Below, one piece after another: positions 1 through 33,825 of a stretch of 33,825 nucleotides of DNA (positions are counted from its first letter, which is position 1; each line of letters begins with the position of its first letter). The position numbers and the translations under genes are program-made. The stretch covers positions 1 through 33,825 of the forward strand of contig JAIXOQ010000016.1 of NCBI GenBank assembly GCA_027486675.1, given 5' to 3'. Under the pieces are notes generated by a model that was given only the letters and a program-made list of their open reading frames with translations, did no database searches and was not told where the DNA came from. The DNA comes from Pseudomonadota bacterium. Its GTDB lineage: Bacteria > Bdellovibrionota > UBA1018 > CAIMNF01.

Positions 1-1
1 C

Positions 2-73
2 GGACTCGAACAAAAGCTCGATCTCTTCTTTAAACTCTTAAAACAGGGAAAAAGCGGAAGGAAAGCGGCCTGA
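2..73 (+). CDS. C-terminal end of an unidentified protein (partial)
   Basis: Reading frame 2 is open from the window edge for 23 codons and ends in TGA at 71-73. The tail is rich in Leu, Phe and Lys, reads as an amphipathic helix (QKLDLFFKLLKQGKSG), and finishes with a basic stretch, which looks like a genuine protein end. The family cannot be told from so short a piece. It is the only plus-strand coding signal before 15450. Confidence 0.35.
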   Translation, partial: GLEQKLDLFFKLLKQGKSGRKAA

Positions 74-241
74 TTTAACGCCCTGCAGCTCGGTATCACT
101 CTTCAATGAGGTAATACGCTGGGCGCGGCCGCTCAATGAACTTGGTGATTTTTGCCAGACGGGTGTACCAAATGAAAATCCGGGCCAGCCGGGAAAATTC
201 CGGTCACCCCCCACTTCAACCCGCTGCCCCCCGGTTGCGCT
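74..241. other. Intergenic stretch with repeat copy, no gene seen
   Basis: Between the partial plus-strand gene and the end of the minus-strand secreted protein there is no convincing gene. It holds the first copy of the CCGGG/AAAATTCC repeat (180-208). A NotI-like GCGGCCGC lies near 125-132, but nothing around it looks like vector sequence. Confidence 0.5.
180..208 (-). repeat. Intergenic hairpin repeat, copy 1
   Basis: This copy shares the pattern GGCNNGCCGGGAAAATTCCNNTCACC with the stretch at 1095-1122, with only a few mismatches over 28 bases. A CCGG...CCGG inverted repeat is followed by the short GGAA/TTCC inverted repeat. Seen from the minus strand it lies about 33 bases after the stop of the secreted protein gene ending at 242. 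A 3'-UTR or terminator-like dispersed element is the simplest reading. There is no clear U-tract, so a classical terminator is not proven. Confidence 0.55.
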
Positions 242-952
242 TCATTTCGTCCACGAGTCAGCAAGGATCTGTGAAATCGAAGTCAGCTGTGCACCAAGGT
301 CGCCAAGAATATCCTGGTTCACATACAAATCGAATAGATCTTCAGACTGAGCAGTCTTGACGTAAGTGGTGTGAGCCTCTCGTAGCTTTTTTTCAAAGGT
401 CTGCATCGCGCTGATCCGAGGTTTGTTTTTTATCACAAGGTCCAATCGAAGAGTTTCGCAGGCATACTCAGCCTCGGAAGAAACTGCATCTGTATTAGAC
501 GGATGTACCAAGCTTACTTCGGACTCATTTTCCGGCTGAAAGAGTTCTAGATAGCAAACGCTGTTTCTACCTTGAACGACTTGACTAAATCCCCAATAAA
601 AATCTGTAAAGCCATCTTTTCCGTGAGTGAAGTGAATGTAGGAAGCAATTTTTTTATTGCCAAGATCAATCGTGAAGTCAGCTGAATCCCATAGTTGATT
701 CTGGGTTTGGGGTGTTGCACAGATTGACTGCTGATCATTGAGGAGTCGTTTTTGAAGAGTGTCGAGAATCAGTAGATCTATGGGTAGGTAAGCCGCGTGT
801 TGATCGCTTTTACGGTTAGAAAAACTTTTGAATGTGCGGCCCTGGAGGACGTTGGTCCAACCACACGTGTACGCGACCTTTGCTGTGGCCCCGAAGGAAG
901 TACCTAGAGAGAGAATAAAGACCGTTAAAAAACTGATTTGAGCTTTAGGCAT
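242..952 (-). CDS. Secreted protein of unknown function
   Basis: This 236-residue protein begins with a typical Sec signal peptide (hydrophobic run at about residues 6-18, then an Ala-rich region ending near ATAKVAY), so it is probably periplasmic. The mature part has several Cys (for example YTCGW, SICATP, SVCYLE, YACETL) that could form disulfides. No known domain was recognised. The ATG has an unusually close Shine-Dalgarno: AAGGAGG ends one base before it, which is tighter than normal. It stands alone on the minus strand, with a 170-base gap to lepB upstream and a repeat copy just after its stop. Confidence 0.65.
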   Translation of the reverse strand: MPKAQISFLTVFILSLGTSFGATAKVAYTCGWTNVLQGRTFKSFSNRKSDQHAAYLPIDLLILDTLQKRLLNDQQSICATPQTQNQLWDSADFTIDLGNKKIASYIHFTHGKDGFTDFYWGFSQVVQGRNSVCYLELFQPENESEVSLVHPSNTDAVSSEAEYACETLRLDLVIKNKPRISAMQTFEKKLREAHTTYVKTAQSEDLFDLYVNQDILGDLGAQLTSISQILADSWTK

Positions 953-1067
953 GCCTCCTTACTAAGGAAGTAGCCTCAATTAGTCAAGCTCTGCCTTTTT
1001 ATCGATGCGTAGAAGGTATGCACCTATGTTTAGGCGGTCAGAATCAATTTATTTAGTGTGTCTATGT

Positions 1068-1089
1068 AGGTAGGTAGGCCCACCTACCT
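1068..1089. repeat. Inverted repeat downstream of lepB
   Basis: The arms AGGTAGGT and ACCTACCT form an 8-bp perfect stem around a 6-base loop, built on a short GTAG-type tandem run (GTAGGTAGGTAGG). It lies 30-50 bases past the lepB stop on the minus strand, so it may help end or stabilise the operon transcript. No T-run follows on either strand, so it is not a classical intrinsic terminator. Confidence 0.35.
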
Positions 1090-1094
1090 TAACC

Positions 1095-1122
1095 CCGGCT
1101 GGCCGGGAAAATTCCAATCACC
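1095..1122 (-). repeat. Intergenic hairpin repeat, copy 2
   Basis: This is the second copy of the element at 180-208. The inverted repeat CCCGGC/GCCGGG (94-99 with 102-107 in the 1000s) is followed by AAAATTCC and TCACC. It abuts the lepB stop codon (1123-1125), so on the minus strand it is the first thing after the end of the Mla-lepB operon. Position after a gene end in both cases suggests a dispersed 3'-end element. Confidence 0.55.
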
Positions 1123-1842
1123 TCACCGAATGGGCTTCCCGATCCTATCCCACCTGACGAAGGACGCTCCATTTCGTAGACTCAGCCGATAAGACAACCA
1201 AACCACAGACGCGCGGCCACGTAAGTTCTTAGTCGGTACGGGCCCGAAATCACGGCTGTCACGGGTGTCATCGCGATTGTCACCCACAACATAAACCTGA
1301 TTCTCTGGAATGGTGATCTCTGTAGAATCTTTGCGGCCCTCAAATACATCGTCTTCTAAGACGAGGTACTTTCGATCACGGTTGGTTTCATAACTCAGCT
1401 GCAATTTTTGTTCGTTGTAGCGATCGTCACTATCAAAGCCATTTTGTGCTAGTAGCTTGGTCTCTTCATCATCCACCAGAGCATCTCGGCGCAGGGGCTC
1501 GCCATTGATGTGGATGCTCTTGCCAACCGTTTTTACTTTATCTCCAGGAAGAGCGATGACTCGCTTGATGGAAAGTACAGTGCTCTTGGGTTCAGGAGTG
1601 AGGAAAACAACAATGTCTCCCAGTTGTGGAATCTTGGGTTGCGATATCCACAGAGGTTCGCTTAAGACCCAATCAGAAAACGGCAGCCTTGTGCCGTACG
1701 CAAACTTATTTACGAAAATGAGGTCGCCTGAGATCAGGGCCGGAAGCATTGAACCGCTGGGAATTCTGAAGGGTTCAATCAGTGTCGCTCGAATCGCCAA
1801 AACGACTAAAACAATGGCGACAAGAATTGGGATCTGTTTCAT
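1123..1842 (-). CDS. lepB: Signal peptidase I
   Basis: This enzyme cleaves signal peptides from exported proteins at the outer face of the inner membrane. The 239-residue protein has one N-terminal membrane segment (about residues 4-20), followed by the box IPSGSMLP with the nucleophile Ser31. The general base Lys93 lies in IKRVIALPGD, and the conserved box GDNRDDTRDSRDFGPV lies near residue 190. E. coli LepB has two membrane segments; a single one is common in other lineages. The gene starts 5 bases after the MCE gene stop and is therefore the last gene of the Mla-like operon, with weak Shine-Dalgarno and probable translational coupling. The insertion between the Lys box and the final box is moderate, so length is normal. 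All catalytic residues are present. Confidence 0.95.
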   Translation of the reverse strand: MKQIPILVAIVLVVLAIRATLIEPFRIPSGSMLPALISGDLIFVNKFAYGTRLPFSDWVLSEPLWISQPKIPQLGDIVVFLTPEPKSTVLSIKRVIALPGDKVKTVGKSIHINGEPLRRDALVDDEETKLLAQNGFDSDDRYNEQKLQLSYETNRDRKYLVLEDDVFEGRKDSTEITIPENQVYVVGDNRDDTRDSRDFGPVPTKNLRGRASVVWLSYRLSLRNGASFVRWDRIGKPIR

Positions 1843-1847
1843 AGGGC

Positions 1848-2675
1848 TTAAAAGAACTTTACTCTCATGCCCTCTTTTTGAAAGAAGGTCCGTATTCTTT
1901 CGCCGTCCACAGGTTCAAGTCGCCACAGGAGCTCATGAAGGAGATTTAAGGTCTTCTCAGCTTCAGGGGATCTCGCTTTCTTCGTTACAATCCGGACATC
2001 CTCAGTCAGTTCCATGAGGTTTGTGATGAGCTTGCCTAGGTCCTGGCTGACGATCTTGCTTCGATCCAGTTTCTCCAGAGTCTTGTTTAACCCAGCACTG
2101 AGCTTCGCTAATAGCTCGATGGTGCGAGTGATGTCGCCTTTATTTTTTTCTACAAGGTCGATGATTTTTCCAGCGAGGTCAAAGCTTTGGGAAATCAGCT
2201 GATCGATGCGGGGTGGATCAACACCCACTGCGGTATCCCCAGTTTTGACCAACTCACCCTTTAAAGTACCCGGTGTGATTTCGATGTAACGTTCGCCAAT
2301 GATGCCTGCGAGGTTGATGTAGAAGCGGCTGTCTTTACGAATGCCTTTCATCGCCTGCTTTTTGATCGAAATCTTGAGTCGAACAGGTGCACGAGCTAAC
2401 TCCGATTCCGTGTCAGCACTGCCCGGTTCCTGAGTCGCGACGGTTGCATTGGTTTCAGGGGCAAAAAAATCGACAGCCTCCACTTTTCCGACCTTGATCC
2501 CGCTCAAACGAACCGGGGAGCCAACATCGACGCCACCGGCAAAGTTATAGGTGACGTAAAGGGTGTCGTGCGCAGAGAAGGGATTTTGAACACCCACGAG
2601 CCAGGCGAACACCACTCCGATAGTCGCTGTCCCTAAGACGAGTACGCCGACTTTTGCTTCATTGGTCCATTTCAT
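1848..2675 (-). CDS. MCE-family (MlaD-like) lipid transport protein
   Basis: The protein has one N-terminal membrane anchor (about residues 8-28) followed by one MCE domain, with landmarks GGVDVGSPVRLSGIKVGKV and GERYIEITPG. A long helical tail of about 110 residues follows. MCE proteins form hexameric rings in the periplasm that carry phospholipid between inner and outer membranes, and they dock on a permease-ATPase complex. Compared with E. coli MlaD (about 180 residues) it has the long tail and a Thr/Glu-rich insertion at about residues 71-97 inside the MCE fold. It follows two permease genes and precedes lepB. The family assignment is firm. The cargo and the direction of transport are not visible in the sequence. 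Confidence 0.88.
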   Translation of the reverse strand: MKWTNEAKVGVLVLGTATIGVVFAWLVGVQNPFSAHDTLYVTYNFAGGVDVGSPVRLSGIKVGKVEAVDFFAPETNATVATQEPGSADTESELARAPVRLKISIKKQAMKGIRKDSRFYINLAGIIGERYIEITPGTLKGELVKTGDTAVGVDPPRIDQLISQSFDLAGKIIDLVEKNKGDITRTIELLAKLSAGLNKTLEKLDRSKIVSQDLGKLITNLMELTEDVRIVTKKARSPEAEKTLNLLHELLWRLEPVDGERIRTFFQKEGMRVKFF

Positions 2676-2696
2676 CGTCGAACCAGAGTGACACAG

Positions 2697-3464
2697 CTAG
2701 AACAGTGAAGAAAAGAGTGCGGTCAGAATGAAGTCGAGAACAGCGACGCCCAAATAACCCGCAACAACGGAATCAGTAGTCGCCTGGCCAACCCCCTGGG
2801 CTCCTCCGCCGGTACGAATCCCATAGGCGAAGCTGATGGGTGGAATGATGACCCCAAAAATCAGGGCTTTCGTGACAATGCACGTGATGTCGATCGGCCT
2901 GATGAAAGGCCGCATGGAGTTGAGATATTCATCGATGTTAAAGCCGTAAAGAACTACAGCCGACAGAATGGCAAAGGCCATAGCAATGAGGCAGGCCAAG
3001 AGAGTGAGAACAACGCAGCTCATGAGGAACGCAATCCAGCGTGGGAAGATGTGGTAGCGGATCAGGTCGATCTTCAGCAGCTTCATGGCATCCAGCTGCT
3101 CCGTGATCTTCATGCTTGCGGTTTCTGCGGCCATAGATGCGCCTACTCGGGCGACCAGTAGGAGAGCTGGAATAGTGACGCCCAGTTCTCTTAGGACAAA
3201 CTGAGCTGTAAACCCAGGAATAACTGAGACATTGCTCATGGCTTCATTGAGGTGCCAACCCATCTGGTTCGTCATGATGAGGCCCGTCAGCCCAGTCACG
3301 GAGAGTAATAGCGGCAGGCTGCCTAAAATATAATCGGTAGCTTGGTCTGCAATGATGGCTCGTCTTACGCCGATCAAAGGCACAGCGGCAATACACTTGC
3401 GAAGAATATCGAGCGCGAGTCTCAGCGAGGCCGTGTGGTGCTTAAGTGCATGCATCGCCGTCAT
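2697..3464 (-). CDS. MlaE-type ABC permease, second paralogue
   Basis: This 255-residue integral membrane protein of the MlaE/YrbE family has about five or six hydrophobic segments. It carries the family signature region ELGVTIPALLLVARVGASM followed by ETASMKITEQLDAMKLL. The ATG at 3464 was chosen because it follows the stop of the preceding permease (TAA at 3466-3468) by one base and has GGGAG upstream; a longer in-frame version from 3494 would overlap that gene. It is clearly divergent from the neighbouring permease, having AMKLLKIDL where the other reads AIDCLGTNP. The pair could form a heterodimer. It belongs to the operon with two ATPases and one MCE protein. Confidence 0.85.
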   Translation of the reverse strand: MTAMHALKHHTASLRLALDILRKCIAAVPLIGVRRAIIADQATDYILGSLPLLLSVTGLTGLIMTNQMGWHLNEAMSNVSVIPGFTAQFVLRELGVTIPALLLVARVGASMAAETASMKITEQLDAMKLLKIDLIRYHIFPRWIAFLMSCVVLTLLACLIAMAFAILSAVVLYGFNIDEYLNSMRPFIRPIDITCIVTKALIFGVIIPPISFAYGIRTGGGAQGVGQATTDSVVAGYLGVAVLDFILTALFSSLF

Positions 3465-3465
3465 C

Positions 3466-4242
3466 TTAAGATCCGCTCCCAAAAAGCATGTCATGGAGGA
3501 AACGTAAGAAAACGCTTGAAAGATAATTCATAAGAACAATGAAGAGATTGGTGTACGTCGCCGACTCAGTCACTGCCCGCCCCACTCCTCGGGCGCCGCC
3601 GCTCGCACAGAAACCTTTGTAGGTGCTGACGGTAGCGACCACGAGCGCAAATCCCATGCATCTAAAGACTGATTCAAAGAGGGTCCATGCAGACGTGAAT
3701 CTTGGGATCGAGGATAAAAACTGAAGTGGGTTCACATGAAAACGTATGCTTGCGGTCAGACCAGCACTCAAGGTTCCTACCAAAAGCCCAGCCGCAAGAA
3801 GCGCTACTGAGGATAGAATGATCGCCATGAAACGCGGCAGGATGAGGTACTGAATAGGATTTGTGCCTAAACAGTCGATGGCGTCGATCTGTTCAGTCAC
3901 ACGCATGTTTGCGAGTTCTGCCGTCGTGAAGGCACCCACTTTACCCGAAAGGAAAATCGCAATAATCAGAGGCCCAATCTCTTTTAAAGTCGCAGACACG
4001 GTCATGCCGCCGATGATGGTCGAGGCGTCGTAGGCTGCCAGCATTACGCCCATTTGAAGGGCTACGATTCCTCCGGTAAAGAGCCCCGCGAACAAAATGG
4101 TGCTCATGGATCGCATTGTGACGGCATAAATTTGCTCAATGACAGCAGGGCCATACCCATGGGTCTTTCTAGCAACTTTAAGGACTCTGAAAAAAAATTG
4201 GCAAGATGCTCCAAGCTCATGGAGGAGCGTCATTACAACCAC
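3466..4242 (-). CDS. MlaE-type ABC permease, first paralogue
   Basis: This 258-residue MlaE-family permease carries the standard conserved stretch GPLIIAIFLSGKVGAFTTAE followed by MRVTEQIDAIDCLGTNPIQY, the coupling region that contacts the ATPase. An N-terminal amphipathic segment precedes the membrane core, as in MlaE. Its start overlaps the upstream ATPase gene by 10 bases, pointing to coupled translation. In known Mla systems one permease forms a homodimer. Having two distinct permease genes side by side suggests a heterodimer or two alternative complexes. Confidence 0.88.
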   Translation of the reverse strand: MVVMTLLHELGASCQFFFRVLKVARKTHGYGPAVIEQIYAVTMRSMSTILFAGLFTGGIVALQMGVMLAAYDASTIIGGMTVSATLKEIGPLIIAIFLSGKVGAFTTAELANMRVTEQIDAIDCLGTNPIQYLILPRFMAIILSSVALLAAGLLVGTLSAGLTASIRFHVNPLQFLSSIPRFTSAWTLFESVFRCMGFALVVATVSTYKGFCASGGARGVGRAVTESATYTNLFIVLMNYLSSVFLRFLHDMLFGSGS

Positions 4243-5021
4243 TTGGAGCGCTCCTCTGGAGCAAGCAATGAAAGCGTCTCTTCGAAGAAAGCCTTGACGG
4301 TCGATTCAGTGGACCGGGCCATCTCTTTTGGGGTGCCAGAAGCAAGAATTTTGCCTTGATCTAAAAAGAGAATCTGATCCGCGATTTCAAGGGCACAGTT
4401 CATGTCGTGGGAAACAACGACCGATGTGACCTTTAATTCCCTGGAAAGTTCATGAATTAAGGAGTTGATCGACGAGGTACTTTGAGGATCAAGACCTGTT
4501 GTCGGTTCATCAAACAGAACATAAGCGGGTTCAGGCGCAAGCGTTCGCGCCATGCTGACGCGTTTTTGCATGCCGTAGGAAAGTTCAGGGGGATAAAGAT
4601 CTAAGATATCATCGTTGAGTTTTACCAAAGAGAGCAGGCGCTTGACCGTACTCAATATTTCTGACTCCGTAGGCTTTCTACCTTTTCGTTCAAAATATTG
4701 TGGCGTCTTCAAACCAAAAGCGATGTTTTCCTTCACGGTCAGTGAATCTAAAAGGGCTGGATGCTGAAACACCATGCCGCAAATTTGCCGTACGCGGTAA
4801 AGATCGTCCGCTCCCATCGCGGATACTTCATGTTTATCCACCCACACACGTCCAACGTCTGGTTTGAGAGCGCCGATCATATGTTTTAAGGTGACACTTT
4901 TTCCCATCCCGCTTTTCCCGAGTACGAACCAAATCTGGCCAGCAGGAATTTCAAAACTGACACCCTTCAAAATTTCTTTTGGGCCAAAGGCTTTATCAAC
5001 TCTGTCAAAGCGGATGCTCAT
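4233..5021 (-). CDS. MlaF-like ABC ATPase with LSYGM signature
   Basis: This 262-residue nucleotide-binding protein drives an Mla-type lipid transporter. It has Walker A GKSGMGKS (35-42), Q-loop Gln86, Walker B ending VLFDEP with catalytic Glu172, and the switch His205 in VVSHD. The signature is LSYGM (147-151) instead of the usual LSGGM/LSGGQ. The ATG at 5021 was chosen because GGCGGGGG precedes it and the protein then starts like its relatives. The frame runs open further upstream to 5102, but that part overlaps the other ATPase. The 17-base overlap with the upstream ATPase and the 10-base overlap with the permease indicate one operon. The changed signature would spoil the ATP site of its partner, not its own. 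Confidence 0.9.
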   Translation of the reverse strand: MSIRFDRVDKAFGPKEILKGVSFEIPAGQIWFVLGKSGMGKSVTLKHMIGALKPDVGRVWVDKHEVSAMGADDLYRVRQICGMVFQHPALLDSLTVKENIAFGLKTPQYFERKGRKPTESEILSTVKRLLSLVKLNDDILDLYPPELSYGMQKRVSMARTLAPEPAYVLFDEPTTGLDPQSTSSINSLIHELSRELKVTSVVVSHDMNCALEIADQILFLDQGKILASGTPKEMARSTESTVKAFFEETLSLLAPEERSKWL

Positions 5022-5706
5022 GGACCCCCGCCTTCCCGTAGATAAAATTCCAAAGTTCAGGATCATTTGTGTTCTGCACTTGAGCCGGGGTTCCGCCGAC
5101 ACGAAATTCCCCGTCGCTACAAAACCCTATGCGATCACAGGTTTGATACGCCCTCTGTAAGTCGTTCGTTACCATCACAACGGTCGTTTTGTTCTGTGTC
5201 TTTAGGGCAATCATGAGTTCAGCAATGGTCTTTGATGTGATGGGGTCTAAACCTGCAGTGGGCTCATCGTAGAGAATGATCTCAGGGTCGATGGCCAGAG
5301 TGCGTGCAATCCCTAAACGTTTCTGCATTCCGCCTGAAAGTTCGTCCGGTCGCAGACCTGCCGCTGGACCTAGACTTACTGCATTTAAAAGTTGAAGTGC
5401 ACGAACCCTTGAGCTTGCTTCGTCGCGCCCCAGCGTTTCAGTCATCGGGAGCATGACGTTCTCAAGCGCTGTGAGTGAGTCAAACAGAGCGTTGCGCTGA
5501 AAAAGCATGCTCATACGTGGTGATTCGATGTTGACTGAACCAGAAGTAGGTTGAATCAAACCGCTCATTATTTTTAAGATCAGACTTTTTCCAGAACCAG
5601 ACCGACCGATGATACCGAGTGTCTCACCGCGCGAGACATCAACAGTAACTCCCTTAAGAAGTTCCCGATCATTTAAAGTAAGGCCGACGCGCTGTAACTG
5701 GATCAC
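5005..5706 (-). CDS. MlaF-like ABC ATPase with Asn in place of H-loop His
   Basis: This 233-residue ABC ATPase has Walker A GRSGSGKS (34-41), Q-loop Gln70, a canonical LSGGM signature (123-127) and Walker B ILYDEP with Glu148. The switch position reads MVTNDL, with Asn181 where a His is expected; the codon is AAC, checked on the DNA. Resemblance to MlaF/Ttg2A-type ATPases comes from the LSGGMQKR signature and from the neighbours. It is the first gene of the transporter operon, 35 bases after the POT transporter stop. The start is GTG with no good Shine-Dalgarno, and it lies inside a perfect 9-bp hairpin. With the other ATPase it could form a heterodimer with one canonical and one degenerate site. 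Confidence 0.9.
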   Translation of the reverse strand: MIQLQRVGLTLNDRELLKGVTVDVSRGETLGIIGRSGSGKSLILKIMSGLIQPTSGSVNIESPRMSMLFQRNALFDSLTALENVMLPMTETLGRDEASSRVRALQLLNAVSLGPAAGLRPDELSGGMQKRLGIARTLAIDPEIILYDEPTAGLDPITSKTIAELMIALKTQNKTTVVMVTNDLQRAYQTCDRIGFCSDGEFRVGGTPAQVQNTNDPELWNFIYGKAGVHEHPL

Positions 5707-5732
5707 GGATGACTTAAAGATAGCATCCGTGA
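5703..5732 (-). promoter_or_regulatory. Hairpin covering the start codon of the transporter operon
   Basis: Arms TCACGGATG (5703-5711) and CATCCGTGA (5724-5732) pair perfectly over 9 bp around a 12-base loop. On the minus strand the 3' arm contains the GTG start of the first ATPase gene. A seven-codon open frame starting with ATG at 5726 ends in a TGA (5705-5703) that overlaps this GTG as GTGA. The structure could limit initiation or couple it to translation through the hairpin. No T-run follows, so it is not a plain terminator. No Shine-Dalgarno is seen for the mini-frame, so its translation is uncertain. Confidence 0.4.
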
Positions 5733-5741
5733 CGAAAGACG

Positions 5742-7265
5742 CTAGATCTCTGAACCAATAAGCTTGGTCAGTCGCTTTTCACCCATCAGGAACAGAATGC
5801 CCACAATCCCGCCAATTGCTGCAAGTAGCAGGAAGAAGGAGCTATTGCTCATGCTGGAATAAAAGCTTCCGATGTAGCCGCTGAGGATACCGCCAACGAA
5901 AGACGAAACAAACCAGAGCCCCATCATCATGGACAGGAACCGGGCTGGAGCGACCTTGCTGACCAGGGATAACCCAATAGGTGATAGATAGAGTTCACCC
6001 ATCGTGAAGATCCAGGTTCCGATTGCAAGCCAAGCCATATTGATCAGGGACTTATCGGCAGTGATGAATGGTTCCGCCACTGCAAGTACCGTGAACGCGA
6101 TCCCAGCTAGGAAACATCCGAAGCCCATTTTGCGAACCGAGGTCGAACTCTTCCCTTTTCTCGCACGGAAGCGCCAGAAAATATCGAGTAGTGGCGCGAA
6201 CGCGAAGATGAAGAATGGATTAAAGGATTGGTAGTTGCTGGATTCTAAACCCAAGGTTGCCCAGTCAGCCTTATCGTCAGCCCAAATCTGGAGCGTATTG
6301 CCCTGCTGTTCGAACACCGCCCAAAAAGCCACGGTTCCTAAACAGAAGAGGACGATGGCTGCGACTTTCGCTCGATCGATCTCCCCTTTGACAGAGCGGA
6401 TGGCATAGATGGTCCCAATGATGACTGCGATCAAAGCGATCAGCTTCACGTAATCAGGCAGCATCAAGAGGCCCAAGAAAGCGGCTAAAAAAGCAAAGAA
6501 CGAGAGAACTGTGAGGACCACGAACTTGGGTTTCTTCTCTGAGGCAATCACTCCAACCATTTCTTCCTTAGGAAGCAGATGCCGTCCGAAATGATAGACC
6601 AAAAGACCAATGAACATCCCGACTCCCGCTAAAGCAAAGCCAAGATGCCAGGCGGCGCCTTCGGTTGTGATGCCCATTTTTTCTACAATCAGGACTGCCA
6701 AGTTTTGACAGACGAAGGGCGAAAAGAACGCACCGATATTGATTCCCATGTAGAAGAGGGTGAAGGCACCATCGCGGCGAGCGTCGCCTTCTGGATAAAG
6801 CGCTCCGACTTGTGTTGAGATATTCGGCTTAAATGCGCCATTTCCAAGAACAATAAACAAAAGGCCAAACAAGAAAAGATCCTGAAATGCGAGCAAGAAG
6901 TGCCCGATCATCATAAGGATGCCGCCGATGTAGACGGTCCGACGTTTTCCCCAGATCCGGTCAGCAAGCAGCCCCCCGAACAAAGGGGTGAGGTACACAA
7001 ACCCTAAATAAAGCCCGTATATATGCGAAGCAAAGGGCTGATCCTCGATCGGCCCACCTGCAGCAATTTCATAGATCTTTCTGAGTCCATCAAAACCTAG
7101 AACCGAAGCCGCTTTTGCAGAGTCCGCCAGCAGGTACTTCGTCATGTAAAGGATCAGGAGTGCGCGCATTCCGTAAAAGGACATGCGTTCCCACATCTCT
7201 GAAAAGAATAAGACAAAGAGACCGCGAGGGTGACCGAACCAAGTGCGTTGCTGAACCATAGTCAT
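5742..7265 (-). CDS. POT/PTR-family proton-dependent peptide transporter
   Basis: This inner-membrane symporter takes up di- and tripeptides with protons (POT family, MFS fold, about 500 residues and at least 12 membrane segments). Diagnostic motifs are the N-terminal ExxER element in SEMWERMSFYGMRALL, the PTR2 stretch GNGAFKPNISTQVGALYP, and FTLFYMGINIGAFFSPF. The motif FEQQGNTLQIWADD matches the later conserved region of the family. The frame opens with GTG at 7277. ATG codons at 7265 and 7259 are more likely, the latter having GGA six bases upstream. It follows holB in the same direction after 70 bases, so it may have its own promoter or read through. Substrate preference cannot be read from the sequence. 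Confidence 0.9.
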   Translation of the reverse strand: MTMVQQRTWFGHPRGLFVLFFSEMWERMSFYGMRALLILYMTKYLLADSAKAASVLGFDGLRKIYEIAAGGPIEDQPFASHIYGLYLGFVYLTPLFGGLLADRIWGKRRTVYIGGILMMIGHFLLAFQDLFLFGLLFIVLGNGAFKPNISTQVGALYPEGDARRDGAFTLFYMGINIGAFFSPFVCQNLAVLIVEKMGITTEGAAWHLGFALAGVGMFIGLLVYHFGRHLLPKEEMVGVIASEKKPKFVVLTVLSFFAFLAAFLGLLMLPDYVKLIALIAVIIGTIYAIRSVKGEIDRAKVAAIVLFCLGTVAFWAVFEQQGNTLQIWADDKADWATLGLESSNYQSFNPFFIFAFAPLLDIFWRFRARKGKSSTSVRKMGFGCFLAGIAFTVLAVAEPFITADKSLINMAWLAIGTWIFTMGELYLSPIGLSLVSKVAPARFLSMMMGLWFVSSFVGGILSGYIGSFYSSMSNSSFFLLLAAIGGIVGILFLMGEKRLTKLIGSEI

Positions 7266-7319
7266 TCCGATTAACACAACCCAAGCAGGAAGATCTAGAA
7301 CTCATCCTTCTGAGGTGCA

Positions 7320-7336
7320 GATTAGTTCGGCTAATC
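7320..7336. repeat. Small inverted repeat between holB and the peptide transporter
   Basis: GATTAG and CTAATC form a perfect 6-bp stem around TTCGG, 12 bases past the holB stop on the minus strand. It could be a weak transcript-end hairpin. There is no T-run, so the function is open. Confidence 0.3.
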
Positions 7337-7348
7337 AATAATGTTGGT

Positions 7349-8386
7349 TTATAAAGTCGGGAAGATTTGCAGTGTAGAAGCGACAATCTCTTGCGCAAGG
7401 ATTCGCGCGTTCAAAGGACTCTGAGTTGCACGTCGAATCTCCTGAAGCCTTTCCATCACCGACAAAACAGTGGTGGTTGTGATCTTCCGTTCCCGGATCA
7501 ACTTCTTGAAGTGAGGTGCATAGTCCGGATGCAGGCGGTTTCTATGCGTATCATTTGTCAGTTCTAGCAATAGGTCGGACAGTACCGTTTCAATCAATGC
7601 GATGACTCTCTGTGTGGACCTCTGACCTTGTGCGATCACATCAAAAAGTGGAGTGAAACCTGCGTCGGGAAAAGAGATGAAGTCCAAAATCAGTTTTCGA
7701 TTGATCTGAAAGTCTTCGAGCAAGGCTTCCTTCGCTTTGCCTAAACTGCCTTGCGAGAACCGCGCTGCAAACTGAATGTGACTCTTCTCCGCTGATGTTG
7801 TGCGGGTGAGGAAATCTTCGATTGCCTGCGTTGGAAGTTCTGGAATGCGGATGAGATCACATCTAGAGCGGATGGTTGGAAGGACTTGCGAAATATTTTC
7901 CACTATTAGGAAAAACAGCCATCCCTTCGGGGGCTCTTCCAGTGTTTTTAATATTGAGTTCGCGGCTTGAGGCGTCATCCGCTGAGCTTGCTCAATGACG
8001 ATGACGCGGTAAGGTTCTTGGCTTGGTCCGAAACCTTGCTGTGTGAGGAGTTCTCTTAAGGACGCGACCGAATGCGATCCGGCCTTTTCTTCATCGTCTG
8101 TTTCCGGTGAAAGCCAGTGAAGGTCGATCCATTGGTTTTCTTTTGCTCGTTTACAGGATGGACACACCCCGCAAACCTCACCGCTTAAGTTCAACGAATC
8201 ACAGAAGAGTTTTTGAATGAATGAAAGTACTAAGGTGCGTTTCCCTACGCCCTCAGTCCCGGTCACAAGGAGTGCAGGAGGAATTTTTTGCGTTTGGTGC
8301 AGTTCAAAGAGTCTGGAAAAAGCCTTATTCTGTAGGGACTGAAGTTTTGAGTCTAAAGCTTCGAGTTCGGGAAGTTCCTTGCTCAT
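7349..8386 (-). CDS. holB: DNA polymerase III delta-prime subunit
   Basis: This is a subunit of the clamp loader that opens the beta clamp and loads it on DNA. The 345-residue protein shows the AAA+ P-loop GTEGVGKR (43-50), a zinc-binding set ending CGVCPSCKR, and the sensor region RMTPQAANSILKTLEEPPKG. The SRC-type motif IRSRCDLIRIP is typical of gamma/delta-prime proteins. Its ATG overlaps the tmk stop by 4 bases (ATGA), and the tmk-holB pair is a common arrangement in bacteria. The C-terminal collar domain is present, so the length is normal. Confidence 0.92.
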   Translation of the reverse strand: MSKELPELEALDSKLQSLQNKAFSRLFELHQTQKIPPALLVTGTEGVGKRTLVLSFIQKLFCDSLNLSGEVCGVCPSCKRAKENQWIDLHWLSPETDDEEKAGSHSVASLRELLTQQGFGPSQEPYRVIVIEQAQRMTPQAANSILKTLEEPPKGWLFFLIVENISQVLPTIRSRCDLIRIPELPTQAIEDFLTRTTSAEKSHIQFAARFSQGSLGKAKEALLEDFQINRKLILDFISFPDAGFTPLFDVIAQGQRSTQRVIALIETVLSDLLLELTNDTHRNRLHPDYAPHFKKLIRERKITTTTVLSVMERLQEIRRATQSPLNARILAQEIVASTLQIFPTL

Positions 8387-9021
8387 GGTTTCACCTTCAC
8401 AAGCTTTTCTTTCAGAGCGTTAAAGGCGGCTTTGAGAACTTCTTCTTCATTTTTTTTCTCGACAGCTAACTTCTTCCAGCGCCCACTCTTTGAGTTCTTC
8501 GTGAATTCAGCGAGAAAGCCCTTTCGAACTCGCTCGTGGAATTGTACTGATTCTCTTTCAAAACGGTTTGGATCTTTGGCGCGAGCAAGGCCTGCTTTTA
8601 CCGGCAGATCTAGCCAGAGGGTTACGTCTGGGGAAAGCCCGTCGGTTGCAATGCGGTTTAAGGTATCGATCGTTTTTAAGGAGAGTTTTCTGGCATGTCC
8701 CTGGTATGCGACCGTGGATGCAGTGAAACGATCACAGATCACGATTTGGCCATCCCGAAGTGCGGGGAAAATCTTGAGCGCAACGTGGTCCGCGCGCGCC
8801 GCTTCATAGGCGAGGAGCTCTGCCAAAGGCGCCGGCTCTGATTCTAAGATCACCGATCTCAACCGTTCGGCAGTCTCTGTCCCCCCGGGTTCCCGTGTGA
8901 GTGTGACGCGGAATCCACGCTGAATGAGAGTAGTCTCAAGGCCAAGTGCGAGCGTACTTTTGCCCGAGCCTTCAATGCCCTCAAGAACGACGAAAAGACC
9001 TGGGTACTTCCGAGCTTTCAT
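8383..9021 (-). CDS. tmk: Thymidylate kinase
   Basis: The enzyme phosphorylates dTMP to dTDP with ATP in the cytoplasm, a needed step of dTTP synthesis. The 212-residue protein has the P-loop LEGIEGSGKSTLA (near residues 13-25). It also has LTREPGGTETAERLR, the DR(F/Y) element CDRFTASTVAYQG that contacts the substrate, and the lid region with FERESVQFHERVRKGF. Length and motif order are those of the family. It overlaps the upstream GYF-protein gene and the downstream holB by 4 bases each, showing one transcript. Confidence 0.96.
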   Translation of the reverse strand: MKARKYPGLFVVLEGIEGSGKSTLALGLETTLIQRGFRVTLTREPGGTETAERLRSVILESEPAPLAELLAYEAARADHVALKIFPALRDGQIVICDRFTASTVAYQGHARKLSLKTIDTLNRIATDGLSPDVTLWLDLPVKAGLARAKDPNRFERESVQFHERVRKGFLAEFTKNSKSGRWKKLAVEKKNEEEVLKAAFNALKEKLVKVKP

Positions 9022-10067
9022 TGATTTTCTTGGCCTGAATCCGGGGAAGTCGGGCTATTTTGCACGCCTCCTTGTCCAGGGTCCAGTAAGCGTGGGTCGA
9101 GTAAGGATCCATTGTCAACGGGCGCATTTGGAGTCTGTGAAGGGTTTTGTACCGGCGACGAAGGAGTGCCCTGTAAAGCACGCAATTCTTCGATCTCACT
9201 GCGAAGCTGCTTGAGTTCGTTGAGCTGCTCGGCACTGAAGTCTAACTTAGGCGTTGGTTTGGCCACGGGTGGTGGTTCCTGGGCTATAAATTTCGGTTGA
9301 TTGGTCACCGAACGGATCGTGAATTTTTCACTCTTGTGCTCTATTGTCCGGGGCTCTGAAGTTGCCGCTTGTGAAGTGACAGGTTGCGTTGCCGCCGGTG
9401 TGGGTTCCAGACCTGCGTTAGAGGTATTGTTCCAAAGACGCCCTGCGCCATAGCCGAGAGCACCGAGTCCGACGATCAGAAGGATAGGCTTAATGAGAGA
9501 TGTTTTTTGCGGCTTTCCTGCGTGGCCGCCCACGGAGGCCACCGATGTTTCGAGAGCCTGTTTCGTTTCTTGACGTTTACCACGAATATTTTGGTAGAGG
9601 TCGAGGAGTTGACCCACCGCAGCATCCCTGCCCTTGTCGAGGCGGCTCTCGGGTGGGCGCAGATTTTGATCCACTACCGACCTTGGGATTCTTGAGATGA
9701 AGGTATGCGCCATCGCGTGCGCTTCCTCTTCAATTTCATGGACCGGCTCGCTGGGGGCTCGCTCCTTGACACCAGTGATTTCATGACTATGCGCGGGTGG
9801 CTTGGGATCTCTTTGCGCTTCCTGATCTCGGATCTCTACTGGTCTGACTTTGGGGATAGTCGTTGTATTTGAGCTTTGAATTGCGGCATCTCTGAATGCT
9901 TTTTTGAGCCGCCATTCGATCATGGTTTGCCATTCCGGCTGATCTACCGAGTAGGAGATTTTATGATGAGGGAGCAGTTCCCCTTCCTTGAGAAGGGCAA
10001 CAATCTCTTCGTCATCGTAGGGTCCGGACCTCACGCCATCGAGGTCGAGAAACCACTGTTCTCCCAT
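9018..10067 (-). CDS. GYF-domain membrane protein
   Basis: The N-terminus (about residues 3-58) reads as a bacterial GYF_2 domain: WFLDLDGVRSGPYDDEEI, then an acidic/Leu helix and an EWQTM element. GYF domains bind Pro-rich peptides. A low-complexity charged linker follows, then one membrane segment at about 191-209 (a Leu/Gly-rich run after KTSLIK). The far end is Pro/Gln/Thr-rich and includes a short coiled coil (about 275-300, LNELKQLRSEIEELRALQG). The topology suggests a cytoplasmic GYF domain and a periplasmic tail. It sits 12 bases after the RND pump gene and overlaps tmk by 4, so it is cotranscribed with both. The role is unknown. Confidence 0.75.
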   Translation of the reverse strand: MGEQWFLDLDGVRSGPYDDEEIVALLKEGELLPHHKISYSVDQPEWQTMIEWRLKKAFRDAAIQSSNTTTIPKVRPVEIRDQEAQRDPKPPAHSHEITGVKERAPSEPVHEIEEEAHAMAHTFISRIPRSVVDQNLRPPESRLDKGRDAAVGQLLDLYQNIRGKRQETKQALETSVASVGGHAGKPQKTSLIKPILLIVGLGALGYGAGRLWNNTSNAGLEPTPAATQPVTSQAATSEPRTIEHKSEKFTIRSVTNQPKFIAQEPPPVAKPTPKLDFSAEQLNELKQLRSEIEELRALQGTPSSPVQNPSQTPNAPVDNGSLLDPRLLDPGQGGVQNSPTSPDSGQENQ

Positions 10068-10079
10068 GGACTTAGATTA

Positions 10080-13000
10080 TCACAAGGCCGTTTCAGCGCC
10101 CGAAACTCGGGTGCCAAATCTTTTTGCCCAAACCCGGAAACGATCCACGAACAGGTAAGCGCTTGGGACCAAGAACAGCGTGAAGAACATCGAAACCAAA
10201 AGGCCACCTACTATTGCGACCCCCATCGATGTCCGTTGTTTTGACGCTTCATTCAAGCCCAGCGCGACAGGAACCGTTCCAGCAACAAGAGCCATAGTGG
10301 TCATCAGGATGGGTCTGAGGCGGGTCTTTCCTGCTTCAATCATGGCCTGAATCCGGTCTGTGCCTTCCAGCACCCTCTGATTGGCGTAATCCACAAGCAG
10401 GATGGAGTTTTTCACGGACACCCCAAGCAGCATGATCATTCCGATCATGGAAAATATATTGAGGGACTCATTCATGAGCCAGAGGGCAGGGAGCGCGCCG
10501 ACTACAGTCGGTAGAGCCAGCATGATAGTGACTGGAGTGATGAACGATTCGTAGAGGCTGGCCAGAACGAGGAAGATGAAGATCACGCCGAAGATGATCG
10601 CAGTGACCATACTACCTAAAAGCTCCTGGAAGTTCTCTGCCTGACCTACGAACGCGTACCTGACACCAGTCGGGAGGTGAAGCTCGTCTTTTGGATCATT
10701 GAATCTTCGTTCGATGTCGCCCATGACTTCTCCCATTCCTTTACCTGGAGTGATGTCAGCTTGCACTTGAATGTAGCGCGAGCGATCCTGGCGATTGATC
10801 TTAGACGGACCTTCCGCTTGCTTCAGGGTCGCAACATCTTTGAGGCGAATGAGTGAGTTGTTTAAGTTGGGTACATACATTTGATCAAAACCTTCGCGGA
10901 TATTGCGTTGGTCTTCTTTTAAGCGGAGTCGTACATCGTACTCGCGGCCATCTTCGCGGTACTTTGCAGCGACATCTCCTTCAATGAGATTTCTGATTTC
11001 TAACCCAGCGCGTCCTGGATTCACACCTAAGGCCTGAGCCTTCGTCCGATCGAGTGCTACCTGAAGTTCAGGTTTTCCCGGCCTATAGTTCACATCTGTG
11101 TCTTTCAATGCAGGATGGGCTTTAAGCCATTTGAAAACCTTCTGTGCGTAAGGTTCAAGGACCGATTGATCCATACCCACGATATTGAGGTTAAACGGAC
11201 GCTGACCACCTCCAACGGCATCGTAGTCTTTCACCGCGGGATTCGCGAAGGCATAGGGCTTAAGCTGTTCACGGATGCGGTCCTTAAAGGCGATTGTATT
11301 GATTCTTCGCTCTTTGGATGGAACCAGCTTTACGTACATGCTCGATACATTGGCTTCGCCGTCTCTGCTTCCCGCGTTGGTTGCAACGATCGCAACTTCG
11401 GGATTTTCACGGATTTTGGCGTCTACTTCACGGGTCAGGCGATCCATTTCATCTAAGCTCGTGCCCGGTGGCAGATCGATTCCGACCTGGAATTCGCCTG
11501 CATCCTGAGGGGGCAGGAAAGTCTTAGGAACACGTGCGCCGAAGAATCCGGCCATGATGAAGACCACAGCAAGAATCCCGACGAGTTGCAAGAAGATCAA
11601 CTTCTGCGACTTCTTAAACCAAGTCGTCAGTATCGACTCGTATTTGTTTTCTAACCAATCTTGGAACTTTCCAAACTTTGCAGCGGCCTGATTCATGAAG
11701 TTTTTCTTCTGTTTGTGCGGGTCGCCTGCAAAATACGCCGAAAGCATAGGTGCAATCGTGAGCGCATCGAACAAAGAAATGATCATGGCAAAACACACCA
11801 CGAATCCAAATTGTTTGAAGAACTGCCCAACGACGCCTTTTAGGAATGCGACGGGACCAAAGACTGCAATTACGGTGAGTGTGGTAGCGATGACGGCAAG
11901 GGATACTTCTTTCGTCCCTTCAAGAGCCGCCTTAAGAGGGGATGCTCCCTTTTCTATGTGCCTAAATATGTTTTCCCGCACAACGATCGCATCGTCGATG
12001 AGGAGTCCGACAGAAAGCGAAAGCGCAAGCAGGGTCATGAGGTTAATGGTGTAACCCGCTGCCCACATCAAGATGAATGCCCCGATCAGAGAGTTCGGCA
12101 AAGCAAGCCCCGTGATCACAGTGGATCTGAAAGACCCCAGGAAGAAGTAAACGACGATGACGGCAAATAAAATCCCTAAGATGATCGACTCATAAACATC
12201 GGTCACGTTATTGCGAATATAGATCGAGCCATCGCGCACAATGGTGAGTTTCGTTGCCTTCTTTTGGGCTTCGAACTCGGCGTTTAGCTTTGTGATTCGC
12301 GCTTTGATGTTATCGACGACAGCAATTGTGTTCGCACCACTTTGTTTAAACACAAAAAGAAATAGCGACTTCTTTCCATTTAAGTAGACACGGGACTTTT
12401 CATCGACTTGTGAATCTGTGACCGTTGCAATGTCTTTTAGAGTGAGCGATCGATCGCCGCCAAAAAAATTCACGACTAAATTTCGAATCTCTTGAATCGA
12501 TTTAAATTCGCCTAAGGTGCGGATAACGCTCTCAGTTTTTGATTCTTCCAGTTTTCCGCCGGGGATGTTTTCTCCGGAGGACTTCAGAGTATCTAAGACT
12601 TGATTAGCGCTGAGTTCGCGCGCTTTCATCTTTGCGCGATCGAGCTCAATTTTGATTTCCCTTTTTCTAGCGCCGGCGACATAGACCAAGCCCACTTGCG
12701 GAACTTGTTCAATCCTAGGGCGAATGACTTCGTCAGCAATATCAAAAAGCTCGGTTTCACTGCCCTCGCCATTCACGCCCAGCATCATGATCGGTTGGTC
12801 AGATGGATCCAGTCTGCGTGTTGTTGGCTCCTCAATATCGTCAGGTAGACGGCGTTTAATCGAGGAGATTCGGTCTCGTATTTGTTGTTCGGCATCCTTG
12901 ATATCTACGCCGAGGTCAAATTCAGCGATGACTTGGCTCACGCCCTCTTGGCTGATGGAACTGATCCGCTTCATTCCTGAAATCGTGCTGAGTTCATCCT

Positions 13001-13202
13001 CAATGGGACGGGATACGAGGGTTTCAATCTCAGATGGGCCCGCACCTGGGTAGGGTACCTGCACGAAGATGATTGGAAAGGTGACGTCGGGAAAGAGATC
13101 GACTCCAAGGCGTTTCATCGCATAGCCGCCTACAGACAGCATAAGCAAAACAACACAGGTGATGAAGGTCGGTCTTTTGATAGATAGATCAGCGAGCGTC
13201 AT
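10080..13202 (-). CDS. RND-family (HAE1) efflux pump
   Basis: This inner-membrane pump of 1040 residues expels drugs or other hydrophobic compounds using proton flow. The start MTLADLSIKRPTFITCVVLL is a standard RND beginning, and GVDLFPDVTFPIIFVQVPYPG begins the first porter domain. The proton-relay pair DD lies in GLLIDDAIVVREN, and the matching Lys is in GVSVKNSILLVDYANQ. The AGxxPS-type and GxxxxxG helices are repeated, as expected for the internal duplication. A Shine-Dalgarno AGGGG lies 6 bases before ATG. The start overlaps the TolC-like gene end by 14 bases, which implies coupled translation. The usual adaptor (membrane fusion protein) is missing from this operon. Confidence 0.95.
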   Translation of the reverse strand: MTLADLSIKRPTFITCVVLLMLSVGGYAMKRLGVDLFPDVTFPIIFVQVPYPGAGPSEIETLVSRPIEDELSTISGMKRISSISQEGVSQVIAEFDLGVDIKDAEQQIRDRISSIKRRLPDDIEEPTTRRLDPSDQPIMMLGVNGEGSETELFDIADEVIRPRIEQVPQVGLVYVAGARKREIKIELDRAKMKARELSANQVLDTLKSSGENIPGGKLEESKTESVIRTLGEFKSIQEIRNLVVNFFGGDRSLTLKDIATVTDSQVDEKSRVYLNGKKSLFLFVFKQSGANTIAVVDNIKARITKLNAEFEAQKKATKLTIVRDGSIYIRNNVTDVYESIILGILFAVIVVYFFLGSFRSTVITGLALPNSLIGAFILMWAAGYTINLMTLLALSLSVGLLIDDAIVVRENIFRHIEKGASPLKAALEGTKEVSLAVIATTLTVIAVFGPVAFLKGVVGQFFKQFGFVVCFAMIISLFDALTIAPMLSAYFAGDPHKQKKNFMNQAAAKFGKFQDWLENKYESILTTWFKKSQKLIFLQLVGILAVVFIMAGFFGARVPKTFLPPQDAGEFQVGIDLPPGTSLDEMDRLTREVDAKIRENPEVAIVATNAGSRDGEANVSSMYVKLVPSKERRINTIAFKDRIREQLKPYAFANPAVKDYDAVGGGQRPFNLNIVGMDQSVLEPYAQKVFKWLKAHPALKDTDVNYRPGKPELQVALDRTKAQALGVNPGRAGLEIRNLIEGDVAAKYREDGREYDVRLRLKEDQRNIREGFDQMYVPNLNNSLIRLKDVATLKQAEGPSKINRQDRSRYIQVQADITPGKGMGEVMGDIERRFNDPKDELHLPTGVRYAFVGQAENFQELLGSMVTAIIFGVIFIFLVLASLYESFITPVTIMLALPTVVGALPALWLMNESLNIFSMIGMIMLLGVSVKNSILLVDYANQRVLEGTDRIQAMIEAGKTRLRPILMTTMALVAGTVPVALGLNEASKQRTSMGVAIVGGLLVSMFFTLFLVPSAYLFVDRFRVWAKRFGTRVSGAETAL

Positions 13203-14628
13203 AGGTGTCCCCTAAGGTCTTCAGTTGTGAATAGAGTTGGAAAGCTTCAGAGAGAGTTCTTGTGCGTAGTAATCTGGCCTGTGCGTAGTCTTGGTCAAAA
13301 AGCAGAACCTGATAGGTCGTAGTCCGTCCCAGATTCAGGCGTTCTCGTTCGCGGGCGAGTTTTCGTTGCTGGATGACTTCAAGTTTATCTAAAAGAGCGA
13401 TACGCTCGCGTGCGATTGAGAGTTTCTTTTTTAAATCAGCAAATTGCTGCTCTTCTTCTCGCTTTTGCTGAGTCAAGGACTCATCTGCACCGAGCTCTTG
13501 TTTCATTCTCCCCGCGCGCACATCCGATGCCTCTCCGATTGCAAGAGGCATAGAAAAACGAATCCCGGCGGCATAGTAGGGGTATTGAAGCGTGGTCGAA
13601 GTATTCATTGCATCGGCAAGTGCGCTATTGACGCCGTTCATGCCTGCTCTTGCAAAGAGATCCACGGTCGGTTTGGCGCGTTCCTTGGAGAGACGAGCGT
13701 TCGCTTGGATGATTTTGGTCGCTGCTTCCTGAGCATTGATCTGATCAGATGGTTTGGTGCGTGTGACGTTCAGTGCTGCTTCAGGTAATTCTGGAGTCTG
13801 AAGTTCTGGGGCTTGCGTATCCGCCGGTTGGCCGCGGATCACGTTGAAGTATTCATTCGCGCTGCGGACCTCATCGCGTGCTGCAATGATTTCTACCTGG
13901 CGCTGCTGGTAGGTGGCTTCTGCTTGAAGTGCGTCCGCGCTGTCAGAGAGATTCTTAGCCGCTCGATTGCGAGCCCAGGAAAAAATCTTTGCTGCCCGGT
14001 CTAAGAGATCCTCTTGGAGAGTCAGAATTTGGCGGGCAGACCAAAGGCGAGTGAAGGCATTTTCTGCTGCTGCAAGAGCCTGTTTTCGTTTGGCTGCATC
14101 ACCGAAGATCGAGGTTTCATTGCTCGCTTGGATGAGGTCCGCATTCGCACTAGCCTCAGATCCGAAGCCGTTTCGGTAAAGAGGCTGCGTAAGTTCAAGA
14201 TTAAAGCCTGTGTTCACATTCACGAGGGAGCCACCGGCAAAGATTACCGGTGACAGTCCTTGAATGGCGTTGTCTTGGATCGAATAGTAAAGACGTGAGG
14301 TCAGACCGAATCGAAAATCATTTTCTACCCCCAAGGAGGCCTGGCGGGACAAGGTTTGGCGGCCTTGAAAATTTGGGTTGGCGGTTTGCCGGCGGTCGTC
14401 GGAGTACAGAGCCTCCCCAAAAAGTTTTGGAAGGAAGAGCAACTTCGATTCGCCTTGGGCCTGCGTACTGCCCTGGCTCATTTGGGTTGTGCCGATGACA
14501 GTCCCATTTTTTTGTTCTATTTCTGCGAGGAACTCAGAAAGAGTAAGAGCGTTTGCCTCCGGAAAAACCGATATGGTGGTTGTGAATGCAAAAGCCAGCG
14601 CCAGTGTAATGAATGTATTGGGGTTCAT
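13189..14628 (-). CDS. TolC-like outer membrane efflux protein
   Basis: This 479-residue outer membrane factor would form the trimeric exit duct of the pump. A signal peptide of about 27 residues (Ala/Thr-rich, ending SVFPEANA) precedes two similar halves. Each half contains long heptad-type helices, for example AKRKQALAAAENAFTRLWSA and KKLSIARERIALLDKLEVIQ, with beta stretches such as FNLELTQPLYRNGFG. The second half ends with RTTTYQVLLFDQDYAQA, the usual OEP-family end pattern. GGAGG lies 8 bases before ATG. The ATG overlaps the TetR stop (ATGA), so regulator, channel and pump form one transcript. Confidence 0.9.
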   Translation of the reverse strand: MNPNTFITLALAFAFTTTISVFPEANALTLSEFLAEIEQKNGTVIGTTQMSQGSTQAQGESKLLFLPKLFGEALYSDDRRQTANPNFQGRQTLSRQASLGVENDFRFGLTSRLYYSIQDNAIQGLSPVIFAGGSLVNVNTGFNLELTQPLYRNGFGSEASANADLIQASNETSIFGDAAKRKQALAAAENAFTRLWSARQILTLQEDLLDRAAKIFSWARNRAAKNLSDSADALQAEATYQQRQVEIIAARDEVRSANEYFNVIRGQPADTQAPELQTPELPEAALNVTRTKPSDQINAQEAATKIIQANARLSKERAKPTVDLFARAGMNGVNSALADAMNTSTTLQYPYYAAGIRFSMPLAIGEASDVRAGRMKQELGADESLTQQKREEEQQFADLKKKLSIARERIALLDKLEVIQQRKLARERERLNLGRTTTYQVLLFDQDYAQARLLRTRTLSEAFQLYSQLKTLGDTYDAR

Positions 14629-15251
14629 GTTCGGGCCTCCTGAGCCATAAATCCGTGTAGGTGCACTTCGAGAATGTGTTGGATGATTTCTTTTCGATCC
14701 TGAGGATCTAGAAAGGATCTTTTAAAATAGATTTTTCGGAGCGGATCCATCCGCACAACCTCGATGAGGCTACCAATCAAATGTTCGGTGAGAAGTTCTG
14801 GTTTAAATGCTTTTTGAATGAACTGACGTTTTTGGGCGGCTGAAATGAATGTTTTTAGAATATCAAAACCCTGCATCACGCTTTGTTTAAATGCCTCTTC
14901 CGTTTCTGGCCTTCGCATCATGCAGTCGCGGAGAATAATGGTCGAGAGGTCTGCGTTAGAGGCGTGCGATTCCAGGAAGTACTCCATCCAAAGTTTGAGT
15001 TTGAAGCGGAACTCTTCAGCAGATTCCGCCTCCGTGAGCATAGTCGCGGAGCGGAGAATCTTGTCCTCGCGGAAGCGGTGGATTACCCCACTGTAAAGAC
15101 CTTCTTTGCCGCCGAAGTAATAGCTCACCAAACTCACGTTCACATCGGCTGCTTTGGCGAGGTCTTGAATGGTGGCGCCATCAAAGCCTCTCTCTGCGAA
15201 TAGTTTTTCGGCAGCGTCGAGTAGTGCAGTTTTGGAGTCTTGCTTGGTCAC
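14625..15251 (-). CDS. TetR-family transcriptional regulator
   Basis: This is a 208-residue regulator with the N-terminal TetR helix-turn-helix: LLDAAEKLFAERGFDGATIQ, then DLAKAADVNVSLVSYYFGGK. The C-terminal ligand domain resembles that of CerR/YcfQ-like regulators; this is by impression, not by search. The start is GTG at 15251 with only a weak Shine-Dalgarno. It is the first gene of the efflux operon and lies beside the repeat array at 15306-15426. It probably represses its own operon and responds to pump substrates, the usual role for TetR proteins beside RND genes. No clear operator besides the repeats was found. Confidence 0.9.
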   Translation of the reverse strand: MTKQDSKTALLDAAEKLFAERGFDGATIQDLAKAADVNVSLVSYYFGGKEGLYSGVIHRFREDKILRSATMLTEAESAEEFRFKLKLWMEYFLESHASNADLSTIILRDCMMRRPETEEAFKQSVMQGFDILKTFISAAQKRQFIQKAFKPELLTEHLIGSLIEVVRMDPLRKIYFKRSFLDPQDRKEIIQHILEVHLHGFMAQEART

Positions 15252-15305
15252 TTGAGACTCAGCTTAAATGAACGTTTGAAAATGTAAAATGAAAGTTTGA
15301 GATCT

Positions 15306-15426
15306 CCGTGACCGGCCACGGGGTCGGAACGGTTGAGGCTGGCCACGAGATTGAGGCGATTGCGGCTGGCCACGGACCCGGGAGTTCGGCTGGCCACGAT
15401 GTAGGGGCGTCCGTGGCCGGCCACGG
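15306..15426. repeat. Array of five GGCYGGCCACG units between divergent genes
   Basis: Five 11-base units of the form GRCYGGCCACG begin at 15310, 15337, 15364, 15388 and 15415, at spacings 27, 27, 24 and 27. The outer two sit inside 16-bp palindromes: CCGTGACCGGCCACGG (15306-15321, one mismatch) and CCGTGGCCGGCCACGG (15411-15426, perfect). The array fills most of the gap between the TetR gene and the plus-strand secreted-protein gene. It may be an operator array, a structural repeat or a minisatellite. Both strands stay open in frame, giving 9-residue WPA or AGH repeats, but no start signal supports translation. Confidence 0.75.
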
Positions 15427-15449
15427 AACTAGAGTGCTAAGATCCTGGG

Positions 15450-16277
15450 ATGTTGATCTTTTTCGCTTTGGTTTTCGTCGGGAGCAATACGTTTGCAGCA
15501 ACCGACTATTCTTGTTTTGAGGCCTACTTTGCACGTGTAGACCGCATGAAGTCCTATTCAACAATCATGGAAAAGCGGGAATACGATTTTGATGGAGACC
15601 AAACCAATGACAACCGCATGCGTGTCGAAGGGTTTAAGCCCAATCGGGTACGGGTCACGTATCTGAACGGGGCTTCGACAGGCATTAAAGGCAGCGGTTT
15701 TGTCGCCGAATATGATGGGTCACCAGAAGTGAAGTTCCAGCTCGGCGAATCGAGCGGACTGGGATCCCTTGTGAAAGGAATGGCTTCGCTCTTTGCTGGG
15801 AAATCCATGCAAATCGACGACAGCAATAGTTTGCGTGGCGAGTATTTCACGATCAACAACGCAGGATTTTTTCCTGTTGCCCAAATGCTTCGAACCCAAG
15901 TGGCTTGGGTCAAGGGCTCTCCGCGTGGAGGTTTCACCAACCGCGAGGGCGACCGATGCAAGTACCACTACGAACGCCATACAGACGAGGAAGTGATTCG
16001 AGAGATCGCTCCCTCAGCTTCGATCTTTGATCTTGAGAAAGAATTTGCGACTTATGCCTTCTTGATCCAGCTCAATAACCGAGATCAGTTCTCCTCGCTC
16101 TATGACCTCTTTCATCGAAAGAAAACTGTGACCATCCGCATTCCTAGATGGTTTTATGATTTCGATGTGGAAATTGATCCAGCGAATCACTTGCTGAAGC
16201 GGGTTGTCTTTTATCAGAACAAAAAAATCTTTGCGGACTACCTCTATAGCAAGGTGGAGTCAATCGAAGCCTTGTGA
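15450..16277 (+). CDS. Secreted DUF1571-like protein
   Basis: This 275-residue protein has a short signal peptide (MLIFFALVFVGSNTFAATDY), so it is exported. The mature part matches the general layout of DUF1571-type proteins: an early Y-S-x-x-x-x-KREYDFDGD segment, a FKPNRVRVTYL stretch, a Gly-rich region, and TINNAGFFPVAQM near the middle. It ends in beta strands related to lipid-binding folds. This family label is from memory of motifs and is moderate. The start has a weak ribosome site. The end overlaps the convergent GNAT gene by 18 bases. Confidence 0.7.
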   Translation: MLIFFALVFVGSNTFAATDYSCFEAYFARVDRMKSYSTIMEKREYDFDGDQTNDNRMRVEGFKPNRVRVTYLNGASTGIKGSGFVAEYDGSPEVKFQLGESSGLGSLVKGMASLFAGKSMQIDDSNSLRGEYFTINNAGFFPVAQMLRTQVAWVKGSPRGGFTNREGDRCKYHYERHTDEEVIREIAPSASIFDLEKEFATYAFLIQLNNRDQFSSLYDLFHRKKTVTIRIPRWFYDFDVEIDPANHLLKRVVFYQNKKIFADYLYSKVESIEAL

Positions 16278-16787
16278 GCTTTGCTCAAGGTTATAGACAT
16301 AGCCAGTGAGATTGACGGTCGGAAGTGTCTGATCGCCCTGTGGGTCGTGTAAAAGGCCGTAAGTTTCATAATACCGCCTTAAATCCGTTGCTTCTTTGCG
16401 AACCCGGCAGCAGATCTGCTGATACCCAAGCAAGAGAGCCTCTTTTTTTAAAGCGTTCATAAGAGTACGCCCGAGGCCCTGTCCTTGTAGTGTCGGTGCA
16501 ATGACCAGTCCCTTTGCTTCAGCCGCACCATGAATCCAGACATCCGCTAATGGCGGAGAGAGGAGCCGCACGCCGCCCACGAGCTGGCCCTGCTCATCTT
16601 CAGCCAGTAGCCAGATGGAATGAGTATGTGGGGCAGCAGCCTTCTTAAATCCCTCAATGCGGTCAGCATTGATACGAATCCCCATGTCCTCAGTGAATTT
16701 TTTCTTGTACTGTGCGCTAAACGCCTCAGTCATCAAGAGCACCAGCGGTCCAACATCCGCCTCTGTATTCCTGCGGATATGAATCAC
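16260..16787 (-). CDS. GNAT-family N-acetyltransferase
   Basis: This is a 175-residue cytoplasmic acetyltransferase using acetyl-CoA; the acceptor is unknown. Motif A is seen in KGLVIAPTLQGQGLGRTLMN, with the Q-x-x-G-x-G/A type CoA loop, and motif B in RRYYETYGLL. The frame is open further upstream into the pnp gene. I chose GTG at 16787 because it lies 4 bases after the pnp stop and the protein then begins IHIRRNTEADV, the usual GNAT opening. It is the last gene of the rpsO-pnp chain. Confidence 0.85.
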   Translation of the reverse strand: MIHIRRNTEADVGPLVLLMTEAFSAQYKKKFTEDMGIRINADRIEGFKKAAAPHTHSIWLLAEDEQGQLVGGVRLLSPPLADVWIHGAAEAKGLVIAPTLQGQGLGRTLMNALKKEALLLGYQQICCRVRKEATDLRRYYETYGLLHDPQGDQTLPTVNLTGYVYNLEQSSQGFD

Positions 16788-16791
16788 AGAT

Positions 16792-19110
16792 CTATACGTC
16801 TCCGTCGTCGGTTGGAAATGCCGGGCGACGATCACCTGCTGCCGCAGCGTTCTGCACGGCACCAGGACGAGAGACCTGTGGTCGTGGGCCAACGCTTGGG
16901 CGAGGGCTGGCGCTCGAGGCAGGGGCACCGGTTGCACCCGCAGGTGCAGCTCCCGCGCCTTGTCCCTTAAAGCCTTCTGGCTTTGGTCCGGATGGAGGAG
17001 GTGGCAAAAGAACCTTGCGGGATAAACGGACGCGGCCGTTATCCACTTCGATTACTTTCACTTCGATCTCATCGCCTTCTTTAAGAACATCCGTCACTGA
17101 GCGAATGCGCTCGTGTGCGATCTCAGAGATGTGAAGTAATCCATCGGTATTTGGGAGAATGCCTACGAATGCACCAAAGTCAGCGATGCGTTTCACAACG
17201 CCTTTATAGATCTTGCCTTCTTCAGCCTCTGTGATGATCGCGAGGACCATATCCATAGCGCGTTTTGCGGCTTCTGAATCGTTGGAAGCGATCGAGCATG
17301 TACCGTCGTCGTCGATGTTCACCTTAGCGCCAGTTTTAGCGACAATGTCTTTGATCACTTTGCCGCTTGGTCCAATGACTGCACCGATTTTATCCACGGG
17401 AACCTTCACGGTTGTGATGCGCGGAGCGTTTTGATTGAGGTCACCACGTGGGTTATCAATTGCTTTCGCCATCTCACCCAAGATATGCAGGCGGCCTTCA
17501 CGAGCCTGCTCAAGAGCAGTTTTTAGAATCGCAGCATCTACGCCTTCAATCTTGATATCCATCTGAATGCCGGTGATTCCATCTGAGGTCCCAGCAACCT
17601 TGAAGTCCATGTCGCCCAAGAAATCTTCGTCGCCCAAGATGTCAGAAAGAACAGCAACCCGGGCACCTTCTTTAATAAGACCCATGGCGATACCTGCTAC
17701 TGGCCGAGGATAAGGCACACCCGCATCCATCATCGCCATCGACGAAGCACATACGGACGCCATTGATGAGGAGCCGTTGCTTTCTAAAGTCTCGCAAACC
17801 AGACGCATGGTGTAAGGGAACTGATCAAAGTTTGGATACGTTTGAGTCACTGAACGTTCAGCCAACGCGCCATGACCAATTTCTCTTCGGCTTTGTCCGC
17901 TGAAGCGTCCTGTTTCGCCTGTGCTGTAAGGAGGGAAGTTGTAGTGAAGCATGAATTTTTTCATGCTGTTTTCGTAGATGGTGTCCACGATTTGTTCGTC
18001 GTCTGCTGTTCCAAGTGTCGCAACCGCAAGAACCTGGGTTTCGCCGCGTGTGAACAAAGCGCTGCCGTGTGCGCGTGGCAGTAGGCCTGTTTCAGCTACA
18101 ATTTTTCGAACGGTCTTTGTGTCGCGACCGTCGATGCGAACTTTTTCTGTAAGAATCATTTCGCGCATCAGGTTGTACTGAAGCAGTTCAAACAAGCGTT
18201 TCACTTCTTTTTCTTTTGCCGCTGCAGCCTTTTCATTTGCGGTCTTATCAGCAGCAGTGACTAGGGACTCAGTTGTGGCTTTCCAAGCTGCATCAATCAA
18301 GACTTTCCGAGCTTGTTTTTCTTTCGTGTGAAGGGCCTTAGTAAGTCCCTCTTTTGCAATTTTTGCAATCTGGGTTTCTAAGGTGCTGTCGTTAGTGAGC
18401 GGCGTAAAGGCGCGCTTTTCTACCCCGACCATTTTACGGAACTCTTCGATTGCCGCACAGATTTTTTGAATTTCTTTGTGTGCAAGTAAAATTCCTTCAA
18501 GCACTTCTGATTCTGGAAGTTCTTTAGCTGCACCTTCGACCATCATAATGGCCTTTGCAGTACCGGAAACCAGGATGTCCATTCCGCACTCTTCAGAGCG
18601 TTGCTCAGTCCAGGTTGGGTTCAGCATGATCTTGCCATTCATTTTTCCAACACGGCATGCAGCGGTCGGACCATTGAATGGGATGTCAGAGATGTGAAGT
18701 ACTGCACCTGCACCGATTGAGGCTGCAACTTCGATGTCTGCATCTAGGTCTGCCGACAACACAGTTGCGACCACTTGTGTGTCGAAATAGTAGCCTTCTG
18801 GGAACAGTGGGCGGTTTGGGCGGTCGATTAAACGAGCAGCCAAGGTTGCCTCAGTGGTCGGACGACCTTCACGCTTTAAGAAGCTGCCAGGAATTTTACC
18901 GGCAGCGTAGAAACGCTCTTGGAATTCGATGGTCAGCGGCATGAAGTCGATGCCTTCTTTTGCTTTACGGCTTGAAACCGCAGTCACTAGAACTCGAGTG
19001 TCGCCGTAGCTCACCAAGACCGCGGCATCGGCTTGTTTAGCAAGTCGGCCCGTTTCTAATGTCAGGGGCTTTCCTGCGACATCGACTGTGATCGTTTTTG
19101 GGTTATTCAT
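16792..19110 (-). CDS. pnp: Polyribonucleotide nucleotidyltransferase
   Basis: PNPase degrades RNA 3' to 5' using phosphate and is part of the mRNA decay machinery. The 772-residue protein has two RNase PH-type halves joined by a helical linker. The second half carries [18 protein letters not shown] and the catalytic acidic stretch [19 protein letters not shown] domain follows ([20 protein letters not shown]), then an S1 domain ([20 protein letters not shown]). The tail of about 70 residues is Pro/Gly/Ala-rich and longer than in E. coli (711 residues). The gene lies downstream of rpsO, as in many bacteria. AAAGGA lies before the ATG. Confidence 0.97.
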
Positions 19111-19212
19111 GGATTATTTTCCTTTGTTTAAGCTCTTTAGCTTTTTGGTTGGATCCCACCGACCCCGCGTTTTGCAGGTAGCCGGGTAATGCATAAAATG
19201 TACTAGGACGAA

Positions 19213-19491
19213 TTACTTACGTAAGCCGAGCTGGTCGATAACAGTCGCGTAGCGGCTGTGGTCGCAGGACTTTAAGTAATTGAGCAGCCGACGGCGTTGT
19301 CCGACGAGCTTAAGAAGACCACGTTGTGTGTGGAAGTCTTTCGCATTCACTTTGAGGTGAGGAGTGATTGTGTTGATCCGGTCTGTAATCAGTGCGATCT
19401 GCACTTCTGAAGATCCTGTATTGTTCGCGCTTTTGCCGAACTTTTCTACGATCTTTGATTTCTTCTCTTTTACATCTGTATGAGCAGGCAT
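19213..19491 (-). CDS. rpsO: Ribosomal protein S15
   Basis: This 92-residue protein of the small ribosomal subunit binds 16S rRNA early in assembly. Family marks are FGKSANNTGSSEVQIALIT, HLKVNAKDFHTQRGLLKLVG and QRRRLLNYLK, ending DQLGLRK. Length is close to the usual 89. AAGGGA precedes the ATG. It is followed by pnp after about 100 bases, the classic rpsO-pnp pair. A candidate promoter lies upstream at 19538-19567. Confidence 0.97.
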   Translation of the reverse strand: MPAHTDVKEKKSKIVEKFGKSANNTGSSEVQIALITDRINTITPHLKVNAKDFHTQRGLLKLVGQRRRLLNYLKSCDHSRYATVIDQLGLRK

Positions 19492-19537
19492 TAGGGGTGT
19501 CCCTTTTTCTTTCTTTTGCTTGATTTTTAGTACTTCA

Positions 19538-19567
19538 CGGATACCACGGCCGGGCGAGCAGTGTCAA
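19538..19567 (-). promoter_or_regulatory. Candidate promoter of rpsO-pnp
   Basis: On the minus strand a perfect -35 box TTGACA (19567-19562) is followed after 18 bases by TATCCG (19543-19538), a poor -10 that matches three of six bases. It lies 46 bases upstream of the rpsO start, between the sigma factor stop and rpsO. The position is sensible, the -10 is weak. Confidence 0.35.
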
Positions 19568-19610
19568 AACACGAGCGCAATCTCAGATTAATCAACTACT
19601 AAAGTAGTGC

Positions 19611-20597
19611 CTACGAAGAGGCGAGCTCTCTTTTAAAGGTCTCTCTGAGCTTTGCAATGACTCCCGCTTCGATCTGGCGCACACGCTCGCGCGTTAATCC
19701 ATAGAGATCGGCTACCTCTTGGAGGGTTTTGGGCTCCTCAGCCAAAAGCCGTTCCTCCAGAACGACCAGCTCGCGATCATTCAAAGTCTTTCGCAGTTCC
19801 GGCAGTTGTTTTTCTAAAAGCTCTAGCCACTGCTCGCGTGAAATTCGAGCCTCGAGGTTCTCTGCGGGGTCGACCAAGGTTTGCGCCAACGAGAATCCCG
19901 AATCCTCGCCCCCGATGGGCGCATCGATAGAGACTTCGGCTTTGCCGCTCAGCATGCGTTGCTCCATCTCGATGATGTCTTTCTCTTTCACATGTAAGTT
20001 TTCAGCGAGCAGCTTTGGTCCTGGGAAAATTCCTTGCGCCTCAAGCCGCTGCTTTTCACGCACCAGATGGTAGAAGAGTTTTTTCTGCGCGGCCGAAGTG
20101 CCGACACGGACAAGCCGAAAGTTATCTAGGATGTACTTTAAGATATAGGAGCGAATCCACCACGTTGCGTAGTAAGCCAAACGCGCGCCTTTGTCTGGGT
20201 CAAACTTGGATACCGCCTTCATCAGACCAATGTTGCCTTCCTGAATGAGGTCCATCAGGTTTGTGTAGATCGAGCGGTATTCGTAAGCAATTCGGACGAC
20301 CGTTTTTAGATTTGCGCTGACTAAGAGTTTTGCGGCATCGACATCCCCTTCATCTAAGAGACGACGAGCCAGGCGATTTTCCTCTTCAGGCGTCAGTTCT
20401 GCCGAGTTCCGAATCGTGCGTAAGTATTGTTTGAGAGGATCACTGGAGATCGAAACCGCAGGCTTAGGCTCGGTCGAAAGAGCTTTCGACTGCTGAGGAA
20501 CAACGGATCGCGCAGGTGAGCCCTTGCGCGATTTTTTTGGGCTCTTATTCGATTTCACAGGAGCTAGTAGTTTCGCTGAAAATGCCACGCAGAGCAA
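19611..20597 (-). CDS. rpoH: RpoH-like alternative sigma factor
   Basis: This sigma-70-family factor would direct RNA polymerase to a special promoter set, probably heat shock. Region 2 reads LMDLIQEGNIGLMKAVSKFD, then the WWIRSYILKYILDNFRLVR stretch. The RpoH box is visible as AAQKKLFYHLVREKQRL. Region 4 ends TRERVRQIEAGVIAKL. It starts with TTG at 20597, supported by AGGGG six bases upstream; no ATG start is available nearby. The first 50 residues are a Lys/Ser/Pro-rich extension beyond the E. coli RpoH start, giving 328 residues against 284. It is the first of the sigma-rpsO-pnp run. The promoter set it controls cannot be told here. Confidence 0.85.
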   Translation of the reverse strand: MLCVAFSAKLLAPVKSNKSPKKSRKGSPARSVVPQQSKALSTEPKPAVSISSDPLKQYLRTIRNSAELTPEEENRLARRLLDEGDVDAAKLLVSANLKTVVRIAYEYRSIYTNLMDLIQEGNIGLMKAVSKFDPDKGARLAYYATWWIRSYILKYILDNFRLVRVGTSAAQKKLFYHLVREKQRLEAQGIFPGPKLLAENLHVKEKDIIEMEQRMLSGKAEVSIDAPIGGEDSGFSLAQTLVDPAENLEARISREQWLELLEKQLPELRKTLNDRELVVLEERLLAEEPKTLQEVADLYGLTRERVRQIEAGVIAKLRETFKRELASS

Positions 20598-20638
20598 TGA
20601 GTGCCCCTACGGCAACCTAAGTCGGCGAAATGCAACCA

Positions 20639-21373
20639 CTATCGGCGTTTTTTGATCGCCCGAAATACGATGAGGATCAAGAGGATCGCGATTGCGGACC
20701 CACCGTAGAAAATGATTGGGTCTTGCAAAAGTGCAGCAATTCCCACTGGATTCTTGGGCTGATCCTGCGAAGCACTGGGTGTAAACACCGATTCTGCAGA
20801 GATTTTAGAAGGCACGCCCCCTTGTGCAAAGAGGTCGGATGTTGCGGGTGCGGCGTTGAGTCCACCTTCTTTGCGGAAAGCTTTGAGACTGCCCACCATC
20901 GCTTCGAATTGATCCTGATATTCGGAGTACTTTTCTTTATTGACCGAGTAAGTCACGAGGATGCCGATGCCTTCTTTCACGGTCGCAAGGTAGCGCGTAT
21001 AGAAGCCAGGTACTTCGGATTCAAGTTGTAGAGAGTCGACCCAAGTATGGTCCTGAATAGTTTTGTTGCGCGTGTATCTCACCTGGGAAGTCACTGGTTT
21101 TCCCGCCGGAGTAGTGAACTGTTTAGGCTTTTGAAGGTAGTCTAAATATTGATCTAAGGTGTCTTGTGTGCCCTGTAGTTTTGCGGCAAGCACGATGATC
21201 GCTTCACGTTTTTTTACGCCGTCTTCGTTTTGGCAAACCCACTCGGCGCCTTCTAAGAGGCAGCGCCAATTTGCTGGAAGTTCAAATTGTACAAACTTGT
21301 TGGCCCAAGGCACTGCATACGCTGACTGTGCCAGGCTAGATACGAGAGCGGCTGTGATGAGTAGCAGTTTCAT
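20639..21373 (-). CDS. Exported protein with C-terminal membrane anchor, unknown function
   Basis: This 244-residue protein has a signal peptide (MKLLLITAALVSSLAQSAYA), a mature domain of about 150 residues beginning VPWANKFVQFELPANWRC, a linker, a C-terminal hydrophobic segment and a basic RAIKKRR end. The layout places the domain in the periplasm with the basic tail in the cytoplasm. A longer frame starts at 21394, but the ATG at 21373 has AAGGGA upstream and gives a cleaner signal peptide. The upstream beta-barrel gene is cotranscribed with it. No known domain recognised. Confidence 0.65.
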   Translation of the reverse strand: MKLLLITAALVSSLAQSAYAVPWANKFVQFELPANWRCLLEGAEWVCQNEDGVKKREAIIVLAAKLQGTQDTLDQYLDYLQKPKQFTTPAGKPVTSQVRYTRNKTIQDHTWVDSLQLESEVPGFYTRYLATVKEGIGILVTYSVNKEKYSEYQDQFEAMVGSLKAFRKEGGLNAAPATSDLFAQGGVPSKISAESVFTPSASQDQPKNPVGIAALLQDPIIFYGGSAIAILLILIVFRAIKKRR

Positions 21374-21397
21374 TGGAAATTTCCCTTTTTTCATAAG

Positions 21398-22669
21398 TTA
21401 CGGAAGGCGCCGTGCCTTAGCTCCTGGGTCAATGTAGGAATCCTTATAATATTCTACCACTGCAAGGGCAGCTTCAGAATCCTTCACGTGGGTGACTCGT
21501 GCGCGAGCGATACGATCATTAGACTCTTCTTCAAATAGATCAAAAAGCTGCCCGACCTCAACCCCATCCGAGCGACCTTTGTTGATTTTAATGAGGTTCA
21601 ATTGTTCGTTGAGTCCAGTGACGCTGGCTTCCGCAGTGTAGGTCTGGAACGTGCCTTTGGCCGGACGCTTGGAAGGCGCAGTTGGACGCGCTTTGGTTAC
21701 AGTTTTTACGGGTACTTCTTCGTTTTGCTGTGATGCAGGAGAGGCCTGGGCACCATATCGATAGGTGAACCCCATCGCGATCGCCACACCCTTAGGCGCG
21801 TTTTGCGCCATCACAGGCGCGACTCCATGAAGCATGACCTCAGCTGCTGTATTCATGCGATAGCCCAGGCCCGCCCGCAGAGCAAGCCAGGTCGGATTGA
21901 CTGCATTGATCGCTAAACTTCCAGCGGCACCGGCACTACTGTCTGCTGCGGCTTGGGCGAGAGTCGAAGAGTCGCTTTTCAGCGAAACTTGAGCCAATCC
22001 GCCGAATTGAAGCAGAAAGCCAGGTCCTTCGGAGGACCTCTTGATCAAAAGGGACGCGGGGATGTGCGCCGAATATCCGTAACTTCTGTACGTCAGTCCG
22101 GCGCCACCCTCGGCCGACCAATGGTTTGTGGATGTGCCGAGCGGAATTTGCAGAAAACCTCCGCCGGTGACTTCCACTGCGCCATCGCCGGTGAAGGGCT
22201 CTCCAGCGAGTTTTGAGCTTGAGTTGGAATAGGCTGGGAGCAAGAGGTCACCCTGGAGGGTGAGGGTGCCGCCGTTTGCTAAAGTATGAACTCGGACCGC
22301 AGCACCCAGAAGTTGGTCCCCAAGACCCACTTTACTTAAGTTGCGTCCGACGGCGTCAATCGAGGTTTGTTGTGCGCTCAGTCTGCCGAATACGGTCCAG
22401 CGTTCATCGAGTGCGTAGGCAAGGTTCAAGTCACCATACACCTGTCGGTAGGAATTAAGACCGACCACTGAAGCCGAGCTTCCGTCGGAAAGAAAGTTCT
22501 CATTCGTAGAAAACAAGGAAATTCTGGGTTCAATCAGAAATGTCCCTCGGTCTAAAAAGCGATTTTGCCAGAATTGCACGAGCGGGTGAGCAGATGCTTT
22601 CAAAGCAAATAGGGTCTCGCATACTATCAGGACGAACATGCACCACAGCGGAAGCGACCGTCGTTTCAT
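21398..22669 (-). CDS. Outer-membrane beta-barrel-like protein with FlgT_C-like tail
   Basis: This 423-residue exported protein starts at ATG 22669, supported by GGAG seven bases upstream, with a signal peptide ending near KASAHP. The middle is a series of alternating aromatic/polar strands with Gly (for example LTLQGDLLLPAYS, GAGLTYRSYGYS, GLGYRMNTAAEVMLHG), as in outer membrane barrels. The last 80 residues form a separate small domain (NLIKINKGRSDGVEVGQLFD) resembling the FlgT C-terminal type; this is inferred. The divergent malic enzyme gene begins only 47 bases away. Role unknown. Confidence 0.6.
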   Translation of the reverse strand: MKRRSLPLWCMFVLIVCETLFALKASAHPLVQFWQNRFLDRGTFLIEPRISLFSTNENFLSDGSSASVVGLNSYRQVYGDLNLAYALDERWTVFGRLSAQQTSIDAVGRNLSKVGLGDQLLGAAVRVHTLANGGTLTLQGDLLLPAYSNSSSKLAGEPFTGDGAVEVTGGGFLQIPLGTSTNHWSAEGGAGLTYRSYGYSAHIPASLLIKRSSEGPGFLLQFGGLAQVSLKSDSSTLAQAAADSSAGAAGSLAINAVNPTWLALRAGLGYRMNTAAEVMLHGVAPVMAQNAPKGVAIAMGFTYRYGAQASPASQQNEEVPVKTVTKARPTAPSKRPAKGTFQTYTAEASVTGLNEQLNLIKINKGRSDGVEVGQLFDLFEEESNDRIARARVTHVKDSEAALAVVEYYKDSYIDPGAKARRLP

Positions 22670-22716
22670 CTTGATCTCCAAGTCTAACGGCATTGTGTGC
22701 AAGGAGGATACCGTCG

Positions 22717-25002
22717 ATGTCACTTAGAACTGAATCTTTGGAATACCACTCACGAGGCCGTAAAGGAAAAATCGAGGTCATCCCCTCAAAACCAGTAGCC
22801 ACCCAAAAAGATCTGACTTTGGCCTACAGCCCGGGGGTTGCAGAACCCTGCATGGATATTGCAGCAGATGAGAGCAAGGTTTTTGAGTACACAGCAAAAG
22901 GAAATTTGGTTGCAGTCGTGTCCAATGGGACGGCGGTTCTTGGGTTAGGCAATATTGGTCCACTTGCCGCAAAGCCAGTGATGGAAGGCAAGGGCATCCT
23001 TTTTAAGAAATTTGCAGATATCGATGTGTTTGATATCGAACTGAATGCCGCAAATCCAGACGATGTGATCCGAGCGTGCGAAATGTTGGAGCCGACCTTT
23101 GGCGGCATCAATCTTGAGGACATCAAGGCGCCCGAGTGTTTTTACATTGAAGAGGAACTCCGTAAACGTCTCAAGATCCCTGTTTTTCATGATGATCAGC
23201 ACGGCACCGCTGTGATCAGTGGTGCGGCATTCCTAAATGCGCTTGAGCTGGTGAATAAGAAGATTGAAGAAGTGCGAGTCGTCTTTTGCGGCGGGGGAGC
23301 TGCCGCGATCGCTTGTGCAAACTTGTATCTTCATTTGGGTGTGAAACGCGAACACATCCTGATGGCGGATTCTAAGGGCCTGATCTACAAGGGCCGCACC
23401 GAGGGGATGAATCCCTATAAAGAGCGTTTTGCTCAAGACACACCGATGCGCACGATTGCAGAAGCATTGAAGGGTGCGGATGCGTTTGTGGGTGTATCCG
23501 TGAAAGGGATCATTACTGCCGATATGGTAAAAGCCATGGCGCGCGATCCAATCGTGTTTGCGATGGCAAATCCGGATCCAGAAATTTCGCCGGATGAAGT
23601 GAGACAAGTACGGCCTGATGCAATCATTGCGACTGGGCGTAGCGATTTTCCAAACCAAGTGAATAACGTTCTTGGATTTCCATTCATCTTCCGTGGCGCA
23701 TTAGATACGCGCTCTACCGCAATCAATGAAGAAATGAAGATGGCAGCAGTGCGTGCGCTCGCTTCGTTGGCGAAAGCAGAAGTGCCGGAGTATGTCGCAA
23801 AAGCTTACGGCGCAGAGTCTTTCCGGTATGGAAAAGAATATTTGATTCCCAAGCCCTTTGATCGCAGAGCCCTGTTGTGGGTAGCGCCAGCTGTAGCTGA
23901 GGCTGCGATGAAGTCTGGGGTTGCTCGCATTCAAGTGGATCTCAAAGAGTACAAGACTAAGCTTGAGGGCTTGCTTGGACGCTCTTATGTTGCGATGCAG
24001 TCCGTGCGTTCGGAGATACGGAAGACTCAGGGAAAATCAGCACAAGCAGTCAGTGTTGTCTTCCCAGAAGGTCGACACTCAAAGATATTGCACGCTGCAA
24101 AAATTCTTAAAGAAGAGCGGATCGCAGAGCCCATTTTGGTGGGATCACCCGACAAGATCATGGAGCAGGCTAAGGCACTAAATTTGGAGGCTGCAGTCAA
24201 AGGGATGCAGATTGTTGATCCTTGGACTCATCCAAGACTTGAAGAATTCACACAGAAATTCTTTGAATCCCGCATGCGCAAAGGCACCACGCAGGTGAGT
24301 GCTTATTCGATGATGCGCCACTCGATGTACTTTGCTGCAATGATGGTGAAAGAGGGAATGGCAGACGCGTTCTTAGGTGGTGTTGCGAACAGTTATCCGG
24401 ATACTTTGAAGCCAGCTTTGCAAGTCATCGGTTCAGATCGAGAAAAGACGCTTGCGGGTATCTATATGATGCTCACGCGTTCGAAGACCTACTGGTTTGC
24501 GGACACTACGATTCATGTCAGTCCTACAGCTCGTGATCTTGCCAATATCGCGATTGCAACGGCAGGGTTTGTGAAGGCTTCTGCAGGTGTAGAGCCGCGT
24601 GTAGCGATGCTGAGTTTTTCTAACTTCGGGTCGAATGAGCATCCTGAAGCCACTCGTGTGCGTGAAGCAGTAGCGATACTTCATAAAGAACGCCCGGATT
24701 TGATCGTGGATGGTGAGATGCAGGCGGATACGGCTCTCTTGCCTTCCATTTCCTCAGAGAGCTTTCCGTTCAACCGTGTGCCCGGGGATGCAAACGTTTT
24801 GGTATTCCCAGATCTTCAGTCCGCAAACATCGCCTACAAGCTGATGTGGCGCATGGGATCTGTCGATGCCATCGGGCCTTACCTCGTGGGCATGAACAAA
24901 CCAGTGTGTGTCCTTCAGCGCGGAAGTGATGTCATGGATATTGTGAATATGGCCTCCCTTACTGTGCTGGATGTGGTAAAAAAGGGCCTTCAAGGGAATT
25001 GA
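22717..25002 (+). CDS. maeB: NADP-dependent malic enzyme with phosphotransacetylase-like domain
   Basis: The enzyme turns malate into pyruvate with NADPH and CO2, linking the TCA cycle to pyruvate. The 761-residue protein has a malic domain ([41 protein letters not shown]) and an NAD(P)-binding region ([18 protein letters not shown]). Its second half from about residue 430 is related to phosphate acetyltransferase and is thought to be regulatory in MaeB-type enzymes. ATG at 22717 is chosen because AAGGAGG lies 9 bases before it. A short upstream frame start at 22693 has none. It leads the operon with ridA and a YdcF-like gene. Confidence 0.95.
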
Positions 25003-25064
25003 AAATGATTATGTTTGTTTTGAGTTTGGCGCTTGCAGCACCAGCTCAGAGGAAGGAAGTTCAC

Positions 25065-25442
25065 ATGAAAGAAGCAGTCTTGACTCACGATGCTCCAGCG
25101 CCAATCGGACCCTATTCACAAGCCATTAAAAGCGGGGATTTTTTATTTTGTTCAGGTCAGGTGCCCCTGGATCCAGCAACGGGTGCTGTAGTCGCAGGTG
25201 ATGTGACAGCACAGGCCAAGCAAGTGATGAAGAATCTTTCGGCAGTTCTGCATGCCAATGGGATGAAATTCCAAGATGTGGTGAAGACCACCATCTTTCT
25301 AAAAAGCATGAATGATTTTGCGGCAGTGAATGCTGTTTATGGTGAATCATTCACCCAGCCGTTTCCAGCTCGATCCACAGTAGAAGTAGCGCGTTTGCCA
25401 AAAGATGTTCTGGTTGAGATCGAACTCATCGCTCGCAAATGA
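25065..25442 (+). CDS. ridA: RidA/YjgF-family deaminase
   Basis: RidA hydrolyses reactive enamine and imine intermediates, protecting PLP enzymes. The 125-residue protein has the family marks PAPIGPYSQAIKSGDFLFCS, GQVPLDPATG, and the key Arg in PARSTVEVARLP; the end LVEIELIA is typical. ATG at 25065 is chosen for the strong GGAAGG eight bases ahead. The frame stays open upstream to 24999 (TTG) with a hydrophobic stretch (MFVLSLALAAPAQ), so a longer exported version is possible but less likely. It overlaps the YdcF-like gene by 4 bases (ATGA). Confidence 0.93.
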   Translation: MKEAVLTHDAPAPIGPYSQAIKSGDFLFCSGQVPLDPATGAVVAGDVTAQAKQVMKNLSAVLHANGMKFQDVVKTTIFLKSMNDFAAVNAVYGESFTQPFPARSTVEVARLPKDVLVEIELIARK

Positions 25443-26056
25443 TGCGTTGGCCAGTTTGGATTCTCTCCGGATTCATTGGAGCAGTCGTCGCTTCGGTGGG
25501 TGGTCTGCTCTTTTCTGCTTCTGAGATCTATGACTTCCCTCGCGATACGGGCAGGGCCAGTTTCCAGGAAGTGGACGTGATCGTCGCACTTGCTGGCGGA
25601 CGGGGACGGATCGCTTATGCAGCAAAACTTTGGGATGAGGCGCGGCTTGCTCGTGCAGATCGTGCGCCTCCGGTGCTTTATCTCTCTGGAGTGGGCGCTC
25701 ACGTTGAAATTGAAAGTTTGAAAGATCAGGGTGTCTCACCTGAGGTCATGAGTCACCTGAGACAGGAGTCCGTCGTTCTTGAGCGAGTGAGCGGCAATAC
25801 CTTTGAGAACGCTCAGATCTTTAGTTCATTCGCCAAACAACAAAACTGGCGGAAAATTATCGTTGTGACTGCTCCCTATCATATGAAGAGGGCGCTCTAT
25901 GTATTAGATGCTGCGCTTGATGAAGGGTTCACTCTGTATTCCTATCCGTCACCTGTAGAGCTTTTTCAGGAAGAAGAGTGGCGCCACAGCATTGATGGGC
26001 TGTTCGTTACTTTCGTCGAGTACATCAAGTGGGTGACTTATCGCGCGGTGTATTAG
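25439..26056 (+). CDS. YdcF/SanA-like DUF218 membrane protein
   Basis: This 205-residue protein has an N-terminal membrane segment (about residues 5-28), followed by a DUF218 (YdcF/ElyC/SanA) domain. Marks are DVIVALAGGRGR at the start and GNTFENAQIFS, then KIIVVTAPYHMKRAL. Relatives are tied to cell-envelope assembly, but a precise reaction is not established. Its start overlaps ridA (ATGA), so it is cotranscribed with maeB and ridA. The end overlaps the convergent RdgB gene by 4 bases. Confidence 0.85.
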   Translation: MMRWPVWILSGFIGAVVASVGGLLFSASEIYDFPRDTGRASFQEVDVIVALAGGRGRIAYAAKLWDEARLARADRAPPVLYLSGVGAHVEIESLKDQGVSPEVMSHLRQESVVLERVSGNTFENAQIFSSFAKQQNWRKIIVVTAPYHMKRALYVLDAALDEGFTLYSYPSPVELFQEEEWRHSIDGLFVTFVEYIKWVTYRAVY

Positions 26057-26691
26057 GGCTTCGCTAGGCTGATTCCGCGCGCCTGAAGTTCGAACATTAA
26101 GTTTCGCAGTGCAAGCGCCCTATGGGAGTGGGCGTTTTTAAATTCTGGCCCAAGCTCTGCGAAGGATTTTGATTCACCTGTTGGGATAAAGAGCGGATCG
26201 TAGCCAAAGCCGCCGTCTCCGGATTTTTTAAGGGCAATCGTTCCTTCACAAACGCCGACAGCATGAATGGATAACCCTTCCATTACGAGCGCAAGGTGGC
26301 AGATGAATCGCGCTGCACGTTTTTCAGGTGGCAAACCATCTAATTTATTCAGCAAGAGTTCGCAGTTGGCTTGGTCTTGGGTCTGTCCATGTTTTGGAAT
26401 CGCAAAGCGGTGAGAACGCACGCCTGGCCCACCTTGAAGTGCGTCCACCTCTAGGCCGCTATCATCGGCAAGAGACGGATAGTGGCATGCATGGTTGCAC
26501 GTGCGTGCCTTTGCAAGCGCATTGTCCATGTATCGGTCGCTGGTTTCTACTAGTCCAAGTTTGTTGGCATTGCTGATGAAATCATCAGCTGGATAGATTT
26601 TGATTCCAGGGTAGGGCTTAAAGAGAGCAGAAAATTCTTCAAGTTTATGCCGATTGTTGGAAGCAAGAACGATACCGGATGCTTTTCTCAT
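26053..26691 (-). CDS. rdgB: XTP/dITP pyrophosphatase (RdgB/HAM1)
   Basis: This house-cleaning enzyme hydrolyses dITP, ITP and XTP to the monophosphates and pyrophosphate, keeping wrong bases out of DNA and RNA. The 212-residue protein has the opening VLASNNRHKLEEFSALF, the key substrate segment PSLADDSGLEVDALQGGPGV, and GGFGYDPLFIP followed by KSFAELGPEFKNAHSHRALA. All are standard HAM1 marks. The ATG is about 14 bases from the upstream lipoprotein stop, so the two are likely cotranscribed. Length fits the family. Confidence 0.94.
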   Translation of the reverse strand: MRKASGIVLASNNRHKLEEFSALFKPYPGIKIYPADDFISNANKLGLVETSDRYMDNALAKARTCNHACHYPSLADDSGLEVDALQGGPGVRSHRFAIPKHGQTQDQANCELLLNKLDGLPPEKRAARFICHLALVMEGLSIHAVGVCEGTIALKKSGDGGFGYDPLFIPTGESKSFAELGPEFKNAHSHRALALRNLMFELQARGISLAKP

Positions 26692-26704
26692 GATAGAGAA
26701 AAGT

Positions 26705-27415
26705 TTATTCGAAGATCACTTGGTAGGCTAGAAAGCTTAGTGCTTTAGCCGTTGGCAATGTGAGGGCGCCCGCCTCGGTGTACATAGAAAAAAGTGCGGT
26801 TGCCGCTTGCCGTTCGTCTAAGGTACAGGTGGCGTCATCGCGTGTGCATTCAGAAAGACGGGCTAAATCTGCGGTACAGTCCCCGTCGATCACCCTGAAT
26901 ACACGTAAATCCAAATTTAGCCTGCCTGCGATATCAAGCACATCTCCGCCAGGGGTCGTGAATGGTGCAAGTTCGCGGCGATCTAAGTTACCGCTTTGGT
27001 AAAGTTGCACTTGGGTCTGGCAGGCCGGATCTTTCCAAAGAGTCACAACATCAGAATAGGCTTCAAAGGCTACAGTCGAGTCGGTCACTGTAGTTTCTTG
27101 TCCGACCGGGTCTTCGTTCGTGCTAAAGAAAATTGGATTTTCTGGCTGGCCTAAAATCGGCGTGATCAGGCCGACCGGGTCCGTAAAAATATTGGTCACA
27201 CTGGTAGGGATTGTATTGAGAGGGGCATCGACGCTGTCGATGGAGTCATCGGTGTAGGCTGCATATAGCGCGTATGCGGTTGGTACGGCCCGGAAGTACT
27301 CAGATTTATATCCTGGTGGTGGGGCAACGGGTGTCCCTTCGTAGTTCCCGAATCGGCAGCCCGCAAGTGTAGCCAAGATGATCAGCGAACCTATTCTTCG
27401 AGTGGACAAGCTCAC
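26705..27415 (-). CDS. Predicted lipoprotein, unknown function
   Basis: The protein starts at GTG 27415, supported by AGGGAGG five bases ahead; the in-frame stretch up to 27574 runs into repeat DNA and is rejected as coding. The signal peptide ends in the lipobox LAGC, so the mature protein is lipid-anchored. It is then Pro- and acid-rich, with the marks YFRAVPTAYALYAAYTDDS and several Cys in the second half, one pair in SECTRDDATCTLDE. No known domain was recognised; 236 residues. It leads to rdgB and starts beside repeat region 2. Confidence 0.7.
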   Translation of the reverse strand: MSLSTRRIGSLIILATLAGCRFGNYEGTPVAPPPGYKSEYFRAVPTAYALYAAYTDDSIDSVDAPLNTIPTSVTNIFTDPVGLITPILGQPENPIFFSTNEDPVGQETTVTDSTVAFEAYSDVVTLWKDPACQTQVQLYQSGNLDRRELAPFTTPGGDVLDIAGRLNLDLRVFRVIDGDCTADLARLSECTRDDATCTLDERQAATALFSMYTEAGALTLPTAKALSFLAYQVIFE

Positions 27416-27715
27416 GTGAACCTCCCTGTTCACATGACTTGTCGGTTTAGGCTGGCCTAAACTCGATCGGCAATGATTGCCCGTGGCCGGCCACGGGGAT
27501 GTGGGGTGGCCACGGGCCTGGGGTTTTAGGCTAGCCAGGTATTGGTGGGTTCCTCTGGCCCTGGCCAGCCACAAGGGAGTGGAATGCTGGCCTGGGTGGC
27601 CGGCCAGGAATCACCGCACCCTAGCCTCGTGGCCGGCAACGCCATAAAAAACTCAGGTACTCTGCATCAAAATACCTTTGGATCAGAGCAGGGCTTGGCG
27701 TGATAAAGGGAAGCA
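27416..27715. other. 300-base gap between divergent genes, mostly repeat DNA
   Basis: No gene is supported here. The left two-thirds hold the GGCC-rich repeat region (27449-27642). The right part (about 27640-27715) is AT-richer and carries the ribosome site AAGGGA for the DUF952 gene. Promoters for both divergent genes must lie here, but none could be picked with confidence. Confidence 0.6.
27449..27642. repeat. GGCC-rich palindromic repeat region 2
   Basis: It holds many GGCTGGCC/GGCCACG-like units: GGCTGGCC (27450s), the perfect 16-bp palindrome CCGTGGCCGGCCACGG (27481-27496), GTGGCCACGG, GGCTAGCCAGG, CTGGCCAGCCAC, GGTGGCCGGCCAGG and CGTGGCCGGCAACG. The 16-bp palindrome is identical to the one at 15411-15426. 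The spacing here is irregular (about 19, 25 and 30 bases, then uneven). It lies between divergent genes like region 1. Confidence 0.7.
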
Positions 27716-28075
27716 ATGTTCATTTATCATCTTGTGACCCAGTCCGATTGGGAGACCGCAGCTTTGAGTGGGTCCTACCAACCCACATCTCTGACTACAG
27801 ATGGGTTCATCCATGCCTCGACCGACTCTCAGCTGCTTCCTGTGGCCAACCTGTTTTACAAAGGAGCGCGACAGCTTTTTGTCCTAAAACTCGACCCCGC
27901 AAAGATGAAAACCCCGGTAAAATTTGAAGATCCAGTGCCCCCAGCTCCGGGCTTCCCTCCAAATGAAAAGTTCCCTCACATTTATGGTGCGATTCTGGTG
28001 TCTGAGGTTTTAGAAGTCTTTGCGCTCGTCCAAAATTCCGATGGTGAGTTCCTGTGGCCCGGGGCAATTCGGTGA
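27716..28075 (+). CDS. DUF952-family protein
   Basis: This is a 119-residue cytoplasmic protein with the full DUF952 pattern: IYHLVTQSDWETAALSGSY, then DGFIHASTDSQLLPVANLFY, then LKLDP and FPHIYGAI. It has been likened to a glutathione S-transferase-related or ADP-ribosyl-type fold, but no reaction is known for the family. AAGGGA lies five bases before the ATG. The end overlaps the cupin gene start as GTGA, so translation is coupled. Confidence 0.9.
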   Translation: MFIYHLVTQSDWETAALSGSYQPTSLTTDGFIHASTDSQLLPVANLFYKGARQLFVLKLDPAKMKTPVKFEDPVPPAPGFPPNEKFPHIYGAILVSEVLEVFALVQNSDGEFLWPGAIR

Positions 28076-28563
28076 GGGACGCTGCGCAGGCAATCCAGCA
28101 TTTTCAGCTATCCCCGCTTCCGGGTGAAGGCGGCTACTTTCGGCAAACCTTTCGGGATGAGCAAAGTCAGCGCCTTGTCAGTGGGCTGGGTGGTCGAGCT
28201 GCTTCAACTGCGATCTATTACCTCATCACTGAAAGAGATTTTTCAAAAATGCATGTCCTACGTTTTCCAGAAGTCTGGCACTACTATGCCGGCACTGGTC
28301 CAGCAAAGATGCTTCAGATCGATCAGTCAGGAAATGGAAGTGAGTATCTGCTTGGGTCTGACTTTCTGCAAGGTCAGGTTCCGCAACTCGTGGTTCCTGC
28401 TGGTTGTTGGCAAGGGACACGTTTGGTTGGGGCTCACGGCTGGGCCCTCTTTGGATGCACAGTTGCCCCCGGGTTTGAGTTTTCGGATTGTACCCTAGGG
28501 AGCGCCGAGGACCTCGCGCAGCTTTTCCCAGGACTTAGAGCACAATGGGAGCGTTACTGCTAA
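28072..28563 (+). CDS. DUF985 cupin protein
   Basis: This 163-residue protein of the cupin_5 (DUF985, YML079-like) family has a small beta-barrel that may bind sugar-like or metal ligands. Marks are LSPLPGEGGYFRQTFRD, STAIYYLITERDFSKMHVL, SEVWHYY-like FPEVWHYYAG, and the GCTVAPGFEFSDCTLG end. The start GTG at 28072 overlaps the DUF952 stop by 4 bases; a further GTG at 28054 is inside that gene and less likely. Reaction unknown. It ends 4 bases into the convergent YceI-like gene. Confidence 0.88.
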   Translation: MRDAAQAIQHFQLSPLPGEGGYFRQTFRDEQSQRLVSGLGGRAASTAIYYLITERDFSKMHVLRFPEVWHYYAGTGPAKMLQIDQSGNGSEYLLGSDFLQGQVPQLVVPAGCWQGTRLVGAHGWALFGCTVAPGFEFSDCTLGSAEDLAQLFPGLRAQWERYC

Positions 28564-29195
28564 CGCTGACTCTGGGTGACCGGGTTCGTATCTTCGCAGT
28601 TCTTCTGGAAAGAATGCGAAATCTTAATGTCCACTTCAGACCAAGTCTTTGAAATGCCATCCTCACCTATGTGAAGGTCGTGACAAACTTTGCTTAAGGA
28701 TTCAAATGCCTGGTTTGCTCCAAAGGAAAGTGTGTCGATTGTTGCAGCACCAGAAACGCTGTCCTGCGTTCGCGTCAACACCATCGGGTATTCCTTGGTA
28801 ACACCGTTTAAGGTGAGTTCAAGAGTAGCGGTCCCTTCAGAACCTGTGTTTGCCATCTTAAGATTTGTGAGTCGTCCGACAGCTTTCTGGGAAGACATCA
28901 TTCCGAAAAATGCAGTTTTTAGGTTCTGATCCCGGACCGGATTCCCTGAGTCCACTGACAAAAGGTTCACAGTGACTGGAAGTGCCAGCAACTTTGCAAG
29001 TGAGTGTTTGCTGCGCGCTTTCTGACCCTCAGTTGTGACCTCTAAAAACTTTCCTTCTACGCCAACTTTCTTTGTCGTTTTGTAACCCACAAATGAAACC
29101 TGGACGCCCTTGTTTTTGGTGCGGTAGGTGCAGTGGTCAGGCTTGGCGAATGTAGTCTGCGCAGCAAAGAGTAGAGAGATAAGAAAAGTGATCAT
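28560..29195 (-). CDS. YceI-like exported protein
   Basis: YceI-type proteins are periplasmic lipocalin-like barrels that bind isoprenoid-type lipids. The 211-residue protein starts at ATG 29195 (AAGG close upstream) with a signal peptide ending near TTFAKP. The family segment SVDSGNPVRDQNLKTAFFG is present, then the strand ATLELTLNGVTKEYPMVLT. The early part (VQVSFVGYKTTKKVGVEG) replaces the usual opening. Three or four Cys could form disulfides. It lies downstream of the amino-acid-binding protein, in the same direction. The ligand is unknown. Confidence 0.85.
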   Translation of the reverse strand: MITFLISLLFAAQTTFAKPDHCTYRTKNKGVQVSFVGYKTTKKVGVEGKFLEVTTEGQKARSKHSLAKLLALPVTVNLLSVDSGNPVRDQNLKTAFFGMMSSQKAVGRLTNLKMANTGSEGTATLELTLNGVTKEYPMVLTRTQDSVSGAATIDTLSFGANQAFESLSKVCHDLHIGEDGISKTWSEVDIKISHSFQKNCEDTNPVTQSQR

Positions 29196-29250
29196 AGAGC
29201 CTTCACTATACCTCTGGCCGTTGCTGAGGTGTGGGGTTTTTGTATGCGAT

Positions 29251-29988
29251 TTACTTCTTAACACTCATTGAATCAGGGCACCTGATGTCTTCTCCAAAGT
29301 ACTTGAGGCTCAGTTTTTTGTAGGTGCCGTCCTGGAATGACCGGTTCAATGCATCCGTTAGTTTTTGGCGTAGAGCCGCGTTCCCCTTTTTTACCGCCAT
29401 GGCATTTCTTTCTGGGTTGAGGAAGTCCCCGAGATGAACCTCAGGATTTCGCTTTGCGAATTCCTGCGCAAGAAATCGATCGGTGATCGCAGCATCGACT
29501 TTCTTCTGAATGAGCGCTTGAAGCGCATCGGTCTCTGTTGGAAATAGCTTAGGCTTCGACTCTGGAAGATTCTTCTCTATCCATTTTGGGTAAATGCTGC
29601 TGACCTGGGTCGCCACTGTTTTTCCCTTCAGGTCGTTTTTCCCTCGCAGCCCTGATTTTAGACTCACGATCATTGCGCCCGAACAATAATGGGGCGGAAG
29701 AAAATCCACCGCTTTGCTTCGCTCTTCAGTGATGGCGTGGGAGGCTGCGACTAGGTCGTATTTTCCCTGGTTGAGGCCGATCAAAAGTCCGTCGAAACCA
29801 AGAGTGCGCCAAGACGTCTTCATGCCTATCTTTTGCGCCAGGGCATTCACAAGATCGATCTCGAATCCTGAAACTACGGAATCCTTCACAAAGTTAAATG
29901 GGGGGAAAGCGCCCTCCGTTGCAATATTGAGTGTTGTTGGATCTGCGAGGGACATGCGGGAAAACATGGACAGCACTAGAAAGAGCAT
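29251..29988 (-). CDS. Periplasmic amino-acid-binding protein (PAAT type), orphan
   Basis: This 245-residue solute-binding protein of the polar-amino-acid ABC family (SBP_bac_3) should bind an amino acid in the periplasm. Marks are the opening LNIATEGAFPPFNFVKD, then GFEIDLVNALAQKIGMKT, GLNQGKYDLVAASHAITEER and the hinge segment with QKKVDAAITDRFLAQ. The start at 29988 was chosen so that the signal peptide (MLFLVLSMFSRMSLADP) is complete; a longer frame to 30075 overlaps the divergent gene. No permease or ATPase of this family is nearby, so it is an orphan or works with a distant transporter. Confidence 0.88.
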   Translation of the reverse strand: MLFLVLSMFSRMSLADPTTLNIATEGAFPPFNFVKDSVVSGFEIDLVNALAQKIGMKTSWRTLGFDGLLIGLNQGKYDLVAASHAITEERSKAVDFLPPHYCSGAMIVSLKSGLRGKNDLKGKTVATQVSSIYPKWIEKNLPESKPKLFPTETDALQALIQKKVDAAITDRFLAQEFAKRNPEVHLGDFLNPERNAMAVKKGNAALRQKLTDALNRSFQDGTYKKLSLKYFGEDIRCPDSMSVKK

Positions 29989-30025
29989 TGGCCCAATGTA
30001 TCTGCTGAAATAGCGATTTTCCAGT

Positions 30026-30802
30026 ATGATGGACCTTACTATGACCTCGTTCATTCTTCTGATCACTTCGCTCACATTAGCAGCCGTGACAACTAGCCCT
30101 CTGGACCCCGCAATCGATTTTTTTGCCTGGCTTGAGTCGCACGCGAAAGAGTTTGCGCAGTGTTCGCCGAAGATTGAAGGTGAAAACTATGTTTTATGTG
30201 ACGCGACGCGCGTTCCAAGGGCTGAGATCAAACGGCTTTTTGGGCTAACCCGTGATCAAGTGATCACGAACTTGAAAGAGAAAGGCATTGCCGTCGAAGT
30301 TCTTGATGAGGCGGATCCAAAACTGACTTCAGCTCTAGATCTTCATGGAAAGTACCTGCCTGAGACGAAGACGATCTTGATTCGAAAGTCCGCCACTCTC
30401 GGCAGCTTGCTCCATGAGTACATCCATTTTCTTCAATCTGAAAATGCTGTTTCTATTTACGGCAAGAAGTACAAACAGGAGCGAAACAAACTGCAGGCAG
30501 ATCTTGCGAAGCTGATGGATCAGCAAATCACAGAAATTAAGTCACTCAAAAGCGATGCCAATCCTAAACGGAGTCGGGATTTACTCAATGAGTTTTCTAT
30601 CGCGTCTCAAGCGCTTCAAGGGTTTGCTCCCTGGCAGGACCTCATTGACGAGCGCGGCATTTTTCTTTTGTATCTCAAGTATGGCAAGGAATTCGGTGCC
30701 TCCGACGAGGACCTTGCGATGGCGCGTCGAAACATGAGCTTCATCTGTACTAATCCGAAATTGACGAAGCTCATTCCGCAAGCACAGTGTGCTATGAAGT
30801 AA
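30026..30802 (+). CDS. Exported HExxH protein, possible zinc metallopeptidase
   Basis: This 258-residue protein begins with a hydrophobic export-type segment (TSFILLITSLTLAAVTTSP); the start could also be ATG at 30041, which is five codons in. The only clear catalytic mark is HEYIHFLQ, an HExxH zinc motif at His130-Glu131-His134 in the middle of the protein, after LPETKTILIRKSATLGSLL. A third ligand could be one of the acidic residues further on (such as DERG or NEF), but this is a guess. No known family recognised. It is divergent from the amino-acid-binding protein and its end faces thrS at 21 bases. Confidence 0.65.
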   Translation: MMDLTMTSFILLITSLTLAAVTTSPLDPAIDFFAWLESHAKEFAQCSPKIEGENYVLCDATRVPRAEIKRLFGLTRDQVITNLKEKGIAVEVLDEADPKLTSALDLHGKYLPETKTILIRKSATLGSLLHEYIHFLQSENAVSIYGKKYKQERNKLQADLAKLMDQQITEIKSLKSDANPKRSRDLLNEFSIASQALQGFAPWQDLIDERGIFLLYLKYGKEFGASDEDLAMARRNMSFICTNPKLTKLIPQAQCAMK

Positions 30803-30823
30803 GGGCTTCCCTGAGGGCTGGAA

Positions 30824-32656
30824 CTAACTCCTAGCGCGCGTCTTAATCTGATTGAGAACCCAGGCTTCAAACTCGGCAAGCGCCATATTCTGCTGCGCCT
30901 CTATGCCGTATCTGCGAAGCGTGATTTTCTCTTCCTGTTTCTCGCGTTCGCCGATGACTAGAACGTTTGGAACCTTCTGCGTCACGGCTGTGCGGATTCT
31001 TTTATTTAGAGTTTCGGAAGATGCATCCACTTCGATGCGCACCATCTGTCCACGCAGCCGTTGTTCAATGGCGCGCGCATAATCTAGGACCTGATCATTG
31101 ATGGGAATGATGCGTACTTGCATTGGGGCCAGCCAGGTTGGGAAGGCTCCGCCGTACTGTTCTACCAAGAAAGCGACAAAACGTTCATGCGTACCCAGAG
31201 GTGCGCGGTGAATGATGAGTGGCCGTTTTTCTGAGTTGTCGGATGCCCGGTATTTCAGATCCATTCGTTCTGGTATGGCGAAATCCAGTTGGCAGGTGCT
31301 TGCTGTTTCCTCACGTCCAGTGACCGACTTAAACTGGAAGTCAATCTTTGGTCCGTAAAATGCAGCCTCACCCTTTCCGTCAGAATACGGCAGGCCGCTT
31401 TTTTGAATCGCGCGAAGCACGATGGCCTGCGTGCGTTCCCAGGCTTCGGGATTGTCCACGTACTTCTCTTTGCCTTTTGGATCTTCGCTGTCCCAGGTTG
31501 AGAAACGCACACTGTAGGATCCTTCAATTCCAAGGATCTTATAGACTTCGCGGTGCATCTCAATGACAGACGCCATTTCCTCTTCCACTTGCTCTTCCGT
31601 GCAATAGATGTGTGCATCATTCATGCACATGCCGCGCACGCGCAATAGGCCCGCAAGCGCGCCGCTGTCTTCGAAACGATAGACCTGTCCGTATTCGGCA
31701 AGTCTTAAAGGCAGTTCTCTGTAACTGCGCAAGCGGGCAGCAAAAATCTTGTGGTGATGCGGGCAGTTCATGGGTTTAAGACAGTAAGTTTCTTTGATCG
31801 ATTCTTCAGTCTTTCCATCTTCTGATGTGTGGGTCTCAGAAACCTCCATGAGAGGGAACATGTGTTTCGCATAGTAGGGCAGGTGGCCTGTTGTGTAATA
31901 CAGATCTGCCTTTGCGAGGTGGGGAGTGGCGACTCGTTGAAAGCCTGCTTTAAATTCAAGCTCCTTCATCAAAGCTTCGAGCTCATCCCGGATCACGGTT
32001 CCGTTGGGGAGCCAAAGGGGGAGGCCTTTTCCGATTTCATCATCGATGTGATAGATGTCGAGCTCTTTCCCTAGCTTCTTGTGGTCGCGCTCCAGTGCCA
32101 ACTTAAATGCTGCAATATGCGCATCCAGTTCTGCGCGCGTTGCAAACGCCCAGGCATAGATCCGAGTCATGCTTTGATTTTTTGAGTCTCCACGCCAGTA
32201 CGCGCCGGAAACCGATCGGAGCTTAAATCCATCCGCGGGAATTTGTCTGGAGTTTTCAACGTGTGGCCCTTCACACATGTCCACAAAGGTTCCGCTTTTG
32301 TAGAAGGTCAGGTCTTTCAACGACTGCTTCTCAAAAAGTTCGTTCGCGTATTCCTTTTTGTAGGGTTCTCCCATTTGATCTAGGCGCGCCATGGCGTCGC
32401 TGTAAGGAAGATTTTCCTTTTCGAACTTATGGCCCTGGCGAATCAGGTGCTTCATCTTCTTTTCAATCTCTGAAAAGTCAGCCTCTGTAATCGGAGCGCT
32501 TAGGATGAAGTCGTAGTAAAAGCCGTCATCAATGGGGGGGCCGAAGCCGAGTTTGCTGCCAGGGCGGATTTCTAAAACTGCTTGAGCGAGGATGTGAGCC
32601 AAGCTGTGCCGAATCGTATAGAGATCCGGGGCAGCTGCTTTTTCTGAATTTCCCAT
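30824..32656 (-). CDS. thrS: Threonyl-tRNA synthetase without TGS domain
   Basis: The enzyme charges tRNA-Thr. It has the editing (N2) domain start RHSLAHILAQAVLEI with its His pair, then DMCEGPHVEN. The catalytic core shows the zinc ligands in CLKPMNCPHHHKIF, MNDAHIYC and THERF, and an anticodon-binding end. The 610-residue form begins directly at the N2 domain, so the N-terminal TGS domain of about 60 residues seen in E. coli is absent. The start was put at ATG 32656; the frame is open to a GTG at 32692 that adds only 12 residues and has no ribosome site. It is not linked to infC, rpmI and rplT here, unlike E. coli. Confidence 0.95.
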   Translation of the reverse strand: MGNSEKAAAPDLYTIRHSLAHILAQAVLEIRPGSKLGFGPPIDDGFYYDFILSAPITEADFSEIEKKMKHLIRQGHKFEKENLPYSDAMARLDQMGEPYKKEYANELFEKQSLKDLTFYKSGTFVDMCEGPHVENSRQIPADGFKLRSVSGAYWRGDSKNQSMTRIYAWAFATRAELDAHIAAFKLALERDHKKLGKELDIYHIDDEIGKGLPLWLPNGTVIRDELEALMKELEFKAGFQRVATPHLAKADLYYTTGHLPYYAKHMFPLMEVSETHTSEDGKTEESIKETYCLKPMNCPHHHKIFAARLRSYRELPLRLAEYGQVYRFEDSGALAGLLRVRGMCMNDAHIYCTEEQVEEEMASVIEMHREVYKILGIEGSYSVRFSTWDSEDPKGKEKYVDNPEAWERTQAIVLRAIQKSGLPYSDGKGEAAFYGPKIDFQFKSVTGREETASTCQLDFAIPERMDLKYRASDNSEKRPLIIHRAPLGTHERFVAFLVEQYGGAFPTWLAPMQVRIIPINDQVLDYARAIEQRLRGQMVRIEVDASSETLNKRIRTAVTQKVPNVLVIGEREKQEEKITLRRYGIEAQQNMALAEFEAWVLNQIKTRARS

Positions 32657-32716
32657 AGAACTCAGATAATTATCACAAAACAACAGATCCACGCCAGGGA
32701 GCGATCCTGGAAACCA

Positions 32717-33622
32717 TTAGGGCAAGGGAGGCTTTTTGGAATTACTTCCGCGCTGCAGTGCTTTCCAGAGGCTTTCGTTGAAGAGCTCAAATGTCGGCGC
32801 TAATCCCTCTTCGTGTGCAGGTGTATCGGTTTCTATGCCGCGAAGTCCAGCATTAGAAGCGCGCGACTCGGCGCTGAAGTTTGGCCCGACTCCAGTAGAA
32901 ATGACCGCGTTGGGTTGGTTTTCCTTAAGGGACTGGCGGAGGGTCCCGAACACTGAATCGTTGGTGTCTAAGTACTGACCAATCAAAGAGATCAGCACGG
33001 TTCTGCCGCCGTGTTGGACTACGTAGTTCGACTTGATGCCTTGTCGGTATGCAGGTGTTTGTGAGGATCCAAAGCTGTGCTCCATTGCGGCATCAAAATT
33101 CTCATGGATTGTCACAAGCTCTTGCGTTGGATTGTTGAACTCATGTTGATGAATAGACCCATCCGGATATTGGACATTTCCCATAAAGGGTCCAAATCCG
33201 GTGATTAGAATTTTAAATTCACTTTTGCCGGCAGAGTGTTCCAGAAGATCAAGAACGTAACCTTGGATTCCTGCAGCTAGTACGCGGCGATTGGCTGCTT
33301 GTCTCTCGGATTGGGTATAGATTCCAGGTCTTTCCAGCAAAAATGGATCAGGGGCCACATGCAGAAAACCTAGCAGGGGTTCGTTGTCGCTGTTGCGCCC
33401 AATGGATTCAAGATCAGTCGCCTCTTTGAGGTTGAAGCAGAGAGTGTGTTCGCAATAGTATGCGCCAGCGTCAGTGCTCCGTGACACTTCGATGGGCGCA
33501 TCGACTGCGTTAGGATCCGTGATCCAGATGCAGGTGGCGTTGGTGTTTGAGAATGCGTAGGGACTATGGGTCGCTAGTGCAAAGATCAGGCTCAGCCAAA
33601 GGGATGGGGTCTTTGTCCTCAT
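32717..33622 (-). CDS. Exported pyroglutamyl-peptidase-like protein, C-terminally short
   Basis: This 301-residue exported protein starts at ATG 33622 (the longer frame from 33649 has no ribosome site), with a signal peptide ending near SPYAFS. After about 130 unknown residues it shows the pyrrolidone-carboxyl-peptidase (C15) opening FKILITGFGPF near residue 140, then NNPTQELV. The segment PNAVISTGVGPNFSAESRAS lines up with the family's Glu region. The protein then ends about 45 residues later in a basic GSNSKKPPLP tail, before the part that would hold the catalytic Cys and His. It is 60 bases upstream of thrS. Either the active site is lost or another residue has taken over. Confidence 0.6.
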   Translation of the reverse strand: MRTKTPSLWLSLIFALATHSPYAFSNTNATCIWITDPNAVDAPIEVSRSTDAGAYYCEHTLCFNLKEATDLESIGRNSDNEPLLGFLHVAPDPFLLERPGIYTQSERQAANRRVLAAGIQGYVLDLLEHSAGKSEFKILITGFGPFMGNVQYPDGSIHQHEFNNPTQELVTIHENFDAAMEHSFGSSQTPAYRQGIKSNYVVQHGGRTVLISLIGQYLDTNDSVFGTLRQSLKENQPNAVISTGVGPNFSAESRASNAGLRGIETDTPAHEEGLAPTFELFNESLWKALQRGSNSKKPPLP

Positions 33623-33825
33623 GGCTTCTCTTGTTTGCTGCATACGCATGGGGACTATAGCTCAGAACAGCGCAATAGTAAACTAAAATAGTCAGAAACT
33701 GTAAGGGCGAATTGCCTCGTAATGAATTCGACCGAGCTGTGGTGCGTTAATAGTGAGGAAACGGCTCGTTACCTCATAATCAGGTTTTGAACCCAATATG
33801 ACCCGGACCATCCGGGCGAAAGGAC
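33623..33825. other. Intergenic stretch at the window end, no gene seen
   Basis: No supported gene and no tRNA was found. It holds an inverted repeat CCCGGA/TCCGGG around CCA at 33802-33816, which resembles the CCGG-type hairpins at 180-208 and 1095-1122 but is followed by CGAAAGGAC in place of AAAATTCC. Confidence 0.5.
33802..33816. repeat. Inverted repeat related to the intergenic hairpin family
   Basis: A perfect 6-bp stem CCCGGA/TCCGGG surrounds a three-base CCA loop. It shares the CCCGG...CCGGG shape of the other two copies near the left end of the window. The flank differs, so membership in the family is tentative. Confidence 0.4.

Follow-up and report, generated by a model that had tools for sequence, protein, structure and literature searches.

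Two gaps between divergent genes in a Bdellovibrionota genome contain the same perfect 16-bp palindrome, CCGTGGCCGGCCACGG, at positions 15411-15426 and 27481-27496 of the DNA analysed here (33,825 nucleotides, the whole of contig C21; hereafter the window). The original prediction was that this palindrome belongs to a dispersed family tied to intergenic regions, with related but irregularly spaced units around it. The locus thus raises the question of whether the palindrome forms a genuine family, where in the chromosome its members lie and what might recognise them.

Palindromic arrays in the window

Each of the two palindromes is part of an array. Array 1 (15306-15426) is composed of five units, whose successive centres are separated by 27, 27, 24 and 27 bp. 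Array 2 (27450-27641) contains at least seven, the clear ones being 35, 35 and 33 bp apart with more degenerate ones between them, and here GGCTGGCC, GGTGGCCGGCCAGG and CGTGGCCGGCAACG were found where they had been placed (27450, 27595 and 27628). The sites and flanking genes are as follows.

9521-9534, no strand: isolated one-mismatch site CGTGGCCGCCCACG within an open reading frame (ORF), which may be a chance match
14625-15251, minus strand: TetR-family regulator gene adjoining array 1 and preceding RND efflux genes
15306-15321, no strand: array 1 unit CCGTGACCGGCCACGG, one mismatch
15337-15347, no strand: array 1 asymmetric unit GGCTGGCCACG, its centre 27 bp beyond that of the preceding unit
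15364-15375, no strand: array 1 asymmetric unit GGCTGGCCACGG, its centre 27 bp beyond that of the preceding unit
15388-15398, no strand: array 1 asymmetric unit GGCTGGCCACG, its centre 24 bp beyond that of the preceding unit
15411-15426, no strand: array 1 perfect 16-bp palindrome CCGTGGCCGGCCACGG, its centre 27 bp beyond that of the preceding unit
15450-16277, plus strand: exported-protein gene right of array 1, with a signal-peptide-like start and no Pfam match
26705-27418, minus strand: lipoprotein gene left of array 2, with lipobox LAGC and no Pfam match
27450-27457, no strand: array 2 partial unit GGCTGGCC
27481-27496, no strand: array 2 perfect 16-bp palindrome CCGTGGCCGGCCACGG
27506-27516, no strand: array 2 overlapping half-sites GTGGCCACGGG, a degenerate unit read from the sequence
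27529-27539, no strand: array 2 degenerate unit GGCTAGCCAGG, read from the sequence
27562-27571, no strand: array 2 unit TGGCCAGCCA
27595-27608, no strand: array 2 unit GGTGGCCGGCCAGG, two mismatches
27628-27641, no strand: array 2 unit CGTGGCCGGCAACG, one mismatch
27716-28075, plus strand: gene for a DUF952 protein, to the right of array 2

An ORF with a TTG start (26705-27574) extends into array 2. A better start for the lipoprotein is likely to be the GTG at about 27415, which lies behind an RBS-like GGGAGG and would make array 2 intergenic. An Rfam search of the window returned no matches, indicating no known structured RNA over the arrays. Elsewhere in the window a 32-nt near-repeat (81%) at 177-208 and 1091-1122 flanks an ORF (242-952); one copy contains GGCCAGCC and the other GGCTGGCC, each followed by GGGAAAATTCC, which occurs a third time at 20023.

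The palindrome family is real and far above chance

Allowing up to one mismatch, TGGCCGGCCA was found seven times in the window against 0.95 expected, and none of 100 shuffles reached seven; equality with the shuffled expectation, which would have spoken against a family, was not what we observed. The draft genome comprises 2.70 Mb in 33 contigs, and pattern searches across it gave 11 exact matches to CGTGGCCGGCCACG, rising to 23 when one mismatch was allowed, with none for a reversed-pattern control. With up to two mismatches there were 35 matches (8 in the reversed control), and the looser word GTGGCCRGCC was matched 53 times (4 in the control). Sites with zero to two mismatches were in excess of background while those with three or four were at or near it, indicating a discrete motif rather than compositional drift. 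In the four contigs where the sites accumulate (below), GTGGCCGGCCAC is present in 13 copies (26 counted over both strands) compared with 0.03 expected under a third-order Markov model, whereas neither GTGGCCGGCCAC nor TGGCCGGCCA was among the over-represented palindromes of a 200 kb control stretch (C23:1-200k).

The consensus is CCGTGGCC[G/A]GCCACGG, and weaker units retain one intact half, GGCCACG. Only a core of 12-16 bp is conserved, the flanks being unrelated, and graded, degenerate copies are numerous around the strong ones.

This abundance appears to be particular to one genome. Twelve genomes of the same family contained 0-2 sites each, and the array pattern was absent from the 54 other genomes of the order (55 searched); no relative at family or order level is as rich in the motif, so evolutionary conservation cannot be cited in its support. 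The best relatives of the PNPase were mostly from Bdellovibrionales and Oligoflexia metagenome-assembled genomes. Among viral contigs the exact 16-mer was found only as single scattered matches, and distant-similarity blastn searches, run with array 2 on plasmids and with array 1 on phages, returned no match. Searching the literature for the sequence itself yielded, judging by titles and abstracts, unrelated subjects only. A different word, GTGACCGG, seemed enriched in the related genomes G002 and G005; it was rejected because the listed sites were non-palindromic and many resembled ordinary coding words.

Sites are confined to one region of the chromosome

The family proved to be regional and not dispersed genome-wide as had been proposed. 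Of the 23 sites with no more than one mismatch, 22 fall within about 203 kb (C6:1-25k, C16, C21 and C23:200-233k), equivalent to 7.5% of the 2.7 Mb genome; the binomial p is about 4e-24, an upper estimate of surprise because the interval borders were drawn after the sites had been seen.

The position of this region was approached through relatives. In G002, orthologues of C6:10-48k, C16:4-56k and C23:216-224k are consecutive at 441-572 kb of a single contig (C2), on which dnaA lies at 209 kb and the GC skew switches at about 200 kb. Measured from dnaA, the orthologous segments are at about 233-355 kb, on one arm of that chromosome, the order of the contigs in the genome under study being incomplete. 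In G005 the segments have the same order, and C16:98-110k continues straight into C21 (on G005 contig C11). The stretch C16:56-98k is not collinear with relatives and contigs are broken at insertion-sequence copies, so the exact contig order is only inferred. On present evidence the region probably occupies part of one arm, away from the origin and, to judge from the relatives, also from the terminus.

Both ends of the window (1-119 and 33715-33825) are ends of one insertion sequence, of which a full copy of about 1.2 kb is located at C6:48.4-49.7k. Its left end was found at eight places, mostly contig ends, indicating that the assembly breaks at copies of this element. A possible dif-like site noticed by eye near C6:19.1k was rejected, as neither a dif match (in the four contigs or the genome) nor a skew flip was detected.

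Placement and spacing of the sites

Of the 22 regional sites, nine are intergenic, against an expected share of about 10% (p about 1e-4), and 13 lie within ORFs. The proposed tie to intergenic regions therefore survives as a moderate enrichment, with over half of the sites inside ORFs. Divergent genes flank both window arrays, as had been noted, and also the site at C6:19291. This is not a rule: there is no clear preference for divergent gaps, since sites were also found between co-directional genes (C16:79.3k and C23:213.1k), between convergent genes (C6:20.6k), and in gene bodies and gene tails.

The spacing is less irregular than first described. Among adjacent core distances within clusters, 16 of 20 are 22-27 or 33-35 bp, a proportion that none of 100,000 uniform simulations reached, although the distance classes were picked after the data had been seen and uniform spacing is a simple null. 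The two classes are about one helical turn apart, the phase signal alone being weak (Rayleigh p about 0.02). Spacers between units are mutually unrelated in sequence, indicating that the clusters are not recent tandem duplications.

Coding sites were written by substitution

Sites inside genes permit comparison with homologous proteins. Three occur in a gene at C16:47882-49120 that we take to be of the NIF3 family, and the corresponding stretches have the same lengths as in 29 homologues; the residues here and in homologues read IPEPVAGHVKEAL and IPVDHFEAVRDAL, GTFRGQPGSS and GNFRPLKGAS, and GYGVAGHLKSP and GYGFVAELKKP, respectively. Two adjacent genes at C16:30k, presumably upp-like and hpt-like (all three gene names are our own reading of the sequences), carry one site each without an indel relative to homologues. 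Thus at five of five alignable coding sites there is neither insertion nor deletion and the palindrome replaces residues, showing that it arose through base substitutions where the protein tolerates change. Such in-place substitution argues for selection on the DNA motif, and a directed mutational process could also produce it.

A candidate region-marking system and its rivals

The explanation we favour, and to which we assign a little under an even chance, is that the palindrome is the recognition site of a putative dimeric, sequence-specific protein serving the whole region. A dimeric, cooperative binder would be the simplest cause, as suggested by the two-fold symmetry, the half-site degeneracy and the spacing. 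Such a protein would recognise the palindrome, neighbouring dimers would bind the clusters cooperatively, and single strong sites would be scattered over roughly 200 kb. The resulting complex would act on the region as a whole and not on one promoter, compacting, bridging or anchoring the domain much as MatP does through matS and RacA through ram; we infer this from the regional confinement together with the sites within gene bodies. Several points weigh against it: the region probably lies outside the origin and, judging by relatives, the terminus, where the best-known domain-marking sites concentrate; no relative in the family or order has the motif at comparable density; the contig order is a reconstruction; the helical-phase signal is weak; and several clusters also occupy operator-like positions.

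It is tempting to go further and propose a new chromosome-domain system in this Bdellovibrionota lineage, in which a putative cooperative dimer marks about 200 kb of mid-arm DNA via CCGTGGCCGGCCACGG arrays and scattered strong copies, with selection overwriting protein-coding sequence. We regard this fuller proposal as somewhat unlikely. To our knowledge, region-marking site systems are few in bacteria and mostly act at the origin or terminus. If the proposal were true, it would suggest one more protein that organises a domain or acts on a specific region, and a DNA signal that overrides protein sequence in conserved enzymes. The exact site sequences could be used to pull out the putative binding protein.

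The main rival is that the clusters are operator arrays of a transcription factor, for example the TetR protein encoded beside array 1, controlling a local gene set, with the sites in genes being spill-over or intragenic operators. Arrays 1 and 2 and the site at C6:19.3k do lie in divergent gaps, intergenic DNA is enriched, the TetR gene adjoins array 1, and same-family relatives that lack the sites also lack a close TetR homologue. A promoter operator would not, however, need sites in a convergent gap, in the NIF3, upp-like and hpt-like gene bodies or in gene tails, and this speaks for the region-wide reading; the promoter-only placement expected of a regulon is not what was found, with 13 of 22 sites in ORFs and one intergenic site between convergent genes. 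Moreover, the flanking genes have no evident common function, a regulon leaves the regional confinement unexplained, and neither array yielded a sigma-70-like promoter (the organism's own promoters may differ). We consider the operator explanation unlikely.

Alternatively, a local mutation or conversion process might write the motif, either templated short-patch conversion or region-restricted biased repair, with no selected function. Graded degenerate copies surrounding strong ones and the restriction to one genome among its relatives, like a recent burst, are consistent with this. Yet the spacers are unrelated while the spacing is constrained, the coding sites keep reading frame and protein length, and we know of no process that writes a motif regionally in this way. 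Such an origin seems distinctly improbable.

The 14-16 bp palindromes in clusters, in a genome with further ParB-domain proteins, recall parS centromere sites of a ParB-type partition system. The genome has two parS-like TGTTCCACGTGGAACA palindromes elsewhere, however, at C13:324509-324655 by parB (C13:322.9k) and about 28 kb from dnaA (C13:353k); TGTTCCACGTGGAACA is a variant of the bacterial parS consensus and differs from the palindrome studied here. As the hotspot region also has no ParB-domain gene, we give this interpretation very little credence. Separately, C22:22-33k holds three ParB-domain matches in about 10 kb and may be a mobile element or one resembling a plasmid.

Inserted REP, BIME or RPE-type palindromes would likewise be dispersed, palindromic and enriched between genes, but the idea is largely refuted and the least credible of all, because the motif arose by substitution at the five alignable coding sites, which excludes insertion elements there, and because the core is merely 12-16 bp with unrelated flanks and is restricted to one region.

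Comparison with known systems

We do not claim membership of a known family for the palindrome. SlmA sites and the RBM motifs of RefZ are palindromes that TetR-family proteins bind and that are unevenly distributed along the chromosome (PMC3116907, PMC6657595). The sites described here share the palindromic form and the uneven distribution, and the TetR gene beside array 1 (14625-15251) had the RefZ model as its best match. Its score of 73.9 bits is far under the equivalog cut-off of 180 and, unlike RefZ, it stands ahead of efflux genes; the palindrome is also unrelated to the SlmA 12-mer. Pfam searches of the region's genes revealed no obvious dedicated DNA-binding protein besides this TetR, which we consider a weak candidate for the putative binding protein. 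The TetR and RND efflux stretch (10080-15251) has no collinear counterpart in G005 between conserved neighbours, indicating gain here or loss there.

HIP1, DNA uptake sequences and similar over-represented words are short and tolerated in coding sequence. The palindrome is similarly tolerated inside genes but, whereas those words occur genome-wide, it is confined to 7.5% of the genome.

The ram motif, recognised by RacA, is a clustered, GC-rich inverted repeat of 14 bp. RacA sites of Bacillus subtilis have a high regional density, and the oligomerising protein condenses and anchors the chromosome (PMC6593407). Regionally dense chromosomal sites are common to both systems, although RacA sites are most concentrated at the origin, with others elsewhere, differ in sequence and belong to a spore-forming Bacillus.

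Finally, matS, the MatP site of the E. coli Ter macrodomain, is a 13-bp palindromic motif with 23 copies in one chromosome region (PMC3116907). The palindrome differs from matS in sequence, in forming clusters with 22-27 bp spacing and in a region that is mid-arm in relatives and not at the terminus; like matS, it is a region-confined palindrome, its 22 sites (one mismatch or none) being spread over about 203 kb.
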